A stretch of DNA of 64,000 nt. Source: Flavicella sediminum (lineage in GTDB: Bacteria; Bacteroidota; Bacteroidia; Flavobacteriales; Flavobacteriaceae). Below the pieces are notes generated by a model. That model saw only the letters and a program-made list of their open reading frames with translations. It was not told the DNA's origin and made no database searches. The stretch spans positions 1,770,123-1,834,122 of the forward strand of contig NZ_VDET01000002.1 in NCBI RefSeq assembly GCF_006381105.1, in the 5' to 3' direction. Position 1 is the stretch's first letter, and the number at the start of each line of letters is the position of its first letter. Positions 1-64,000 of this stretch are shown piece after piece. The position numbers were made by a program, and so were the translations under genes.

Positions 1-1
1 A

Positions 2-1012
2 ATGGAGTATTTGATAGTTATTGGTTTGGTGATTTTATCGGGTTGTTTTAGTGGACTCACCATCGGTTTTTTTAGTCTAAATTTATCTTCGTTGGAGCGT
101 AAGGCAAAGCTAGGAGATGATAGAGCGATTAAAATTTATCCTATTCGAAAAAGAGGAAACTTACTTTTATGTACTTTATTAATAGGAAATGTTGCAGTAA
201 ATTCGGCAGCTGCAATTTTTTTAGGTGAATTGGCTAGCGGGTTGATGGCGGGAATTATTGCTACCGTTTTAATTGTAATTTTTGGAGAGATTATACCTCA
301 AGCATTTTTCTCGCGTTTTGCTTTGAATTTAGGAGCTAAAACAGTTTGGCTAGTAAAAATATTTATCTTTTTGTTGTATCCAATTGCGTATCCCTTGTCA
401 TTAGGATTGGATAAGTTGTTGGGTGAAGAGTTGCAAACTATTTGGAGTAAAAGAGAAATCAAGGAGATTATTAAAAATCATAAGAACAACGAAAACTCGG
501 ATATTGATAAGGACGAGGAAAGAATTTTATTAGGTGTATTATCCTTTTCGGAAGCAACCGTAGAAAAAATTATGACTCCTCGTACGGTTCTTTATTCCTT
601 AGAAAAAAATGTAGTTTTAGATAAGGCTAGATTGGATGAAATAAAATCAAAGGGGTTTACTAGAATTCCTGTTTACGAAGAAAAAGAAGATAATGTAATC
701 GGTTTGTTGTTTGCCAAAGATCTTATAGGGCTTTTTACAGAAACTAAAACGGTTGGAGAGCTTTTGAAAGATAGAAAGCCTATACTAGTTAAGGATACCA
801 TGTTGTTAGATAATTTGATGAATCATTTTTTGAAATCAAAAGTACACATGGCTATGATTTATGATGCCTTCGGTACTTTTACTGGAATTGCTACTTTAGA
901 AGATGTGATTGAAGAGATTATAAGAGTAGAAATTGTTGATGAATTGGATGAAACAGTAGATATGCAGCAGCTTGCATCGGAGCACTCTATTCAAAATATA
1001 TTGAAGGAATAA
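2..1012 (+). CDS. CNNM/DUF21 membrane protein with CBS pair
   Basis: Predicted inner-membrane protein of the CNNM (DUF21) family, whose members are linked to magnesium or other divalent-ion transport (CorC/MpfA group). The first ~150 residues are hydrophobic with several membrane segments and the family's small-residue-rich first helix (SGCFSGLTIGFFSL). Residues ~185-310 form a CBS pair, opening with the typical 'VEKIMTPRTVLYSLE' and ending near 'TGIATLEDVIEEII'. The 336-residue length lacks room for the C-terminal CorC_HlyC domain of longer relatives. The ATG lies one base inside the window, so its upstream region cannot be seen. The start is plausible because the first helix begins directly. 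Ion specificity is not readable from the sequence. Confidence 0.85.
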   Translation: MEYLIVIGLVILSGCFSGLTIGFFSLNLSSLERKAKLGDDRAIKIYPIRKRGNLLLCTLLIGNVAVNSAAAIFLGELASGLMAGIIATVLIVIFGEIIPQAFFSRFALNLGAKTVWLVKIFIFLLYPIAYPLSLGLDKLLGEELQTIWSKREIKEIIKNHKNNENSDIDKDEERILLGVLSFSEATVEKIMTPRTVLYSLEKNVVLDKARLDEIKSKGFTRIPVYEEKEDNVIGLLFAKDLIGLFTETKTVGELLKDRKPILVKDTMLLDNLMNHFLKSKVHMAMIYDAFGTFTGIATLEDVIEEIIRVEIVDELDETVDMQQLASEHSIQNILKE

Positions 1013-1214
1013 GTATTTGTTTTGTTTACACTTTTGTTCAATGAATACCTAAGTTTTACAAGGAGTTAAGTTAGAGTGGCTTAGTGAATTTTTTGTGTGG
1101 TAGATATTTAATAAGAATTTTTCAACGTGTAGCTCAATGTGTTGGGTTTTTCATAGAAATTCAGGTTTCAAAAAGTAATAGTCGCTAAATTTAGGCAGAA
1201 ATGGTTTGAATTTG

Positions 1215-1222
1215 TAAATTTG
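1215..1222 (+). promoter_or_regulatory. Candidate leuC promoter P1 (-7 box)
   Basis: TAAATTTG matches the Bacteroidota -7 consensus TAnnTTTG exactly. No good -33 TTTG is seen at the usual distance. A start just downstream would give a leader of ~195 bases that contains the hairpin at 1289-1323. Confidence 0.4.
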
Positions 1223-1288
1223 TCACCCACTTGAAAAATTAAGAGAACTTTTTAACGAATAGACATCGTAAGCTGTCTGTCTGTAAAA

Positions 1289-1323
1289 CCTTTGTTTTTA
1301 GGTAGATAAAGGGCTTTTTTTTT
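1289..1323 (+). terminator. Terminator-like hairpin in leuC leader (possible attenuator)
   Basis: CCTTTGT pairs with ATAAAGG (7 pairs including one G-U) around a 10-base loop and is followed by GGC and nine T. It lies ~100 bases before leuC and ~290 bases after the preceding gene. It could end read-through or act as an attenuator. No leucine-rich leader peptide was found. Confidence 0.4.
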
Positions 1324-1379
1324 CAATTGAATATAGTAGAGGTAACCACAAAAGAACAGATTTGTCGATAGGACAGTTG

Positions 1380-1387
1380 TATTTTTG
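1380..1387 (+). promoter_or_regulatory. Candidate leuC promoter P2 (-7 box)
   Basis: TATTTTTG fits TAnnTTTG. A TTTG lies at 1361-1364, 15 bases upstream, slightly short of the usual 17-23. It sits downstream of the terminator-like hairpin, so transcription from here would escape attenuation. Confidence 0.35.
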
Positions 1388-1425
1388 TGAGCTGATTAAA
1401 AAATAAATATTTAAAGATCAAAGAA

Positions 1426-2832
1426 ATGGCAAAAACATTATTTGACAAGGTATGGGATTCACACGTTGTTCGTCATGTAGAAGATGGACCCGATGTGTTT
1501 TTTATTGACCGTCATTTTATCCACGAAGTTACAAGTCCAGTAGCATTCTTAGGATTAGAAAGTAGAGGTAACAGTGTGGTTTATCCTGAGCGTACATTCG
1601 CAACAGCAGATCATAACACTCCAACAATTAATCAACATTTACCGGTAGAAGACGCTTTGTCTGCAAACCAATTAGATGCTTTGGAAAGAAACGCTAAAAA
1701 CCATGGGATTTCTCATTGGGGATTAGGAGATAAAAATAATGGTATTGTTCACGTTGTTGGACCAGAAAATGGAATTACATTACCTGGAGCAACTATCGTT
1801 TGTGGAGATTCTCATACATCAACACATGGTGCTTTTGGTGCTATTGCTTTTGGTATTGGTACCTCTGAAGTAGAAATGGTATTGTCTACGCAATGTATTA
1901 TGCAATCTAAGCCTAAAGCAATGCGTATCAACGTAAACGGAAAGTTAGGTTTGGGAGTAACTCCTAAAGATGTTGCTTTGTATATTATTGCAAAACAAAC
2001 AACTTCTGGTGCGACAGGATATTTTGTAGAATATGCTGGAGATGTTTTTGAAGATATGACAATGGAAGGTCGTATGACTGTTTGTAACTTATCTATTGAG
2101 ATGGGTGCTCGTGGTGGTATGATTGCTCCTGATCAAAAAACCTACGATTATATTACTGGTCGTGCCTTAACTCCAACTGGAGCTGATTGGGACAGAGCTA
2201 TGAATTATTGGGAAACTTTATCTACGGATGAAGGTGCTGAATTTGATGTTGAGTTTAATTACGACGCAGCAGATATTGAGCCAATGATTACTTACGGAAC
2301 CAACCCAGGAATGGGAATGGGAGTAACGAAAGATATTCCTACTGCAGAATCTGTAGAAGGTGGTGTAGATACTTATAGAAAATCTTTAGGTTATATGGAT
2401 TTCCATGAAGGAGATACTATGATTGGAAAAAAGATTGATTTTGTATTCTTAGGATCTTGTACAAACGGACGTATAGAAGACTTTAGAGGTTTCTGTTCTA
2501 TTGTAAAAGGACGTAAAAAAGCAGATCACGTAACAGCATGGTTGGTACCAGGATCTCATAAAGTAGTTGATCAAATTAAAGCTGAAGGATTAGATAAGAT
2601 TATTGAAGAGGCTGGATTTGTATTAAGAGAGCCAGGATGTTCAGCTTGTTTAGCAATGAACGATGATAAAATTCCAGCCGGAAAATTATCAGTTTCTACC
2701 TCTAACCGTAACTTTGAAGGACGTCAAGGACCTGGATCAAGAACTTTATTAGCTTCTCCTTTAGTTGCTGCGGCATCTGCAGTAGAAGGTGTGGTAACTG
2801 ACCCAAGAACAATCTTAAACGCTAACGCTTAA
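1426..2832 (+). CDS. leuC: 3-isopropylmalate dehydratase large subunit
   Basis: Large subunit of isopropylmalate isomerase, which with LeuD interconverts 2- and 3-isopropylmalate in leucine synthesis. The 468 residues match the usual LeuC length. The aconitase-type 4Fe-4S ligands are visible: Cys345 in 'LGSCTNGR' and Cys405/Cys408 in '[11 protein letters not shown]'. The substrate-binding '[14 protein letters not shown]' is also present. It is followed 12 bases later by leuD and the pair shares a strong terminator. Codon use is that of a well-expressed gene. The start ATG is preceded by an A-rich stretch without Shine-Dalgarno, as normal in this phylum. Identity is secure. Confidence 0.98.
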
Positions 2833-2844
2833 AAATAGAATACA

Positions 2845-3444
2845 ATGGCTTACGATAAATTTGAAGTATTAACAAGTACAGCTTATCCATTACCTATTGA
2901 GAATGTGGATACAGATCAAATCATTCCTGCTCGTTTCTTAAAAGCAACAGAGCGTGTAGATTTTGACGTTAACTTTTTCCGTGATTGGAGATACAATGCT
3001 GATGGAACACCTAAAGCAGATTTTCCTTTAAATCAAGAAAAATATGCAGGATCTAAAATTTTAGTAGGAGGTAGAAACTTTGGTTCTGGTTCTTCTAGAG
3101 AGCATGCAGCTTGGTCTGTATACGATTTTGGATTGAGATGTGTTATTTCTTCTGCTTTTGCAGACATCTTTAAAAATAACTGTTTGAATGTTGGTGTATT
3201 GCCAGTTCAGGTTTCAGCAGAATTTGCAGATAAATTATTTGCTGCAATTGAGGCAGATCCTAAAACGGAAATTACAGTAGATTTGCCTAGCCAGAAAGTA
3301 ACTTTAGTTGCTACGGGTGAATCAGAATCTTTTGTAATAAACACCTACAAAAAAGATAATATGTTGAATGGATTTGACGATATTGATTACTTAAAAAATA
3401 TTGAAGGAGAAATTACAGCATTTGCAGAAACTCGTCCTTTCTAA
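2845..3444 (+). CDS. leuD: 3-isopropylmalate dehydratase small subunit
   Basis: Small swivelling subunit of isopropylmalate isomerase, the partner of LeuC. The 199-residue length is normal. Family signatures include 'IENVDTDQIIPARFLK' near the N-terminus and 'GGRNFGSGSSREHAAW' in the middle, the loop that contacts the substrate gamma-carboxylate region. It lies 12 bases after leuC, so the two subunits should be made from one message, and is followed by an 11-bp terminator stem. LeuA and LeuB lie further downstream but are separated by an opposite-strand lipoprotein gene, so they need their own promoter. Confidence 0.98.
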   Translation: MAYDKFEVLTSTAYPLPIENVDTDQIIPARFLKATERVDFDVNFFRDWRYNADGTPKADFPLNQEKYAGSKILVGGRNFGSGSSREHAAWSVYDFGLRCVISSAFADIFKNNCLNVGVLPVQVSAEFADKLFAAIEADPKTEITVDLPSQKVTLVATGESESFVINTYKKDNMLNGFDDIDYLKNIEGEITAFAETRPF

Positions 3445-3472
3445 GAAAGTATTAGTTTTATTAAATATTAAA

Positions 3473-3503
3473 AAGCGTTTCACATTAAGTGAAACGCTTT
3501 TTT
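3473..3503 (+). terminator. leuCD terminator
   Basis: AAGCGTTTCAC pairs perfectly with GTGAAACGCTT around loop ATTAA, followed by a T run. It closes the leuCD transcript 29 bases after the stop. Confidence 0.9.
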
Positions 3504-3633
3504 GTGTTTAAAAGGGATTCTAAATATGACTGAAGCGTATAGTTCAGATCTTGATTGTCTTTGCCCTTACATGTTGCTAAGAATGTAAAAAAGGTATTTG
3601 TTGCTGTGTCTGAAAATACTTGTTGAAAACCAA

Positions 3634-3667
3634 AAAAGGTCACTTATAATTATGTAAGTGACCTTTT
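3634..3667 (-). terminator. Terminator of the minus-strand lipoprotein gene
   Basis: A stem built on AAAAGGTCACTTA with its inverted copy encloses an AT loop. Read on the minus strand it ends in a T6 run. It sits just past the stop of the lipoprotein gene at 3689 and also faces leuCD. Confidence 0.75.
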
Positions 3668-3688
3668 AGATGTAGTTGTTGTATTTGT

Positions 3689-4924
3689 TTATCCTATGAT
3701 AACTTGCACGACAAATTTATTTTTGTAGTCACCAATGCTACCAGAGGTATAGATGAATCTTCCAATGTTTTCAAAATCGAAATAATAAACACCATCTTCA
3801 TTAAATCCACCATTTCCATCAGGTGTAGCTTCTTGTAAAGTGCCATTTGTAGGTGTTATGTCAATATTGTTTACAGGATGCTTCGCTTTCATAACTTCCA
3901 TTTTATACTTTAATCCTTCTTCAATCAGGTGTGGAGAACTTGCAGGATAATCTTCGTATAAAGTTGAATAGTAATAAATTTTTTCAATAATTTGTGTTTG
4001 CGTGTTTACTTCAAACCCTATTCCATCAGATAAATATTGCCATCTTTCCGTTAAACCATCTTCCGATGTTAATTTATCTTCTTGAACGGGAGTCCCGTGT
4101 ATTAATAGTAGTTTTTCGGTTGTATCTACACCTAACTCAATTCCTTCTAAAGTTTTATAGTTGTCTACCGTTCCATGTGCATAAAAATGAACGGTGCGGT
4201 ATTCTACTAAATCTACTCCACTAGCGGTTGTAATTGCTATTTCTATTAATTGTTCAGTTGGTTGTGTTGCTGAAATAGTAAATTTTAAATCATTAATTTT
4301 CTCCAATGTTACTAGGTCAGCATCACCAGGTACAGAAGGAACTCCTTCTTCATCCATCAGTGTAATTGCAATTTCAGAATAGGTGTCTGTAGTGAAATTG
4401 ATGTTATTTTCATCTCCAATAAATGAGTGTTCGTTGTCTAATTTGTATTGAATAAATTCGGTGTCATCTTGTTGAAAATAGATTTTACGAGCTCCTATTC
4501 GTTCTTTTCCACTAGTATCAGTTACTTTTATTTGTACTAAAAATTCTACTGAAGAAGTATAAAGAAACTCATCAGGTCTAAGTTTTGTACCTGAAATGCT
4601 ATAGTTTAAATCGTCAATTTTTGTGATGCTAGGAATAAATACATTCGCTAAATCTTCCAAACTTTCACCATCTTCAGGTTCTGTTTTTGGAGGCGTATAT
4701 GGAACTCCAATTTGATCTACAAATGTAACTTCTATAGTTTCGTAGTTTGAAGATTCAATACTTAGGTTGATAGCGGTATGTGTAAATTGAACATTGTTGT
4801 CAATTGTAAAATCTGTGAATAAATTTTCAGTCGGTGATTCGTATTTAAGGTCATGGTCTGCTGTACATGAAATATGTATCGTTAAGAATAATAGAATGGC
4901 TGAAAAGTAGTTGCTTGCTCTCAT
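3689..4924 (-). CDS. Hypothetical secreted lipoprotein with two Ig-like repeats
   Basis: No family recognised. The N-terminus is a hydrophobic signal (residues ~6-20) ending in 'HISC', a loose lipobox that would lipidate Cys20, so an envelope lipoprotein is likely. Two tandem repeats of ~100 residues are visible. Each has an opening such as 'DNNVQFT' or 'ENNINFT', a 'GVPxxP' turn, an 'I..LNYSISGT' or 'INDLKFTISAT' strand, and a final 'R.I.F' or 'R.VHF' strand, which suggests Ig-like or fibronectin-like beta folds. Residues ~255-411 are unique, with 'LIHGTPVQEDKL' and a beta-rich end. It lies opposite to and between leuCD and leuAB, breaking what is often one leu cluster. Function unknown. Confidence 0.7.
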   Translation of the reverse strand: MRASNYFSAILLFLTIHISCTADHDLKYESPTENLFTDFTIDNNVQFTHTAINLSIESSNYETIEVTFVDQIGVPYTPPKTEPEDGESLEDLANVFIPSITKIDDLNYSISGTKLRPDEFLYTSSVEFLVQIKVTDTSGKERIGARKIYFQQDDTEFIQYKLDNEHSFIGDENNINFTTDTYSEIAITLMDEEGVPSVPGDADLVTLEKINDLKFTISATQPTEQLIEIAITTASGVDLVEYRTVHFYAHGTVDNYKTLEGIELGVDTTEKLLLIHGTPVQEDKLTSEDGLTERWQYLSDGIGFEVNTQTQIIEKIYYYSTLYEDYPASSPHLIEEGLKYKMEVMKAKHPVNNIDITPTNGTLQEATPDGNGGFNEDGVYYFDFENIGRFIYTSGSIGDYKNKFVVQVIIG

Positions 4925-5274
4925 AAAATTTTGGTTTAATTATAAAACAAATATCAGATTTATATGCCTTTTGGCTATTCTTTAATTGATCAATTATTTG
5001 CTCTTTCTTTGCATTCATGTTGTTTTGTCAAGGAATAGAGCTGTTTAGGCTGCTTTTTTGTAAAACATGTTATTGTATAGGGCAATTTGTATTTATGAAA
5101 TTATTGTCTGTTTGCTTTTTTTTTAATCTCTGAAGTTTTAATAAAAAGTGTTTTTTATGGAGAGGTCTTCCTATAATTGTAAAACGTTTTTTATCTTTGC
5201 ACTCTGTGTTTTTTTTCTAAAATGATTGCATATCAGTAACTAAACTTTTAATAGAGAAAAACAGCTTTTATATT
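4925..5274. other. Divergent intergenic region between lipoprotein gene and leuA
   Basis: This 350-base gap lies between divergent starts. It contains a clear -7 box for leuA near its right end. On the lipoprotein side only an imperfect box (GATATTTG on the minus strand near 4950) is seen. No RNA gene, repeat or convincing small gene was found. Confidence 0.6.
5192..5199 (+). promoter_or_regulatory. Candidate leuA promoter (-7 box)
   Basis: TATCTTTG followed by C is an exact TAnnTTTG box, about 75 bases before the leuA ATG. A TTG lies only 12 bases upstream, so the -33 element is uncertain. Confidence 0.5.
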
Positions 5275-6801
5275 ATGATGAAAAGAAAAATTGAAATAAT
5301 GGATACCACGCTCCGTGATGGTGAACAAACCTCTGGGGTGTCATTTTCTGTTTCTGAAAAGTTGACGATTGCAAAACTATTATTGGAAGAACTAAAAGTG
5401 GATCGTATTGAAGTTGCATCCGCCAGAGTTTCTAAAGGAGAATTAGAAGCCGTTCAAAGTATTAGTTCTTGGGCTGCTGAAAATAAATATTTAGATAAAA
5501 TTGAAGTGTTAACTTTTGTCGATGGTGGTAAATCAATCAAATGGTTGAAAGAATCTGGAGCTAGAGTTCAAAATTTATTGACCAAAGGTTCTTTAAATCA
5601 TTTAACACATCAATTAAAAAAAACAGCTGAAGAACACTTTACAGACATTGCTGCTACCATTGCTTTAGCGAAAGAAAATGACATTGAAACCAATGTGTAT
5701 TTAGAAGATTGGTCTAATGGAATGCGTAATTCTTCAGACTATGTATTTCAGTTTTTAGATTTTTTAGCAGGGCAAGATATCAAACGAGTTTTGTTGCCTG
5801 ATACACTGGGGATTTTAACCCCAAAAGAGTCTTTTGCTTTTGTAAAAGAATTACGAGATGCGTATCCAAAGATGCATTTTGATTTCCATGCACATAACGA
5901 TTATGACTTAAGTGTTGCCAATGTATTGCAAGCCATTGATGCGGGTGTAAACGGATTGCATTTAACGATTAATGGCATGGGAGAGCGCGCAGGAAATGCT
6001 CCTTTGGCAAGTGTTATTGCGGTTATCAATGACTTTTTACCCGAAATTGAAATTTCTGTCAATGAATCTTCTTTGAACAAAGTAAGTAAATTGGTTGAGA
6101 ATTTTTCAGGATTTAGAATTCCCGTTAATAAACCCGTGGTTGGAGCAAACGTGTTTACGCAAACTGCGGGTATTCATGCTGATGGTGATAATAAAAAGAA
6201 TTTATATTTCAACGATTTGTTGCCAGAGCGTTTTGGTAGAAAACGTAAATATGCTCTAGGAAAAACATCAGGAAAAGCGAATATTCAAAAGAACTTACAA
6301 GATTTGGGCCTTCAGTTAAATGATGAAGATTTGAAAAAAGTAACCTTGAGAATCATTGAGCTAGGTGATAAAAAGGAACTCGTAACTCAAGAAGATTTAC
6401 CTTACATTATTTCAGATGTATTGGATAGTAGTTCTAGAGAAGAAACAGTGGTTGTAGAAAGTTATGTATTAACACATGCAAAGGGATTAAAACCTTCAAC
6501 AACGGTTTCTATAAAAATAAATGGAGAAATATTTGAGGCCAATGCCAGTGGAGACGGTCAGTTTGATGCCTTTATGAATGCTTTGCGAAAAGTTTATGCA
6601 GATCATTCAAATAAAACAATTCCAACATTGACGGATTATGCTGTTAGAATTCCTCCAGGATCAAATTCTGATGCTTTGTGCGAAACCATTATTACTTGGA
6701 AAAATAAAAAGAAAGAATTTATTACTAGAGGTTTAGATTCTGATCAAACGGTGTCTGCTATAAAAGCAACACAAAAAATGTTGAATATCTTAGAAATGTA
6801 G
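5275..6801 (+). CDS. leuA: 2-isopropylmalate synthase family (LeuA, CimA-like)
   Basis: Condenses acetyl-CoA with a 2-oxoacid. In this context that is most likely 2-oxoisovalerate, giving 2-isopropylmalate, the first committed step to leucine. The TIM-barrel domain starts with 'MDTTLRDGEQ' (Asp10, Arg14 region). It has the metal-binding 'FHAHND' (His205, His207) and 'NGMGERAGNAPL'. Residues ~380-508 form the C-terminal allosteric LeuA-dimer domain that senses end product. The 508-residue length lies between classical LeuA and CimA, and a citramalate synthase role cannot be excluded from sequence alone. The neighbouring leuB and nearby leuCD favour LeuA. The double ATG at 5275/5278 leaves a one-residue start ambiguity. 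Confidence 0.85.
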   Translation: MMKRKIEIMDTTLRDGEQTSGVSFSVSEKLTIAKLLLEELKVDRIEVASARVSKGELEAVQSISSWAAENKYLDKIEVLTFVDGGKSIKWLKESGARVQNLLTKGSLNHLTHQLKKTAEEHFTDIAATIALAKENDIETNVYLEDWSNGMRNSSDYVFQFLDFLAGQDIKRVLLPDTLGILTPKESFAFVKELRDAYPKMHFDFHAHNDYDLSVANVLQAIDAGVNGLHLTINGMGERAGNAPLASVIAVINDFLPEIEISVNESSLNKVSKLVENFSGFRIPVNKPVVGANVFTQTAGIHADGDNKKNLYFNDLLPERFGRKRKYALGKTSGKANIQKNLQDLGLQLNDEDLKKVTLRIIELGDKKELVTQEDLPYIISDVLDSSSREETVVVESYVLTHAKGLKPSTTVSIKINGEIFEANASGDGQFDAFMNALRKVYADHSNKTIPTLTDYAVRIPPGSNSDALCETIITWKNKKKEFITRGLDSDQTVSAIKATQKMLNILEM

Positions 6802-6920
6802 ATGTTGACGCTTCAACAGACTTTGGTGTAAATTTAAGTTTGTTATAGTATACTAATTGAAAATAATAATTACCGGTTACTGCGCTTGTCGACGTGCCGA
6901 ATCACTTAAAAACAATAAAA

Positions 6921-7976
6921 ATGAAATTAAACATTGCTCTATTAGCCGGAGACGGAATTGGACCAGAAGTAATTGATCAAGCTGTAAAAGTTTCTGATGC
7001 AATTGCAGCAAAATTTGGACATGAAATAACTTGGAAACCTGCTTTAACAGGTGCAGCTGCTATTGATGCAGTTGGAGAGCCTTATCCAGATTCTACTCAT
7101 GAGGTTTGTACAAGTTCTGATGCTGTATTATTTGGAGCAATTGGACTTCCTAGATTTGATAACGATCCAAGCAACCCTGTAAGACCAGAGCAAGGATTGT
7201 TAAAAATGCGTAAAGCATTAGGATTGTTTGCAAACGTACGTCCTACTTTTACTTTTCCATCTTTGTTAGACAAATCTCCATTAAAAAGAGAGCGTATTGA
7301 AGGTACAGATTTAGTTTTCTTAAGAGAATTAACAGGAGGTATTTACTTTGGAGACAAAGGAAGAAGAGACGGTGGAGAAACTGCTTTTGATAACTGTGTG
7401 TATACAAGAGAAGAAGTTCAACGTTTGGCTAAAAAAGGTTTTGAATTAGCTATGACACGTTCTAAAAGACTGTGTTGTGTTGATAAAGCCAATGTTTTAG
7501 AAACGTCTCGTTTATGGAGAGAAACAGTACAAGCTATGGAAAAAGATTATCCAGAAGTTGAAGTTTCTTACGAATTGGTGGATGCAGTAGCAATGCGTTT
7601 GGTACAATGGCCAAACTCTTATGATGTATTAATTACTGAAAACTTATTTGGAGATATTTTAACGGATGAGGCTTCTGTAATTTCTGGATCTATGGGATTA
7701 ATGCCATCTGCGTCTATGGGATCTGATATTGCTTTGTTTGAGCCTATTCACGGTTCTTATCCACAAGCAACAGGATTAAATATTGCCAATCCAATGGCCA
7801 CTATTTTGTCTGCTGCAATGATGTTTGAAAACTTTGGTTTAGCTGAAGAAGGAAAAGCTATTAGAAATGCTGTAAATCAAGCTTTAGAAGAAGGTATTGT
7901 AACAGAAGATTTAGCAGATGGTGCTAAAGCTTATGGAACTTCTGAAGTTGGAGATTGGTTGGCTGCAAATATCTAG
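6921..7976 (+). CDS. leuB: 3-isopropylmalate dehydrogenase
   Basis: NAD-dependent oxidative decarboxylation of 3-isopropylmalate, the third dedicated leucine step. The protein begins 'MKLNIALLAGDGIGPEV', the family's N-terminal nucleotide-site signature, and carries 'TENLFGDILTDEAS' and 'FEPIHGSYPQATG' typical of LeuB. I start at ATG 6921 (351 residues) rather than the in-frame GTG at 6894, because the nine extra residues match nothing in the family and the ATG follows the A-rich leader usual here. The 119-base gap after leuA has no terminator, so co-transcription is likely. A strong terminator follows. The gap contains an unusually GC-rich patch (6872-6899). Confidence 0.97.
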   Translation: MKLNIALLAGDGIGPEVIDQAVKVSDAIAAKFGHEITWKPALTGAAAIDAVGEPYPDSTHEVCTSSDAVLFGAIGLPRFDNDPSNPVRPEQGLLKMRKALGLFANVRPTFTFPSLLDKSPLKRERIEGTDLVFLRELTGGIYFGDKGRRDGGETAFDNCVYTREEVQRLAKKGFELAMTRSKRLCCVDKANVLETSRLWRETVQAMEKDYPEVEVSYELVDAVAMRLVQWPNSYDVLITENLFGDILTDEASVISGSMGLMPSASMGSDIALFEPIHGSYPQATGLNIANPMATILSAAMMFENFGLAEEGKAIRNAVNQALEEGIVTEDLADGAKAYGTSEVGDWLAANI

Positions 7977-7997
7977 AATTCAACTTATATATTTTAT

Positions 7998-8033
7998 AAA
8001 GAGGCTGTCTGAAAAGACAGCCTCTTTTTTTTT
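7998..8033 (+). terminator. leuAB terminator
   Basis: AAAGAGGCTGTCT pairs perfectly with AGACAGCCTCTTT around loop GAAA and runs into about ten T. Very strong intrinsic terminator. Confidence 0.95.
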
Positions 8034-8166
8034 CCTTTGTTTTACAATCCTGCTTAGGAGCTCTGTACGAATGAATAGCATTTTTTTATTTAACACTTGT
8101 TTAATCTCTAACACACAATTAGTTAATATGTGTTTTGCTAATTTGTTAAAAATTATCGACGCATAT

Positions 8167-9033
8167 ATGTCTGAGAAAAAAATAGCTAAGAGAAGTGTTG
8201 AAGTATTGGTTTTATCGGATATTCATTTAGGAACAGCGGGATGCCATGCTAAAGAATTACTGAGATATTTAAAATCTATTGAGCCTCAAAAAGTAGTGTT
8301 GAATGGCGATATTATTGATATCTGGCAATTCAAAAAGAAATATTGGCCAAAAGCTCATATGAAAGTCATTAAACATCTAATTGGTTGGGTGTCTAAAGGT
8401 GTTGAAGTGATTTATATCACTGGGAATCATGATGAAATGCTACGTAAGTTTGAAGGTTTTCAAATGGGTACTTTATCTATTAAGAATAAAGTTATTTTAG
8501 AACTGGATGGGAAAAAAGCCTGGTTTTTTCATGGAGATGTTTTTGATGTCACCATGCAGCACTCAAAATGGTTGGCAAAATTAGGTGCGGTAGGATACGA
8601 TTTTTTAATTTCATTAAATGGTACTGTCAATAGTCTGCGAAATTCTTTGGGATATGAAAAAGTTTCTTTTTCAAAAAAAATAAAGAATAAGGTGAAAGGC
8701 GCTGTAAAATTCATCAATAATTTTGAGTTTTTGGTTACCGATTTGGCTATTGATAATCATTATGATTATGTGGTGTGCGGTCATATTCATCAACCTGAAA
8801 TAAAACAATTTACAAAAGGTACAGAAAGTACTTTGTATTTAAATTCAGGTGACTGGATAGAAAATTTGACGTCTTTAGAATACAATCAAAAAAAATGGAC
8901 ACTGTATCAGTATGATGAAGATCTTCTCATGCGTAAAAAAGAAAACGAACTAGAAGCAGAAGATTCTATAGATCAATCCTCAAAGGAGGTGTTTGAAAAC
9001 TTGTTAAACGATTTTAATTTATTGCGAAAATGA
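8167..9033 (+). CDS. LpxH-like metallophosphoesterase (UDP-2,3-diacylglucosamine diphosphatase family)
   Basis: Calcineurin-like phosphoesterase. All metal-site motifs are present: 'SDIHLG' (Asp18, His20), 'NGDIIDIW' (Asp48), 'GNHDE' (Asn87, His88), 'FHGDVFD', and 'CGHIHQPE' near residue 205. The GNHDE-FHGD-GHIH pattern matches UDP-2,3-diacylglucosamine diphosphatases, which make lipid X for lipid A, but relatives with other substrates exist. I chose ATG 8167 (288 residues). The longer open frame reaches back through the leuB terminator and into leuB, and its extra residues are not phosphoesterase-like. The stop overlaps the start of the next glycosyltransferase (ATGA), so the two are translationally coupled and may act on the same envelope glycolipid. 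Confidence 0.8.
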   Translation: MSEKKIAKRSVEVLVLSDIHLGTAGCHAKELLRYLKSIEPQKVVLNGDIIDIWQFKKKYWPKAHMKVIKHLIGWVSKGVEVIYITGNHDEMLRKFEGFQMGTLSIKNKVILELDGKKAWFFHGDVFDVTMQHSKWLAKLGAVGYDFLISLNGTVNSLRNSLGYEKVSFSKKIKNKVKGAVKFINNFEFLVTDLAIDNHYDYVVCGHIHQPEIKQFTKGTESTLYLNSGDWIENLTSLEYNQKKWTLYQYDEDLLMRKKENELEAEDSIDQSSKEVFENLLNDFNLLRK

Positions 9034-10055
9034 AAATACTATATGCAATTCAAGGGACAGGTAATGGTCACTTAAGCAGAGCAAAAGATGTAATACCTGC
9101 CTTAAGAAATAGGGTAGAAGTAGATGTGTTGATTAGTGGTACTCAGGCGGATGTTGAACTACCTTTTGATGTTAAATATGTGTACAACGGACTCAGTTTT
9201 TATTTTGGTTCCAAGGGAGGAATTAATTTTTTTAATACCTTAAAAAAGAATAGCATTCGGAAATTTATGAAAGAGGTTCGGGAGTGTCCTGTGCAAGATT
9301 ATGATTTGGTTATCAATGATTTTGAACCTATTTCTGCCTGGGCATGCAAGCTTAGAGGGGTAAATTGTATTTCATTAAGTCATCAAAGTGCTTTGCTTTC
9401 AAAAAAAGTTCCACAACCCACGTACAGAGATTTCATCAGTCCGTTGATTTTGAAGTACTATGCTCCCGCTTTACAAAGTTTCGGTTTTCATTTTAAAAAA
9501 TACGACTCTAGCATTTATTTGCCTATTATCCGACAAGATATTCGTCAATTAAGAACTTCTGTAGGGAATCATAATACAGTATATCTGCCTTCTTATAGTG
9601 ATAAAAAAATAGCCGGTATACTGACACAAATTAAGCAGGTAAATTGGCAGGTGTTTTCAAAGACGTGTAAAAAGGCCTACAGGAAAAAAAACGTCTATTT
9701 CAATCCGATTACGAGCGAAAAATTTGAGGAGTCTTTAGCTACTTGTGCAGGTGTTATTTGTGGTGCTGGTTTTGAAACACCAGCTGAGGCCTTGTTCTTA
9801 AAGAAGAAATTACTAGTAATTCCTATGGTCGGACAATATGAGCAGCAATACAATGCCGTTAGCTTGAAAGAAATGGGGGTAAAAGTATTGCCGAAATTAA
9901 AGAAAAAACATTTGAAGAAAATTAGAAAATGGGTGAATGATGATAAAGTTGTGAAGGTGAATTTTCCTGATAGAACTCAGTTTATAGTAGATGCTGTATT
10001 GTCGAAATATATTATAGCGAATGAATTGACAAGCGAATTGCTTCAGGAGATTTAA
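9030..10055 (+). CDS. GT-B glycosyltransferase (MurG/GT28-like)
   Basis: Cytoplasmic glycosyltransferase of GT-B fold. It opens with 'MKILYAIQGTGNGHLSRA', a GT1/GT28-type glycine-rich acceptor-side loop. In the C-terminal half it has 'GVICGAGFETPAEAL' followed by 'IPMVGQYEQQYNA', the donor nucleotide-sugar binding region. The 341-residue length fits. No signal peptide. It is coupled by ATGA overlap to the upstream LpxH-like phosphoesterase, which suggests a shared role in lipid or envelope glycan modification; the acceptor and sugar cannot be read from sequence. A bidirectional terminator separates it from the convergent glycogen operon. Confidence 0.8.
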   Translation: MKILYAIQGTGNGHLSRAKDVIPALRNRVEVDVLISGTQADVELPFDVKYVYNGLSFYFGSKGGINFFNTLKKNSIRKFMKEVRECPVQDYDLVINDFEPISAWACKLRGVNCISLSHQSALLSKKVPQPTYRDFISPLILKYYAPALQSFGFHFKKYDSSIYLPIIRQDIRQLRTSVGNHNTVYLPSYSDKKIAGILTQIKQVNWQVFSKTCKKAYRKKNVYFNPITSEKFEESLATCAGVICGAGFETPAEALFLKKKLLVIPMVGQYEQQYNAVSLKEMGVKVLPKLKKKHLKKIRKWVNDDKVVKVNFPDRTQFIVDAVLSKYIIANELTSELLQEI

Positions 10056-10082
10056 AAACAAGATCAATATTAATTACAATAA

Positions 10083-10114
10083 AAAAGCCTAACTGTGAAA
10101 ACAGTTAGGCTTTT
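10083..10114. terminator. Bidirectional terminator
   Basis: AAAAGCCTAACTGT pairs perfectly with ACAGTTAGGCTTTT around loop GAAA. A-rich and T-rich flanks let it work on both strands, ending the glycosyltransferase transcript and the convergent GH31 transcript. Confidence 0.9.
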
Positions 10115-10132
10115 AATATATTAAGAAATTTA

Positions 10133-12529
10133 TTATCCTTTCAGTTGGATATTTGTAAATTCTTTAGAAACTACTATAGTTCCATTTTCAAATTGTACAT
10201 CAGCTAATTCAACATATTCATTATCTATTTTAATAGATTTTATGTCAAATGGTACGCCAAATAAATTTATTTTAAAAGTATCGTATGAGGTCGTGTACTT
10301 TCCTTGTTTGTGTTGTCTAATCACCAATTTAGTGTCAGAACCTTCTAATTTGAAGTTTCTTAAGCTGTAGCGACCTTTGGTATAGTCGTAACCATCGTTG
10401 GCATCTTCAAACAAGTCAGAATCTTCTTTTCCTTTTTTGAAGTATACATCTAAGGTTAGTTGTGTAATTTCTAATTCACCAACATATTGTTGTATTGGGT
10501 ATTTAGGTATTACAGAACCAGCTTTGTAAAAAATAGGCATATGATGTAGGTCTGAATCTACCCATGTTTCTTTTCCACCGGATACCATCTCTTTTGTCCA
10601 GTGGTTGTACCATTCTCCTCTTGGAATATACATTCTTCTTCCTTGAGCATTTGGTTCGTTAATAGGACAAATTAAAATTTTATCTCCACAGATAAATTCG
10701 TCAAGTCTGTAATGTGTTTGTGTGTCTTCTTGATCAAACAATACCAATGATTTAAGCATTGGTTCTTTCTCAACAGAATATTTGTAGAAAGAAGTGTACA
10801 AGTAAGGTAACAACTCATATCTGATTTCAATAAACTTACGAACAACATCTGTAATTTCTTCATCAAAAGCCCATGGTTCTTGATCTCCATGATCTCCTGA
10901 AGAGTGTGTTCTACAGAATGGGTGGAAAGCGCCTAATTGAATCCAACGCGCGTATAATTCTCCATTTGGTTGCTCAGCAAACCCTCCAATATCAGAACCT
11001 GCGAATGAGAATCCAGATAAGGCCAAACGTTGTGCTTGTATGTTTGCAATTTGTAAATGTTCCCAAGTAGCAACATTGTCTCCCATCCAAGTAGACGTAT
11101 AACGTTGTGTACCTGAATAGGCAGAACGTGTAATTACGAATGGACGTTTAGGATAGTTGAATTTTTTCAAACCATGGTAAGTGGCACGTGCCATTTGCAT
11201 TCCATAGATGTTATGTGCTTTTTGATGAGAACAAGGATTTCCATCATAATCATGACGAACATCTGGTGGGAAAGTTTTTCCAGGAACGTCCATAACTGCT
11301 GGTTCGTTCATGTCATTCCACACACCTTTAACTCCTATGTCTTCAATCAATTCTTTAAATAATCCAGCCCACCATTCTCTAACTTCTGGTCTTGTGAAAT
11401 CTGGAAAATAACATTCTCCCGGCCAAACTTTTCCTTTCATATAAGGACCATCGGCACGTTTACAGAAATAATCTTTATCTAATCCTTCTTTAAAGACGCT
11501 GTATTCATTGTCAATTTTAATTCCTGGATCGATGATCACTACGGTTTTAAACCCATCATCAGCCAATTCTTTCACCATTCTCTTAGGGTCTGGGAAATAA
11601 TCTTCGCTCCAAGTAAAGCAACGGAATCCTTCCATATAATCAATGTCTAAGTAAATAGCATCACAAGGAATTTTTAAATCTCTAAATTTCTTTGTGATTT
11701 CTTTTACATTCGATTCAGGATAATAACTCCATTTACATTGGTGGTATCCTAAGGCCCATAATGGTGGTAATTCAGGTGTACCTGTTAAATCTGTATAGCT
11801 AGTTACTACGTCCATCATTTTTGGTCCGTAAATGAAATAATAATTCATTTCACCTCCTTGTGCCCAAAAACTTGTTACATTTCTTCTTTCTTGACAGAAA
11901 TCAAAATAAGTTCTGAAGGTATTGTCAAAAAAGATTCCATAAGATTTACCGTTTACCAATCCTGTATAAAATGGAATGGCTTTGTATATAGGGTCTGTAT
12001 CTTTACCAAAAGCGTATGAATCTGTAGCCCAGTTTTCAAAACGTCTTCCTTTTAAATTTAAGTGCTGAGGTTTGTCTCCTAAACCATAGTAGCTTTCTCC
12101 GTTCTGAGCAGCTTTACTCATTTTTACGATGTCTCCACCTAATTCGTAGCTCTCTTCCCAGTGAAACCCTAATTCGTCTTCACAAATAAGAGATTTGTCG
12201 TTTACATCATAGATTGCTTTTCTAAGATCTGCTTTATAGATATTACAAATTAATTTAGAAGTTGTAATAATATACTTTTCTTCATCATCTGTAATAACCA
12301 AATGATTGTATCCCGTATTGGCATCGTTTGCGATGGCATAAGAGAAATCATTGTCAAATTTTCCAACCGTTGTATATCTAAAACGAAGTACGCTATCTCT
12401 AAGTACGGTTAGCTGTAGGATAACGTTATTTGAGGTAGAAAAGTGTAGCACGTCTACATCTTTTGAATACCTTGTTATGTTGGAAGGAAATAAATCTCCT
12501 TTGTATTCAAGTGCTGTGTTTAATATCAT
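10133..12529 (-). CDS. Glycoside hydrolase family 31 alpha-glucosidase
   Basis: Retaining alpha-glucosidase-type GH31 enzyme. The catalytic nucleophile is Asp406 in 'GVWNDMNEPA' and the likely acid/base is Asp484 in 'TSTWMGDN'. 'SGFSFAGSDIGGF' and 'YHQCKWSYY' are further GH31 signatures. N-terminal and C-terminal beta domains flank the barrel. I start at ATG 12529 (798 residues); the frame runs back to a TTG at 12556, but the ATG is the better start. No signal peptide is evident, so a cytoplasmic enzyme acting on glycogen or imported maltodextrins is likely. It is the last gene of the glgA-glgC-glgB operon, separated from glgB by a hairpin. Exact substrate (maltose, isomaltose or glycogen ends) is open. 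Confidence 0.92.
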   Translation of the reverse strand: MILNTALEYKGDLFPSNITRYSKDVDVLHFSTSNNVILQLTVLRDSVLRFRYTTVGKFDNDFSYAIANDANTGYNHLVITDDEEKYIITTSKLICNIYKADLRKAIYDVNDKSLICEDELGFHWEESYELGGDIVKMSKAAQNGESYYGLGDKPQHLNLKGRRFENWATDSYAFGKDTDPIYKAIPFYTGLVNGKSYGIFFDNTFRTYFDFCQERRNVTSFWAQGGEMNYYFIYGPKMMDVVTSYTDLTGTPELPPLWALGYHQCKWSYYPESNVKEITKKFRDLKIPCDAIYLDIDYMEGFRCFTWSEDYFPDPKRMVKELADDGFKTVVIIDPGIKIDNEYSVFKEGLDKDYFCKRADGPYMKGKVWPGECYFPDFTRPEVREWWAGLFKELIEDIGVKGVWNDMNEPAVMDVPGKTFPPDVRHDYDGNPCSHQKAHNIYGMQMARATYHGLKKFNYPKRPFVITRSAYSGTQRYTSTWMGDNVATWEHLQIANIQAQRLALSGFSFAGSDIGGFAEQPNGELYARWIQLGAFHPFCRTHSSGDHGDQEPWAFDEEITDVVRKFIEIRYELLPYLYTSFYKYSVEKEPMLKSLVLFDQEDTQTHYRLDEFICGDKILICPINEPNAQGRRMYIPRGEWYNHWTKEMVSGGKETWVDSDLHHMPIFYKAGSVIPKYPIQQYVGELEITQLTLDVYFKKGKEDSDLFEDANDGYDYTKGRYSLRNFKLEGSDTKLVIRQHKQGKYTTSYDTFKINLFGVPFDIKSIKIDNEYVELADVQFENGTIVVSKEFTNIQLKG

Positions 12530-12648
12530 AATTACTAGTGATTTAATAAGTGGCAAAATTACTTAAAATAATGAAAGTAGCCACGTGTATTTATGTAAAA
12601 ATAACGTTTAATAATTGTCATTTGTTATAAAGCAAAATTCGTTTAAAG

Positions 12649-12687
12649 CACCCTTTTAAACGCTGATGATTTGCGTATAAAAGGGTG
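12649..12687 (-). terminator. Intercistronic hairpin after glgB
   Basis: A 15-base stem (CACCCTTTTAAACGC with GCGTATAAAAGGGTG, 14 of 15 paired) with a 9-base loop. On the minus strand only a short CTTT follows, so it may be a leaky terminator or an mRNA-stabilising or processing hairpin between glgB and the GH31 gene. Confidence 0.6.
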
Positions 12688-12699
12688 TTATAAATCAGC

Positions 12700-14613
12700 T
12701 TATTTTGTGATTTTGAAGATTGCAATTCCGAGTGGAGGTAAATTTACGATTGCAGAGTTGGATTTAAAGTCCCAAGGTTTTTTACTAATTTTAATCTTTT
12801 TTGTATTGCAAACACCGCTACCTCCATAAATAGCCGCATCACTATTTAGTATTTCTACTAAATGGCCGGATTTAGGAACGCCAATTAAATGTTTCTCCCT
12901 AACAACAGGTGTAAAATTGCAGACAATTACAATATCATTTTTAGCATCATGTCCTTTTCTAATAAAGGAAATAATAGAATCTTCATGGTTTTCATAATTG
13001 ATCCATTCAAATCCTTCAATACCAAAAGCCTTTTCGTAGAATGCAGGTGTGTTTTTGTACAATTTATTCAAATCTCTTACAAAATCTTTCATTTTGGCAT
13101 GTCCTTCATCTTCCAATAAATTCCAATCTAAACTTTTTTGGAAATCCCATTCGCCTTCTTGTCCAAATTCACTTCCCATAAATAATAAGTTGGCACCAGG
13201 ATGAGCATACATATATCCATATAGAAGTCTCAAATTGGCTAGTTTTTGCCATTTATCTCCAGGCATTCTTCCTAAGATAGAATGTTTACCATATACCACT
13301 TCATCGTGAGATAAAGGTAGCATAAAGTTTTCTGTAAAGGCGTAAGCTAAACTGAAGGTAATTTTGTTGTGGTGGTATTTTCTATTGATACTATCTTCTT
13401 GGAAATACTCCAAAGTATCGTGCATCCAACCCATCATCCACTTCATACCAAAACCAAGCCCTCCTAAGTTTTCTGGCTTCGTCACCATAGGAAAAGCTGT
13501 GGATTCCTCGGCAATTGTTTGTACGCCTTCAAAACTGGCGTATACTTCCGTATTAAAATCTTTTAGGAATGAAATTGCATCTAGGTTTTCTCTTCCTCCA
13601 TACATGTTTGGTTCCCATTCTCCGTCTTCTCTAGAGTAATCTAGATATAACATAGAAGCCACGGCATCTACTCTTAAGCCATCAATATGGTATTTGTCTA
13701 GCCAAAAAATGGCATTACTTATTAAAAAGGATCTTATTTCATTACGACCGTAGTTGAAAATTAAACTTTTCCAGTCTTGGTGATATCCTTTTCTTTTGTC
13801 AGGATGTTCATATAAATGTGTTCCGTCAAAGAAACCTAAACCATGATCATCTGAAGGGAAATGTGAAGGGACCCAGTCCAAAATAACACCAATATCGCTT
13901 TGATGAAGTTTGTCAACTAAGTACATAAAATCGGTAGGTGTACCAAACCTTGAAGTCGGTGCAAAATAACCTACCAATTGATAGCCCCATGAAGGATCGT
14001 AAGGATATTCCATAATTGGCATGAATTCTACATGTGTAAATTCCATGTCTTTTAGGTAGTTCACTAATTTGTCTCCAAGCTCTATATAAGTCAGGGGTCT
14101 GTCTTCTTCAACATTGTACATCCATGAACCTAAATGAACTTCCAAAACGGCATAAGGTTTGTCTAATCCGTTTTTATCTTTTCTATAGGAAAGCCAATCT
14201 TTATCGTTCCATTTATAGTTTTCTATATCAAAAGCAACAGAAGCTGTTCTTGGAGGATGTTCACATGAAAAAGCATAAGGATCTGCTTTTTCTGTAATAA
14301 TTCCGCTATTGTTGCTGTGTATTTTGTATTTGTATTGAACGCCCATTTTTAGGCCAGGAATAAACCCTTCCCAAATTCCAGATCCATCCCATCTTACGTT
14401 TAATAGGTGGTCGTTTGAATCCCAAAAATTGAATTCTCCAATCACATACACATGATTGGCAGAGGGTGCCCATACGGCAAAATAAATTCCTTCAACCCCG
14501 TCTACTGTGGCAGGATGTGCTCCAAATTTTTCATAAAGTCTATAATGTTTACCGCCTTTGAATAAATTGATATCAAATTCAGTAAATAGACTGTGTACTT
14601 TTACATTGCTCAT
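12700..14613 (-). CDS. glgB: 1,4-alpha-glucan branching enzyme
   Basis: Makes alpha-1,6 branches in glycogen (GH13). An N-terminal CBM48/beta-sandwich (residues ~20-120, 'GVEGIYFAVWAPSANHVYVIGEFNFW') precedes the barrel. The nucleophile is Asp316 in 'DGLRVDAVASM', the general acid is a Glu in 'IAEESTAFP', and the transition-state stabiliser lies in 'LSHDEVVYGK'. The C-terminal beta domain ends 'LPPLGIAIFKI'. The 637-residue length is typical of the shorter GlgB class lacking the extra N-terminal module. Third gene of the minus-strand glycogen operon, after glgC. Hairpins lie on both sides, which may set different message levels for each enzyme. Confidence 0.97.
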   Translation of the reverse strand: MSNVKVHSLFTEFDINLFKGGKHYRLYEKFGAHPATVDGVEGIYFAVWAPSANHVYVIGEFNFWDSNDHLLNVRWDGSGIWEGFIPGLKMGVQYKYKIHSNNSGIITEKADPYAFSCEHPPRTASVAFDIENYKWNDKDWLSYRKDKNGLDKPYAVLEVHLGSWMYNVEEDRPLTYIELGDKLVNYLKDMEFTHVEFMPIMEYPYDPSWGYQLVGYFAPTSRFGTPTDFMYLVDKLHQSDIGVILDWVPSHFPSDDHGLGFFDGTHLYEHPDKRKGYHQDWKSLIFNYGRNEIRSFLISNAIFWLDKYHIDGLRVDAVASMLYLDYSREDGEWEPNMYGGRENLDAISFLKDFNTEVYASFEGVQTIAEESTAFPMVTKPENLGGLGFGMKWMMGWMHDTLEYFQEDSINRKYHHNKITFSLAYAFTENFMLPLSHDEVVYGKHSILGRMPGDKWQKLANLRLLYGYMYAHPGANLLFMGSEFGQEGEWDFQKSLDWNLLEDEGHAKMKDFVRDLNKLYKNTPAFYEKAFGIEGFEWINYENHEDSIISFIRKGHDAKNDIVIVCNFTPVVREKHLIGVPKSGHLVEILNSDAAIYGGSGVCNTKKIKISKKPWDFKSNSAIVNLPPLGIAIFKITK

Positions 14614-14643
14614 AATTAGAAGGCTGTTTAGTTTGGTAGGTGA

Positions 14644-14681
14644 GAAGTTGCCTGAAAAAAGATTATTTTTCAGGCAACTTC
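14644..14681 (-). terminator. Intercistronic hairpin between glgC and glgB
   Basis: A perfect 16-bp stem (GAAGTTGCCTGAAAAA with its inverted copy) around a 6-base loop. No T run follows on the minus strand, so a plain terminator is doubtful. An RNA-stabilising or processing element inside the operon fits better. Confidence 0.55.
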
Positions 14682-14710
14682 AATAATTGTATTTGATTGT
14701 GTGGAAAGAA

Positions 14711-15982
14711 CTAAATTACAGTTCCGCTTTTAATCACAGCCTTACTTTTAATAACGACAATTCCGTCTCTAACGGTATAGGTGTCGGTATCGATGTCCTT
14801 TAAATGTGGTCCACCGTTAATTTTCACATCGTTTCCAATACTTGCGTTTTTGTCGACAATACAGTTGTTAATATAGCAACGATCTCCAATACCTACGTAA
14901 GGTTCTCCTTCCTTAATACATTTTTCAACAGCGTCTAAACTTTGGTAACTATCGCTACCCATTAAATAAGAATTAGAAATAGTAGTTCCCACGCCAATTC
15001 GGCTACGGATTCCTACAACTGAACGTTCAATGCGGCTAGCGCTAATGATACTACCTTCGGCAATTAATGTTTTTTCTAGTGTTGTTCCTGTGATTTTTGA
15101 TGGAGGCAACATTCTAGCTCTTGTTAAGATACTTTTAGATTTATCAAATAAATTGAAATCTGGAATAGCATCTGTCAAACCTAAATTGGCATCAAAGAAA
15201 GAAGAAATTGTACCAATATCAGTCCAGTAACCTCCGTATTGGAAACTCATTACTTTGTGTTTGTTGATAGATTGTGGAATGATCTCTCCACCAAAATCTA
15301 GCGTATCTTTATTTTCTTCTAATACTTTTGAAAGGAATCCTCTACTAAAAATATAAATTCCCATAGAAGCCAAATGGTTTCTTCCTTGAGCTTTCATATC
15401 ATCCGATACTTCTGAAGTCCAATCTGGAAGTTGCTCTGCCGATGGTTTTTCAATAAAAGAATCTATAGTATTGTCTGCATTTGTTTTTAAAATACCAAAA
15501 CCAGTGGCATCTTTTTCGTTTACAGGCTGTGTTGCAATTGAAATTTCCGCATTACTTTTTTCGTGTTGTTTTACCATTTCGGTAAAGTCCATTTGATACA
15601 GTTGATCACCGGATAAGATCAAAGCATAATCCCAGTCATGGCCAAGGAAATGCTTCATAGATTGTCTTACGGCATCTGCGGTTCCTTGGAACCAATTGCT
15701 GTTTCCAGGAGTTTGCTCCGCAGCTAATACGTCTACAAAGGCATCATTAAAAAAGCTGAAATTATAGGTGTTTTTAATATGTTTATTTAGTGAAGCTGAA
15801 TTGAACTGCGTTAAAACAAACATTCTATCAATACCAGAGTTGATACAGTTTGAGATTGGAATATCTACCAATCTGTATTTTCCTGCAATTGGCACTGCTG
15901 GTTTTGAACGTGAAGTTGTTAATGGTTGCAGTCTAGATCCTTGCCCACCACCTAAAATAATTCCTAAGACTTTTTTTTTCAT
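14711..15982 (-). CDS. glgC: Glucose-1-phosphate adenylyltransferase
   Basis: Makes ADP-glucose from glucose-1-phosphate and ATP, the regulated step of bacterial glycogen synthesis. The N-terminal nucleotidyltransferase motif 'GGGQGSRLQPLT' (residues 11-22) and 'IEKPSAEQLPDW' (sugar-phosphate contact) are clear. The C-terminal third shows the hexapeptide left-handed beta-helix repeats ('GDRCYINNCIVDKNASIGNDVKI' region). 423 residues is the normal length. It starts two bases after the glgA stop, so translation is tightly linked to glycogen synthase. Confidence 0.97.
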   Translation of the reverse strand: MKKKVLGIILGGGQGSRLQPLTTSRSKPAVPIAGKYRLVDIPISNCINSGIDRMFVLTQFNSASLNKHIKNTYNFSFFNDAFVDVLAAEQTPGNSNWFQGTADAVRQSMKHFLGHDWDYALILSGDQLYQMDFTEMVKQHEKSNAEISIATQPVNEKDATGFGILKTNADNTIDSFIEKPSAEQLPDWTSEVSDDMKAQGRNHLASMGIYIFSRGFLSKVLEENKDTLDFGGEIIPQSINKHKVMSFQYGGYWTDIGTISSFFDANLGLTDAIPDFNLFDKSKSILTRARMLPPSKITGTTLEKTLIAEGSIISASRIERSVVGIRSRIGVGTTISNSYLMGSDSYQSLDAVEKCIKEGEPYVGIGDRCYINNCIVDKNASIGNDVKINGGPHLKDIDTDTYTVRDGIVVIKSKAVIKSGTVI

Positions 15983-15984
15983 GA

Positions 15985-17409
15985 TTATTTATTTTTTAAT
16001 AAAGTTTGGTATAATTCGTTATAGTTCTCTGCAGATTTGTCCCAAGAATGGTCAATTTGCATTATTTGTTTGCGGATGCTTTTAAAAGTTTTTTGGTCTT
16101 TGTATAGCGCGCATGCTCTTACAATTGCATTTGATGCTTGATCAACGTCTGTAAATTCATGACATATTCCAAAACCACCTTCTTCGCTAATGTCTTTGAT
16201 CGTGTCTTTTAAACCACCTATGCTTCTAACAATTGGAATGGTTCCGTATCGTAAAGAGTACATTTGGTTCAGTCCGCAAGGTTCTACACGTGAAGGCATG
16301 ACTAAGAAGTCGGCACCTGCGTAGATAATATGCGATAAGGTTTCGTCATATCCTATAAATGTATTGTAGTTTCCTTTGTAGCGGTCATTTAAGGAAGCTA
16401 AGTCTGTTTCAATGGTTGGGTCTCCAGAACCTAAAACAAGTATGTTTAATTCTATGTCCGGATTCTCTAAAGAATTTCTAAATATTTGTGGAAGTAATTC
16501 TGCTCCCTTTTCACCTACCAGTCTACCTATAAAGGCAAATAATGGTTTTTCGGGGTCAAGATTAAATTTATCACATAAAAATAATTTGTTGTTGCGTTTT
16601 CCTGAAAGGGAATTGTGTATAGAAAAGTTTTTAGAAACCATTGGGTCTGTAGCCGGATTCCATACTTCGGTATCAATTCCGTTTAAAATCCCTATAGATT
16701 TGTCTTTTTCATTATCTAATAACCATTCTAGTCCGTTAGCTGCTGAACGGAGTTCAATTAAATAACTAGGCGAAACTGTCGTCACAGCCCAAGCATTTTT
16801 TACAGCGGCAGCTAAAGGATTGATAAGATCGGCCCATTCAATTAATCCAGAATTGGATAAGTCATATTCTGGGAAGTAATTTAATTTATCGAAAGAAAAC
16901 TGTCCTTGATATTGAGCATTGTGAATGGTCAGTACCGTAGGAATTTTTTTCATGCTTTCATACACATAGGCATTTGAAACCATAAAAGGAATTAGTCCTG
17001 TATGATAATCATGGCAATGAATAATTTCAGGTTTGTCGTGAAATTGTAAAATCCAATCCAATGTAGCTTTCTGAAAAGCGATAAAGCGTTCAGTGTCATC
17101 TGCATAACCATAAACATTTTCACGATCCATTAAGCCTGGTATTTTTACCGTATACAATGGGTAGCCTAAATCCATACTATCTAAAAGTAGAATTTCAACA
17201 GGATATTCTAAATTTCCTAAACTAACGGAACTCGTGTAATCTACTTTAAAGCTATTTGCTTTAGTAAATTTGTTGTCATAAAACGGCATGACTACACCCG
17301 TTTTTAATCCCGTTTTGTTTTGGTATTTAGGTAAAGCTCCAACAACATCTGCTAACCCACCGACTTTTGCTATAGGATAGCATTCGGCGCTAATATGTAT
17401 ACTATTCAT
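15985..17409 (-). CDS. glgA: Glycogen synthase (ADP-glucose, GT5)
   Basis: Elongates alpha-1,4-glucan from ADP-glucose. Begins 'MNSIHISAECYPIAKVGGLADVVGALP'-type sequence with Lys15 in the K-x-G-G-L nucleotide-sugar motif. The C-terminal GT-B half has 'FIGRLVGEKGAELLPQ' and 'MPSRVEPCGLNQMYSLRYG', the donor-binding region. 474 residues fit GT5. First gene of the operon glgA-glgC-glgB-GH31. A weak -7-like box (TAAGTTTA on the minus strand, 17441-17448) lies ~25 bases upstream, the best promoter candidate seen. It completes a full glycogen synthesis set with glgB and glgC. Confidence 0.97.
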   Translation of the reverse strand: MNSIHISAECYPIAKVGGLADVVGALPKYQNKTGLKTGVVMPFYDNKFTKANSFKVDYTSSVSLGNLEYPVEILLLDSMDLGYPLYTVKIPGLMDRENVYGYADDTERFIAFQKATLDWILQFHDKPEIIHCHDYHTGLIPFMVSNAYVYESMKKIPTVLTIHNAQYQGQFSFDKLNYFPEYDLSNSGLIEWADLINPLAAAVKNAWAVTTVSPSYLIELRSAANGLEWLLDNEKDKSIGILNGIDTEVWNPATDPMVSKNFSIHNSLSGKRNNKLFLCDKFNLDPEKPLFAFIGRLVGEKGAELLPQIFRNSLENPDIELNILVLGSGDPTIETDLASLNDRYKGNYNTFIGYDETLSHIIYAGADFLVMPSRVEPCGLNQMYSLRYGTIPIVRSIGGLKDTIKDISEEGGFGICHEFTDVDQASNAIVRACALYKDQKTFKSIRKQIMQIDHSWDKSAENYNELYQTLLKNK

Positions 17410-17748
17410 TATAAAATTGGTTGAATAAATTTTTGATGTTTAAACTTACGGAATTTATTTAAAAAACCCTTTTATTAACCGTTATTTTATTTTTACATCT
17501 TGTTTTTAGTTTTGTTTAATGTTCATTTTATTGATTAACAAATGTTTATCTTTTTGCCAGTTTTTGAAAAAATATTTGTTTCCATGTATTTCTGCCGTAT
17601 GTCAGGATATTTTATTTGTTGTTAACATTGTTTTTAGGTTAAAGTGTTGATTTTTTAATGCGAAACTTTCGTTTTAAAAGTACGTATTCTTGTTTCTCAC
17701 TTTTATAATTCTAAATCGGCATATTTAGACCTGTTTTTTGAAGTAGTT
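17410..17748. other. AT-rich intergenic region upstream of glgA
   Basis: This 339-base gap is between two minus-strand genes. It holds a weak box for glgA at 17441-17448. A stem-loop at 17738-17768 (TTGAAGTAGTTTT with its inverted copy) overlaps the stop of the TonB-like gene; it lacks a T tail on the minus strand. No gene or RNA recognised. Confidence 0.5.
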
Positions 17749-18486
17749 TTAGTTTAAAACTACTTCAAAAGTTATCGGTAAAGAGTATTTTACTTTTACA
17801 GGCATTCCTCGTTGTTTACCAGGAGACATTTTTGGAAGAGTTTTTACCACTCTAATGGCTTCTTGTTGCAATCTAGGATGAGGAGCTCTGGCTTTTATTT
17901 CAGATATCTGTCCATCTTTTCCTATAGTAAACATGACAAATATTCTTTTTTGTCCTGCAGAGAGTTCTAAATTAGAGGCTAAGCTGGCGTCAAATTTTTT
18001 GTTGACATGTTTGGAGATGCTTTTTGCAAAACAATTTCTTAATTGCGCTTTTGTGCCTACGCAACCAGGAAATACAGGAGCGTCTTCAATGATTGAAAAG
18101 GGAACATCTTCCACAATTTCTTCACCTTCACCAATTTCTACAATATCACTTATTTCTACCGCTGCATCAACGGCTTCTGTTTCATCGGTTTCTGTAGTTT
18201 CAACAATTGATTCTTCTATGTCCTTGTCGTCTTTTACAATTTCAATAACTTCTACCAATTGAGGAGGAGGTGGAGGAGGGGCAGTAGGTTGAACTCTATG
18301 TGTAATGACGAGTTCTTCTTCTGGTTCTGCGTTTAAAATTACAGTTTCAAAGTCTGCGATTATTTTATCATAAGTTTTGTATTCTAATGCAACATGTGTA
18401 CAGAATAATGTTAAAACTAAACCGATTTCTAAAAACAAGAAACTATAGTTTTCTAAACGTGCTTTTGGGTTTTTTTTAACTTCCAT
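17749..18486 (-). CDS. TonB-family energy transducer
   Basis: Periplasm-spanning protein that would couple an ExbB/ExbD motor to outer-membrane receptors. One N-terminal membrane anchor (residues ~14-34, 'YSFLFLEIGLVLTLFCTHVAL') is followed by a proline-rich run ('TAPPPPPPQLVEV'), then an acidic linker. A C-terminal TonB domain (residues ~150-245) has the typical 'GKDGQISEIKARAPHPRLQQEA', 'MSPGKQRGMPVKVKYSLPITFEV' pattern of Bacteroidota TonBs. The domain contains two cysteines ('GCVGTKAQLRNC'). It stands alone here; an ExbB/ExbD set lies at 52.3-54.6 kb, but pairing is not shown. Preceded by a terminator for lepA, so it has its own promoter. Confidence 0.88.
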   Translation of the reverse strand: MEVKKNPKARLENYSFLFLEIGLVLTLFCTHVALEYKTYDKIIADFETVILNAEPEEELVITHRVQPTAPPPPPPQLVEVIEIVKDDKDIEESIVETTETDETEAVDAAVEISDIVEIGEGEEIVEDVPFSIIEDAPVFPGCVGTKAQLRNCFAKSISKHVNKKFDASLASNLELSAGQKRIFVMFTIGKDGQISEIKARAPHPRLQQEAIRVVKTLPKMSPGKQRGMPVKVKYSLPITFEVVLN

Positions 18487-18597
18487 AACTGTAAATTTTA
18501 GTGTTATTACTAGTACTAAGTTACAGAATATTAGGAATTAAATCAAGTAAAAAGATAAAAAAGTCTTTATTTTTAAATTAAGTTTATAAGAACCAAA

Positions 18598-18638
18598 AAA
18601 GTCCAAGTTTATTGCTAATAATCTTGGACTTTCTTTAA
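18598..18638 (-). terminator. lepA terminator
   Basis: AAAGTCCAAG pairs with CTTGGACTTT around a 15-base loop. On the minus strand the stem runs into seven T, just past the lepA stop. Confidence 0.85.
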
Positions 18639-18660
18639 TGTATTATCGGTGTTTTTTTAT

Positions 18661-20457
18661 TTAATCATTTAATTTTAAAACAGCCATAAATGCTTCTTGT
18701 GGAATTTCAACATTTCCAACTTGACGCATTCGTTTTTTACCTTTCTTTTGTTTTTCTAGAAGTTTTCTTTTTCTTGAAATATCACCTCCATAACATTTGG
18801 CAGTAACATCTTTACGAAGTGCTTTGGTTGTTTCTCTAGAAATAATTTTAGCACCAATAGCCGCCTGAATTGGAATGTCAAATTGTTGGCGAGGGATTAA
18901 TTCTTTTAATTTTTCACACATTTTTTTACCAATACTATACGCATTGTCTGCATGAATTAACGCTGATAATGCATCTACAGGTTGTGCGTTTAGTAAGATG
19001 TCTACACGAACTAATTTAGAAGGTCGCATACCAATAGGATGGTAGTCGAAAGAAGCATATCCTTTAGAAACGGTTTTTAATCGATCGTAAAAATCGAAAA
19101 CAATTTCTGCCAATGGCATTTCAAAAGTCAATTCTACACGTACAGGTGTTAAATAAGTTTGATTGACTATAAGACCACGTTTTTCAATACATAAACCCAT
19201 TACTTGTCCAACAAAGTCAGATTTGGTAATGATGGATGCCTTGATATAAGGTTCCTCTACTCTGTCTAATCCAGACGGGTCTGGCAAGTCGGTAGGGTTG
19301 TTTAGTAATATAATTTCGTCAGGGTTTTTCTTCGTAAACGCATGGTACGATACATTGGGAACGGTAGTAATTACAGTCATGTTAAATTCGCGTTCCAATC
19401 GTTCCTGAATAATTTCCATATGGAGCATTCCTAAGAAGCCACAACGGAAACCAAAACCTAAGGCTGCAGAGCTTTCTGGAGCAAAAACAAGTGAAGCATC
19501 GTTTAATTGAAGTTTTTCCATAGAATAACGAAGTTCTTCGTACTCATCCGTATCCACAGGGTAAATTCCAGCAAAAACCATTGGTTTTACATCCTCAAAT
19601 CCATCAATTATTTCAGTAGTTGGCACTGCAGCATCTGTAATTGTGTCACCCACTTTTACTTCTTTTGCTGTTTTAATACCTGTAATAAGGTAGCCAACAT
19701 CTCCTGTTTTTACAGATTTTTTTACAACCTGGGTCAATTTTAAAGTTCCAACTTCATCAGCAAAATACTCATTGTTGGTGGCCATAAATTTGATGCGTTG
19801 TCCTTTTTTTATTTCACCATTTAAAACACGGAAATAAGTTTCAATTCCTCTATAAGAATTGTAAACAGAATCAAATATCAGGGCTTGTAAGGGAGCTTCA
19901 GGGTCTCCTTTTGGAGCAGGAATTCTTTCAATAATAGCTTTTAAAATATTGTCAATTCCCAAACCTGTTTTTCCACTTGCATGAATTACATCTTCGGCAT
20001 TACAACCTAAAAGGTCTACAATGTCATCGGTAACTTCTTCTGGATTGGCACTTGGTAAATCTACCTTGTTTAAAATTGGGATAATTTCCAAATCATTTTC
20101 CAAAGCCAGGTATAAGTTTGAAATTGTTTGTGCTTGAATGCTTTGTGCTGCATCAACAATTAACAATGCGCCTTCGCAAGCTGCAATAGATCTAGAGACT
20201 TCGTAAGAAAAATCTACATGGCCAGGAGTGTCAATAAGGTTTAAGATGTACTCTTCCCCGTCTTGCGTATAGTCCATTTGTATGGCGTGACTTTTAATGG
20301 TAATACCACGTTCACGTTCCAAATCCATATTGTCTAGCAATTGGTCTTGTTTTTCTCTTTCTGTTACAGAACCTGTATAATCTAATAACCTATCAGCAAG
20401 TGTACTTTTACCGTGGTCAATATGTGCTATGATGCAAAAATTTCTAATATTTTTCAT
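18661..20457 (-). CDS. lepA: Elongation factor 4 (LepA)
   Basis: Ribosome-associated translational GTPase (EF-4). The G1 loop 'AHIDHGKST' (residues 11-19), switch-region '[12 protein letters not shown]', G3 'DTPGHVDF' and G4 'NKVDL' are all visible. The LepA-specific C-terminal domain includes '[21 protein letters not shown]', which inserts in the ribosomal A site. 598 residues is the standard length. Transcribed alone on the minus strand, with an exact -7 box upstream (20489-20496) and a terminator downstream. Confidence 0.99.
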
Positions 20458-20488
20458 ACTTCGTGTCTCTTTCTCCTAAAATGGTTCG

Positions 20489-20496
20489 CAAAGATA
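20489..20496 (-). promoter_or_regulatory. lepA promoter (-7 box)
   Basis: Minus-strand TATCTTTG, then C, an exact TAnnTTTG match ~32 bases before the lepA ATG. No clear -33 element. Confidence 0.5.
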
Positions 20497-20581
20497 GTTA
20501 ATTATGCAATGCTTAAGGAAGCTATAAGCTTACAATTTAATGGAATACTTTGTGTAGCGTGAATTCTTTATTTATTTGAGT

Positions 20582-21574
20582 TTATTGTTTGTCGTGATTT
20601 GGATAAACAATGTTTGCTTTTTTACGAATTCTATCTAGGGTTTTTATCAGGTCTAAACTAAAACTTAAAGGTAACATTGGACTTTCAAGTAAGTTTTTGT
20701 CTAGGCATTCCATAACATGTTTTGCTTCTAGTTGGTAGCCTAAACCAGGGCTGTTTTCTATATTTATGGAGGTTAGCTCGTAGCCTTTTTTATACAGTAG
20801 TGGTTGGTCTAATTCTCTAAATATTCTTACAGCGCCATGTTCAAATAGAAATTCACTAGCGTTAAAAGCATTGCACTTAAGTCCGGAAGCCAAATTTGCT
20901 GAATTGCCATTGGTGTACTTAAATAACATTTCTATATTTTCATCAGCTCCAGTTTTAGCGAGTTCAGCTTCTACTTGAATTTCATTTGGGAGTCCAAGTG
21001 TCATTAATGCCGTAAAAACAGGGTAAATTCCAATGTCTAATAAAGAACCACCTCCAAGATCCATATTAAATAAACGGTGTTCAGGGTTGAAAGGAGCGAA
21101 AAATTTAAAATCGCACTTGACATGTTTTAGCGCTCCTAGTTCGTTTGATTGAATAATTTCTAAAACTTTTAAAAATGCAGGATTGAATCGTGTCCAGAAA
21201 GCTTCCATTAAAAAAGTATTGTTTTCTTTGGAGGAAGCAATCATTTGTGAGACTTCTTTTTCATTAATAGCAAAAGCCTTTTCACAGAGTACGGCTTTTT
21301 TATGATTCATACATAATAAAGAGTGTTCTAAATGAAGAGAATGAGGAGTGGCAATATATACGATATCTACCTTTGGATCATTTACCATTTCTTCATAAGT
21401 TCCATAGGCTTTTTCAAATCCAAATTCGTTTGAAAATTCTTCAGCTTTTTGAAGACTTCTAGAAGCGGTAGCGTATAAGTTTGCGTTTTCTAATAATTTT
21501 AAATCACTAGCAAATTTTTTTGCGATTTTTCCACAGCCTAATACGGCCCAATTGTATGTTTTTTTCGTTGTCAT
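20582..21574 (-). CDS. Gfo/Idh/MocA family oxidoreductase
   Basis: NAD(P)-dependent oxidoreductase acting on a sugar or related polyol. The N-terminal Rossmann fold starts 'WAVLGCGKIAKKFASDL'. 'VDIVYIATPHSLHLEHS' and 'KKAVLCEKAFA' carry the family's dinucleotide and catalytic Lys (the 'CEKA' variant of EKP). The C-terminal half begins 'EAFWTRFNPAF', seen in the dihydrodiol dehydrogenase and glucose-fructose oxidoreductase-like branch. 330 residues is normal. It is cytoplasmic with no signal. It lies alone upstream of lepA on the same strand, 124 bases apart, and the context gives no clue to the substrate. Confidence 0.88.
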   Translation of the reverse strand: MTTKKTYNWAVLGCGKIAKKFASDLKLLENANLYATASRSLQKAEEFSNEFGFEKAYGTYEEMVNDPKVDIVYIATPHSLHLEHSLLCMNHKKAVLCEKAFAINEKEVSQMIASSKENNTFLMEAFWTRFNPAFLKVLEIIQSNELGALKHVKCDFKFFAPFNPEHRLFNMDLGGGSLLDIGIYPVFTALMTLGLPNEIQVEAELAKTGADENIEMLFKYTNGNSANLASGLKCNAFNASEFLFEHGAVRIFRELDQPLLYKKGYELTSINIENSPGLGYQLEAKHVMECLDKNLLESPMLPLSFSLDLIKTLDRIRKKANIVYPNHDKQ

Positions 21575-21844
21575 GGTTTGTTTTAATAAAGAAAATTGCT
21601 GCTAATATATACAAAGTGCTTGACTTTTTGGAGGTCAATATTTTAATAACTGTTTTGTTTTCTGCTTTAGGAGAAGAGAAGGACTGTGCTAAAAACAATT
21701 GCAGTTAAATACTTTAAATAATAGAATGTTTGGTGGTTGAAAATAACTTAGAATTAGTGAAGTAAGCATAAATTTCAAGTATTAAGAGTTAAGTTAAATT
21801 ACAGTTAAAGACCGAAGATTATTATTCTACACAGTAATAATATA

Positions 21845-21852
21845 TACTTTTG
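21845..21852 (+). promoter_or_regulatory. Promoter of the secreted thioredoxin-like gene (-7 box)
   Basis: TACTTTTG fits TAnnTTTG exactly, 15 bases before the chosen ATG at 21868. This implies a very short leader. No clear -33 TTTG. Confidence 0.45.
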
Positions 21853-21867
21853 TGTAAAAAAAACGCT

Positions 21868-24426
21868 ATGAAAAACACACAGAAAATTATTTGTGCAATC
21901 CTTTTTTTGCTGTCAGTCAATTTTGGATTTTCTCAGAAAATCATCAAAAACCCCGAATTTGGTGCAAGTTCCTTGCCAGGAGAAATAAGGAAATTAGAAA
22001 TTTTAGAAGACGCAACCGTCCTACATTTTCATTTACACGGAAAACCTGGAGCAGCGTTTTATATACCTAAAGGTTCTTGTATCAAAGATGTAGAAAAGGA
22101 TGAGAAATTATTTGTGATAAAGGCAGAGGGGATTCGTCTTAACAAAAAAACGATTTTTCCTGAAGCTGGAGTCCTAAATTATAGCTTGTATTTTCCACCG
22201 ATAAAGAAAGATGTTGGAAGAATTGATTTCTTTGAATCAAATAAAGGAGGTTCTTGGTATGTTGAAGACATTATAATTAACGATACTAAATTTGGTTCTG
22301 TATTACCCAAAGCGTTAAAAGGAAATTGGTTAAAAACAGACGGTAGCAATGTCTTAGCGTGTTCTTTTCAGAATGATAAGGCTATCGTTGATAAACAAAT
22401 TTGGGAGTATAAATCAGTTAAGGAAAAACGGAATCTATATACGCTTGTTTTAGAAAAAGCTGGCGCAGAAAAAGTGGTTTATGCAAAACAAAACAAAGAC
22501 AAAACGATTCGTTTTGGTAGTCATAAAAAACATTTAGTAAAGCTTAGTAAAAAAAGAACTGATGTTAAAGTTAGCAGCTTCGTTGATGAGGAACGCTACA
22601 ATGAAACTGAATTTTTAAAAATAGATTCTACTACTTATTCGGGTGTATTGTTAAATTATAGTAAAAGGAATCCACAAAAAACAGGTATGCTGCATGTGAG
22701 TAATGTTTTTACAGGGAAACAAGATTCTTATTTGGTTAAAATAAAAAAGGATGGTAGTTTTTCAGTAAAATTTCCATTGCTTCATCCTCAAGAAGTTTAT
22801 GTGAGATTACCCAATTATAGCGGTTCTGTTTTTGTTGAGCAAGGTAAGGAAACTTGGCAATTGATAAATTCTAAGAGCCGTACGGACGTTTTATTTGCAG
22901 GTGATTTGGCGCAGTTAAATACGGATTTAACGAGTTTGCAATTTTTGTCATTAGATAGAAGTTATTACAATCTAACGAAAAAAATTAAAGAGATTTCTTT
23001 AGAAGAATATAAAAATAAGACAATTGAAATTCATGAGGCTCAAACTAAAAAATTTGAAGACCTTCTTAAGACAAGAACAATTAGTACTAAAGCACAACAA
23101 ATAATTCGCTTAAAATTAGCGTACGCTTTTTACCAATACTTGGTTAGTTATGACATGTATAACAGAGAAAGTAACGAAACTAAAATAGATAAGGCTTATT
23201 TAAGTTTTATGGCAACTGATATTTATACTAATAAATTGGCAGTTATGGTAAGTGAGTATAGAAATTTTGTGAATCGCTTACGATTTTGTGCACCGCTTCG
23301 TAGTAACATGAGTGTTTCTGGTATAAGTAATGTAGAATTAGCAGAAATATTAAAGGAAAAAGGAATTACCTTGACTGATGAGGAACAAAGTCTAATAGAT
23401 GGACAATTGAAATTTAATATGGATAATGCTAAAACTATACAAAAAGAAATAGATTTTAATACTGAAAATGCTGAAGAGATTAAAATGTTTAGATTAAAAG
23501 TTAGTGAATTGTATAGAAAAATGACTGAGGTAGACCGTAAGAAATTGTATGCTAATAATAGGGTGCATATCGATAGTACTTTGGCTTATCTTAAAAGGTA
23601 TGAGGTAGATGTGCCAGAAAATGTAATCGCTGTTCAAATTGCAAAAAATGACATATTGACCAAAGAAGAGAAGGAAAAAAACAATGCCTTTTTTAATGAA
23701 GAGCATAGAACTAAAAGCAGAGCCTTTTCTAAAAAATACTCCGGAATTACAAGAGAGAATATGTACAGTAAACTTAGAAAATCTCAATTAGATAATATCA
23801 ATTTATTTTTTGATAAACAAGAAAATTGGTTGTCTGATATCATAAAGATGCAAATTGTAGCAGGGTCAATTAAGGATGAATTATCACCGCTTTCACAAAA
23901 AGAATTAAGCGAAGTGTCGAAAAAAATTAGCAATTCCTTTTTAGTTGAGTGTCTGAAAAATGAAAATAAGAAAACCATTTTGAAACTAGAGTCTAATAAA
24001 AAAGCAACAGGTTTTGTTGTAAAAGAAACACCAAAAACAGATGGAGATAAAGTTTTTAAGGCGATTATTGAAAAGTACGAAGGAAAGGTTGTTTTTGTTG
24101 ATTTTTGGGCAACTTGGTGCGCTCCCTGTCGTTCAGGAATTAAAAGGATGATTCCGATGAAGGAAGTACTAAAAGACAAGGAAGTCGTGTTTTTATATAT
24201 AACCGATACTACTTCTCCTGAGAAGACTTACAATAATATGATTCCAGGAATAAAAGGAGAGCACTACAGAGTCTCTGCTGATGAATGGAATTATATGAAA
24301 ATCAAGTTTAACATATCAGGTATTCCGCATCATGCCTTGGTTGATAAAACTGGGAAAATTATAGAAAAGAAACTTAGGCATCAGCCCAATGAAACTTACA
24401 AAAAACTTATTGAATCGCATTTGTAA
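21868..24426 (+). CDS. Large secreted TlpA-like thioredoxin-domain protein
   Basis: Exported protein of 852 residues. A signal peptide ('IICAILFLLSVNFGFSQ') occupies residues ~1-24. A beta-rich N-terminal part (to ~residue 350) has no firm family. A long charged helical region follows (~350-710). A C-terminal thioredoxin fold (~725-852) has the active site 'WCAPC' (Cys751, Cys754) in 'VDFWATWCAPCRSG' and cis-Pro in 'ISGIPHHALVD'. This fits Bacteroidota periplasmic disulfide reductases related to TlpA, though it is longer than most. I start at ATG 21868 because the upstream frame only offers a TTG and adds six charged residues ahead of the signal. Located before an ABC ATPase and a permease that also carries a thioredoxin domain, suggesting a shared redox task. 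Substrate unknown. Confidence 0.8.
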   Translation: MKNTQKIICAILFLLSVNFGFSQKIIKNPEFGASSLPGEIRKLEILEDATVLHFHLHGKPGAAFYIPKGSCIKDVEKDEKLFVIKAEGIRLNKKTIFPEAGVLNYSLYFPPIKKDVGRIDFFESNKGGSWYVEDIIINDTKFGSVLPKALKGNWLKTDGSNVLACSFQNDKAIVDKQIWEYKSVKEKRNLYTLVLEKAGAEKVVYAKQNKDKTIRFGSHKKHLVKLSKKRTDVKVSSFVDEERYNETEFLKIDSTTYSGVLLNYSKRNPQKTGMLHVSNVFTGKQDSYLVKIKKDGSFSVKFPLLHPQEVYVRLPNYSGSVFVEQGKETWQLINSKSRTDVLFAGDLAQLNTDLTSLQFLSLDRSYYNLTKKIKEISLEEYKNKTIEIHEAQTKKFEDLLKTRTISTKAQQIIRLKLAYAFYQYLVSYDMYNRESNETKIDKAYLSFMATDIYTNKLAVMVSEYRNFVNRLRFCAPLRSNMSVSGISNVELAEILKEKGITLTDEEQSLIDGQLKFNMDNAKTIQKEIDFNTENAEEIKMFRLKVSELYRKMTEVDRKKLYANNRVHIDSTLAYLKRYEVDVPENVIAVQIAKNDILTKEEKEKNNAFFNEEHRTKSRAFSKKYSGITRENMYSKLRKSQLDNINLFFDKQENWLSDIIKMQIVAGSIKDELSPLSQKELSEVSKKISNSFLVECLKNENKKTILKLESNKKATGFVVKETPKTDGDKVFKAIIEKYEGKVVFVDFWATWCAPCRSGIKRMIPMKEVLKDKEVVFLYITDTTSPEKTYNNMIPGIKGEHYRVSADEWNYMKIKFNISGIPHHALVDKTGKIIEKKLRHQPNETYKKLIESHL

Positions 24427-24483
24427 AAATAGATTTGTAAATGTTTTCCCTTTCATGAGGTGAAATATTTTTTATAAAGAAGC

Positions 24484-24513
24484 AGATATACTTTGCATAA
24501 GTTCAGTATATCT
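24484..24513 (+). terminator. Weak hairpin downstream of the thioredoxin-like gene
   Basis: AGATATAC and GTATATCT form an 8-bp stem around 14 bases, followed only by TTCTTG. Could be a weak terminator or an operator for the ABC genes. Confidence 0.35.
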
Positions 24514-24615
24514 TTCTTGATATAAAAAGTGTAGTTGTAAATATTTGTTTATTTAAAGTATAAGTTCAATTATCCATACCTTTAACGCTGAAAAATTTAA
24601 ATTTAAAAAAGCTAT

Positions 24616-25521
24616 ATGAAAGAGTTCGCTATTCAAACAGAAGACTTGTCGTTTTCGTATTCCAAAAAACATAAAATATTAAATAAAGTAAATATTAATG
24701 TACCCAAAGGATCAATCTATGGTTTTTTAGGTCCAAATGGTGCAGGTAAGTCTACCACAATGCAGTTGCTTACTGGTGTTTTGGTAAGTGAAAAAGACGA
24801 TATTTCTATTTTTGGGAAAGAAATAAAAAGTCAAATGCCTGAAATGTTTCATAAAATGGGAGCTTTGGTCGAGTCTCCAAGTTTGTATATGCACTTGTCT
24901 GCGATTGACAATTTAAGATGTGTTACTACTTTAAAAAGTATAGATGAATCAAAAATATATGAAGTTTTAGAACTTGTAGGATTGTTAGAAAATGGAAATC
25001 AAAAAGTGAAAAAATTTTCTTTAGGAATGAAACAGCGTTTGGCAATTGCGATGACTTTATTAGGTGATCCAGAGTTGTTGTTGTTAGATGAGCCGGTAAA
25101 CGGATTAGATCCTACAGGAATGACTGAGGTTAGGGAGTTGTTGGTGAATTTAAATAAGGAAAAAGGAATTACCATTTTTATTTCAAGTCATTTATTAGAC
25201 GAAATTCAGAAAATGTGTACGTATATTGGCATTATTCATAAAGGAGAAATTCAATTTGAAGGTACAATGGAAGAACTCGCTTCACGAAATACGGATTGTA
25301 CTGTTTTATTAGAAATTGGTGAATCGGAAAAACATGCATCTATTCTTGAAGAAGCATACGAAGTCCTAAGACAAGAAAGTGAAAATCAGTTTAAAATTTC
25401 GCTATCAAGCAAAGAAGATATTCCTGAGGTAACTAAATTTTTAATTCAAAATAACATACCCGTTTATCAACTTCGGATAGAGGAAGGATTAGAAAATTGG
25501 TTTTTAACACTAACAAAATAG
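24616..25521 (+). CDS. ABC transporter ATP-binding protein (BcrA/drug-peptide type)
   Basis: Cytoplasmic ATPase of an ABC-2 type exporter. Walker A 'GPNGAGKST' (residues ~39-47), signature 'FSLGMKQRLAIA' and Walker B 'LLLLDEPVNGLDP' followed by 'SSHLL' are intact. The C-terminal ~85 residues after 'GTMEEL' form the regulatory tail seen in BcrA-like and antibiotic or lantibiotic self-protection ATPases. The stop overlaps the upstream region of the permease gene by a few bases of spacing (permease ATG at 25527, 5 bases after this stop), so the two are one unit. Which substrate is moved cannot be read; no precursor peptide gene was found nearby. Confidence 0.9.
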   Translation: MKEFAIQTEDLSFSYSKKHKILNKVNINVPKGSIYGFLGPNGAGKSTTMQLLTGVLVSEKDDISIFGKEIKSQMPEMFHKMGALVESPSLYMHLSAIDNLRCVTTLKSIDESKIYEVLELVGLLENGNQKVKKFSLGMKQRLAIAMTLLGDPELLLLDEPVNGLDPTGMTEVRELLVNLNKEKGITIFISSHLLDEIQKMCTYIGIIHKGEIQFEGTMEELASRNTDCTVLLEIGESEKHASILEEAYEVLRQESENQFKISLSSKEDIPEVTKFLIQNNIPVYQLRIEEGLENWFLTLTK

Positions 25522-25526
25522 AGGCT

Positions 25527-27752
25527 ATGAAAACTATATTTCCATATTTAAAAAAGAACCTAAAATTAGAATTGATAAAAAAGAAACGTTCGGGTATTTT
25601 TACATTAAGCATTATTTTAGGGGCTATAATTCCGTTGGTGTTTTTTATTGTACGCCTTTTTGTATATAGTAAGGGTATACAAAAAGGAGGTGGTATTCCT
25701 GTGAATTATTATTTTGAAACACTAAATAATGAAGCCTTAGTAGGTTTTTCATATTTTTTATTCCCTATACTAATCATAATATCTGCAAGTAAAATAACAC
25801 AAATAGATCATAAAAATAAGGGTTGGAATTTGATGGAAACCCAGCCAACTACAAAGGCTTCTATATATTTCTCTAAATATCTTGTTTTGTTAGCAAGTAA
25901 TTTGATTGCAATTGTATCCTTGTTGTTTTCTGTGGTTGTTTTTGCATTTTTATTATCTGTGTTTTTTGAGCTTCCTTCTTATAAAATAGTGTCTATACCT
26001 TTTGAAGATTTTTTTAAAGTAGGAGCAAGGCTTTTTATTGTTAGTTTAGGAGTTACAGCATTTCAGTATAGCATATCTGTTTTAATTTCTAGTTTTATTT
26101 GGCCTCTTTTAGTAGGTTTTCTAGCCATGTCTGCATCTACATTAATGAGAAAGTCTAACCTGATCATGAACTGGTATCCGTTTCAGCAATTAGGAGATGT
26201 GAGTGTGTATCCTAGAGGTAGTGACTTGGGAACAAATTGGTTTACTTTTTCAGAACTGTTAAGTATTTTGTATTCGGTTCTCTTTTTGTTTATTGGGTAT
26301 AGTTGGTATTATCATAAAATATTTATAAGAGCATTTTTTAAATCTAAAAAAAGAAGCCTATCTGTTGTTGGTGTTGTTACAATTTTAGGTTTGCTGATTT
26401 ATTCGGTTGTTATACCTAAACAGCAAGAGAGAAGCAATAAAACTGTTGTTAAAGGAACGGTGTCTGGCAATGTGCCCTTGAAAACCTTTTATGTTTTCGG
26501 TGTTTTGGCACAAGATACACTTGCGAAGATTCCTATTATAGATGGTGAGTTTAGAGGTGAATTGACAGGGGATTTAAAATTTGACACCTATTTTATTGAA
26601 TTCGAAAAATACTATGGGCAACAACTGTTTTTTGGGAAAAATGATAGTCTGCAGATTGATTTTAAAATTTATGGAAGACAAAATAAAATTGAAATAACTG
26701 GAACTCGGTTGGCAGAAAATATGAAAATAAAATCTAGCCGCCGTTATAGTACCGTGAAATATTATTTAGATAGAAATATCAATTTAGATAAAGACGAATT
26801 TTTTGTTAAAGAGATTCTTAGGGAATGGGAACTGAATTTAGGAGAGATTCACAATAAAAGAACCGTAGATAATTTTATACCTAGTGACGACTATCTTGCC
26901 CGACAAACAAAAATAGTTTCTTTACGGTCTTTGAATAATTGGGACAGCTATAAAGAAAAAGTAAAAAAAATATTTCCTAATAAAATTATCAAAGATGCTG
27001 ATAAGCTTGAAGATTTAGAGAATAGTGTGTATTTAAATGATGCAGATTTATTATCAGTAGAAGAATACTATACTTTTGTACTTAAAAAATTGATTCAAAA
27101 AGACGAAAGAATTGAGGTGTCTGATTCTCAAAAACATTTTGAAGCTATAGATAAATTAGAACCTAGTTTGTTCAAAGATAGATTGCTTTTTAAGCATCTG
27201 AAAAATAGCATTACCAATGCAGTGGAAATAAAAACCAGAGATTCTTTGATGAATAGATACCTGTCATCAATTAAAAAAGAATCTTATCAAAAATTATTAG
27301 TAAAAGAATTATACAATCAAAATAGACTGACAAAAGGGAATGTAGCTCCAGATTTTGTAGCAAGTGATACCAATGGAAAAACATTTGAGTTGAAAGATTT
27401 TAACGGAAAATACTTGTTGATAGATATTTGGGGGAATTGGTGTAAGCCTTGTTTGCAAATAGCTCCTAAGTTTAAAAAGAAAGCTTTACAGTATAAGAAT
27501 AAAAATATTGTTTTTGCAAAAATGAATTTTGGAGACTCTAAGGCAATTTGGAAGGTTTCTTCTAAGAAAAAGGACACGCTGCTATTTGACTTAAAACCCA
27601 TAAACGAAAAATTATTTATAAAAAACTACAATATCAAAAAGTACCCTACTTTTATTTTAATTGATCCTGAAGGGAAGTTGATTAGTTCAGATTTTTCAAG
27701 ACCAGATTATCCGCTCTTTGATGAGATTTTGAATAAGTATTTAGTAGAATAA
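25527..27752 (+). CDS. ABC-2 permease fused to periplasmic DUF4369-like and thioredoxin domains
   Basis: A fusion of 741 residues. Residues ~20-310 contain about seven membrane helices, consistent with an ABC-2 permease paired with the ATPase just upstream. After the last helix ('VVGVVTILGLLIYSVVIP') comes a beta-rich domain (~315-420, 'VVKGTVSGNVPLKTFYVFG') resembling the DUF4369 N-domain of TlpA-like proteins. Next is a charged helical linker, then a thioredoxin fold (~605-741) with 'WCKPC' (Cys639, Cys642) in 'IDIWGNWCKPCLQIAP' and a cis-Pro in 'IKKYPTFILID'. The thioredoxin half should face the periplasm. I start at ATG 25527, since the earlier in-frame start only overlaps the ATPase. The frame is continuous, with no sign of an assembly error. 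The architecture is unusual; the role is unknown. Confidence 0.85.
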   Translation: MKTIFPYLKKNLKLELIKKKRSGIFTLSIILGAIIPLVFFIVRLFVYSKGIQKGGGIPVNYYFETLNNEALVGFSYFLFPILIIISASKITQIDHKNKGWNLMETQPTTKASIYFSKYLVLLASNLIAIVSLLFSVVVFAFLLSVFFELPSYKIVSIPFEDFFKVGARLFIVSLGVTAFQYSISVLISSFIWPLLVGFLAMSASTLMRKSNLIMNWYPFQQLGDVSVYPRGSDLGTNWFTFSELLSILYSVLFLFIGYSWYYHKIFIRAFFKSKKRSLSVVGVVTILGLLIYSVVIPKQQERSNKTVVKGTVSGNVPLKTFYVFGVLAQDTLAKIPIIDGEFRGELTGDLKFDTYFIEFEKYYGQQLFFGKNDSLQIDFKIYGRQNKIEITGTRLAENMKIKSSRRYSTVKYYLDRNINLDKDEFFVKEILREWELNLGEIHNKRTVDNFIPSDDYLARQTKIVSLRSLNNWDSYKEKVKKIFPNKIIKDADKLEDLENSVYLNDADLLSVEEYYTFVLKKLIQKDERIEVSDSQKHFEAIDKLEPSLFKDRLLFKHLKNSITNAVEIKTRDSLMNRYLSSIKKESYQKLLVKELYNQNRLTKGNVAPDFVASDTNGKTFELKDFNGKYLLIDIWGNWCKPCLQIAPKFKKKALQYKNKNIVFAKMNFGDSKAIWKVSSKKKDTLLFDLKPINEKLFIKNYNIKKYPTFILIDPEGKLISSDFSRPDYPLFDEILNKYLVE

Positions 27753-27850
27753 GTGGGGCGAAATATAACTTAATAAAGCAGTCTATTACTAGTTGATTCT
27801 AATGACGTTACCGATTTTAACAAATCCATTTCAAGTGAAATAGAAAACAG

Positions 27851-27858
27851 TATATTTG
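27851..27858 (+). promoter_or_regulatory. dusB promoter (-7 box)
   Basis: TATATTTG followed by CA is an exact TAnnTTTG match, 23 bases before the TTG start of dusB. Confidence 0.5.
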
Positions 27859-27881
27859 CAGTTCTAAAAAAACAGAATATT

Positions 27882-28877
27882 TTGGTAAAGATTGGCGATA
27901 TAGAATTGAATGACTTTCCGTTGCTTTTGGCTCCTATGGAAGATGTAAGTGATCCTCCGTTTAGAGCTTTGTGCAAGGAACAAGGAGCAGATGTGGTGTA
28001 TACAGAATTTATTTCTTCGGAAGGCTTGATTCGTGATGCAGCAAAAAGTGTGAAAAAATTGGATATTTATGAAAAAGAACGTCCCGTTGGAATTCAGATT
28101 TTTGGAGCCAATTTAGAGTCCATGTTAAAAACTGTTGAAATAGTTGAGCAGTCGAAACCAGATATTATTGATATTAATTTTGGCTGTCCTGTAAAAAAGG
28201 TTGTTTCAAAAGGAGCAGGTGCTGGAATTTTAAAAGATATTGATTTGATGGTTTCTTTAACGGAAGCTATGGTAAAGCATACCAACTTGCCCATTACGGT
28301 AAAAACTCGTTTGGGTTGGGATGAAGATTCGATAAAAATTGTTGAGGTAGCAGAACGTTTGCAGGATGTCGGTTGTAAGGCAATTTCTATTCATGGAAGA
28401 ACCCGTGCACAAATGTATAAAGGCGATGCCAATTGGGCTCCTATTTCGGAAGTTAAAAACAATTCGAGAATGCATATTCCTGTTTTTGGAAATGGAGATG
28501 TAACCACGCCAGAATTGGCCATGAAAATGCGCGATGAATTTGGCTTAGATGGTGCCATGATTGGAAGAGCAAGTATTGGAAATCCTTGGTTTTTTAAAGA
28601 AGTTAAGCACTTTTTTGAAACCGGAGAACATTTGCCTCCAGTTACTATTGCTGAGCGAGTAGCTGTTGCTCGTCGTCATTTAGAAATGGAAATTGCTTGG
28701 AAAGAAAAAGAGATTTTGGCAGTTTTGGAAACAAGACGTCATTATGGAACTTATTTTAAAGGTATTCCTAACTTTAAGGAATATAGAATGAAAATGGTGA
28801 CTTCCAATTCTGCGGAAGAAATGTACGCTACTTTTGATGAGGTCTTGCAAAAATTTGGCGATCAAACTTTCGCTTAA
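27882..28877 (+). CDS. dusB: tRNA-dihydrouridine synthase (DusB type)
   Basis: FMN enzyme that reduces uridines in tRNA D-loops. The TIM barrel opens 'PLLLAPMEDVSDPPFRALC', with 'YTEFISSEGL', the catalytic-Cys motif 'NFGCPVKKVVSKGAGA', 'ITVKTRLGWD', 'IHGRTRAQMYKG' and 'GRASIGNPW', all as in DusB. 331 residues is normal. The start is a TTG: the decoded N-terminus 'VKIGDIELNDFPLLLAP' matches where the family begins, and no ATG is available before residue 19, which would cut into the first strand. An exact -7 box lies upstream. The next gene follows after 30 bases and may be co-transcribed. Confidence 0.95.
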   Translation: MVKIGDIELNDFPLLLAPMEDVSDPPFRALCKEQGADVVYTEFISSEGLIRDAAKSVKKLDIYEKERPVGIQIFGANLESMLKTVEIVEQSKPDIIDINFGCPVKKVVSKGAGAGILKDIDLMVSLTEAMVKHTNLPITVKTRLGWDEDSIKIVEVAERLQDVGCKAISIHGRTRAQMYKGDANWAPISEVKNNSRMHIPVFGNGDVTTPELAMKMRDEFGLDGAMIGRASIGNPWFFKEVKHFFETGEHLPPVTIAERVAVARRHLEMEIAWKEKEILAVLETRRHYGTYFKGIPNFKEYRMKMVTSNSAEEMYATFDEVLQKFGDQTFA

Positions 28878-28907
28878 ACCTTTATTTTCATAATTAGAAA
28901 TTTTTCC

Positions 28908-29636
28908 ATGTCGACGAAATTAATTTTCTTGCTTTTTTCTTTGTCTTTTTGTCAGTCTTCATCTAAAATTGAAGTAATGGAATTGTTAAAGAAAGTAGCA
29001 ATAAAGGTTCCTGAGCCTTCAGGTTTGACTTTTTTTAAAGGAGCGTTGTATACGGTTAGTGATGCTAATAATTCGATTTATAAACTTACGACCGATGGAG
29101 AAGTCCTTAAAAAGTACAAAACCCCAATGAAAGATTTGGAGGGCATTGCTTTTGATGAAGATGAAGAAGAATTATATGTGGTAAGTGAATCAAAAAGAAG
29201 TCTCTATCATTTTTCACTAACAAAAGGAATTCGGAGCAAACAAAAAATTGGAGGGAAACAAAAAGGAGGAGATAACAAGGGCTTGGAAGGTATTTGCTAT
29301 GATACTAAGAACAAGAATTTCTTCTTAATAAATGAAGCCGCTCCAAAACAATTATTAGAATTATCAAAAAATAAAAAAAAGATTGTTCTTAAAATAAATT
29401 TTGATTTTGCAGTAGATATTTCAGGTATTTGTTACGATTCAAAACTGGATGTGTTTTGGATACTAAGTGATGTCTCTCAGGCTATATATAAAGTAGATAA
29501 AAATGGAAATATGCTTGGTAAGCATGAAATTTCATTAAAAAAACCTGAAGGGATTGCTATTGATGTTGTGCAGCGAAAATTGTATGTAGTCAGTGATGAA
29601 ACTTCAGAAATGTGTATTTACCAATTAGGAAATTAA
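28908..29636 (+). CDS. SdiA-regulated/YjiK-like secreted beta-propeller protein
   Basis: Likely exported protein of 242 residues. An N-terminal hydrophobic stretch ends 'SLSFC', a loose lipobox (Phe at -1 is atypical), so it may be a lipoprotein or simply secreted. The body shows repeated propeller blades of the SdiA-regulated (YjiK) type: 'EPSGLTFFKGALYTVSDANNSIY', 'DLEGIAFDEDEEELYVVSES', 'GLEGICYDTKNKNFFLINE' and 'KPEGIAIDVVQRKLYVVSDE'. Such proteins have no firmly assigned reaction. It lies 30 bases after dusB, on the same strand. Downstream on the opposite strand sits a relic of a permease gene end. Confidence 0.8.
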   Translation: MSTKLIFLLFSLSFCQSSSKIEVMELLKKVAIKVPEPSGLTFFKGALYTVSDANNSIYKLTTDGEVLKKYKTPMKDLEGIAFDEDEEELYVVSESKRSLYHFSLTKGIRSKQKIGGKQKGGDNKGLEGICYDTKNKNFFLINEAAPKQLLELSKNKKKIVLKINFDFAVDISGICYDSKLDVFWILSDVSQAIYKVDKNGNMLGKHEISLKKPEGIAIDVVQRKLYVVSDETSEMCIYQLGN

Positions 29637-29640
29637 TTCC

Positions 29641-29745
29641 TTAGTTAATTCTTACACTAGCGATTTTTAAAGCCAAAATACCAAGAGTAATAATGCTGAT
29701 GTAAACAATTTCTTGAAGTATTTTGATTGGAGGAAATAGAGTTAT
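29641..29745 (-). pseudogene. Relic of a LolC/E-type permease 3' end
   Basis: Read on the minus strand, this short open stretch (34 codons plus stop) encodes a C-terminus matching that of the intact permease at 31131-32327. The final 17 residues 'IITLGILALKIASVRIN' and 'IITLGIVASKIASSRIS' share 13 identities, and the preceding 'IKILQEIV' parallels 'IKNLAIV'. The DNA also aligns over ~75 bases with clear similarity. An in-frame stop at 29746-29748 and a terminator hairpin just upstream show that no larger gene remains. It lies ~1.5 kb downstream of, and in the same orientation as, the intact gene, so it is either a decayed tandem copy or the original 3' end displaced by an insertion. Confidence 0.75.
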
Positions 29746-29765
29746 TTATTTATATGAATAGCATA

Positions 29766-29797
29766 AAAAAAAGCACCCTGAAGAGAGTGCTTTCTTT
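29766..29797 (-). terminator. Terminator of the TM2 gene
   Basis: AAAGCAC pairs with GTGCTTT (29770-29793). On the minus strand it is followed by eight T. It lies 24 bases past the stop at 29817. Confidence 0.75.
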
Positions 29798-29816
29798 ATT
29801 ATATGTCTTTATTTTC

Positions 29817-30188
29817 TTAGAAGGTTTTAGAGTACCTTCCGCCTTTAGGTTTTAGATCGCCTGTGATTATTCTAATAAGATCAATCAATGTCCAAATTCC
29901 TAAACCTCCTAGAGTTAATATTTGTACAACTCCTTGCCAAGTATATCCTAAATAGAATCTATGAATACCGATAACACCTACCGTCCATGCTAATAATGCA
30001 GCTGCGATTTGACTTTTTCCTGAAGATGCTGCTACAGGAGCAACCGCTTCGTCCATGTCTTCAGAAATTGTTTCTGTGCTAATCGTTTGATTCGTTGTTG
30101 CTACGTTTCTTACTGTAGGGAAAGAAGCGTAAGACAAGTTTACAGTTAATAACAGCGTTAAAACTGAAAAAATAATTCTCATTTTCAT
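29817..30188 (-). CDS. TM2 domain-containing protein
   Basis: Small membrane protein of 123 residues. It has a cleavable signal ('IIFSVLTLLLTVNLSYA', residues ~4-21), a Thr/Ala-rich stretch, then a TM2 domain (residues ~58-112). The two helices are linked by the short motif 'GIHRFYLGYTWQG', followed by 'LTLGGLGIWTLIDLIRI' with the conserved 'DLIRI'. The TM2 family has no agreed function. It lies divergent to the next secreted-protein gene, with 50 bases between starts, and ends at its own terminator beside the permease relic. Confidence 0.88.
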   Translation of the reverse strand: MKMRIIFSVLTLLLTVNLSYASFPTVRNVATTNQTISTETISEDMDEAVAPVAASSGKSQIAAALLAWTVGVIGIHRFYLGYTWQGVVQILTLGGLGIWTLIDLIRIITGDLKPKGGRYSKTF

Positions 30189-30212
30189 AATAGTTTTTGT
30201 TTATAAAGTTAA

Positions 30213-30220
30213 TAGTTTTG
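30213..30220 (+). promoter_or_regulatory. Promoter of the unknown secreted protein gene (-7 box)
   Basis: TAGTTTTG followed by C matches TAnnTTTG exactly, 18 bases before ATG 30239. Confidence 0.45.
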
Positions 30221-30238
30221 CAAATAAAGATAAACTTA

Positions 30239-31129
30239 ATGAAACATCAAAGTATTTTTAACCTATTTACTGCGTATTTGATAATTGCTACCCTTCAAAA
30301 TATTCATTCACAAGAACACTATGATTTTAAGGGTTTAGTGATCGTTCAAGATACAGTGATGCTTCCTTATCAATTAAAATTTTCGGTTAATAAAGGTGTG
30401 ATCAGTGGTTACTCTATGACAGATGCCGCTGGGGAGCATGAAACTAAAAATAGTATATCAGGATTGTATGATGAAAAGAGCGATTCTTTTAGTTTTCAAG
30501 AAAATGATATTGAGTATACCAAATCTGTAATTTCTGAGAATGATTTTTGCAGAATCAACTTTAAAGGAGTTTTAAAACTGGCATCAAAAAGAACTAAAAT
30601 AAAAGGGGCGTTTGTCGGGCTTTATCAAGATGGTACAAAATGTATTGACGGTACTTTAAATCTTATGAAGATGGAAAGAATCCTGAAAAAAGTAGAGAAA
30701 ATAACGAAAAGAATTTCAAGGTCTGTATTTGTAGATAGTTTAACGAAATCAAAAATAACGACCGAAAAACTTCTAGGAGAAAATGAAATTAATAGTTTAA
30801 AAGAAGGAGAAAGTACGTCTGTATTTTGGGAGTCGGATAAATTAGTAATGGAGATTAATGATATTGGCGTTGAAGATGATGATAGGATTTCTATATATGT
30901 AAATGGAGTAAAGGTTTTGAATAATTTTAGTGTAAAAAAAATAAAATCAGTTGTTGAAGTAGATATTAGCAAGAAAATTAAAAATGAAATAATTATCAAA
31001 GCTGAAAATCAAGGGACAATAGGAATCAATTCTGTAAGAGTAAGATTGGTTGATTTAAAAAAGCAGATAGATTTAAATACTAAATTAAATACAAACCAAG
31101 AAACGAGAATATTAATTCATCGAAGGTAA
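30239..31129 (+). CDS. Hypothetical secreted protein
   Basis: No family recognised. A signal peptide is visible ('LFTAYLIIATLQNIHSQ', residues ~8-25). The N-terminal half (to ~140) is beta-rich and contains 'ISGYSMTDAAGEHETKNSISG' and two cysteines ('DFCRINFKG', 'GTKCIDGTLNL'), a pattern seen in Bacteroidota secreted proteins. A helical, charged linker follows. Residues ~200-280 look like a beta-sandwich ('DDDRISIYVNGVKVLNNFSV', 'NEIIIKAENQGTIGINSVRVRL'). I use ATG 30239 (296 residues) because the earlier in-frame start adds 14 residues ahead of a good signal peptide and lies upstream of the predicted promoter start. It ends two bases before the convergent LolC/E-type permease stop. Confidence 0.7.
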   Translation: MKHQSIFNLFTAYLIIATLQNIHSQEHYDFKGLVIVQDTVMLPYQLKFSVNKGVISGYSMTDAAGEHETKNSISGLYDEKSDSFSFQENDIEYTKSVISENDFCRINFKGVLKLASKRTKIKGAFVGLYQDGTKCIDGTLNLMKMERILKKVEKITKRISRSVFVDSLTKSKITTEKLLGENEINSLKEGESTSVFWESDKLVMEINDIGVEDDDRISIYVNGVKVLNNFSVKKIKSVVEVDISKKIKNEIIIKAENQGTIGINSVRVRLVDLKKQIDLNTKLNTNQETRILIHRR

Positions 31130-31130
31130 T

Positions 31131-32327
31131 TTAATTTAATACTTTTTTAGAAATTCTACTACTGGCAATTTTAGAAGCGACAATACCGAGTGTGATAATG
31201 GTAGTACAAACAATGGCCAAGTTTTTTATTTGAAATTCAATAGGGTAGGCAATGGTGTTTGTAATCATAAATAACTGAAAGCTATTTTGAGCAGCAATCA
31301 AAGCAATTCCTAGTCCAACGCCTACTACTAGTCCAAATAGAGAAAGCAATACTCCTTGCAGCATGAAAATTTGTTGGATGTCTTTTAGAGTGGCTCCAAG
31401 ATTATACAGTGTCTGTAGGTTTTTCTTTTTGTCTAGAATCATCATAATAATAGATCCAATGACATTAAATAATGCGATGATCAAAACCAAAGTAAATATT
31501 AAATAAGCAACGAGCTTTTCGGTATTTAATATCTTATAGAATACGGCATTCTGTTCTTCTTTTGAGGCTATTTTAAATTTATCCCCTAAAGTGTTTTCAA
31601 GAGTAGCAATAACACTGGCCGTTTTTTCCGGAGAAGTCTTAATACTTATGGCGGATATTTGATTGTTTGAAAACTGTAATAGTTGTTGTGCAGATTTTAA
31701 GGGTACATACACGTATTTATTGTCCTGTTCCTCAGAAATAGAAAAAATACCGACAGCCTGTGAGTGAAGTATTCGAAAGGCTTTACTAGGATCTACGATT
31801 AATTTTTTACCAGGCTTGGGAACTAAAATACTCAAAGGTTCTCCGTAGTTTAAAATTCCTAAAGATAATTTTGAAGAAATTGCATTTCCTACTACCGAAG
31901 TGTTTTTGTTAAAGTCGAGCCATTTACCGGCATAAACCAAAGAGTCTATTCGAACTACTTTGGTAAAGTTAGAGTCTACTCCTTTTATATAAGCAATATG
32001 TTCTTTTTTGTCATGTCTAAAAAAAGCACGTTCTTCTATGGTTTTAGAATAGGCAATAATGTCCTTGTTTTTCTTTAAAATCGCTTCTTGACCTGTAGTC
32101 CAAAAGAAAGATTTTCCTTTAAGAGGTGTGATAACAATATCGGCGTCTGTAGCATTTAAAAAACTGCTGCTAAATGTTTTTAAACCCGAGAAAACAGAGA
32201 GAACTAAAAACAAAGCTAATGAGCCAATCACAACACCAATGGTAGCAATAATAGTAATAATATTGATGGCATTATGACTGCTTTTAGATAGTAAATATCT
32301 TTTAGCGATGTATAGCGAAAAATTCAA
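31131..32327 (-). CDS. LolC/LolE-type ABC permease (FtsX-like domain)
   Basis: Inner-membrane permease of the lipoprotein-releasing/MacB superfamily. The N-terminus 'YIAKRYLLSKSSHNAINIITIIATIGVVIGSLALFLVLSVFSGL' region is a typical LolC/E start with the first helix. A long periplasmic domain (~residues 45-265) is followed by three helices forming the FtsX core ('LVAYLIFTLVLIIALFNVIGSIIMM', 'LLSLFGLVVGVGLGIALIA', 'LAIVCTTIITLGIVASKIAS'). 398 residues fits LolC/E. It starts one base after the rbfA stop, so the pair is an operon. No matching ATPase (LolD) is nearby. A relic of a second copy of its C-terminus sits at 29641-29745. Confidence 0.88.
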   Translation of the reverse strand: MNFSLYIAKRYLLSKSSHNAINIITIIATIGVVIGSLALFLVLSVFSGLKTFSSSFLNATDADIVITPLKGKSFFWTTGQEAILKKNKDIIAYSKTIEERAFFRHDKKEHIAYIKGVDSNFTKVVRIDSLVYAGKWLDFNKNTSVVGNAISSKLSLGILNYGEPLSILVPKPGKKLIVDPSKAFRILHSQAVGIFSISEEQDNKYVYVPLKSAQQLLQFSNNQISAISIKTSPEKTASVIATLENTLGDKFKIASKEEQNAVFYKILNTEKLVAYLIFTLVLIIALFNVIGSIIMMILDKKKNLQTLYNLGATLKDIQQIFMLQGVLLSLFGLVVGVGLGIALIAAQNSFQLFMITNTIAYPIEFQIKNLAIVCTTIITLGIVASKIASSRISKKVLN

Positions 32328-32328
32328 A

Positions 32329-32724
32329 TTACGATTTTTTCCTTTTAGGAAGTACTTCTGGGTTTTTTATAGGGTTAATGTCTTCTCCTCTTAAAGAAGC
32401 GTCAATATTTTCAATATAATCTAAAGAATCATCTCCATAAAAAACTAAATTAGGAACTCTTCTTAGTTGATGTTTTGTTCTTTGTGCCAATTCATGTCTA
32501 ATAGATCTAGAATTTGATTGAATGGCAGCTACCAACTCATCTCTTTTTTCAGAAGGAAAAATGCTTAAAAATACTTGGCCCTGACTTAAGTCAGTTGTCA
32601 CTCTCACTCTAGTAACAGAAATGATTACACCTCGCATTCCGTCTTGCGCAGCACTTTGCAAAACATCTACAAGATCTTTTTGAATTACCCCAGCAATTTT
32701 TTTTTGTCTATTCGTTTCTTCCAT
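32329..32724 (-). CDS. rbfA: 30S ribosome-binding factor A
   Basis: Small KH-fold protein that helps 16S rRNA 5'-end maturation and 30S assembly. Begins 'METNRQKKIAGVIQ'-like sequence (here with an extra Glu) and contains the family pattern 'GVIISVTRVRVTTDLSQGQVFLSIFP' and 'LRRVPNLVFYGDDSLDY'. 131 residues is usual. It is upstream of the LolC/E-type permease with one base between them. An exact -7 box lies only five bases upstream of the ATG, implying a leaderless or near-leaderless message. Confidence 0.96.
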   Translation of the reverse strand: MEETNRQKKIAGVIQKDLVDVLQSAAQDGMRGVIISVTRVRVTTDLSQGQVFLSIFPSEKRDELVAAIQSNSRSIRHELAQRTKHQLRRVPNLVFYGDDSLDYIENIDASLRGEDINPIKNPEVLPKRKKS

Positions 32725-32728
32725 GTTG

Positions 32729-32736
32729 CAAATTTA
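32729..32736 (-). promoter_or_regulatory. rbfA -7 box adjoining the start codon
   Basis: Minus-strand TAAATTTG is an exact TAnnTTTG match and ends 4 bases before the ATG. If used, transcription would begin at or inside the start codon. Confidence 0.35.
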
Positions 32737-32887
32737 AGATATTATTTGGAAGTGTAGAGCTTTCCTGTTTTAAAGTTTTGCCTATATTCGAAATGGAAAT
32801 TAAGTATAGATACTTGGTTTATATTTTTAATTAAAGGATAAAAATCTAAAATCTAATTTAGTAACTTGCCAGCTTAAAATTTAAAAC

Positions 32888-33766
32888 ATGAGTAGTTCCT
32901 TTGAAAGGCATCAAAAAAGACGTTTAAAATCTTCCTATTTTTCAGTAATAGTAAGTATTGCGTTGGTGTTATTTATGATTGGGGTTTTGGGAATGGTTGT
33001 TTTAAAATCGAAACAAATAGCCAATCATTTTAAAGAAAAAGTAGCCATTACTTTATTTTTAAAAGACAATGTGTCTAGAGCACAATCAAAAAAATTAGAA
33101 GCCAGCTTGTTGAAAAAAGACTATACAAAATCTGTAGTGTTTTTATCAAAAGAACAAGCAGCTAAAATATACAGTGAAGATATTGGCGAAGATTTTTTAG
33201 AGTTTTTGGGTTCAAATCCATTAAAAAATTCTATTGATGTGTATTTAAAATCAGACCATGTTGCTCCTTTAAAAATGTTAGATATAAAAACAGAACTTAG
33301 TGAAAATGCCTATGTTTCAGAGGTTGTGTATGACGAACCTTTGATTCAATTATTAACGCAAAACATTCAGAAAATAAGTTTTTGGATTTTAATTGTAGCT
33401 TCCTTTTTTGGATTGGTGGCAATTTTATTAATTAATAGTTCTATCCGCCTGTCGGTTTATTCTAAAAGATTTACCATTAAAACCATGCAAATGGTAGGGG
33501 CCACCAAAAGATTTATTAGAAGACCTTTTATATGGAAAAGTATCCGTTTGGGTATTTTTGGAGCCGTAGTGGCAAGCGCAGGTTTGGCGGCCTTGTTTTA
33601 TTATACCGCACAGTATTTTCCAGAGCTGCAATTGCTTTCCAATAAGGAAGAATTGGCAATTGTATTTGCTGGCGTATTTTTAATAGGAATATTAATTACT
33701 TGGTTTAGTACGTATTTTGCCACACAGAGATTTTTAAATTTAAAAACAGATCAATTGTATTATTAA
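32888..33766 (+). CDS. ftsX: Cell division protein FtsX
   Basis: Integral membrane partner of the FtsE ATPase, controlling cell-wall hydrolases at the division site. Four membrane helices are visible: residues ~17-38 ('SVIVSIALVLFMIGVLGMVVL'), ~165-185, ~215-235 and ~255-275. The extracytoplasmic loop holds 'KVAITLFLKDNVSRAQ' and the cytoplasmic loop holds 'FTIKTMQMVGATKRFIRRPF', an FtsX hallmark. 292 residues is typical. It heads the operon ftsX-DUF3098-uppP-truB with tight spacing. FtsE is not in the window, normal for this phylum. Divergent from rbfA. Confidence 0.95.
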   Translation: MSSSFERHQKRRLKSSYFSVIVSIALVLFMIGVLGMVVLKSKQIANHFKEKVAITLFLKDNVSRAQSKKLEASLLKKDYTKSVVFLSKEQAAKIYSEDIGEDFLEFLGSNPLKNSIDVYLKSDHVAPLKMLDIKTELSENAYVSEVVYDEPLIQLLTQNIQKISFWILIVASFFGLVAILLINSSIRLSVYSKRFTIKTMQMVGATKRFIRRPFIWKSIRLGIFGAVVASAGLAALFYYTAQYFPELQLLSNKEELAIVFAGVFLIGILITWFSTYFATQRFLNLKTDQLYY

Positions 33767-33769
33767 GTT

Positions 33770-34021
33770 ATGGGAAGTACAAAAATAAAAAGCGAATTCT
33801 TATTCGGTAAAAAAAATTATCTATGGATGCTTATCGGTTTGGTATGCATTGCTGTTGGTTTTATTTTGATGGCAGGTGGCGGAAGTGACAACCCAGAAGT
33901 TTTTAATGAAGCCATGTATAGCTTTAGAAGAATTAGATTGGCACCTACCATGGTACTAATTGGTTTTGCTATTGAAGTATATGCAATTTTGTTGAACCCA
34001 AATAAAGCGCTTAAAAAATAA
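33770..34021 (+). CDS. DUF3098 small membrane protein
   Basis: 83-residue protein with two membrane helices ('YLWMLIGLVCIAVGFILMAGGG' and 'APTMVLIGFAIEVYAILLNP') joined by a short loop containing 'SFRRIRLAP'. This is the DUF3098 pattern, common between ftsX and uppP in Bacteroidota. It starts three bases after ftsX and its stop shares one base with the uppP start. The genomic link suggests a role near FtsX or undecaprenyl phosphate recycling, but no function is established. Confidence 0.9.
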   Translation: MGSTKIKSEFLFGKKNYLWMLIGLVCIAVGFILMAGGGSDNPEVFNEAMYSFRRIRLAPTMVLIGFAIEVYAILLNPNKALKK

Positions 34022-34815
34022 TGGGAATAATTGAAGCGATTGTTTTAGGGATTATACAAGGATTAACGGAGTTTTTACCTGTATCATCAAGTGGTCATTT
34101 AGAATTGGCAAAAATGTTGTTAGGTGACGAAGCCTTGCCGAAAGAAAGTTTAACCTTTACCGTAGTGTTGCACTTTGCAACCGCCTTAAGCACACTTATT
34201 ATTTTTAGAAAAGAAGTGCTGCAAATTTTTAAAGGTTTGTTTCAGTTTAAATGGAATGAAGAAACGCAATTTTCTTTGAAAATTATTATTTCAATGGTGC
34301 CAGCCGTAATTATAGGTTTGTTGTTTGAAGAGCAATTGGAATATTTTTTTAGTGGTCAAATTTTATTAATTGGTTTTATGTTGCTTTTAACGGCAGGTCT
34401 TTTGGTTTTGGCAGACAAAGCAAAAACAACAGATGTTTCTACCACTTATAAATCGGCTTTTATTATAGGTATTGCACAAGCGATAGCTATGCTGCCAGGA
34501 ATATCAAGATCTGGAGCAACTATTTCTACTTCAGTATTGCTAAAAATAGATAGAACGCAAGCGGCTAGGTTTTCGTTTTTAATGGTGGTGCCATTAATTG
34601 TAGGGAAAATTGCGAAAGATGTATTAGGAGGAGATATAGCTATTAATAGTGCTGAAATTGCACCAATGTTGATGGGCTTTGTTGCTGCTTTTTTATCAGG
34701 TTTAATTGCCTGTAAATGGATGTTGGCTTTGGTTAAAAAAAGTAAATTGTACTATTTCTCAATTTATTGTGCCGTTGTAGGTATTACAGCCATCGTATAT
34801 TCTTTAACTGCTTAA
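34021..34815 (+). CDS. uppP: Undecaprenyl-diphosphatase (BacA/UppP)
   Basis: Integral membrane phosphatase that regenerates undecaprenyl phosphate for peptidoglycan and glycan export. Signature motifs 'GLTEFLPVSSSGHL' (residues ~14-27) and 'PGISRSGATIS' (~160) are both intact. These are the BacA active-site motifs. 264 residues and about eight helices fit. It overlaps the DUF3098 stop by one base, and truB follows nine bases later, so it is within one operon with ftsX. Confidence 0.97.
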   Translation: MGIIEAIVLGIIQGLTEFLPVSSSGHLELAKMLLGDEALPKESLTFTVVLHFATALSTLIIFRKEVLQIFKGLFQFKWNEETQFSLKIIISMVPAVIIGLLFEEQLEYFFSGQILLIGFMLLLTAGLLVLADKAKTTDVSTTYKSAFIIGIAQAIAMLPGISRSGATISTSVLLKIDRTQAARFSFLMVVPLIVGKIAKDVLGGDIAINSAEIAPMLMGFVAAFLSGLIACKWMLALVKKSKLYYFSIYCAVVGITAIVYSLTA

Positions 34816-34823
34816 TTTTAAAG

Positions 34824-35519
34824 ATGCTTAGCGAAGAAGATTTTAAAAACGGTCAAGTATTGTTAATTGACAAACCGTTGACTTGGACTTCATTTCAGGT
34901 GGTAAATAAATTGCGTTGGGAAATTCGTCAACGTTTTCAAATTAAAAAAATAAAAGTAGGGCATGCAGGTACTTTAGATCCTTTAGCTACGGGCTTGTTA
35001 ATTCTTTGCACAGGAAAATTTACTAAGAAAATAGATCAATTTCAGGCGCAAATAAAAGAATATACAGGAACCATTACCATAGGTGGAACCACGCCTAGTT
35101 ACGATTTAGAGTCAGAAATAAATGAAACATTTTCATTTGACCATGTAACCGAAGAATTGATTCAAGAAACAACAAAACAATTCATTGGAGAAATTGACCA
35201 AAAACCTCCTATTTTTTCAGCCTTAAAAAAAGACGGAAAACGATTGTATGAGTTGGCTAGGGCAGGAGAAACTACGGAAATAAAGTCGAGAAAAATTTCC
35301 ATAGCCGAGTTTGAAATAACAAATATTGCCTTGCCAAATATTGATTTTAGAGTAGTATGTAGCAAAGGAACTTATATTCGTTCGTTGGCATATGACTTTG
35401 GAATGGCATTGAATTCAGGTGCCCATTTGTCAAAATTAAGGCGTACAAAAATTGGTGATCTTAAAGTGGAGAATGCTGAAAGTATTGAAGCGTTTATTGA
35501 AAACTTAAAAACCGAATAA
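34824..35519 (+). CDS. truB: tRNA pseudouridine(55) synthase
   Basis: Forms pseudouridine 55 in the T-loop of tRNAs. The catalytic aspartate is Asp52 in '[15 protein letters not shown]'. Other TruB signatures are '[15 protein letters not shown]' at the N-terminus, '[19 protein letters not shown]' and '[14 protein letters not shown]'. I start at ATG 34824 (231 residues): the longer frame runs back into uppP and adds residues unlike the family. Last gene of the ftsX-DUF3098-uppP-truB operon, ending directly against the convergent stop of the next gene. Confidence 0.97.
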
Positions 35520-36008
35520 TTATTTCTTTTTAAATAAATTGCCGTACCAACTTTCTGAGGCAGGGACTTCCCAATAATTTTCAAAATCTAACTTAGAAGA
35601 AACCATATTGTCAAATACAATGTTGTTTTTATTAACAGCTTTGCTTTTAATCAATTCTTTAAAGGTTTTTAAATCTTTGTATTGAACGTGCTCACCTTGT
35701 TTAAAGCAAACGTTCATTTTGTCCAATAGCTGCACCTCATACTGTTCTTGTAGTTGAATAATAAAGGCTACTAGTTGGTTGATTGTCGTTGTGTTTAATA
35801 ATGCTTCCCCAGTAGTAGTTATCACAAGAATTCTATTGTAGTGCAGTTTAAAATGACATGCAATAGCTTCTTCCTCTTGTTTCCAATTTGTTAAGAAATT
35901 TGAGATTTCTTCCGATAAGGGTTCAATTTCATTTGGATAAAATTTTCGGCTAGATGGATAAATCCAAACTTTTGAGTTGTCTGAAAGCGTTTGATAGTCT
36001 ACAAGCAT
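35520..36008 (-). CDS. Conserved Bacteroidota protein of unknown function
   Basis: 162-residue soluble protein. Recognisable conserved features are 'SKVWIYPSSRKFYPNEIEPL' at the start, 'HYNRILVITT', 'VQLLDKMNVCFKQGEHVQYKDL' and the C-terminal 'WYGNLF'. Similar flavobacterial proteins are often labelled 'ABC transporter ATPase', but no Walker A, Walker B or signature motif is present here, so that label should not be trusted. It is the second gene of a small minus-strand unit: it follows the small membrane protein ending at 36018. Its stop abuts truB. Function unknown. Confidence 0.75.
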   Translation of the reverse strand: MLVDYQTLSDNSKVWIYPSSRKFYPNEIEPLSEEISNFLTNWKQEEEAIACHFKLHYNRILVITTTGEALLNTTTINQLVAFIIQLQEQYEVQLLDKMNVCFKQGEHVQYKDLKTFKELIKSKAVNKNNIVFDNMVSSKLDFENYWEVPASESWYGNLFKKK

Positions 36009-36017
36009 GTACGTTTT

Positions 36018-36329
36018 TTACAGAGATTTTAGTTTGTTCTTAAAAACAATAAGTGCATTCTCAGCATCTTCAGGGTCTTTAAAAGTAGAATTCATTAAAG
36101 CCAAGATTTCCTCTTTTAAAAAGTACTTGTATTTTTTTTGAAGTTTTTTTGCGCGTAAATAAGTACCGTGTTTAGGTTGGTAAGCAATATAGTACTCGGT
36201 TTCATTTTTAATAAATGAAGATCCCACGTTGTAACTATAGTTTTTCAACTTAAACATGTGTTTCTTAAAAGTGATGAACACTAAAAATAATACAATAATA
36301 ATTGTAATTAATAAAGAATAAACATTCAT
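36018..36329 (-). CDS. Small membrane-anchored protein, paralogue A
   Basis: 103-residue protein with one N-terminal helix ('YSLLITIIIVLFLVFITF') and a cytoplasmic charged domain. The core 'KLKNYSYNVGSS', 'YYIAYQPKHGTYLRA', 'KKYKYFLKEEILALM' parallels the neighbouring gene at 36450-36764, so the two are tandem paralogues. I use ATG 36329; the frame extends to a TTG six bases earlier. No family is recognised. It precedes the conserved protein at 35520 by nine bases. Confidence 0.7.
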   Translation of the reverse strand: MNVYSLLITIIIVLFLVFITFKKHMFKLKNYSYNVGSSFIKNETEYYIAYQPKHGTYLRAKKLQKKYKYFLKEEILALMNSTFKDPEDAENALIVFKNKLKSL

Positions 36330-36449
36330 GATCAATTCTATTAGGCGAATTTCACTCCAGGGTGAGGCAAATATAAGGATTCCTTTAGTAAAATTTAAAT
36401 ATCGCTAGAATAGAACGAAAAAAATAACTAATGTTTATGAAATTTTGTG

Positions 36450-36764
36450 TTAAGCGGCAATACAATGTCTGTGATGGATCGCTTTTTTAAAAGTGTCCAA
36501 AGCTTCTATAGCGCTTTTGTCACAATCATACTCTTTCGTTAAAATTTGTTTTACTTCTTGAGGTAAAAATAAAGAGAATTTTTTTGATAAGGTTATTGTG
36601 TCAATATACGTACCATGTTTTAACTCAAATACAATATAGTAAACGGTTCTGTTCTCTTCGTTTCGGGTGCTGATATTGTAGTTGTAGTCTTTTAATTTTG
36701 TGTATTGTTTGTAGTAAATTAAAGCAATAGACAGGATGATTAATAGTAGGGAATATAAAATCAT
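36450..36764 (-). CDS. Small membrane-anchored protein, paralogue B
   Basis: 104-residue protein with an N-terminal helix ('ILYSLLLIILSIALIYY') and a charged domain 'KLKDYNYNISTR', 'VYYIVFELKHGTYIDT', 'KKFSLFLPQEVKQIL'. The order and spacing of these blocks match the next gene downstream (36018-36329), so a local duplication is clear. The C-terminus differs, ending with 'HHRHCIAA'. The 120-base gap between the copies has no terminator that I can see. Function unknown. Confidence 0.7.
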   Translation of the reverse strand: MILYSLLLIILSIALIYYKQYTKLKDYNYNISTRNEENRTVYYIVFELKHGTYIDTITLSKKFSLFLPQEVKQILTKEYDCDKSAIEALDTFKKAIHHRHCIAA

Positions 36765-36874
36765 TGCAGTTTTATGTTGGTTTATATGTTAAAAGAAACG
36801 TATTGAAAATAATAATATTGTGCTGACTTGCTTTTTTTTATGCTTTTTTTTAAAGTCTAATTTGCTTTAAGTTG

Positions 36875-36882
36875 TACATTTG
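36875..36882 (+). promoter_or_regulatory. Promoter of the 36903 lipoprotein gene (-7 box)
   Basis: TACATTTG is an exact TAnnTTTG match, 11 bases before the out-of-frame ATG at 36893 and 21 before the in-frame TTG at 36903. Confidence 0.4.
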
Positions 36883-36902
36883 TTTTACAAAAATGAAAAA
36901 AA

Positions 36903-37520
36903 TTGATTTTTAAAAATTCAATCATCACTTGTTGCATGCTAGTTGTACTTATTGCATGTCAAAATAAAAAAAAAATAAATGTAGATTCGGATGAGTCTTC
37001 AGTAGCAATTCATTCAAAAAAGCAACTGCAAAAATCGTACCAGTTTACGGATACTTTGACGACTATTTCCAAGTCTAAAGTAAACAATTGGTATGGCTAT
37101 AAAAACTTGTCTAGTTTTTTAAAAGAACGTTACACAAATGTTAGTCCAAATACAGCGTTAGAGTTTTCAAATGAATTGTTTGAAGTTGTTCAAAAAGTTA
37201 GGGATTCTTTTCAAATTAAGGAATTGAATACGGAGAGTTTGGATGCTCGGTTTAATGTTTTGAGTTCTGAGGTTTTACGTTTAAAAGATATGGATGATAT
37301 CCCTTCTATTAAAGCAGAGGAAGTAGAGTTACAGACTTTAAAAATTATGGAAGTTTACAGTTCTATCAATGCGAAAATAAACGCCGTTTATGCACAGCAA
37401 TCTTTTGATGAAGATGTGAATTTTGACGAAAGTATTTTTGAGTTTAGAGAGCCTTTAGAACGAAGGTTTGTGAAGCCGAAAATTAAGTCTAAGAGAAATG
37501 CGAGGAAAATCCCTCGCTAA
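36903..37520 (+). CDS. Hypothetical lipoprotein with suspect start
   Basis: 205-residue predicted lipoprotein: signal 'SIITCCMLVVLIAC' with lipobox 'LIAC', mature part rich in Lys, Ser and Glu, mostly helical, no family recognised. The only in-frame starts before the signal are a TTG at 36903 and, too late, an ATG inside the signal. An ATG with a run of seven A lies at 36893, one base out of frame. With six A it would read 'MKKLIFKNSIITCC', a textbook signal peptide. So the gene either uses TTG or carries a one-base expansion in the A run (real mutation, phase variation or read error). Its 3' end overlaps convergent recX by 32 bases. Confidence 0.65.
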   Translation: MIFKNSIITCCMLVVLIACQNKKKINVDSDESSVAIHSKKQLQKSYQFTDTLTTISKSKVNNWYGYKNLSSFLKERYTNVSPNTALEFSNELFEVVQKVRDSFQIKELNTESLDARFNVLSSEVLRLKDMDDIPSIKAEEVELQTLKIMEVYSSINAKINAVYAQQSFDEDVNFDESIFEFREPLERRFVKPKIKSKRNARKIPR

Positions 37521-37965
37521 TTAAACTAGATTCGTAGCCCATTCTTGAGAGGTAGTCGTAAATTTTCTTTTTCTTTTTATACGGATTTGTCTCTTTGGTG
37601 TTGTTCATTTTTTTCAGAAGTAATTCTTCAAATGTTTTAAAATACTCTTCAGAATCAATTTCTTCCAGACCCTTTTTTATATTGTAAGAACTTATTTTTC
37701 GGAATTTTAATTCTTGAGTGATTCTTTGTTTTCCCCATTTTTTTATTCTGAATTTACCCCTTGCATAGCTTTGTGAAAACCGTGTTTCGTTCAAGTATTT
37801 TTCTTGTATTAAATGTGTAATTACCTCTTCAATAATTTCAGGAATAAGCCGCATTTTAGAAAGTTTTTCTTCCACTTCTTTATGGCAGCGGTCTTGGTAA
37901 ACGCAATAGTTTTCTAAGGCAAGTTTGGCTTCTTTAAGGGTGTATGTTTTTACAGAGTTTTTCAC
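37489..37965 (-). CDS. recX: Regulatory protein RecX
   Basis: Binds RecA filaments and modulates recombination. 158 residues, mostly helical, with tandem three-helix repeats: 'LENYCVYQDRCHKEVEEKLSKM', 'YLNETRFSQSYARGKFRIKKWGKQRI' and the end 'YDYLSRMGYESSLI'. The 'RFSQSYARGKFRIKKWGK' motif is the RecX hallmark. Length is usual for Bacteroidota. A -7 box (37970-37977) lies directly before the ATG, again implying a very short leader. Its 3' end overlaps the convergent lipoprotein gene. Confidence 0.92.
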   Translation of the reverse strand: MKNSVKTYTLKEAKLALENYCVYQDRCHKEVEEKLSKMRLIPEIIEEVITHLIQEKYLNETRFSQSYARGKFRIKKWGKQRITQELKFRKISSYNIKKGLEEIDSEEYFKTFEELLLKKMNNTKETNPYKKKKKIYDYLSRMGYESSLISEGFSSHFS

Positions 37966-37969
37966 AAAT

Positions 37970-37977
37970 CAAAATTA
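37970..37977 (-). promoter_or_regulatory. recX -7 box adjoining the start codon
   Basis: Minus-strand TAATTTTG fits TAnnTTTG exactly and ends four bases before the recX ATG, so a leaderless transcript is implied if it is used. Confidence 0.35.
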
Positions 37978-37983
37978 CGACAA

Positions 37984-38018
37984 TAAAAAAACGGTTGAAA
38001 GAAATTTCAACCGTTTTT
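37984..38018 (-). terminator. Terminator of the RND efflux operon
   Basis: AAAACGGTTGAAA and TTTCAACCGTTTT pair perfectly around loop GAAA. The minus strand continues into a T run. It follows the RND permease stop at 38037. Confidence 0.9.
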
Positions 38019-38036
38019 AATTTTATGCAACTGTTA

Positions 38037-41000
38037 TTAGGCTAGTTTTATTTGGAGCCACATTTTAAATCTTGTAATAAGGAAAAATAAAATAGGTACG
38101 ATGATTAGCGTAAGGAAGGTCGCTACGAATAATCCGTAAATAACCGTCCAAGCTAAAGGTCCCCAAAAAATTACATTATCTCCACCAATATAAACATGTG
38201 CGTCAAATTCACTTGCCAGAGTAAAGAAGTTTATATTCAGTCCAATCGCTAAAGGAATCAATCCTAAAATAGTAGTAATTGCGGTTAAAAGTACGGGTCT
38301 TAAACGTGCTTTACCGGCCAAAACAATACTATCAAACAAATCAGAAACTGGTAAGTATTCAGTTTCGCCTAAACCTAGTTCTTCTTTCTTTCTATCTATT
38401 AAAAGTTGCGCATAATCGAGCAATACAACCCCGTTGTTCACTACAATTCCAGCAAGAGATATAATTCCCATCATCGTCATCATAATAACAAAAGAAGCAC
38501 CTGTAACAACAATTCCTCCAAATACTCCGATCAAACTTAAAAAGATAGCCACCATAATGATTGCTGGTTTAGAAACAGAGTTGAATTGGAATATCAAAAT
38601 CAAAAAGATCAATCCCAGTCCAGAGAAAAAGGCTCCCATTAAAAAGGTCATTTGTTTTTGCTGCTCTTCAATTTGTCCTGTATAATCAATTTGAACGCCT
38701 TTTGGAAGGTTTTTAAAATTGACCATTTCATCTTGAATTTTAGCAACAATTGCACTTGCATCTGTATAACCTGGCGATAATGCAGAATATACAGTTACCA
38801 CTCTTTTTTGCTCTTTATGTTTAATAGAACTAAACCCAGAATTGTTACTTTGTTTTGCGACTGCAGAAACTGGAACTTCTTTAATTCTACCCGTGGCAGG
38901 ATCTCTAAAAGTTATTTTTTGATCGAAAATAGCACTTTTGTTGTAACGGTCTTCTTTGTTGAAACGAACATAAATGTCATAATCTTCCCCCGCTTCTTTA
39001 TAAACTCCAGCTTTGCTACCGAAAATAGCACTACGTAATTGTTGACCAACTTGTCCGTTGCTGACCCCTAATTCTCCTGCTTTTTTTCTGTCTACCAAAA
39101 CTTGCATTCCTGGTTTGTCTCTGTTGACATCAATTTTTAGTTCGTCAATTCCAGCAATGTTTTCTGAGTTGATAAAATCACGCATTTTTTCAGCAGTTTC
39201 AATCAATTCAGCATAATCATTCCCTTGAATTTCAATATTAATTGGTGATCCTGCCGGTGGACCAGCAGCATCTTTTTCAACAGAAATCAATACTCCAGGA
39301 TAGATTCCAACCAATGCTTTTTGTATTTTTTGTCGAAGAACCTCACTGTCTTCTCCTCTTCGATATTTGTATTCACGCATAGAGGCGGTGATTTTACCTT
39401 TGTGTGGCATTTCTGCCGCAGAGCCTCCGTCTGTTTGTGGGTTTCCGGCTCCTTCACCAACTTGAGAAACAGCACTTTCTACTAAGAAATTGTAATCGCC
39501 ATCCATGTAAGTATTTTCATTCAATACTTCAAAGACACGGGTTTCAATTTTTTTGGTGATTGTATTTGTTTTTTCTATATCTGTTCCTTCAGGATATTCT
39601 ATATAGACAATAATTTGATTTGGTTTGTTGTCTGGGAAAAATTCAATTTTTGTTCTTTGAGTTTCTACAGAATAACCAAATATTCTAAATGCGGCAATTA
39701 ATAAAATAAATGTGATCACCACCAAGGTTCCTGATCTTTTTCCAGTTAAAGCTCTTTTAAGCTGGTTTTCATACCAGTTTTCTAAGCGAGTCAATACTTT
39801 TGTTTGGAAATAAATAGCCATTTTTCGCAAGCCTAATCGGTAAATCCATAATAGGACTACAGTGAATAGAACAACGGTTCCTAATGAGCTACCTGCAAAC
39901 AACATTGCGCAACCAATAACGACCATAATTATAGAAACGGTGACAATTTTCTTTAAACTCATTTCTTCATCTTCAACAGTCATAAATTTTGAGACCAAAA
40001 CAGAGTTAAAGAAAATAGCGACGAATAAAGAAGAACCTAGTACTACCGATAAGGTAATTGGAAAGTAGATCATAAATTGTCCCATTAACCCTGGCCATAA
40101 ACCTAAAGGTATAAAGGCGGCAACAGTGGTAGCCGTAGAAATGATAATAGGAAAAGCAATTTCACCAATACCTTTTTTTGCAGCTTCTACACGTGTCATT
40201 CCTTCTTCATCCATCAATCGGTATACGTTTTCAACAACCACAATACCGTTGTCTACAAGCATTCCCAGTCCCATAATTAATCCGAAAAGAATCATGGTAT
40301 TCATGGTGTAGCCTAACCAATTTAAAATCATTAACGACATAAACATAGACATTGGAATGGCAAAACCTACGAATAAGGCATTTTTGAATCCAAGGAAGAA
40401 CATAAGTACGGTAACAACTAAAATAATTCCGAAGATTATATTGTTCACTAAATCATCTACTTGACCAATTGTTTTAGAAGATTGATCGTTAGAGATCGTT
40501 ACTTTTAAATCTTTCGGGAAAATATCAGATTTAGCATGGTCTACCATTTTTAGTATTTGCTCAGCAGCTGCTACCATGTTTTTACCCGATCTTTTCTTTA
40601 CATCAAGCATCACAACTTGTTCGCCAAATTCACGTGCATAGGTCGTTTTGTCTTTGTCTTTAAAAGAAATAGTGGCAACGTCTTTTAAGTAAATTGGATT
40701 TTGATTTTCGGCTTTTACCACAAAGTTTCCTAAGTCAGAAGGTTGGCTGATTTCACCAATAATTCTAATCGTACGTCTTTGTCCGCTGGTAATTAAATTT
40801 CCGGCAGACATGGTCGTGTTACCGTTGTTAACAGCAGAAATAATATCGTTAAAACTTACTTTTTTAGCCATCATTTTATAGATGTCTACGGCAATTTCAA
40901 CCTCTTTTTCTTGTGCACCACGAATATCAACTTTTTTGATTTCGTCTAAATCCTCAATTTCATCTTGTAAATATTCTCCAAATTCTTTTAACTTGTAAAT

Positions 41001-41492
41001 AGGGTAATCTCCAGAAATATTGATATTTAAGATAGGGATCTCTTCAGACATACTCAACTCAAAAGCGTTGGGTTCTACTTTGGCTCCATTAAATGTGGGC
41101 CAATCTTCGCTGGCGGTTTCGGCATCAATTTCATCTTTAACCTTTTGCTTAGCTTGATCTACGGTAATGTTTTCATCAAACTCCACTACAATCATAGAGT
41201 AATCTTCTTGCGAAGTTGAGGTGATTTCTACGACATTACTCACCGTTTTTAACTTGTCCTCAAGCGGGTCTGTAATTAATTTTTCAATATCTTCAGCCGT
41301 ATTTCCTGGGTATAGTGAGCTAATGTAAATCTTAGTTTCACGAATTTCCGGGAAATTTTCTCTAGGCATGTTAAAATAAGCAGATCCTCCCATAAAGAGA
41401 ATTAGCGCCATCATTACATAAATGGTGGTTTTGTTATTTATAGCCCAATTGGAGAGGCCAAATTCCTTGTCTGTCTTTTTTTGTTCGCTCAT
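38037..41492 (-). CDS. RND efflux transporter permease (AcrB/MexB superfamily)
   Basis: Inner-membrane proton-driven efflux pump, 1151 residues, slightly longer than AcrB. Two halves each have one helix, a large periplasmic loop and a group of helices. The first starts 'SNWAINNKTTIYVMMALILFMGGSAYF', with 'LISGDYPIYKLKEFGEYLQDEIE'-like porter segments. The central TM4 motif reads 'LVDNGIVVVENVYRLM': the first Asp of the usual Asp-Asp pair is kept, the second is Asn. An insert between halves (~residues 505-560) adds extra hydrophobic helices. It is the last gene of tetR-tolC-adaptor-RND and would form a tripartite pump. Substrate unknown (drug, detergent or metabolite). Confidence 0.92.
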   Translation of the reverse strand: MSEQKKTDKEFGLSNWAINNKTTIYVMMALILFMGGSAYFNMPRENFPEIRETKIYISSLYPGNTAEDIEKLITDPLEDKLKTVSNVVEITSTSQEDYSMIVVEFDENITVDQAKQKVKDEIDAETASEDWPTFNGAKVEPNAFELSMSEEIPILNINISGDYPIYKLKEFGEYLQDEIEDLDEIKKVDIRGAQEKEVEIAVDIYKMMAKKVSFNDIISAVNNGNTTMSAGNLITSGQRRTIRIIGEISQPSDLGNFVVKAENQNPIYLKDVATISFKDKDKTTYAREFGEQVVMLDVKKRSGKNMVAAAEQILKMVDHAKSDIFPKDLKVTISNDQSSKTIGQVDDLVNNIIFGIILVVTVLMFFLGFKNALFVGFAIPMSMFMSLMILNWLGYTMNTMILFGLIMGLGMLVDNGIVVVENVYRLMDEEGMTRVEAAKKGIGEIAFPIIISTATTVAAFIPLGLWPGLMGQFMIYFPITLSVVLGSSLFVAIFFNSVLVSKFMTVEDEEMSLKKIVTVSIIMVVIGCAMLFAGSSLGTVVLFTVVLLWIYRLGLRKMAIYFQTKVLTRLENWYENQLKRALTGKRSGTLVVITFILLIAAFRIFGYSVETQRTKIEFFPDNKPNQIIVYIEYPEGTDIEKTNTITKKIETRVFEVLNENTYMDGDYNFLVESAVSQVGEGAGNPQTDGGSAAEMPHKGKITASMREYKYRRGEDSEVLRQKIQKALVGIYPGVLISVEKDAAGPPAGSPINIEIQGNDYAELIETAEKMRDFINSENIAGIDELKIDVNRDKPGMQVLVDRKKAGELGVSNGQVGQQLRSAIFGSKAGVYKEAGEDYDIYVRFNKEDRYNKSAIFDQKITFRDPATGRIKEVPVSAVAKQSNNSGFSSIKHKEQKRVVTVYSALSPGYTDASAIVAKIQDEMVNFKNLPKGVQIDYTGQIEEQQKQMTFLMGAFFSGLGLIFLILIFQFNSVSKPAIIMVAIFLSLIGVFGGIVVTGASFVIMMTMMGIISLAGIVVNNGVVLLDYAQLLIDRKKEELGLGETEYLPVSDLFDSIVLAGKARLRPVLLTAITTILGLIPLAIGLNINFFTLASEFDAHVYIGGDNVIFWGPLAWTVIYGLFVATFLTLIIVPILFFLITRFKMWLQIKLA

Positions 41493-41501
41493 AACAACTT
41501 C

Positions 41502-42668
41502 TTATTTGATGATTACAACAGTTTGTCCTTCGTTTACACTACGAGCACCTTCTTCAATAACTTCTGTACCTTCTGTTAATGCACTTAAAACTTCAATAAC
41601 ATTGTCTTGTGTTTTACCTGTGGTAATAAAAGTTTTTTCAACCGTTGCATTGTTGCCTTTTTTGTTCTTAGCAATGTATACATATTGCTCGCCTTCTGCA
41701 TTTTCTGAAATGATGCTTTGAGGAATTAAAACGGCATTGTTGTTTGTGTAGTCGTTTACCTTTAAACGAGCCGACATGTTTGGTTTTATTTCGCGATCTT
41801 CATTAGGAACGTTTAATTCAATAACAAATGAACGGTTGTTTGGGTTGATGTAATTTCCTACATGCTTAATTTTCGTATCCACGGTTTTACCTAAAACAGG
41901 GAAGTAAATGCTTACTTCTTTTCCTTTTTTAACACTAGCAATATATTTTTCAGGAACTTCTGCTTTTATTTTCATGTTTGTTAGATTGATAATTCTAAAC
42001 ATTTCAGATCCAACTCCTGGTCCTATAACACTTCCTTTATCTTGAAGGATGGCATCTACGGTTCCATCAAAAGGTGCTACAATTTTTGATTTGTCTAATT
42101 GCGTGTTTAATTGCGCTACGTTGTTAGAAAGTGCTAAATAATTAGTCTCTGCTTGTAAGAAATCAATTTCAGAACCTATATTTTGATCCCAAAGTCTTTT
42201 TTGTTTTTCATAAATAGTTTTGGCAAGTTTTTCTTGAGCTTCTAATTGTCCCAGCTGTTCGCTAATTCCGCCATCGTTAATTGTAGCCAAAACGTCTCCT
42301 TTTTTTACCCGTTGTCCTTCTACTACAGGAATGCTTTCTATAATTCCTTGTGTTTCTGGGTAGACCAATACATTTTGTTTGGTGCTTACATTTCCTTGTA
42401 ATTCTAGGTAGTGTTTAAAAACTACGTTTTCAGCTTTAAAAGTAGTTACTAATGGAAATTTTGTTGTTTTGTCTAATTTTGAAATAGCGGCACTTAAAGA
42501 ATCTAATTGAACAGATATTTCTTTTTGTTTTTCTTCTATTTCTTTTTTCTTCGCTCTAATTTCGGTTAAATCACCAGTAGCGATTACCTCTTTTAAACTT
42601 GGTTCTTTTTGGTCGCCGCATGAAGCGATTGCGATGGCACTTGCAAGGATTAAATATATTTTTTTCAT
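41502..42668 (-). CDS. RND efflux periplasmic adaptor lipoprotein
   Basis: Membrane-fusion protein linking the RND pump to the outer-membrane channel. Signal with lipobox 'AIASC' puts lipidated Cys17 at the N-terminus. An early coiled coil (~residues 30-70, 'EIRAKKKEIEEKQKEISVQL') is followed by a lipoyl half ('LQGNVSTKQNVLVYPETQGIIESI'), the alpha-hairpin, the second lipoyl half ('IVAPFDGTVDAIL') and beta-barrel domains. 388 residues fits. It sits five bases after the TolC stop and nine bases before the pump start. Confidence 0.93.
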   Translation of the reverse strand: MKKIYLILASAIAIASCGDQKEPSLKEVIATGDLTEIRAKKKEIEEKQKEISVQLDSLSAAISKLDKTTKFPLVTTFKAENVVFKHYLELQGNVSTKQNVLVYPETQGIIESIPVVEGQRVKKGDVLATINDGGISEQLGQLEAQEKLAKTIYEKQKRLWDQNIGSEIDFLQAETNYLALSNNVAQLNTQLDKSKIVAPFDGTVDAILQDKGSVIGPGVGSEMFRIINLTNMKIKAEVPEKYIASVKKGKEVSIYFPVLGKTVDTKIKHVGNYINPNNRSFVIELNVPNEDREIKPNMSARLKVNDYTNNNAVLIPQSIISENAEGEQYVYIAKNKKGNNATVEKTFITTGKTQDNVIEVLSALTEGTEVIEEGARSVNEGQTVVIIK

Positions 42669-42673
42669 GATTT

Positions 42674-44005
42674 TTATTTTATGTTTAGGGCGTTTTCAAG
42701 TTCAGCTTTTTTGTTGATCACATTGATCATTGACTGCAAAAATTCTTGTTGACTGTTGTATAATTGTGTTTGAGCTTGGCGTAAATCGAAACTACTAGCC
42801 AATCCTTCTTTGTATTTTATAGAATTTTTATTTTCAATTCTTTCGGCTAAAGCTAAATTCTTTTGTCTGTTGTAATAGGTGTCAATAGCTAATTTGTATT
42901 CGCTTTTTAATTGTGCCGTTTCAATAGAAACTTGGTCTGCTGTTTCTTTTAAATCGTTTTGGGCAATTTCCCATTCAATTTTAGCTCGTTGTTTTTTAGC
43001 TCTTCCTTGAAAAGAAGTAAATATTGGAAATTCAACCCGAATCCCAGCGGTTACAGTTCCTAGCCACTTATTGTCAGAAGCATATAAGTTATTAAAAGAA
43101 CTATTGGTAAAGCTTAAATAATTAGAACTTAAATAACCACCAATGGTTGGAAGTGTTCTGTTTTTTTCAAGTTTGTATAAAAGCTCTTTGCTTTTGGAGT
43201 CATTTTCTGCAATTTTATAATCTACATTGTTAAATATAGACTGTTTTGTGTCAATAAGTTGTAAAGAAATATGATCTAAAATTAAAGTATCCATAGAATC
43301 GGTGAGTTCTATAGGGTTGTTGACCTCCATACCTAATAAAAGTTTTACGTAATTTTCAGAGATGGATTTTAGGTTTTCCATATTACGATAGTTATTCTTT
43401 AAATTGGAAAGCGTCAATTGCAATTGTTCAACATTTTCTTCTTCTGTCAAACCATTTTTAAAAATTATGCTGGTTTCTTTTAAGTTCTTTTTTACAGTAG
43501 CAATATTACGTTGCAAAATAGTAAGACTTTCTTGCGTAAGCATAGCGTTTGAATAAGCAGCGATAACAGCTTTTTTAATTTCGTTATCTGTTTTTTCTTT
43601 CGCGTTTTTTGAAATTGCCAAGAATACTTTAGATGCTTGAAGCGCTACAATATATTTCCCATCAAAGATTAATTGTGTTAGCGTAACATCAGGTTTTAAA
43701 CTGTGCTTGGGAAACATAAATCCGAATATGTATGTTGGATCGTTAGGGTCTGAAGGTGCGGGAAAAGGAGTGACGATATTATTCGTATAATCTATTTTTC
43801 CGTTAATTTGTGGAAGTCCTGTAGCTGTGGTCTCCCACTTTTGCTTTTCAGCAGCTTGAATGTTTAAGTCAGCATTTTTCACTTTTCTATTGTGTTTCAA
43901 TGCATAGTTAATGGCTTCTTTTAAACTAAAGCTACTTTTCATTTCTTGCGCTTGTAACACGGAAGCAAAAAGCAGAGCTAAAAGAATTAGCGTTTTGTTT
44001 CTCAT
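42674..44005 (-). CDS. TolC-family outer-membrane efflux protein
   Basis: Outer-membrane channel of the tripartite pump. Cleavable signal 'KTLILLALLFASVLQAQ' then two OEP repeats: 'SFSLKEAINYALKHNRKVKNADLNI' begins the first, and the second runs from ~residue 260. Long alternating helices with many Asn and Gln are visible, ending 'YNSQQEFLQSMINVINKKAELENAL', a typical OEP C-terminus. 443 residues is usual. It lies between tetR (10 bases upstream) and the adaptor gene. Confidence 0.93.
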   Translation of the reverse strand: MRNKTLILLALLFASVLQAQEMKSSFSLKEAINYALKHNRKVKNADLNIQAAEKQKWETTATGLPQINGKIDYTNNIVTPFPAPSDPNDPTYIFGFMFPKHSLKPDVTLTQLIFDGKYIVALQASKVFLAISKNAKEKTDNEIKKAVIAAYSNAMLTQESLTILQRNIATVKKNLKETSIIFKNGLTEEENVEQLQLTLSNLKNNYRNMENLKSISENYVKLLLGMEVNNPIELTDSMDTLILDHISLQLIDTKQSIFNNVDYKIAENDSKSKELLYKLEKNRTLPTIGGYLSSNYLSFTNSSFNNLYASDNKWLGTVTAGIRVEFPIFTSFQGRAKKQRAKIEWEIAQNDLKETADQVSIETAQLKSEYKLAIDTYYNRQKNLALAERIENKNSIKYKEGLASSFDLRQAQTQLYNSQQEFLQSMINVINKKAELENALNIK

Positions 44006-44015
44006 ACCTATTTGT

Positions 44016-44615
44016 TTATATACTTGTTTTTAATTGTTCTAATGTTTGTATTCCTTTTTCTGTGGCAATTCCCCGTACATGGTAATCTATGTAATTTTCC
44101 ATTAAATAATTCATGCTAAATGTATCTAAAGGAAAGGTGTCTAGATCTTTAATACCCGTCATGCCTTTAAAATATATCCGAGTAATAAAATCTACATCAA
44201 TCTCTTTTCTAAATAAACCTTGATCAATTCCTTTTTGTAAGTTGTCAGCAACACATTCTTGCATTACTGTAAACTGTTTCTTCATTAAAGTAGCATGAAT
44301 CTTAGGGTAATATTTATTAAGTTGGTATTGTGGCGAAGAGGTTTCGTCTTTTAAATGTTTTAAGATGAAATTTTTTATTTCATACAATTCTTCAATAGGA
44401 TTGTAGTTTTTTTCGCGAATATCATCAATGCCACATTTTATAAATTGAAACAGTCCAAATGTTGTTTCTTCAATTAAGATTCGTTTGTTGCTGAAATGCG
44501 TATAGATTGTTTTTTTAGAAATGCTCATTTTCTGAGCAATATCATCCATGGTTACACTTTTAAAACCAAAGCTTAAAAACATCTCGCCAGCGGTTTCTAA
44601 AATTTTACACTTCAT
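44016..44615 (-). CDS. TetR-family transcriptional repressor
   Basis: First gene of the efflux operon and its likely repressor. The N-terminal HTH spans residues ~2-50: 'LETAGEMFLSFGFKSVTMDDIAQKMSISKKTIYTHFSNKRIL' shows the TetR recognition helix 'ISKKTIYTHF'. The remaining ~150 residues form the ligand/dimer domain, low in family similarity, as usual. 199 residues is normal. Upstream are a consensus promoter and two palindromes, fitting autorepression. It follows the arrangement in which the regulator is co-transcribed with the pump it controls. Confidence 0.92.
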   Translation of the reverse strand: MKCKILETAGEMFLSFGFKSVTMDDIAQKMSISKKTIYTHFSNKRILIEETTFGLFQFIKCGIDDIREKNYNPIEELYEIKNFILKHLKDETSSPQYQLNKYYPKIHATLMKKQFTVMQECVADNLQKGIDQGLFRKEIDVDFITRIYFKGMTGIKDLDTFPLDTFSMNYLMENYIDYHVRGIATEKGIQTLEQLKTSI

Positions 44616-44634
44616 AGTTAAATTATTTTCGGTG

Positions 44635-44666
44635 CAAATATAGCGTTAGGAAACTGTAAAAACAAA
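44635..44666 (-). promoter_or_regulatory. Promoter of the tetR-RND efflux operon
   Basis: On the minus strand, -33 TTTG (44663-44666) and -7 TATATTTG (44635-44642) are separated by 20 bases, an ideal Bacteroidota promoter, ~20 bases before the tetR ATG. Confidence 0.75.
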
Positions 44667-44676
44667 AAAAGTTTCC
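44649..44676. promoter_or_regulatory. Candidate TetR operator 1 (inverted repeat)
   Basis: GGAAACT and AGTTTCC arms flank 14 bases and enclose the -33 element of the tetR promoter. Binding here would block the operon, fitting autorepression. Confidence 0.5.
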
Positions 44677-44679
44677 GTA

Positions 44680-44696
44680 GTTTACAAATTGTTAAC
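44680..44696. promoter_or_regulatory. Candidate TetR operator 2 (near-palindrome)
   Basis: GTTTACAAATTGTTAAC is a 17-base palindrome with 7 of 8 symmetric pairs, the usual size of a TetR site. It lies between divergent tetR and the prenyl synthase gene. Confidence 0.4.
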
Positions 44697-44749
44697 ATTT
44701 GTGGTGCACAGAATTATTGTTTGCATTATTTTTACAAAAAAATAAAATT

Positions 44750-45721
44750 TTGGATATTACTTTATTTAAAGATGAATTCCTTTCTTTTTTGAAAGAAGAA
44801 GTTCAGGTAACTGAGCCTAAAAAATTATACGAACCCATAACTTATATATTAGATTTAGGAGGGAAGCGTTTGCGACCCGTTTTGGCGCTGATGGGGGCTG
44901 ATGCTTTTGGGGTAAATTATAAAGAAGCTATGCATGCAGCGGCGGCCGTTGAAGTGTTTCATAATTTCACATTATTACATGATGATATTATGGATGATGC
45001 GCCATTGCGTAGAAAAAAAGCTACAGTACATGAAAAATGGGATGTTAATACTGCCATTTTATCTGGAGATGCAATGCTCATTCTTTCTTATAAATTCTTA
45101 GAGTTTTATGAAGGAGATATCTATAAACAATTAATGCAGGTTTTTAATAAAACGGCCCTAGAAGTTTGCGAGGGACAACAATACGACATGGATTTTGAAA
45201 CTAGAGAGGTGGTTTCTATTGAAGAATATATTAAAATGATTGGATTGAAAACATCTGTTTTAGTAGCAGCTGCTTTAAAAATGGGTGCTGTTATAGCTGG
45301 AGCATCTGAGCAGGATGCGACTAAGATCTATGATTTTGGTTTGAATTTAGGAATTGCCTTTCAGTTGCAGGATGATTATTTAGACGCTTTTGGTGATCCG
45401 GAAACATTTGGAAAACAAGTGGGTGGTGATATCATAGAAAACAAAAAAACCTATTTATACATTCAGGCTTTGGCAAATGCTTCTGAGCGTCAAAAAAATG
45501 AGCTAGTAGCGTGGTATGCTAAAAACTTAGAGTCGAATGCTGAGAAAATAAGTAGCGTGAAACAGATTTTCACAAGCTCTGGAGCGGCCGAGATGACGAA
45601 AAAAGAAATAAAATCATATACCGAAAAGGCATTTGCTGTTTTGGGAGAAATAAATTTAGAAGCAAGTAAAATGTTGGTTTTAAGAAAGTTTGGAGAAGAT
45701 TTAATGGTTAGAAAAGTTTAA
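44750..45721 (+). CDS. Polyprenyl synthetase family protein
   Basis: trans-Prenyltransferase building long isoprenoid diphosphates, probably the menaquinone side chain. The first and second aspartate-rich motifs are 'LLHDDIMDDAPLRRKK' and 'FQLQDDYLDAFGDP'. 'GGKRLRPVLALM' contacts the substrate diphosphate. I choose TTG 44750 (324 residues, decoded 'DITLFKDEFLSFL' after the start), the family's usual length. No ATG exists near the start, and the longer open frame adds Trp/Cys-rich residues that fit poorly. It is divergent from the efflux operon, sharing the region with its operators. Confidence 0.9.
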   Translation: MDITLFKDEFLSFLKEEVQVTEPKKLYEPITYILDLGGKRLRPVLALMGADAFGVNYKEAMHAAAAVEVFHNFTLLHDDIMDDAPLRRKKATVHEKWDVNTAILSGDAMLILSYKFLEFYEGDIYKQLMQVFNKTALEVCEGQQYDMDFETREVVSIEEYIKMIGLKTSVLVAAALKMGAVIAGASEQDATKIYDFGLNLGIAFQLQDDYLDAFGDPETFGKQVGGDIIENKKTYLYIQALANASERQKNELVAWYAKNLESNAEKISSVKQIFTSSGAAEMTKKEIKSYTEKAFAVLGEINLEASKMLVLRKFGEDLMVRKV

Positions 45722-45744
45722 TTTATTTTTTTTTAGAAATAAAG

Positions 45745-45776
45745 TTGCATAAAAATATAAAATAATGCTATTTTTG
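45745..45776 (+). promoter_or_regulatory. tRNA(CAU) promoter
   Basis: TTG (45745-45747) and TATTTTTG (45769-45776) are 21 bases apart. Transcription would start just before the tRNA at 45788. Confidence 0.65.
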
Positions 45777-45787
45777 CATCCGATTTA

Positions 45788-45861
45788 GGACCCATAGCTC
45801 AGTTGGTTAGAGCACCTGACTCATAATCAGGTGGTCCTTGGTTCGAGCCCAAGTGGGTCCA
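45788..45861 (+). tRNA. tRNA-Met (anticodon CAU; elongator or Ile2)
   Basis: 74-base cloverleaf. Acceptor GGACCCA pairs with TGGGTCC and the discriminator is A. Anticodon stem CCTGA/TCAGG holds loop CTCATAA with CAT at 45822-45824. TΨC stem CTTGG/CCAAG holds loop TTCGAGC. CCA is not encoded. CAU can mean elongator Met or, after lysidine modification, Ile2. Acceptor and variable loop do not settle it; it is not an initiator type because the first pair is G-C. Confidence 0.93.
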
Positions 45862-45870
45862 CTTAAATCA

Positions 45871-45903
45871 AAAAGCCCTTCGTTTTACGAAGGGCTTTTC
45901 AGT
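45871..45903 (+). terminator. Terminator after tRNA(CAU)
   Basis: AAAAGCCCTTCGT pairs perfectly with ACGAAGGGCTTTT around a 3-base loop, ten bases past the tRNA. Confidence 0.9.
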
Positions 45904-45941
45904 TTTAGTACGATATGTAAGTGTTGAAATTTAACAAATGT

Positions 45942-45974
45942 TTTGTTACATTTGATGTTAAAAGTGTATGTTTG
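45942..45974 (+). promoter_or_regulatory. Promoter of the PID-CTERM mini-gene
   Basis: TTTG (45942-45945) and TATGTTTG (45967-45974) are 21 bases apart, an ideal promoter 25 bases before the ATG at 46000. Confidence 0.7.
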
Positions 45975-45999
45975 CACTATCTAATGCGACAAGTATAGT

Positions 46000-46176
46000 A
46001 TGAAAACGAATTTAAAAAATAAATGGCTGTTTGCTTTTTTGTTGGTAGGTTGTGTAGCTTATTCACAAGGACCTCCGCCTCCACCGCCGCCGCCTGGTTT
46101 GCCAATTGATTCCGGTTTGTTTTGTTTGTTAGCAGCTGCTGTTGGGTATGGTGTAAAAAAACTAAGAGTTAAATAA
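46000..46176 (+). CDS. PID-CTERM mini-protein
   Basis: 58-residue exported peptide. A signal-like stretch ('WLFAFLLVGCVAYSQG') is followed by eight consecutive prolines and then 'GLPIDSGLFCLLAAAVGYGVKKLRVK'-type ending: PID motif, hydrophobic helix, basic tail. This matches the flavobacterial PID-CTERM protein-sorting pattern, in which the C-terminal tripartite signal resembles PEP-CTERM signals handled by exosortases. Here almost nothing but signal, Pro run and sorting domain remains. It has its own consensus promoter. No exosortase is in the window. It stops next to the convergent riboflavin synthase stop. Confidence 0.8.
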   Translation: MKTNLKNKWLFAFLLVGCVAYSQGPPPPPPPPGLPIDSGLFCLLAAAVGYGVKKLRVK

Positions 46177-46761
46177 TTAGTTTTTAGTTAGTCTCGCAAC
46201 ATATTTACCAATTACATCAAATTCTAAGTTGACAATAGTTCCAATTTGAAATGTGTGAAAGTTGGTGTGTTCGTAGGTAAAGGGAATAATAGCAACGCTA
46301 AATTGATTTTCTTTTGAGTTAACAACGGTTAAACTTGTTCCGTTTACTGTGATAGAGCCTTTTTCTATGGTTATATTATTTTGGCTTGCGTCGTAAGCAA
46401 AAGTAAAAATCCAACTTCCATTTTCATTTTGTATAGCAATGCATTCAGCAGTTTGGTCAACATGGCCTTGAACAATGTGCCCATCCAGTCTGTCACCCAA
46501 TTTCATGCCTCTTTCTAAATTCGTTTTGTCTCCAATTCTTAAGGTTTCAAGATTGGTTTTGTTTAAGGTTTCTTTTATTGCTGTTACTGTGTATTCGTCC
46601 TTATTAATATTGACAACCGTCAAGCAAACACCATTATGAGCAACACTTTGATCAATTTTTAATTCTGAAGTAAAGGAACAGGAAATAGTCAAATGAATAT
46701 TGTCGTTTTCCTTTTCAATATTTTTTAGCAAGCCTAACTCTTCAACAATACCTGTGAACAT
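46177..46761 (-). CDS. ribE: Riboflavin synthase alpha chain
   Basis: Dismutates two 6,7-dimethyl-8-ribityllumazine molecules to riboflavin. The N-terminus 'MFTGIVEELGLL' is the invariant RibE start. Two homologous lumazine-binding halves are visible, each with a 'GVCLTV' or 'GTSLTV' strand ('SVAHNGVCLTVVN' near residue 40, 'SITVNGTSLTVVN' near 140) and 'GDRLDGHIVQGHVDQTAE' between them. 194 residues is normal. No FMN riboswitch is seen upstream. Divergent from pdxA with overlapping promoters. Also called ribC in some Bacillus-derived nomenclature. Confidence 0.97.
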   Translation of the reverse strand: MFTGIVEELGLLKNIEKENDNIHLTISCSFTSELKIDQSVAHNGVCLTVVNINKDEYTVTAIKETLNKTNLETLRIGDKTNLERGMKLGDRLDGHIVQGHVDQTAECIAIQNENGSWIFTFAYDASQNNITIEKGSITVNGTSLTVVNSKENQFSVAIIPFTYEHTNFHTFQIGTIVNLEFDVIGKYVARLTKN

Positions 46762-46781
46762 AATTTGTCAATTTAATTGAT

Positions 46782-46789
46782 TACTTTTG
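46782..46789 (+). promoter_or_regulatory. pdxA promoter (-7 box)
   Basis: TACTTTTG is an exact TAnnTTTG box. It lies inside the region that the ribE promoter also uses. TTTG at 46764-46767 is 14 bases upstream, a little short for a -33 element. Confidence 0.45.
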
Positions 46790-46795
46790 AAGCAT

Positions 46796-46803
46796 CAAAA
46801 ATA
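46796..46803 (-). promoter_or_regulatory. ribE promoter (-7 box)
   Basis: Minus-strand TATTTTTG fits TAnnTTTG, ~35 bases before the ribE ATG. It lies seven bases from the pdxA box, in antiparallel arrangement. Confidence 0.45.
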
Positions 46804-46822
46804 AGAATAATATAATAGTTGA

Positions 46823-47866
46823 ATGGATAAAGAAACGAAAATTATAGTAGGGATTTCTATTGGAGATTTAAATGGAATTGGTTTGGAAGTGATTTTGAAA
46901 ACTTTTGCGGATAAACGAATTTTGGATTTTTGTACACCAGTAATTTTTGGGTCAACAAAGGTGTTTTCGTATCATAAAAAAGCCATAAATTCTGAAACAC
47001 AATCGTTTGGAATACAGAATTTAGAGAGTTTACAGGAAGGTAAGTTAAATTTACTAAATGTATGGAAAGAAGATGTTTCCTTGAATTTAGGAACAGCGAC
47101 TAAAGATTCAGGGAATTATGCACTTAAGTCTTTAGAGGCAGCAACAACTGCGCTTAGTGAAGGGAAGATTGATGTTTTGCTTACAGCTCCTATTAGTAAA
47201 GATAATATCCAGTCGGAAGAATTTGAATTTCCAGGTCATACAGAATATTTAGAATCCAAACTTGAAGGCGATAGTTTGATGATTCTAATGACAGAGCATT
47301 TACGAATGGGTTTGATTACAGGACATATACCGGTTTCTAAGGTAGCGGAATCTATAACTAAAGAGCTGATTGTTAGAAAAGTAAATATCATGTACGCAAG
47401 TTTGGTACAAGATTTTGGAATAAGCAAGCCGAAAATAGCGGTATTAGGTTTAAATCCTCATTGTGGCGATAATGGAGTTATTGGAAATGAAGATGAAGAA
47501 CTGATAAGGCCAACCTTAAAAGAGATTCAAGAAACAGGAAAACTTGTTTATGGGCCTTTTGCAGCAGATGGTTTTTTTGGGTCAGAGAGTTATCAGCAAT
47601 TTGATGGTGTTTTGGCTATGTATCACGACCAAGGTTTGGTGGCTTTTAAAACACTAGCTTTTGGTAATGGAGTGAATTTTACAGCAGGACTTTCAGGGAT
47701 ACGTGTTTCGCCAGATCATGGAACCGCATTTGAAATTGCCGGAAAGGGAATCGCAAATAATTCTTCTTTTTCTGAGGCTTTACACGTTGGTTTGCAAATT
47801 TTTAAGAAGCGAAGCTCTAGTAAAAGTCTAAGAAAAAACAGCCTAAGAGTAAAAAAACAATATTAA
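46823..47866 (+). CDS. pdxA: 4-hydroxythreonine-4-phosphate dehydrogenase
   Basis: NAD-dependent oxidation in DXP-dependent pyridoxal phosphate synthesis. Begins 'VGISIGDLNGIGLEVILK' (family usually IGDPxGIGPE, so two Pro are replaced here). Metal ligands appear in 'FPGHTEYLE' (His), 'GLNPHCGDNG' (His) and 'AMYHDQGLVAFK' (His), and 'DHGTAFEIAGKG' is the C-terminal signature. The last ~17 residues, Ser/Lys/Arg-rich, extend past the normal end. 347 residues total. Divergent from ribE. Function is well supported. Confidence 0.96.
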   Translation: MDKETKIIVGISIGDLNGIGLEVILKTFADKRILDFCTPVIFGSTKVFSYHKKAINSETQSFGIQNLESLQEGKLNLLNVWKEDVSLNLGTATKDSGNYALKSLEAATTALSEGKIDVLLTAPISKDNIQSEEFEFPGHTEYLESKLEGDSLMILMTEHLRMGLITGHIPVSKVAESITKELIVRKVNIMYASLVQDFGISKPKIAVLGLNPHCGDNGVIGNEDEELIRPTLKEIQETGKLVYGPFAADGFFGSESYQQFDGVLAMYHDQGLVAFKTLAFGNGVNFTAGLSGIRVSPDHGTAFEIAGKGIANNSSFSEALHVGLQIFKKRSSSKSLRKNSLRVKKQY

Positions 47867-47911
47867 TTAGTAAAATTTTATTTCTTTTCTATTAATTAGA
47901 ATGAAATTTTA

Positions 47912-47919
47912 TATCTTTG
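47912..47919 (+). promoter_or_regulatory. DUF177-rpmF promoter (-7 box)
   Basis: TATCTTTG followed by CA is an exact box, 23 bases before the ATG at 47942, typical of ribosomal protein genes in the phylum. Confidence 0.6.
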
Positions 47920-47941
47920 CACGCTCAAATTGATGTTGTAG

Positions 47942-48517
47942 ATGAAAGAGTTAAGAGAATACAATCTTTCTTTTATAGGTTTAAAAGAAGGAGAACATAA
48001 GTTTGAGTATCAGATTGATAATAAGTTCTTTGATGTTTATAAGTACGATGAGTACTTAAAAGCAGATTTAAAAGTAGATTTGGTTTTTGTAAAAAAGACC
48101 AATATGTTGGAATTAGATTTTGAAGTTTCTGGAAGTGTAAATGTTCCTTGTGATTTGACAGGAGAGCCGTTTGACTTGGAAACATCAGGAAAACTTTCTT
48201 TAATTGTAAAGTTCGGAGATGAGTTTAATGATGAAAATGAAGAAATTTTAATAATTCCGAATTCTGCGCACCAAGTAAATGTGGCACAATACATTTATGA
48301 AATGATTGTTTTGGCAGTGCCTATAAAAAGGATACATCCAGAAGCGCAAACTGGTGATTTTGCACAAGGAACATTAGAGAAGTTGGAAGAACTGAAGATA
48401 AGTAAGAAGAATAGTAAAGATAACGAAGAAACGACGGATCCTAGATGGGGGAAGTTAAAAGATTTATTAATAGATAAAAATCAGCATAATGGCACATCCA
48501 AAAAGAAAGATATCTAA
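47942..48517 (+). CDS. DUF177 (YceD-like) protein
   Basis: 191-residue cytoplasmic protein of the DUF177/YceD family, almost always encoded before rpmF and thought to act with 23S rRNA, though its exact role is unsettled. Typical features are '[23 protein letters not shown]' with a single Cys of the metal-binding pair retained, '[23 protein letters not shown]' and '[11 protein letters not shown]'. The end is unusual: after 'LLIDK' the frame runs on for 12 residues ('[12 protein letters not shown]') into the rpmF start region, so the two genes overlap by 29 bases. Confidence 0.9.
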
Positions 48518-48686
48518 ACAAAGAAGAGATAAAAGAAGAACGCACTATAAGGCAGTAGCACCTCAGGTAGCTGTTGATCCAACTACAGGTGAAGCACACT
48601 TGTACCATAGAGCACACTGGCATGAAGGAAAATTATATTACAAAGGTCAAATTGTAATTGATTCTGTTGAAGTAGCAGAAGCATAA
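48489..48686 (+). CDS. rpmF: 50S ribosomal protein L32
   Basis: 65-residue basic ribosomal protein. Begins '[21 protein letters not shown]', the L32 signature, with no Cys pair, so the zinc-free type. Ends '[16 protein letters not shown]'. Starts inside the DUF177 gene in another frame (29-base overlap), so translation may be coupled. A terminator follows. Confidence 0.97.
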
Positions 48687-48710
48687 AATTCAGAAAACGA
48701 AATTGTTTAA

Positions 48711-48736
48711 AAACCCTCAATATTAGAGGGTTTTTT
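48711..48736 (+). terminator. rpmF terminator
   Basis: AAACCCTC and GAGGGTTT pair around loop AATATTA and run into T6. Confidence 0.9.
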
Positions 48737-48773
48737 GCTGTTTTGTTATTAAATTGAGCAAATATTGCTTCTA

Positions 48774-48808
48774 TTTGGTTTTAAAGTGGAATAATTTTCA
48801 TTACTTTG
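48774..48808 (+). promoter_or_regulatory. Candidate fabH promoter
   Basis: TTTG (48774-48777) and TTACTTTG (48801-48808, one mismatch to TAnnTTTG) with 23 bases between, 50 bases before fabH. Confidence 0.35.
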
Positions 48809-48857
48809 GACATTCGGTTTTTTTCTAAAATTCGAAGGTAAGAAGCATGTAAACTTT

Positions 48858-49859
48858 ATGATTATGAGTAAAAAAACTGCAGCAATTACAGCGGTAGGGA
48901 AGTATGTTCCTGATTATGCCCTTACAAATAAGGAGCTAGAATCGCTTGTAGAAACCAACGACGAGTGGATTTTTACAAGAACAGGAATTAGAGAAAGAAG
49001 AATCTTAAAAGATGCAGATAAGGCCACCTCTTATATGGCTATCAAAGCAGCTCAAAATCTAATTGAGAAAAAAGGACTAGATCCAAAGGAAATTGACATG
49101 GTCATTGTGGGAACTGCCACGCCAGATATGAATGTTGCTGCTACAGCGGTTCATGTTGCTACAGAGATTGGAGCAGTCAATGCATTTGGTTACGATTTAC
49201 AAGCAGCTTGCTCGAGTTTTTTATATGCAATGTCAACAGCAGCTGTATATATTGAATCAGGACGTTACAAAAAAGTACTCGTTATAGGTGCTGATAAAAT
49301 GTCGTCAATTGTAGATTATACCGACCGAACTACCTGTATTATATTTGGAGATGGAGCTGGGGCTGCATTGTTCGAACCTAATGAAGAAGGTTTAGGTGTG
49401 CAAGATGAATACCTAAGAGGAGATGGAGTAGGTAGAGAGTTTTTACGTATTGAAGCAGGAGGGTCTTTAAATCCAACTTCACAAGAAACACTAGATAACA
49501 AACAGCACTACATTAAACAAGAAGGAAAAACAGTATTTAAATATGCGGTTTCCAATATGGCGAATGCTAGTGAACAAATATTAAAGCGAAATAATTTAAC
49601 GAATGAAGATGTTGATTGGTTAGCGCCACATCAAGCAAATACTCGTATTATTGAAGCGACAGCAAGAAGAATGAGTTTGGATATGGACAAAGTTATGGTC
49701 AATATTCAAAATTACGGTAATACAACATCTGCAACTTTACCTTTATTGTTGGCAGATTATGAAGACAAACTTAAAAAAGGAGACAATATTGTTTTTGCTG
49801 CTTTTGGAGGTGGGTTTACATGGGGAGCTCTTTATTTAAAATGGGCATACAATTCTTAA
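48858..49859 (+). CDS. fabH: 3-oxoacyl-ACP synthase III (FabH)
   Basis: Starts fatty acid elongation by condensing acetyl-CoA with malonyl-ACP. The catalytic triad is in 'LQAACSSFLYAM' (Cys), 'DWLAPHQANTRI' (His) and 'NYGNTTSATLPL' (Asn). 'ETNDEWIFTRTGIRERRI' is the FabH N-terminal signature. 333 residues is normal. ATG 48864 (third codon) is an alternative start two residues in. It is followed by accB and accC, so this is a fatty-acid initiation cluster. Confidence 0.97.
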   Translation: MIMSKKTAAITAVGKYVPDYALTNKELESLVETNDEWIFTRTGIRERRILKDADKATSYMAIKAAQNLIEKKGLDPKEIDMVIVGTATPDMNVAATAVHVATEIGAVNAFGYDLQAACSSFLYAMSTAAVYIESGRYKKVLVIGADKMSSIVDYTDRTTCIIFGDGAGAALFEPNEEGLGVQDEYLRGDGVGREFLRIEAGGSLNPTSQETLDNKQHYIKQEGKTVFKYAVSNMANASEQILKRNNLTNEDVDWLAPHQANTRIIEATARRMSLDMDKVMVNIQNYGNTTSATLPLLLADYEDKLKKGDNIVFAAFGGGFTWGALYLKWAYNS

Positions 49860-49899
49860 TTAACTAATTTACTTAATATTATATATAACTTAATATATT

Positions 49900-50382
49900 A
49901 TGGATTTAAAGGATATTCAAAACTTGATAAAATTTGTAGCCAAATCTGGTGCAAGTGAAGTGAAATTGGAAATGGAGGACATTAAAATTACTGTAAAAAC
50001 AGGATCAGGAAAAACTGAGACTACTATTTTGCAGCATGCAACAATGCCAGCTCCACAAGCTCCTGTTGTTTCTCAGTCTGCAATGCCTGAACCGGTTGCA
50101 GCTACTCCAGTAATTGAGGTGCCTGTTTCTGAAGACTCTAAATACTTAACAATTACTTCTCCAATCATTGGTACATTCTACAGAAGACCTTCTCCAGACA
50201 AAGCTTTATTTGTTGAAGTTGGTGATGCAGTAAATGAAGATTCTATTGTTTGTGTTATTGAAGCAATGAAATTATTTAATGAAATCGAATCTGAAGTTTC
50301 AGGTAAGATTGTTAAAATTTTAGTTGAAGATTCTTCTCCAGTAGAATTTGGACAACCCTTATTTTTAGTTGATCCTTCATAG
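49900..50382 (+). CDS. accB: Biotin carboxyl carrier protein of acetyl-CoA carboxylase
   Basis: Carries biotin between the carboxylase and transferase halves of acetyl-CoA carboxylase. N-terminal ~50 residues ('DLKDIQNLIKFVAKSGASEV') dock with AccC. An Ala/Pro-rich linker follows (~50-85). The C-terminal biotinyl domain has the target Lys124 in 'VIEAMKLFNEIES'. 160 residues is normal. Lies 40 bases after fabH and 77 before accC, consistent with one operon. Confidence 0.97.
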   Translation: MDLKDIQNLIKFVAKSGASEVKLEMEDIKITVKTGSGKTETTILQHATMPAPQAPVVSQSAMPEPVAATPVIEVPVSEDSKYLTITSPIIGTFYRRPSPDKALFVEVGDAVNEDSIVCVIEAMKLFNEIESEVSGKIVKILVEDSSPVEFGQPLFLVDPS

Positions 50383-50459
50383 GTAAAACATAATTAAATG
50401 GATGCTATTTTTACTTGAAGTAAAGTAAATAGCTTTAATGTTTAACAAACTGAACTATT

Positions 50460-51800
50460 ATGTTTAAAAAAATATTAATTGCCAATAGAGGTGAGATAGC
50501 TTTGCGAGTAATCAGAACTTGTAAAGAAATGGGAATAAAAACAGTAGCCGTATATTCTACAGCTGATTCTGAGAGTTTGCATGTAAAGTTTGCAGATGAA
50601 GCAGTATGTATTGGGCCTCCATCTAGTACAGAGTCTTACTTAAAGATGTCAAATATATTAGCGGCAGCTGAAATAACAAATGCTGATGCCATTCATCCTG
50701 GTTACGGATTTCTTTCTGAAAATGCTAAATTTTCTAAATTATGTGAAGAGCACGATATTAAATTTATTGGAGCTAGTGCAGAAATGATTGAGAGAATGGG
50801 AGACAAAGCAAATGCAAAATCGACTATGATTGAAGCAGGAGTGCCTTGTGTTCCTGGAAGTGAAGGAGTGATTGTAGATTTTGCAGAATGTGAAAAATTA
50901 GCTGACGAAGCTGGATACCCTGTAATGCTAAAAGCTTCTGCTGGAGGTGGAGGTAAAGGTATGCGAGCAGTTTGGACGAAAGAAGAATTAGAAGAAGCTT
51001 GGGATTCTGCTCGTTATGAATCTAAAATGGCTTTTGGGAATGATGATATGTATCTAGAAAAATTGATTCTAGAGCCTCGTCATATTGAAATTCAAATTGT
51101 TGGAGATTCGTTTGGTAAAGCTTGTCATTTGTCTGAAAGAGATTGTTCGGTTCAGAGACGTCACCAAAAATTAACAGAAGAAACGCCATCACCTTTTATG
51201 ACCGATGAGTTGCGTGATAGAATGGGAGATGCTGCTGTAAAGGCTGCGGAATATATTAAATATGAAGGAGCTGGTACGGTTGAGTTTTTAGTTGATAAGG
51301 ATCGAAATTTCTATTTTATGGAAATGAATACCCGTATTCAAGTAGAGCACCCAATTACTGAACAAGTTATTGGCTTCGATTTGATTCGTGAGCAAATATT
51401 GGTTGCTGCAGGTGTTCCTCTTTCAGGAAAAAATTATTTGCCAAAGATGCATTCTATAGAATGTAGAATTAATGCCGAAGATCCTCATAAAGGATTTAGA
51501 CCAGCACCAGGTAAAATAACAACTTTTCATGCACCGGGTGGTCATGGGGTTAGACTAGATACACATGTGTATGCTGGTTATACGATTCCTGCAAACTATG
51601 ATTCTATGGTTGCGAAATTAATAACAACTGCTCAAACAAGAGAAGAAGCTATTAGTAAAATGAAAAGAGCTTTGGATGAATTTGTCATTGAAGGAGTGAA
51701 AACAACAATTCCTTTTCACAGACAATTGATGGATGATCCAAGTTATGTTGAAGGAAATTATACCACTAAATTCATGGAAGATTTTGTAATGAAAGCTTAA
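50460..51800 (+). CDS. accC: Biotin carboxylase (acetyl-CoA carboxylase subunit)
   Basis: ATP-dependent carboxylation of biotin on AccB. N-terminal '[18 protein letters not shown]', ATP-grasp '[14 protein letters not shown]' loop, '[13 protein letters not shown]' and '[18 protein letters not shown]' (catalytic Glu and Arg) are complete. 446 residues is the normal length. Last gene of fabH-accB-accC, closed by a strong terminator. The carboxyltransferase genes accA/accD are not in the window. Confidence 0.98.
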
Positions 51801-52134
51801 TAAATTTAGAATTTATAAGAAAAGGGGATGCAATTTTGCATCCCCTTTTTTGTTTGTAAAAGCTAAGTACCTCTTTTCGGTTTGGAATTTTGAATTCAAA
51901 GTTTTTTTTTGGCTGAAAAAACGAGAAATCTGGTTGATTTTGACATCAATTTCATTTGAAATATAGGAGTGAAATACCAAAATCATTGTTTAAAACTTAA
52001 AAATAGAGAACCTTTTTTCTGTTTTTTTGAAAATAAGCAAATAATTCACAGAATGTTGGCAAATAAACACAGGTTTTTTTTAAAGAACCAACAATTTTTT
52101 GTTACTTGCTGTCCATTAATAGCGGATTATCTTA
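51801..52134. other. Intergenic region between accC and tRNA-Ser
   Basis: After the accC terminator, ~285 bases hold no convincing gene. The open frame at 51969-52157 runs into the tRNA and has no family look. No exact TAnnTTTG box for the tRNA is seen; several T runs are present. Confidence 0.6.
51821..51853 (+). terminator. accC terminator
   Basis: AAAGGGGATGCAA and TTGCATCCCCTTT pair perfectly around a 2-base loop, followed by T6. Confidence 0.93.
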
Positions 52135-52221
52135 GGAGAGGTGGCCGAGTGGCTTAAGGCGCACGCTTGGAAAGCGTGTTTACAAGAAATTGTAACGGGG
52201 GTTCGAATCCCTTTCTCTCCG
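52135..52221 (+). tRNA. tRNA-Ser (anticodon GGA)
   Basis: 87-base type II tRNA. Acceptor GGAGAG pairs with CTCTCC. Anticodon arm CACGC/GCGTG holds loop TTGGAAA with GGA at 52169-52171. The long variable arm (around 52178-52195) marks serine. TΨC arm contains GTTCGAATC. Discriminator G, CCA not encoded. Confidence 0.96.
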
Positions 52222-52287
52222 CAGTTTATTTGCTTTAATGATGAATAGTACAACCTTAAACTATATTAATAAATTAATTTTATCACA

Positions 52288-53016
52288 ATGAAAAAAGTAT
52301 TTACAATCCTTGCAACAGGTTTATTGTTTTTTGGAGCAACTCAAAACACATTCGCTTTCCAAGGAGCAACAGAAGCAGTAGAATCAGAAACATTCCACCA
52401 GGTTTTAAAACAACGTTTTATTGAGGGGGGACCCTTTTTTATGGGAATTGTATTAGTAGCTCTAATTTTAGGATTGGCTATTGCAATTGAAAGAATTATT
52501 TATTTAAATATGGCAACTACAAACACTAAAAAGTTAATTGCTAGTGTTGATGAAGCTTTATCTTCTGGAGGAGTGGATGCAGCAAAAGAAGTTTGTAGAA
52601 ACACAAAAGGACCAGTTGCGTCTATCTTTTATCAAGGATTAGATAGAGCTGATGAAGGTATCGAATCTGCTGAAAAAGCAGTTGTTGGATACGGTGGTGT
52701 TCAAATGGGATTATTAGAGAAAAATATTTCTTGGTTATCATTATTTATTGCTTTAGCACCAATGCTTGGGTTTATGGGAACTGTAATCGGGATGATTGGA
52801 GCCTTTGACTCGATTCAAGCAGCAGGAGATATCTCTCCAACAGTAGTAGCAGGAGGTATTAAAGTAGCCTTGTTGACAACTGTATTTGGTCTTGTAGTAG
52901 CAATTATCTTGCAAGTATTTTACAATTACATCATTTCTAAAGTTGACGGAATTGTGAACGATATGGAAGATGCATCTATTTCTTTAATTGACCTTTTGGT
53001 TAGAAATAAAAAATAA
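52288..53016 (+). CDS. exbB: MotA/TolQ/ExbB proton channel protein
   Basis: Proton-channel subunit that powers TonB-type energy transduction. It has an N-terminal signal-like segment ('VFTILATGLLFFGATQNTFAF') before the ExbB core. Three core helices follow: ~52-75 ('FFMGIVLVALILGLAIAIERI'), ~155-180 ('LFIALAPMLGFMGTVIGMI') and ~192-220 ('GGIKVALLTTVFGLVVAIIL'). The 'GMIGAFDSIQ' and 'GDISPTVVAGGI' motifs are family hallmarks. 242 residues. It lies 66 bases after tRNA-Ser and heads a module with an unknown membrane protein and two ExbDs. Confidence 0.94.
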   Translation: MKKVFTILATGLLFFGATQNTFAFQGATEAVESETFHQVLKQRFIEGGPFFMGIVLVALILGLAIAIERIIYLNMATTNTKKLIASVDEALSSGGVDAAKEVCRNTKGPVASIFYQGLDRADEGIESAEKAVVGYGGVQMGLLEKNISWLSLFIALAPMLGFMGTVIGMIGAFDSIQAAGDISPTVVAGGIKVALLTTVFGLVVAIILQVFYNYIISKVDGIVNDMEDASISLIDLLVRNKK

Positions 53017-53024
53017 GAACTCAT

Positions 53025-53483
53025 ATGAATACTAATATATCAAAAATACTAAAAGTCTTAGTCGCTTTGATAGCTATAGTTGCCGCTTACTTCTTTATTA
53101 GAATCTTAAGTACAGGTGATGAAGCTATTGTTGAAGGACAAGGAACTTTAGGGATCGTAGGACCGTTGGTGTCCTTTTCAATAGGGTTGTTAATCGTGGT
53201 AGCTGGTGTTACTGTGTTGTTTTCAATCGTAAGTTTATTAAAGAAACCAGAAGCATTAAAGAAAACTTTAATGGGTGTGGTTGTTTTAGGAATTTTATTA
53301 GCTGCTTCTTACGGATTGGCTCCTGACGGTGCTGTGACAGATGTTACAGGACAAGTTTTGGAAGGTGGAGAAGCTGGTGCTGCTTCTAAATGGGTAAGTA
53401 CCGGAATTTGGTACACTGTTTTATTAGGAGCTGCCGCAATTGTTTCTATTATTTTAGGAGGAGTTAAATCAATCATAAAATAA
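53025..53483 (+). CDS. Uncharacterised membrane protein of the ExbBD module
   Basis: 152-residue protein with four predicted helices: ~8-28 ('LKVLVALIAIVAAYFFI'), ~43-68 ('LGIVGPLVSFSIGLLIVVAGVTVLF'), ~82-95 and ~128-150 ('WYTVLLGAAAIVSIILGGV'). A short Gly/Ala-rich extracytoplasmic stretch ('GQVLEGGEAGAASK') precedes the last helix. No known family motif. It starts nine bases after exbB and ends nine before exbD, so it is very likely part of the same complex or its assembly. Comparable small proteins occur at this place in flavobacteria. Confidence 0.8.
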   Translation: MNTNISKILKVLVALIAIVAAYFFIRILSTGDEAIVEGQGTLGIVGPLVSFSIGLLIVVAGVTVLFSIVSLLKKPEALKKTLMGVVVLGILLAASYGLAPDGAVTDVTGQVLEGGEAGAASKWVSTGIWYTVLLGAAAIVSIILGGVKSIIK

Positions 53484-53491
53484 GGTAACCT

Positions 53492-54127
53492 ATGGCTAGA
53501 AGAGAAAACTCCGAAATTAACGCAGGATCGATGGCAGATATTGCCTTCTTGTTACTGATCTTTTTCTTAGTAACAACTACTATGGATGTAGATTCAGGAA
53601 TTTCTCGTAAATTATCTGAAAAACCGCCAGAAAATTATGAGCCACCAGTAATTAAGCAAAAAAACATTTTAGAAATCAATATCAATAGAAATGATGAATT
53701 ATTGGTAGAAGATGAAAGAATGGAAATTGCAGACTTAAAACAAACTACTATTGACTTCCTTGATAATGGAGGGGGAATTGGTAAAACTGTTGAAGGTGTT
53801 CCTACTGGAGCTTGTGACTATTGTAATGGTGAAAAATCTGACAAATCTTCAGATCATCCAAACAAAGCAATTATCTCTGTTCAAAGTGATAGAGGTACTT
53901 CTTATGGAATGTATATTACCGTGCAAAATGAATTGTTAGCCGCTTATACTGAATTACGTAACCGTTATGCTAAAACACAGCTTAAAGGTCAATACGCAGG
54001 AATGAGTTATGATGATTTAATTTTACTATCGGGTAATGATAAAGAAAATAAAGCATTGAAAGCTGTGATAAATAAGGTCAAAGACGCTTATCCACAGATT
54101 ATTTCTGATGCAGAACCTACTAAATAA
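53492..54127 (+). CDS. exbD: Biopolymer transporter ExbD (copy 1, with CxxC insert)
   Basis: Single-helix stator partner of ExbB. The helix carries the proton-path Asp in 'MADIAFLLLIFFLVTTTM' (Asp18 region). The periplasmic part is long (211 residues against ~140 for classical ExbD) and includes a cysteine pair 'GACDYCNG' (Cys108, Cys111) and a C-terminal 'SYDDLILLSGNDKENKALKAVINKVKDAYPQI'. The insert is outside the usual ExbD fold. Nine bases after the unknown membrane protein and eight before the second exbD. Confidence 0.93.
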   Translation: MARRENSEINAGSMADIAFLLLIFFLVTTTMDVDSGISRKLSEKPPENYEPPVIKQKNILEININRNDELLVEDERMEIADLKQTTIDFLDNGGGIGKTVEGVPTGACDYCNGEKSDKSSDHPNKAIISVQSDRGTSYGMYITVQNELLAAYTELRNRYAKTQLKGQYAGMSYDDLILLSGNDKENKALKAVINKVKDAYPQIISDAEPTK

Positions 54128-54135
54128 TATACGAT

Positions 54136-54612
54136 ATGTCTAAATTTGGAAAAAAGAAAAAAGGACTTCCTGCAGTAAATACTGCGGCACTACCGGATAT
54201 TGTATTTATGTTGTTATTCTTCTTTATGGTAACTACTACTATGAGAGAAACGGATTTAGTTATTGAGGCGCCTCAGCTTCCTAATGCTACTGAAGTTAAG
54301 AAATTAGAACATAAAAGTTTGGTAAGTACTATATACGTTGGTAAAGCAAAAGACCAAGCAAAATTTGGATCAGGTGATAAGATTCAGTTAAATGATAAAA
54401 TTGCAACTGTAAATGATGTAGCAAACTTTATCTATTCTGAACAAGAGAAACATAACCCGGAAGAAATTCCTTATATGACAACCTCTATTAAATCTGATGT
54501 AAAAGCTAGTGTTGGTACAATACATGATATTAGAATGGAATTAAGAGACATCAATGCTCTAAAAGTTAGTTATTCAACTCGTAAAGGGGATTTAGCGAAT
54601 AACCTAAAATAA
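54136..54612 (+). CDS. exbD: Biopolymer transporter ExbD (copy 2)
   Basis: Second ExbD of the module, 158 residues. Helix 'LPDIVFMLLFFFMVTTTM' with the Asp at ~residue 19. The periplasmic part is short, with 'KIATVNDVANFIYSEQEKH' and 'MTTSIKSDVKASVGTIHDI' typical of ExbD. Lacks the CxxC found in copy 1. Ends at a strong terminator. Confidence 0.93.
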   Translation: MSKFGKKKKGLPAVNTAALPDIVFMLLFFFMVTTTMRETDLVIEAPQLPNATEVKKLEHKSLVSTIYVGKAKDQAKFGSGDKIQLNDKIATVNDVANFIYSEQEKHNPEEIPYMTTSIKSDVKASVGTIHDIRMELRDINALKVSYSTRKGDLANNLK

Positions 54613-54631
54613 TTTTATTTTATACTACTTA

Positions 54632-54667
54632 AAAAAAGACACCTGTCATGCGACAGGTGTCTTTTTT
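54632..54667 (+). terminator. exbBD terminator
   Basis: AAAAAAGACACCTGTC pairs perfectly with GACAGGTGTCTTTTTT around loop ATGC. Confidence 0.95.
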
Positions 54668-54670
54668 GTT

Positions 54671-54678
54671 TACATTTG
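54671..54678 (+). promoter_or_regulatory. Promoter of the OM barrel gene (-7 box)
   Basis: TACATTTG is an exact box directly after the exbBD terminator, 18 bases before the ATG. No -33 TTTG outside the terminator. Confidence 0.45.
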
Positions 54679-54696
54679 TTTTATTGATGCAATCCT

Positions 54697-55374
54697 ATGA
54701 GAAAAATTCGTATATATATAATGTTTGCCTTTTGTGGACTTTCAATGGTTTCTCAAAATAAGTTAATCGATGAAAGATATCTTGAAGATCAATTGTATTT
54801 AGGGTTGACTTATAATTCGTTTAAAGATACCCCAACGGGCTTAAGTCAAAATGGAATTTCTTTTGGTACTTCTTTGGGCTTTATTAAAGATATTCCTTTT
54901 AATAAAAGAAGAAATTTTGGATTGGGTTTAGGAGTTGGTTATTCCTACAATAGTTTCAATACAAACCTATTGCATAATCAAGCAGGAAATGACTATGCAG
55001 TTTCTGTAAGTGACGCATACGATACAAATATTATTAATTATAGTAGCTTGGAAATACCTGTTGAAATTCGATGGAGGACTTCAACCTATGACAAGTATAA
55101 GTTTTGGCGTATTTATGGCGGGGTAAATTTCTCTTATATGTTTGCGTCTAAAACAAAATATACGTTGGATGATACTTCTGTAGTGATTCGAGATAATAAA
55201 TTACTTAGGAAGCTTCAGTACGGTCTTTCTTTAGCGGTAGGCTACAATACTTGGAATTTATATATGAACTATTCTTTGACCTCCTTATATGCGTCTAATT
55301 TGAAATTGGAAGGAACGGATGAAGTACTTCAAATAAAACCCTTACGATTGGGAGTGATGTTCTATTTACTTTAA
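54697..55374 (+). CDS. Outer-membrane beta-barrel (porin/PorT-like) protein
   Basis: Predicted outer-membrane barrel of 225 residues. A short signal ('IYIMFAFCGLSMVSQ') precedes a series of amphipathic strands with alternating aromatics ('LYLGLTYNSFKD', 'NFGLGLGVGYSYNSF', 'FWRIYGGVNFSYMFASK', 'LQYGLSLAVGYNTWNLYMNYSLTSLY') and a C-terminal 'LRLGVMFYLL' ending in an aromatic-rich strand. This fits the Bacteroidota small OM barrel (OMP_b-brl/PorT-like) family; specific function unknown. Located after exbB-x-exbD-exbD but with its own promoter. Its stop overlaps the convergent next gene by four bases. Confidence 0.82.
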   Translation: MRKIRIYIMFAFCGLSMVSQNKLIDERYLEDQLYLGLTYNSFKDTPTGLSQNGISFGTSLGFIKDIPFNKRRNFGLGLGVGYSYNSFNTNLLHNQAGNDYAVSVSDAYDTNIINYSSLEIPVEIRWRTSTYDKYKFWRIYGGVNFSYMFASKTKYTLDDTSVVIRDNKLLRKLQYGLSLAVGYNTWNLYMNYSLTSLYASNLKLEGTDEVLQIKPLRLGVMFYLL

Positions 55375-55985
55375 ATAGCCGTAAAGTAAATATTGTAGGC
55401 AATAAGTTGCGTTCCTACACCTATTATAAAACCTAAAACCACTTCTGTCATGCTATGTGCGTTAAGTCTTAATCTTGCTTGCGCAACCAAACCTGAAATT
55501 ATACTAATGTAAATTAACTCTGAAATTATAGCTATTCTAAATTTAAGGGCAAAGAAAAGAACAAAACCAAATAGCGTTCCCATTCCTAAAGTATGTAGGC
55601 TCGTTTTGAGATTTCTAGCAAATAAAATATACACAATACAAAGTCCAAAAGAATTACCTATAAATACGGTTGCAAGTCCTGTTAAATCATTTTGTTTGTT
55701 GAAATATGATCCTAAGAGTAAAAAAAGAAAAACCATAAATACGACCGGAATCTTTCTTTGATCTAGCTTCTCTATGGTAAAGGAATCAATTTTGTTGTTT
55801 CTTTTCAAAATAAAAAGTAACAACAAAGGAATTAGGTAGGTTACTATAAAGATAACACCAATGCTTCTTAATTTTGTGGTGCTTGAAATATAGTGAGGGT
55901 ACACTGAAAAATAATACAAGGCCCCTGCAAAAGGCAGTAATATAGGATGAAATATAGTGGAAACAATTTTAAAAAAACGGGTCAT
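55371..55985 (-). CDS. PAP2-like membrane protein with altered active site
   Basis: 204-residue integral membrane protein with about six helices. The order of motifs resembles PAP2 phosphatases: 'KLDQRKIPVV' in place of K-x6-RP, 'SLHTLGMG' in place of PSGH, and 'ARLRLNAHSMTEVVLGFIIG' in place of SR-x5-H-x3-D-x-x-G, where Glu replaces Asp. Key residues are thus partly retained (Lys, Arg, His, His) but several are changed, so activity is uncertain. Its ATG overlaps the rpoN stop (ATGA), so it is coupled to rpoN. It converges on the OM barrel gene with a 4-base overlap. Confidence 0.7.
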   Translation of the reverse strand: MTRFFKIVSTIFHPILLPFAGALYYFSVYPHYISSTTKLRSIGVIFIVTYLIPLLLLFILKRNNKIDSFTIEKLDQRKIPVVFMVFLFLLLGSYFNKQNDLTGLATVFIGNSFGLCIVYILFARNLKTSLHTLGMGTLFGFVLFFALKFRIAIISELIYISIISGLVAQARLRLNAHSMTEVVLGFIIGVGTQLIAYNIYFTAI

Positions 55986-57436
55986 ATCTCTTTTCTAAGC
56001 CTTGCTACAGGTAAATCCAATTGCTCTCTGTATTTAGCAACCGTTCTACGTGCAATTAAATAGCCTTCTTCTTTTAATTTTAAGGCCAATTTGTCATCTG
56101 TTAATGGCTTTCTCTTGTCTTCATCGGCAATAACAGTCTCTAGTATTTTCTTAATTTCTTTGGTAGATACATCTTCACCTTGGTCATTTTTCATAGATTC
56201 AGAAAAGAATTCTTTGATCAATTTTGTTCCATAAGGTGTGGTTACGTATTTACTATTGGCAACTCTTGATACTGTTGAAATATCCATGTTAATTTTATCG
56301 GCAATATCCTTAAGAATCATAGGGCGTAATTTACGTTCATCACCTGTCAAAAAGTAGTCGCGCTGTTGTTCCATAATAGCATCCATGGTAATTAACAGGG
56401 TCTGTTGTCGCTGTCTTATAGCGTCAATAAACCATTTGGCGGCATCTAATTTTTGTTTGATAAACATCACCGCATCTTTTTGCGATTTGCTTTTTTCTTT
56501 TGACTCTTGGTAGCCCTTCAACATATTATTGTACTCTCTTGATACATGGAGTTCTGGAGCGTTTCTTGAATTTAAGGTCAATTCTAATTCTCCTTCAATA
56601 ATGCTGATGGTAAAATCGGGCACAATTTGCTGTGCCATTCTATTGTTATTGATAAAAGAGCCTCCTGGTTTCGGATTCAGTTTTTCAATTTCTTTAATAG
56701 CCGATTTTAGAATTTCTTCTGAAATGTCAAATTTGGCTATTAATTTTTTGTAATGCTTCTTTACAAAATGGTCAAAACTTTTTTCTAATAAGTCTATAGC
56801 CAGTGAAACGGTTTTCGTTTTCTCCTTACTTTTTAATTGTAAGACCAAACATTCTTTTAAATCACGGGCACCAACACCCACCGGATCTAATTTTTGAACA
56901 ATATGTATTAATATTTTTTCTACTTGTGGTTCGTCGGTAAATACATTTTGCGTAAAAGCTAAGTCGTCTACAATATCTATAAGATCTCGTCGTATATAGC
57001 CACTTTCATCAATACTTCCGACTAAAAATTCTGCAATGGTTAAATCATCTTCTTTAAGGCTAAAGGTGTTTAATTGGTTTTTTAGCGCTTGGTGAAATGT
57101 AATTCCACCGGCATAGGGAATTTGCCTTTCTTCATCATCGCTGCTATAATTATTTGCTTGAAGCTTGTAATTCGGAATTTCATCATCACTTAAATATTCA
57201 TCGATATTGATATCTTCAGCTTCAATATTTTCACCTCCATCATCATAATCTTCATTGGAGTCTATATCGTATTCTTTTTCTGATTCTTTTTCGTTATCAA
57301 GCGCAGGGTTTTCTTCAATTTCCTGTTTGATACGCTGCTCAAATGCTTGCGTGGGCAATTGAATTAATTTCATCAACTGAATTTGTTGAGGAGATAATTT
57401 TTGAGATAATTTAAGTTGAAAATTTTGTTTTAACAT
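55982..57436 (-). CDS. rpoN: RNA polymerase sigma-54 factor
   Basis: Alternative sigma factor that needs an AAA+ activator. Region I is Gln/Leu-rich ('LKLSQKLSPQQIQLMKLIQLP'), region II is acidic (~residues 45-90), and region III has the core-binding part and HTH ('DISTVSRVANSKYVTTPYG'). The RpoN box 'ARRTVAKYR' lies at residues 462-470. 484 residues is normal. A -7 box lies seven bases before the ATG. Followed by an ATGA-overlapping PAP2-like gene. No bacterial enhancer-binding protein is in the window. Confidence 0.98.
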   Translation of the reverse strand: MLKQNFQLKLSQKLSPQQIQLMKLIQLPTQAFEQRIKQEIEENPALDNEKESEKEYDIDSNEDYDDGGENIEAEDINIDEYLSDDEIPNYKLQANNYSSDDEERQIPYAGGITFHQALKNQLNTFSLKEDDLTIAEFLVGSIDESGYIRRDLIDIVDDLAFTQNVFTDEPQVEKILIHIVQKLDPVGVGARDLKECLVLQLKSKEKTKTVSLAIDLLEKSFDHFVKKHYKKLIAKFDISEEILKSAIKEIEKLNPKPGGSFINNNRMAQQIVPDFTISIIEGELELTLNSRNAPELHVSREYNNMLKGYQESKEKSKSQKDAVMFIKQKLDAAKWFIDAIRQRQQTLLITMDAIMEQQRDYFLTGDERKLRPMILKDIADKINMDISTVSRVANSKYVTTPYGTKLIKEFFSESMKNDQGEDVSTKEIKKILETVIADEDKRKPLTDDKLALKLKEEGYLIARRTVAKYREQLDLPVARLRKEI

Positions 57437-57442
57437 CTAAAG

Positions 57443-57450
57443 CAAATATA
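57443..57450 (-). promoter_or_regulatory. rpoN -7 box close to the start codon
   Basis: Minus-strand TATATTTG is an exact box, six bases before the rpoN ATG, implying a leaderless or nearly leaderless message if used. Confidence 0.35.
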
Positions 57451-57540
57451 CTAATTCTTACTACCAAGTTACAGGTATATTATTTTCAATAGCATGAATT
57501 AAGAAGTATTTAACGACTTATTCCAATGTATCCTCTATTT

Positions 57541-58974
57541 TTAAAATTCCGCATTTTGTGGGGTTCTTGGAAAAGGGATGACATCTCTAATATTTGACAT
57601 TCCAGTAGCAAATAAAACCAATCTTTCAAAGCCCAAACCAAAACCACTGTGTACTGCTGTTCCAAATTTACGAGTGTCTAAATACCACCAAAGTTCTTTT
57701 TCATCAATATCTAAGGCCTTTATTTTTTCTTGCAGCACATCCAAACGTTCTTCTCTTTGTGATCCGCCAACAATTTCTCCAATACCTGGAAATAAAACAT
57801 CCATGGCTCTAACGGTTTTTCCGTCATCATTTAAGCGCATATAAAAGGCTTTTATTTTAGCAGGATAATCAAAAAGTATGACAGGTGATTTAAAATGCTT
57901 TTCTACCAAATAACGCTCATGTTCGCTTTGTAAATCGGCACCCCATTCATCTAAGACGTATTTAAATTTTTTCTTTTTGTTGGGTTTCGAATTTCTTAAA
58001 ATATCGAAAGCTTCTGTATAACTAAGACGAACAAAATTATTGTCGATAACAAATTTTAATTTGTCCGTCAAGGTCATATCCGCTCGTTCAATAGCTGGTT
58101 TCGATTTGTCTTCTTGCAACAATCGCTCTTCTAAAAAGGCTAAATCGTCTTTGCAGTTTTTTAAAATATAGCCCAATGTGTATTTGATAAAATCTTCAGA
58201 CAAATCCATATTGTCATGTAAGTCATTAAAAGCGACTTCTGGTTCTATCATCCAAAATTCTGCCAAATGCCTTGATGTATTTGAATTTTCGGCTCTAAAA
58301 GTAGGACCAAAAGTATACACTTTTCCTAAAGCCATGGCATAGGTTTCTGCTTCTAATTGTCCTGAAACAGTTAGGTGTGTTTCTTTACCGAAAAAATCTT
58401 GTGAATGGTCAATTTTACCACTTTCTAGCTTAGGAGAATTATTGGGATCTAATGCTGAAACTCTAAACATTTCACCCGCACCTTCGGCATCTGTTCCAGT
58501 AATAATTGGCGTGTTTACATAATAAAAACCGTTGTCTTGAAAGTATTGATGTACGGCAAATGAAAGTTTAGAACGAATTCTCATAATGGCACTAAAAGTA
58601 CTTGTTCGAACTCTTAGGTGTGCATTTTCTCTTAAAAACTCAAAACTGTGTTTTTTAGGTTGAATTGGAAATTCTTCCGGATTCGATTCTCCTAAGATGC
58701 TTATTTCTTTTATTTGAATTTCTACTTTTTGTCCTTTCCCTTGGCTTTCTACTAAAAGTCCTTTGATACAAACAGCGGCTCCTGTATGTATTTTTTTTAA
58801 GATGGCTTCCTCCGTGTTTTCAAAATCTAAAACACATTGAATATTATGAATTATTGAACCATCATTTATTGAAATAAAACGATTTGCTCTAAAGGTTTTT
58901 ACCCAACCTTTTAAAACGACCTCTCGGTTTAGGTCATTCGTATTTAATAAATTTAAAACGGTAGTTTTTTCCAT
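57541..58974 (-). CDS. asnS: Asparaginyl-tRNA synthetase
   Basis: Class II aminoacyl-tRNA synthetase charging tRNA-Asn. OB-fold anticodon domain at the N-terminus ('VVLKGWVKTFRANRFISINDGS'), then the catalytic core with motif 2 ('TFGPTFRAENSNTSRHLAEFWMIEPE') and motif 3 ('GFGLGFERLVLFATG'). Ends 'IPFPRTPQNAEF', typical of AsnS. 477 residues is normal. Own -7 box upstream (58998-59005). rpoN lies 105 bases further along the same strand. Confidence 0.98.
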   Translation of the reverse strand: MEKTTVLNLLNTNDLNREVVLKGWVKTFRANRFISINDGSIIHNIQCVLDFENTEEAILKKIHTGAAVCIKGLLVESQGKGQKVEIQIKEISILGESNPEEFPIQPKKHSFEFLRENAHLRVRTSTFSAIMRIRSKLSFAVHQYFQDNGFYYVNTPIITGTDAEGAGEMFRVSALDPNNSPKLESGKIDHSQDFFGKETHLTVSGQLEAETYAMALGKVYTFGPTFRAENSNTSRHLAEFWMIEPEVAFNDLHDNMDLSEDFIKYTLGYILKNCKDDLAFLEERLLQEDKSKPAIERADMTLTDKLKFVIDNNFVRLSYTEAFDILRNSKPNKKKKFKYVLDEWGADLQSEHERYLVEKHFKSPVILFDYPAKIKAFYMRLNDDGKTVRAMDVLFPGIGEIVGGSQREERLDVLQEKIKALDIDEKELWWYLDTRKFGTAVHSGFGLGFERLVLFATGMSNIRDVIPFPRTPQNAEF

Positions 58975-58997
58975 AAAACAAAGAAATTTAATTCAAA

Positions 58998-59005
58998 CAA
59001 ATATA
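58998..59005 (-). promoter_or_regulatory. asnS promoter (-7 box)
   Basis: Minus-strand TATATTTG, exact TAnnTTTG, 24 bases before the asnS ATG. No clear -33 element. Confidence 0.5.
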
Positions 59006-59057
59006 CTTTTTTGGATTTAAAAATAGAATGCAATTGCCAATATTTAATAGTCCTATT

Positions 59058-59087
59058 TTTGTTTTTGCTTTCAAAATTTTATTTTTG
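59058..59087 (+). promoter_or_regulatory. Promoter of the fatty-acid-hydroxylase-family gene
   Basis: TTTG (59058-59061) and TATTTTTG (59080-59087) are 18 bases apart, 22 bases before the ATG at 59109. Confidence 0.65.
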
Positions 59088-59108
59088 TGACTCCAAAATG
59101 TAAGGTGT

Positions 59109-60233
59109 ATGAAAGAAGATAAATATCTGTGGATCGTTGCTTCGGTTGTATTGTTTATTATAGGGGTAGAATATTTGTTTTCTAGGACCAAAGGAAAAAC
59201 TATTTTTAGGTTTCAAAATACAATCTCTAATTTGTTAATGGGGATTTTTGATAGAGTGGCCGGTTTGTTTATGGTGCCATTGATCTATTTTTATTACGAA
59301 TATTTGTACCTGAATTTTGCCCTATTTTTTATCCCTGAAAGCATTTTGTTTTTTTGCTTTGCAGTACTTATTTCAGATTTTATTTGGTATTTCTATCACA
59401 AGGCGGGGCATCGAATTAATTTCTTTTGGGGAGCACATATAATTCATCATCAAAGTGAAGATTATAATTATTCTGTGGCGCTGAATTTAACGCCATTTCA
59501 AGTAATTATTCGAGTGTTGTTTTGGTCACTAATGCCCGTTTTAGGCTTTAAACCTGAAGTTGTTTTGGGGACGCATTTGGTTATAGGACTTTATCAGTTT
59601 TTGTTGCACACCACCTTAATTCCAAAGCTTGGTTTTGTTGAGAAGCTGTTTGTTACTCCATCGCATCATCGGGTGCATCATGGAAGTAATACAGAGTATT
59701 TGGATAAGAATTTTGGAGGGATTCTTATTATTTGGGATAAACTTTTTGGTTCTTTTCAAGAAGAAGAAAAAGAGGTGCAATTTGGAATTACGAAAGATGT
59801 GAATTCGCGCGATTTTATGACCAGTGTTTTTCATTATTATCAGAACCTGTTGTTCAAAATGCGACAACTAGCTACTGTTAAAGAAAAATGCTTGTTATTG
59901 GTAAAAGGTCCCGATTGGGTGCCTGTTTCGGGTGAAATAAAGGAGTTGCCTTTGTACATTGAAAAAGGAACCTATCAGTATACTCGGTTTTCTTTTCAGA
60001 AGAAAGTGTACATTATTTTAAATATCGTATTGCTGTTTGCTGTATTGATTTTGTTGGCTTATTTAATGAATTCATTTAGCTTTTTACAACTGTGGTTAAT
60101 TGCACTATTCTTATTGACTTCTTTAGTACTAACAGGTAAAATTTTGGAAGGCTTACGTTTTGCCTATTTTGAAGTTTTCAGAATTGGATTGGTACTGATT
60201 TTTTTATGGGATTATTTGCACTTATTTTCATAG
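59109..60233 (+). CDS. Sterol desaturase/fatty acid hydroxylase family membrane protein
   Basis: Integral membrane di-iron enzyme of the fatty acid hydroxylase superfamily. The three His clusters are complete: 'HKAGHR' (~residue 97), 'HIIHHQSEDYNYS' (~110) and 'HHRVHHGSNTEYLD' (~180). About six or seven helices surround them, including extra C-terminal ones after residue ~290 ('VYIILNIVLLFAVLILLAYLM' and beyond). The 374-residue length exceeds simple hydroxylases; the extra C-terminal membrane part is common in bacterial members. Substrate (fatty acid, hopanoid, carotenoid or other lipid) is not readable. Own promoter and terminator. Confidence 0.9.
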   Translation: MKEDKYLWIVASVVLFIIGVEYLFSRTKGKTIFRFQNTISNLLMGIFDRVAGLFMVPLIYFYYEYLYLNFALFFIPESILFFCFAVLISDFIWYFYHKAGHRINFFWGAHIIHHQSEDYNYSVALNLTPFQVIIRVLFWSLMPVLGFKPEVVLGTHLVIGLYQFLLHTTLIPKLGFVEKLFVTPSHHRVHHGSNTEYLDKNFGGILIIWDKLFGSFQEEEKEVQFGITKDVNSRDFMTSVFHYYQNLLFKMRQLATVKEKCLLLVKGPDWVPVSGEIKELPLYIEKGTYQYTRFSFQKKVYIILNIVLLFAVLILLAYLMNSFSFLQLWLIALFLLTSLVLTGKILEGLRFAYFEVFRIGLVLIFLWDYLHLFS

Positions 60234-60278
60234 TGTTTGTCTATGAAAGGTACTTGCCAAAAGAGTTTATAATCTAAT

Positions 60279-60311
60279 AAAAAAGGCTGTCTATATAGGC
60301 AGCCTTTTTTT
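60279..60311. terminator. Bidirectional terminator
   Basis: AAAAAGGCTG and CAGCCTTTTT form the core stem around a short AT loop, with T run and A run on either side. It serves the hydroxylase-family gene and the convergent MMPL-family gene. Confidence 0.85.
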
Positions 60312-60313
60312 GT

Positions 60314-62686
60314 TTATTTATCCTCATCACCTTGTTTAGGGATGATTTGTAGTTTTGGTTTTTTAAGTGTTTTTTTATTGGCTATTTTTCGTTCCAAAGA
60401 TAAAAGTAGCGCTGGCAATAACAATAAGTTGGAAACCATGGCAAACAATAAGGTAACAGATACAAGTCCACCCAATGCTTTTGTGCCTCCAAAACTTGAA
60501 ATAACAAATACTAAGAATCCGAAAAATAATACTATAGAAGTATAAAACATACTTACCCCAGTTTCTCTAAGGGCTTTGTAAACAGATTTACGAACCTTCC
60601 AATTGTTAGCCATTAATTCCTGTCTATATTTTGCAAGAAAATGGATGGTGTCATCTACAGAAATACCGAAGGCAATACTAAACACCAAAATGGTAGATGG
60701 TTTTATAGGAATTCCTAAATAGCCCATTAAACCGGCAGTAACCAATAACGGTAGCAGATTTGGAATTAAGGATACAAATATCATTTTTAACGAGCGGAAC
60801 ATCCAACCCATAAATAATGAAATCAATAAAATAGCTAGTGATAATGAGATCACTAAATTATTAATCAAATAAGTGGTTCCTCGTAAAAACACCAAAGCTT
60901 TTCCTGTAAGAGTAACTTCGTATTTTGTAGAATTAAATTCTTTATCAATAACCGCTTGCAAACGTTCTTGTATACGTTCCATTTTATCGGTTCCTACATC
61001 TTTCATATAGGTGGTTATTCTAGCATATCTACCTGTAGAATCTACAACGTTTTTAAGAGCACTTGCGCTACTTCCTGAATTTTTGATGTAGGTAAGTAAA
61101 AAAGTTTTCTCTTGTGAAGTTGGCAGTTGGTAGTATTTCGGGTTTCCGTTATAAAAAGCCTGCTTCGAATATTTTACCAAGTTGTTTATTGAAATAGGTT
61201 GCGACAAATCCGGAATCAATTCAATGGCATCGTTTAATTTTTCTATTTTTTTCAAAGTAGAAAGATTCATTACACCATTTTCCTTTTTGGTGTCAATCAT
61301 AATTTCCAAAGGCATAATACCACCAAACTCTTTTTCAAAGAATACAATGTCTTTAAAAAATGTCTTGTCTTTCGGCATGTCTTCTATTAAACTACCCGAA
61401 ACCGTAATTTTATAAACACCAATAATACTGGCAATAATGACAAATAAGGAAACGGCATAAATTGTTAATTTTTTATGACGAACCATGGAGATCATCCAAG
61501 TAACAATTTTAGAAATCCATTTTTTGTCTAAATGATTTAAGTGCTTTTGTTTAGGCAAAGGCATAAAGCTGTACAAACTAGGAATAATTAACAAAGACAA
61601 TATAAAAATTGCCATGATGTTGATTGAAGCGATGATCCCAAATTCATTTAACAACTGACTGTTGGTGAAAATAAAAGTAGCAAAACCAGCAGATGTGGTA
61701 ATGTTTGTCATTAAAGTTGCGTTTCCAACCTTAGAAATTACACGTTGTAATGATTTGGTTTTATTTCCGTGTTTCTTTACTTCTTGCTGATATTTATTAA
61801 TAATAAAGATGGCATTTGGGACACCAATTACAATAATTAATGGAGGGATAAGTGCCGTTAAAATGGTGATTTCATAGCGGAACCATCCAATAAAACCAAA
61901 GGCCCAAACAACACCAATACTTACAACTAATAATGTAATAAAGGTGGCTCTGAAAGATCGGAAGAAAAAGAAGAAAATTAAGGCAGTAATAGCCAAGGCA
62001 AGTCCGACAAACATACCCATTTCAGATTTTATATTTTCAGAATTCATGGTCCTTACATAAGGCATTCCTGAAACACGAACATCAATATTATTGTCTTTTT
62101 CAAACTTTTCTATAATCGGATTTAATTGATTGAAGATAAAGTCCTTTCTGATTTTAGTATTGACAATTTCGCTTTTTAAATAAAGACCGGTTTGAATGGT
62201 TTGCGTTTCTTTATTGAATAAAAGGTTGTTGTAAAAAGGAAATTTGGTAAAAAGTCGACTCTTTAAGAAGTTTACATCTTCTTGCGAAGTAATTTTTTTA
62301 TCAACAATAGGAACCAATTCAAAACGTTTGTTCTTTTTGTCTTTTTTTAATTCTTTTAAATCTCCTATAGAAATGGAAAAATCTATTTCAGCAAAACTAT
62401 CTAAGTCTTTTGCTAATTTATTCCAGTTGTTAAATTTTTGCGGCTCGTAAATAGTGCTGTCGCCAACGGCTAATAAAATGAGGGTTCCCTCTTCTCCAAA
62501 AACATCTAAAAATTTATCGTATTTTAAATTTTCTACATGGTCCTCAGGCAATAAATTTGCTTCGGTGTATGAAAATTTAATGTATTTCATTTGCGAGCCT
62601 AATAGTGCAGTAACTATAGCAATGGCTGCAAGTACAACGATTTGATTTTTAAGTATAAACCGTGAGGTTTTAGTCCAAAATTTCAT
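60314..62686 (-). CDS. MMPL/RND-superfamily exporter (HAE-3-like)
   Basis: 790-residue membrane exporter with two repeats, each one helix, a periplasmic loop and five helices. First half: 'RFILKNQIVVLAAIAIVTALLGS' then 'MFVGLALAITALIFFFFFRSFRATFITL', 'LTALIPPLIIVIGVPNAIFIINKY' and 'SAGFATFIFTNS'. Second half: 'LTIYAVSLFVIIASIIGV', 'LVISLSLAILLISLFMGWMFRS' and 'ILVFSIAFGISVDDTIHFLAKY', which carries the Asp-Asp proton site. Length matches HAE-3/MMPL proteins that export lipids or hopanoids; the substrate here is unknown. No adaptor or OM channel adjoins it. Own -7 box upstream (62703-62710). Confidence 0.9.
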   Translation of the reverse strand: MKFWTKTSRFILKNQIVVLAAIAIVTALLGSQMKYIKFSYTEANLLPEDHVENLKYDKFLDVFGEEGTLILLAVGDSTIYEPQKFNNWNKLAKDLDSFAEIDFSISIGDLKELKKDKKNKRFELVPIVDKKITSQEDVNFLKSRLFTKFPFYNNLLFNKETQTIQTGLYLKSEIVNTKIRKDFIFNQLNPIIEKFEKDNNIDVRVSGMPYVRTMNSENIKSEMGMFVGLALAITALIFFFFFRSFRATFITLLVVSIGVVWAFGFIGWFRYEITILTALIPPLIIVIGVPNAIFIINKYQQEVKKHGNKTKSLQRVISKVGNATLMTNITTSAGFATFIFTNSQLLNEFGIIASINIMAIFILSLLIIPSLYSFMPLPKQKHLNHLDKKWISKIVTWMISMVRHKKLTIYAVSLFVIIASIIGVYKITVSGSLIEDMPKDKTFFKDIVFFEKEFGGIMPLEIMIDTKKENGVMNLSTLKKIEKLNDAIELIPDLSQPISINNLVKYSKQAFYNGNPKYYQLPTSQEKTFLLTYIKNSGSSASALKNVVDSTGRYARITTYMKDVGTDKMERIQERLQAVIDKEFNSTKYEVTLTGKALVFLRGTTYLINNLVISLSLAILLISLFMGWMFRSLKMIFVSLIPNLLPLLVTAGLMGYLGIPIKPSTILVFSIAFGISVDDTIHFLAKYRQELMANNWKVRKSVYKALRETGVSMFYTSIVLFFGFLVFVISSFGGTKALGGLVSVTLLFAMVSNLLLLPALLLSLERKIANKKTLKKPKLQIIPKQGDEDK

Positions 62687-62702
62687 GTAATCTAGTTTGA
62701 GT

Positions 62703-62710
62703 CAAATGTA
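62703..62710 (-). promoter_or_regulatory. Promoter of the MMPL-family gene (-7 box)
   Basis: Minus-strand TACATTTG, exact TAnnTTTG, 17 bases before the ATG. Confidence 0.45.
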
Positions 62711-62761
62711 AGAAATACTTTTATGTATTTGTTGTATTTCAATTGTGTTCAGGAGTTTAAA

Positions 62762-62794
62762 AAAAAAGCCCAAAGAAACAGGATCTTTGGGCTT
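62762..62794 (-). terminator. pyrH-frr terminator
   Basis: AAGCCCAAAGA pairs with TCTTTGGGCTT around a 7-base loop. On the minus strand it runs into a T7 tract after the frr stop. Confidence 0.9.
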
Positions 62795-62812
62795 GTTTGT
62801 TTTTGTTGCTAC

Positions 62813-63367
62813 TTATACTTTCATAATATCAACATCTTTTACAGCGTACAATTCATCAACTTTTTTGATGTATGTGTCTGTTAAAGTTTGTACTTCTGCT
62901 TCTGATATTTTTTTCTCATCGTCAGAAATATCTGTTTTTTTAATTTCATTATTCGCGTCCTTACGGGCATTTCTAATACTTACTTTGGCATGCTCTGCAG
63001 CGGCTTTTGCAATTTTAGATAATTCACGTCTTCTTTCTTCCGTTAACATTGGCACATTAATTATAATGTTTTCACCATTGTTCATTGGGTTGAAACCTAA
63101 ATTGGCCAATAAAATTCCTTTTTCAATTTCAGGAATCATTTGCTTTTCCCATGGTTGTACGGTAATAGTACGTCCATCAGGTGTATTTACGTTGGCAACT
63201 TGACTAAGTGGTGTTTGAGAACCATAATAATCAACCATTACTCCACCAAGCATATTGGCTGAAGCTTTTCCTGCTCTAATATTTCTAAATTCTTTTTGAA
63301 GATGCTCAATACCATGCTCCATTTGTTCTTTAGAACTATCTAATATAAATTCAATTTCTTCGTTCAT
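62813..63367 (-). CDS. frr: Ribosome recycling factor
   Basis: Splits post-termination ribosomes with EF-G. 184 residues, with the expected three-helix bundle: 'HLQKEFRNIRAGKASANMLGGVMVDYYGSQTPLSQVANV' region at the start (Arg-Ala-Gly-Lys-Ala motif), 'IQPWEKQM'-like 'VQPWEKQMIPEIEKGI', and 'LTEERRRELSKIAKAAAEHAKVSIRNARKDAN'. Ends 'KVDELYAVKDVDIMKV'. Ten bases after pyrH, the usual gene order. Confidence 0.98.
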   Translation of the reverse strand: MNEEIEFILDSSKEQMEHGIEHLQKEFRNIRAGKASANMLGGVMVDYYGSQTPLSQVANVNTPDGRTITVQPWEKQMIPEIEKGILLANLGFNPMNNGENIIINVPMLTEERRRELSKIAKAAAEHAKVSIRNARKDANNEIKKTDISDDEKKISEAEVQTLTDTYIKKVDELYAVKDVDIMKV

Positions 63368-63376
63368 AATATATAT

Positions 63377-64000
63377 TTAGTTAGTTTTTTTCTTGTCAGA
63401 AACCAAAGTTCCAATTTTTTCTCCAGAAAGTAATTTTTGCAGGTTTCCTTTGGTATCCATATCAAAAACAACAATTGGTAAATTATTTTCTTCACTCAAG
63501 GTAAAGGCTGTCAAATCCATTATTTTCAATCCTTTATCTAAAACACTTTTGTAAGTAATTTCATCATATTTAATTGCATTTGGATCTTTTTCTGGATCTG
63601 CAGAATAAATACCATCTACACGAGTTCCTTTTAAAATAACATCAGCAGAAATTTCAATAGCTCTTAAAACAGCTGCGGTATCTGTTGTAAAATAAGGATT
63701 TCCTGTTCCTGCGCCAAAAATAACAACACGCCCTTTTTCTAAATGCCTTACTGCTTTTCTTTTGATAAAAGATTCAGCAACTTGTTCCATTTTAATCGCT
63801 GTTTGCAAACGGGTTTTTACCCCTGCCGATTCAATAGCACTTTGCAAAGCTAATCCGTTAATACAAGTAGCTAACATTCCCATATAATCTCCTTGAACAC
63901 GGTCCATACCGTTACTTGCACCAGCAACACCTCTAAAAATATTCCCTCCACCAATTACAATGGCAATCTGAATTCCTTGATCAGAAATGGCTTTTATTTC
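63377..64000 (-). CDS. pyrH: Uridylate kinase, 5' part outside the window
   Basis: UMP kinase, making UDP from UMP. The frame stays open to the window edge, so the gene start lies beyond base 64000. Visible parts include '[15 protein letters not shown]' near the edge (Gly-rich phosphate loop), '[22 protein letters not shown]', '[22 protein letters not shown]' and '[14 protein letters not shown]', all PyrH signatures. About 207 codons are inside; the missing part should be about 30 residues. The Met at 63907 is internal and should not be used as the start. Followed by frr. Confidence 0.97.

Follow-up and report, generated by a model that had tools for sequence, protein, structure and literature searches.

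What would a bacterium gain from an ABC permease that carries a thiol reductase on the same polypeptide chain? ABC exporters are usually considered as one kind of system and periplasmic thiol reductases as another. The question is raised by a gene within a 64,000-nucleotide stretch of the Flavicella sediminum genome (contig NZ_VDET01000002.1, positions 1,770,123 to 1,834,122; this whole stretch is called the window below). The preliminary description of this DNA knew of no function described for such an architecture, and in an open-access literature search we likewise found no description of the fusion.

A single open frame joins a permease to a TlpA-type module

An ORF check showed that positions 25527 to 27752 on the forward strand form one frame that stays open for 741 codons, which bears out the earlier claim that both halves belong to a single 741-residue protein. 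An alternative TTG start at 25497 would add 10 residues and give a long frame overlapping the upstream ATPase gene by 25 nt. We prefer the ATG at 25527 because it lies 5 nt past the ATPase stop codon and because, read from this ATG, the protein aligns with two relatives from its first residue onward. An AlphaFold2 model of the protein was built from 17 fusions (pLDDT 84.0, pTM 0.72; weak stretches at residues 230-236, 402-405, and 673-682). It contains seven long helices (residues 24-49, 61-96, 110-146, 159-186, 192-210, 241-263, and 274-295), in line with the roughly seven membrane helices described before. Together with Pfam and alignments, the model divides the fusion into an ABC-2 permease part with six long helices (residues 1-271; 25527-26339), a seventh helix (residues 274-299; 26346-26423), a beta domain of eight strands (residues 306-392; 26442-26702), a helical domain (residues 409-600; 26751-27326), and a TlpA/ResA-type thioredoxin domain (residues 601-741; 27327-27749). 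In Pfam searches, ABC2_membrane_4 matched residues 12-199 (E 1.7e-11; 44.8 bits against a cut-off of 27) and AhpC-TSA matched residues 604-718 above its cut-off (E 8.8e-14). Thioredoxin_8, Redoxin, and Thioredoxin also exceeded their cut-offs, the first two within residues 603-720. The beta domain had been called DUF4369-like; this holds for the family, since three of 17 fusions match DUF4369 with E-values no higher than 0.01 (the best being 1.4e-5), but not for the window member, which gave no match at E up to 1.

The sequence, Pfam, and the model agree on the thioredoxin fold with WCKPC that had been reported, its CKPC motif (27441-27452) containing Cys639 and Cys642, and Pro707 (27645-27647) occupies the cis-proline position as assigned by motif. 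These features, WCxxC plus cis-proline together with thioredoxin-like Pfam families over their cut-offs, place the domain in the TlpA/ResA type. A fold search with the domain returned Bacteroides and Bacillus TlpA/ResA-type structures, the best being 4ka0 with a TM-score of 0.89 over the target. By motif, WCxPC and the cis-proline are present in 37 of 37 non-identical fusions and in six of six more (43/43), the f5 members among these 43 being a subset of the fusions counted below in that second family (f5). At the position of ResA Glu80, an active-site glutamate tied to cytochrome c work, the 37 fusions have Ile (29, including the window), Thr (4), Glu (3), or Leu (1), and none of the six additional fusions has Glu. 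The scarcity of this glutamate, at 3 of 37, speaks against the fusion simply doing what ResA does in cytochrome c assembly. Cys639 and Cys642 are the only cysteines of the window fusion, which excludes a DsbD-like thiol relay through the permease in this protein. Nor is such a relay general, since no non-active-site cysteine is invariant in 17 fusions (Cys at position 128 in 8, at 182 in 8, and at 170 in 6).

The reductase is not fused as a bare domain. The C-terminal module, some 440 residues long, is co-linear with free-standing TlpA lipoproteins (450 to 470 aa) over their whole length; the lipoprotein nature of these proteins was judged by eye from their starts. Ten of 31 free-standing TlpA frames align from query residues 287-313, and from within their own first 27 residues, to near both ends; fusion residues 287-738, for instance, align with residues 6-454 of L012. 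Owing to this co-linearity, the seventh helix falls at the position of the lipoprotein signal peptide. It may be that a signal peptide became a permanent helix, placing the module in the periplasm. This argument is carried by the co-linearity of the whole module, as two aligned hydrophobic stretches alone would be weak evidence. Topology points the same way: ABC-2 permeases usually have their N-terminus inside, and with the N-terminus inside, six helices plus a seventh would put the C-terminal module in the periplasm.

The permease and its ATPase partner form an ABC-2 transporter

ABC2_membrane_4 was detected in 16 of 17 fusions, and a DHKN motif at permease residues 94-97 is invariant across all 17. 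We classify the permease as an ABC-2 exporter on the basis of this Pfam match over its cut-off and an adjoining ATPase gene, which immediately precedes the fusion gene in the same orientation in each of the 23 fusion loci mapped by hand. Foldseek searches with the model were headed by NosDFY-type chains, ABCG2, and PmtCD with a probability of 1.00 but weak E-values (0.015 to 0.078), and no match was found at E up to 0.001. Ranks 1 to 7 were chains of NosDFY-type entries, taken as NosY (TMq 0.44-0.57), and a chain of a CcmABCD entry came at rank 15 (E 0.11). Neither Pfam CcmB nor the NCBIfam lantibiotic permease models matched the permease at E up to 1, and its profile gave one chance hit and nothing else against PDB sequences.

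In the window, the partner gene (24616-25521, forward strand) encodes an ABC ATPase of 301 aa. Its best NCBIfam model is the lantibiotic protection family TIGR03740, at 243.4 bits and thus below the cut-off of 309.75, followed by DrrA; it also matches NosF at 128.6 bits, with ABCA chains scoring higher. The Walker A, signature, Walker B, and H-loop motifs are intact in all 37 ATPases that partner fusions. Among 39 ATPases that partner stand-alone permeases, they are intact in 38, 39, 38, and 39, respectively. All 76 have an acidic residue at the Q-loop position, namely Glu in 4 and Asp in 33 of the fusion partners and Glu in the 39 stand-alone partners; in the window it is Glu86. An acidic "E-loop" is a mark of LanF ATPases, and our open-access literature search found no text on this mark. 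The gap between ATPase and fusion is 1 to 30 nt in 16 of the 17 loci mapped first, the remaining one being the window with its overlapping TTG frame and its ATG 5 nt away. An ATPase gene also accompanies 42 of 44 stand-alone permeases.

The gene neighborhood varies between clades

Upstream of the pair in the window, 189 nt before the ATPase, lies a gene for a TlpA-like protein with WCAPC and a start that resembles a signal peptide by eye (21868-24426, forward strand, from an ATG; a TTG at 21850 is possible). We ruled it out as part of a conserved unit since none of six other fusion genomes has a full-length relative of it. Elsewhere the surroundings, named from Pfam, depend on the clade. On the same strand, gldC follows the fusion in 28 of 37 loci and gldB also precedes the operon in 26 of 37; in most f5 loci (f5 being the second family) the operon adjoins gldC and usually lies between these two gliding genes, as at L083 7210-11850. 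This housekeeping-like setting counts against reading the locus as a peptide exporter. Four of the 37 loci and one further locus have an M13 peptidase gene immediately upstream, which weakly fits a peptide theme. This arrangement, with the peptidase upstream of the ATPase-fusion pair, belongs to a sub-clade (L077, 4049-8523; L076, L080, L087, and L167). In one locus (L075, 11868-12344), a gene for a 158-aa LuxR-type DNA-binding protein stands just after the fusion in the same orientation. In two further cases (L092, 7252-10202; L093, 9326-12277), a stand-alone relative of the transporter directly follows a gene of the erythromycin esterase family.

No constant third gene was found among neighboring frames of at least 60 aa, which Pfam named in part of the loci, and the changing company of gldB/gldC, M13 peptidase, TlpA-like, and LuxR-type genes indicates that the scanned neighbors include no constant third partner. 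Redox state had been suggested as a signal for transport. Nothing beyond the fusion itself supports this, and the Pfam-scanned part of the neighbors in nine loci (L083, L077, L075, L164-L168, and the window) contained no sensor kinase or response regulator. A promoter and terminator scan gave 31 and 2 sites, against 29.9 and 2.2 in shuffled sequences. A role in phage defense was rejected as well, the fusion having no match in PADLOC at E up to 0.01 and the ATPase matches there resembling generic ATPase similarity.

The fusion is conserved in two families

We searched genomes of the window's family, its order, its class, and a second family of the order (f5); the class gave the widest scope, and since these samples share genomes the counts are not additive. 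In the window's family, 394 of 397 genomes match the fusion protein. The permease-part profile matches only 12, so the remaining matches rest on the TlpA part. Three of the 12 carry the fused form (the window's own genome, G224, and G033), and nine have stand-alone or short weak matches only. The two near-full-length relatives among the 397 genomes share 43% (G224) and 27% (G033) identity with the window protein. The order sample (395 genomes) gave 23 matches, namely the own genome, a fourth from the same family (G601), 13 fusions of f5, and 8 f5 genomes with stand-alone forms only. Full-length fusions are thus found in four sampled genomes of the window's family.

Fusions are far more numerous in f5, where 91 of 320 genomes match, with 75 strong fusion-type matches in 74 genomes. 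Seventy-one of these, in 70 genomes, have frames of at least 700 aa and include the 13 from the order sample. The other four are either interrupted (L134 and L147) or placed at contig ends by their coordinates (G1233 and G1276). In L134 and L147 the thioredoxin part lies in the next, separate frame, through decay or sequencing error. The 17 remaining matching f5 genomes have stand-alone or weak matches only. Across the class (395 genomes), 36 match, and the 35 besides the own genome have frames of at most 302 aa, none of them fused.

Absence of the fusion from all relatives had been named beforehand as grounds for abandoning the idea; instead, it is present in G224, G033, and G601 as well as in 70 of 320 f5 genomes. 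Joining of two genes by sequencing or assembly error is therefore extremely improbable, the same joined frame recurring in the 71 f5 matches and in four genomes of the window's family. A scan of genome contigs with patterns specific to the fusion protein returned one relative (L035, a Flavobacteriaceae bacterium MAG). Fused and stand-alone forms can share a genome, as in G490 and G668, and G1201 has two fusion operons (L168, 1658-6342; L169). The second copy in G1201 is divergent and is followed, in the same orientation, by a separate thioredoxin-domain gene. We rejected a mobile or viral origin, as viral contigs held no relative of the fusion and none of 53 matching plasmid records covered 80% of the query.

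Trees of all three parts allow a single origin

In a tree of 76 permeases, the 37 fused forms lie on one side of a branch and the 39 stand-alone forms on the other (bootstrap support 100/100). The tree of the partner ATPases likewise has the fusion partners on one side of a branch (100/98), and a reductase tree separates 17 fusion modules from their 25 best-matching free-standing TlpA proteins (100/100). Branching within the fused group is alike in all three, with G033, then G601, then the window and G224 on one side and f5 on the other, although support for the four-member side is moderate (97/91, 92/63, and 89/72). A single origin is compatible with the trees but not proven by them, as they carry no root and have G033 on a long branch. 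The simplest reading, and one that fits the three trees, would be that an old fusion arose once and that motor, pore, and reductase were inherited together from then on. An ancestor in which ATPase, permease, and TlpA genes were split neighbors was considered and rejected, since none of 44 stand-alone permease loci has a thioredoxin-domain gene within a flank of about 1.5 kb (less at contig ends). The same count, along with the lack of fused forms among the 35 class genomes, upholds the initial view that ABC-2 permeases and TlpA-like reductases are normally separate. In a 19-kb locus with a stand-alone permease (L094), a thioredoxin-domain gene lies 2.8 kb away.

What the fusion may do

Taken together, the intact motifs of the ATPase, the single permease gene, and the module co-linearity show that the locus encodes a two-gene ABC-2 transporter whose one permease bears a whole TlpA-lipoprotein-like module. 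Both parts are well known, and their joining is a stable variant. The preliminary description had placed a reductase at the exit of an exporter, and this stands as far as an exporter-type permease and a TlpA domain with a conserved active site share one chain and have been kept over deep divergence. What the arrangement does is a matter of weighing readings. The one that we favor, tentatively and at a probability of just under 0.4, is that the transporter exports peptides that are membrane-bound and contain disulfides, with a reductase placed where they leave.

LanFEG/Cpr pumps clear the membrane of lantibiotics (PMC5786555). The fusion resembles these systems in an ATPase nearest to TIGR03740, a six-helix ABC-2 permease, and an acidic residue at the Q-loop position. 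Unlike them, it has a seventh helix and a reductase, its ATPase scores too low for TIGR03740, and LanC is missing from the window's genome. Furthermore, LanFEG has two permease genes (LanE and LanG), whereas the fusion loci have one permease-profile gene (23 of 23). With one permease gene, the transporter would be a homodimer and would hold two reductase domains above its exit. By analogy, the pump would pick up a compound of amphipathic or peptide-like nature in the inner membrane and push it outward, the fused WCxPC site would open the compound's disulfides on its way out, and this site might be re-reduced by DsbD; the window's genome encodes one DsbD_TM protein that could supply the electrons. 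A LanFEG/Cpr-type pump with a reductase at its exit would suit disulfide-stabilized peptides, and the likely use would be disarming antimicrobial peptides of this kind. Lanthipeptide self-immunity is unlikely in the window's genome and in four of six other fusion genomes, all of which lack a LanC-like protein; two of the seven genomes have one.

The module itself offers an alternative. As a whole lipoprotein-like unit, it makes simple tethering possible, in which permease and reductase act apart and the fusion only anchors TlpA to the inner membrane and fixes the stoichiometry. In keeping with this, the module shares its extent of about 440 residues, WCxPC, and the cis-proline with the Bacteroidota TlpA/ResA lipoproteins (DUF4369 plus TlpA), and the seventh helix stands where their signal peptide does. 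The fusion differs from those lipoproteins in that a helix continuing from the permease replaces the lipoprotein signal, and in its rare Glu at the Glu80 position. We regard tethering as unlikely, for free-standing TlpA proteins are plentiful in a family where nearly all genomes match through this part, and the fusion has persisted among deeply diverged genomes, with just two interrupted and two contig-end cases among the 75 strong f5 matches.

Slightly less plausible is a mechanochemical device modeled on NosDFY, in which ATP hydrolysis would move no substrate but cycle the periplasmic module and deliver the reductase to a client such as a copper or heme protein or an outer-membrane protein. 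NosDFY serves as the analog here because it works with a periplasmic part, although NosD stands as a protein of its own with a different fold. The permease model lies closest to NosDFY-type chains, albeit with weak E-values, which makes such a role a serious rival. Further points in its favor are the NosF match of the ATPase, the large module fused to the permease, and the presence of TlpA bound to copper-site assembly partners (4txo and 4txv) among the fold matches of the reductase. On the other hand, the E-values start at 0.015, ABCA chains outscore NosF, the rank of NosY may reflect how few bacterial ABC-2 permeases have been solved, and no client gene is linked to the locus. NosZ (TIGR04246) exceeds its cut-off in three of seven fusion genomes and not in the window's, so we rejected the fusion as a nos accessory. 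Cytochrome c maturation system I, CcmABCD plus CcmG, also has an ABC-2 transporter and a TlpA-like reductase in one pathway, as separate proteins; the fusion permease differs from CcmAB(CD) in lacking a CcmB match.

A little further down in our ranking, the transporter might export its own cysteine-containing molecule, a small thiol or peptide, and the reductase would either hold this cargo in reduced form or draw electrons from it. The build of an ABC-2 exporter, with a reductase where cargo leaves, would suit this, but no precursor gene was recognized beside the operon among frames of at least 60 aa, and the DsbD_TM protein provides an ordinary electron source. We consider it more doubtful still that the ABC core transports nothing and instead acts as a motor, moving or gating the two TlpA modules fused to it, so that cytoplasmic ATP drives thiol chemistry outside the membrane.

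Whether the fusion expels and reduces disulfide-containing peptides, as we favor, or acts otherwise, its retention alongside the ATPase in two bacterial families implies that these activities go together somewhere. It also offers a way to learn what the TlpA lipoproteins, so abundant in Bacteroidota, act on, since a client caught in a trap or a substrate of the pump would identify one of their targets, and it would test whether an ABC motor can couple to redox chemistry outside the membrane.
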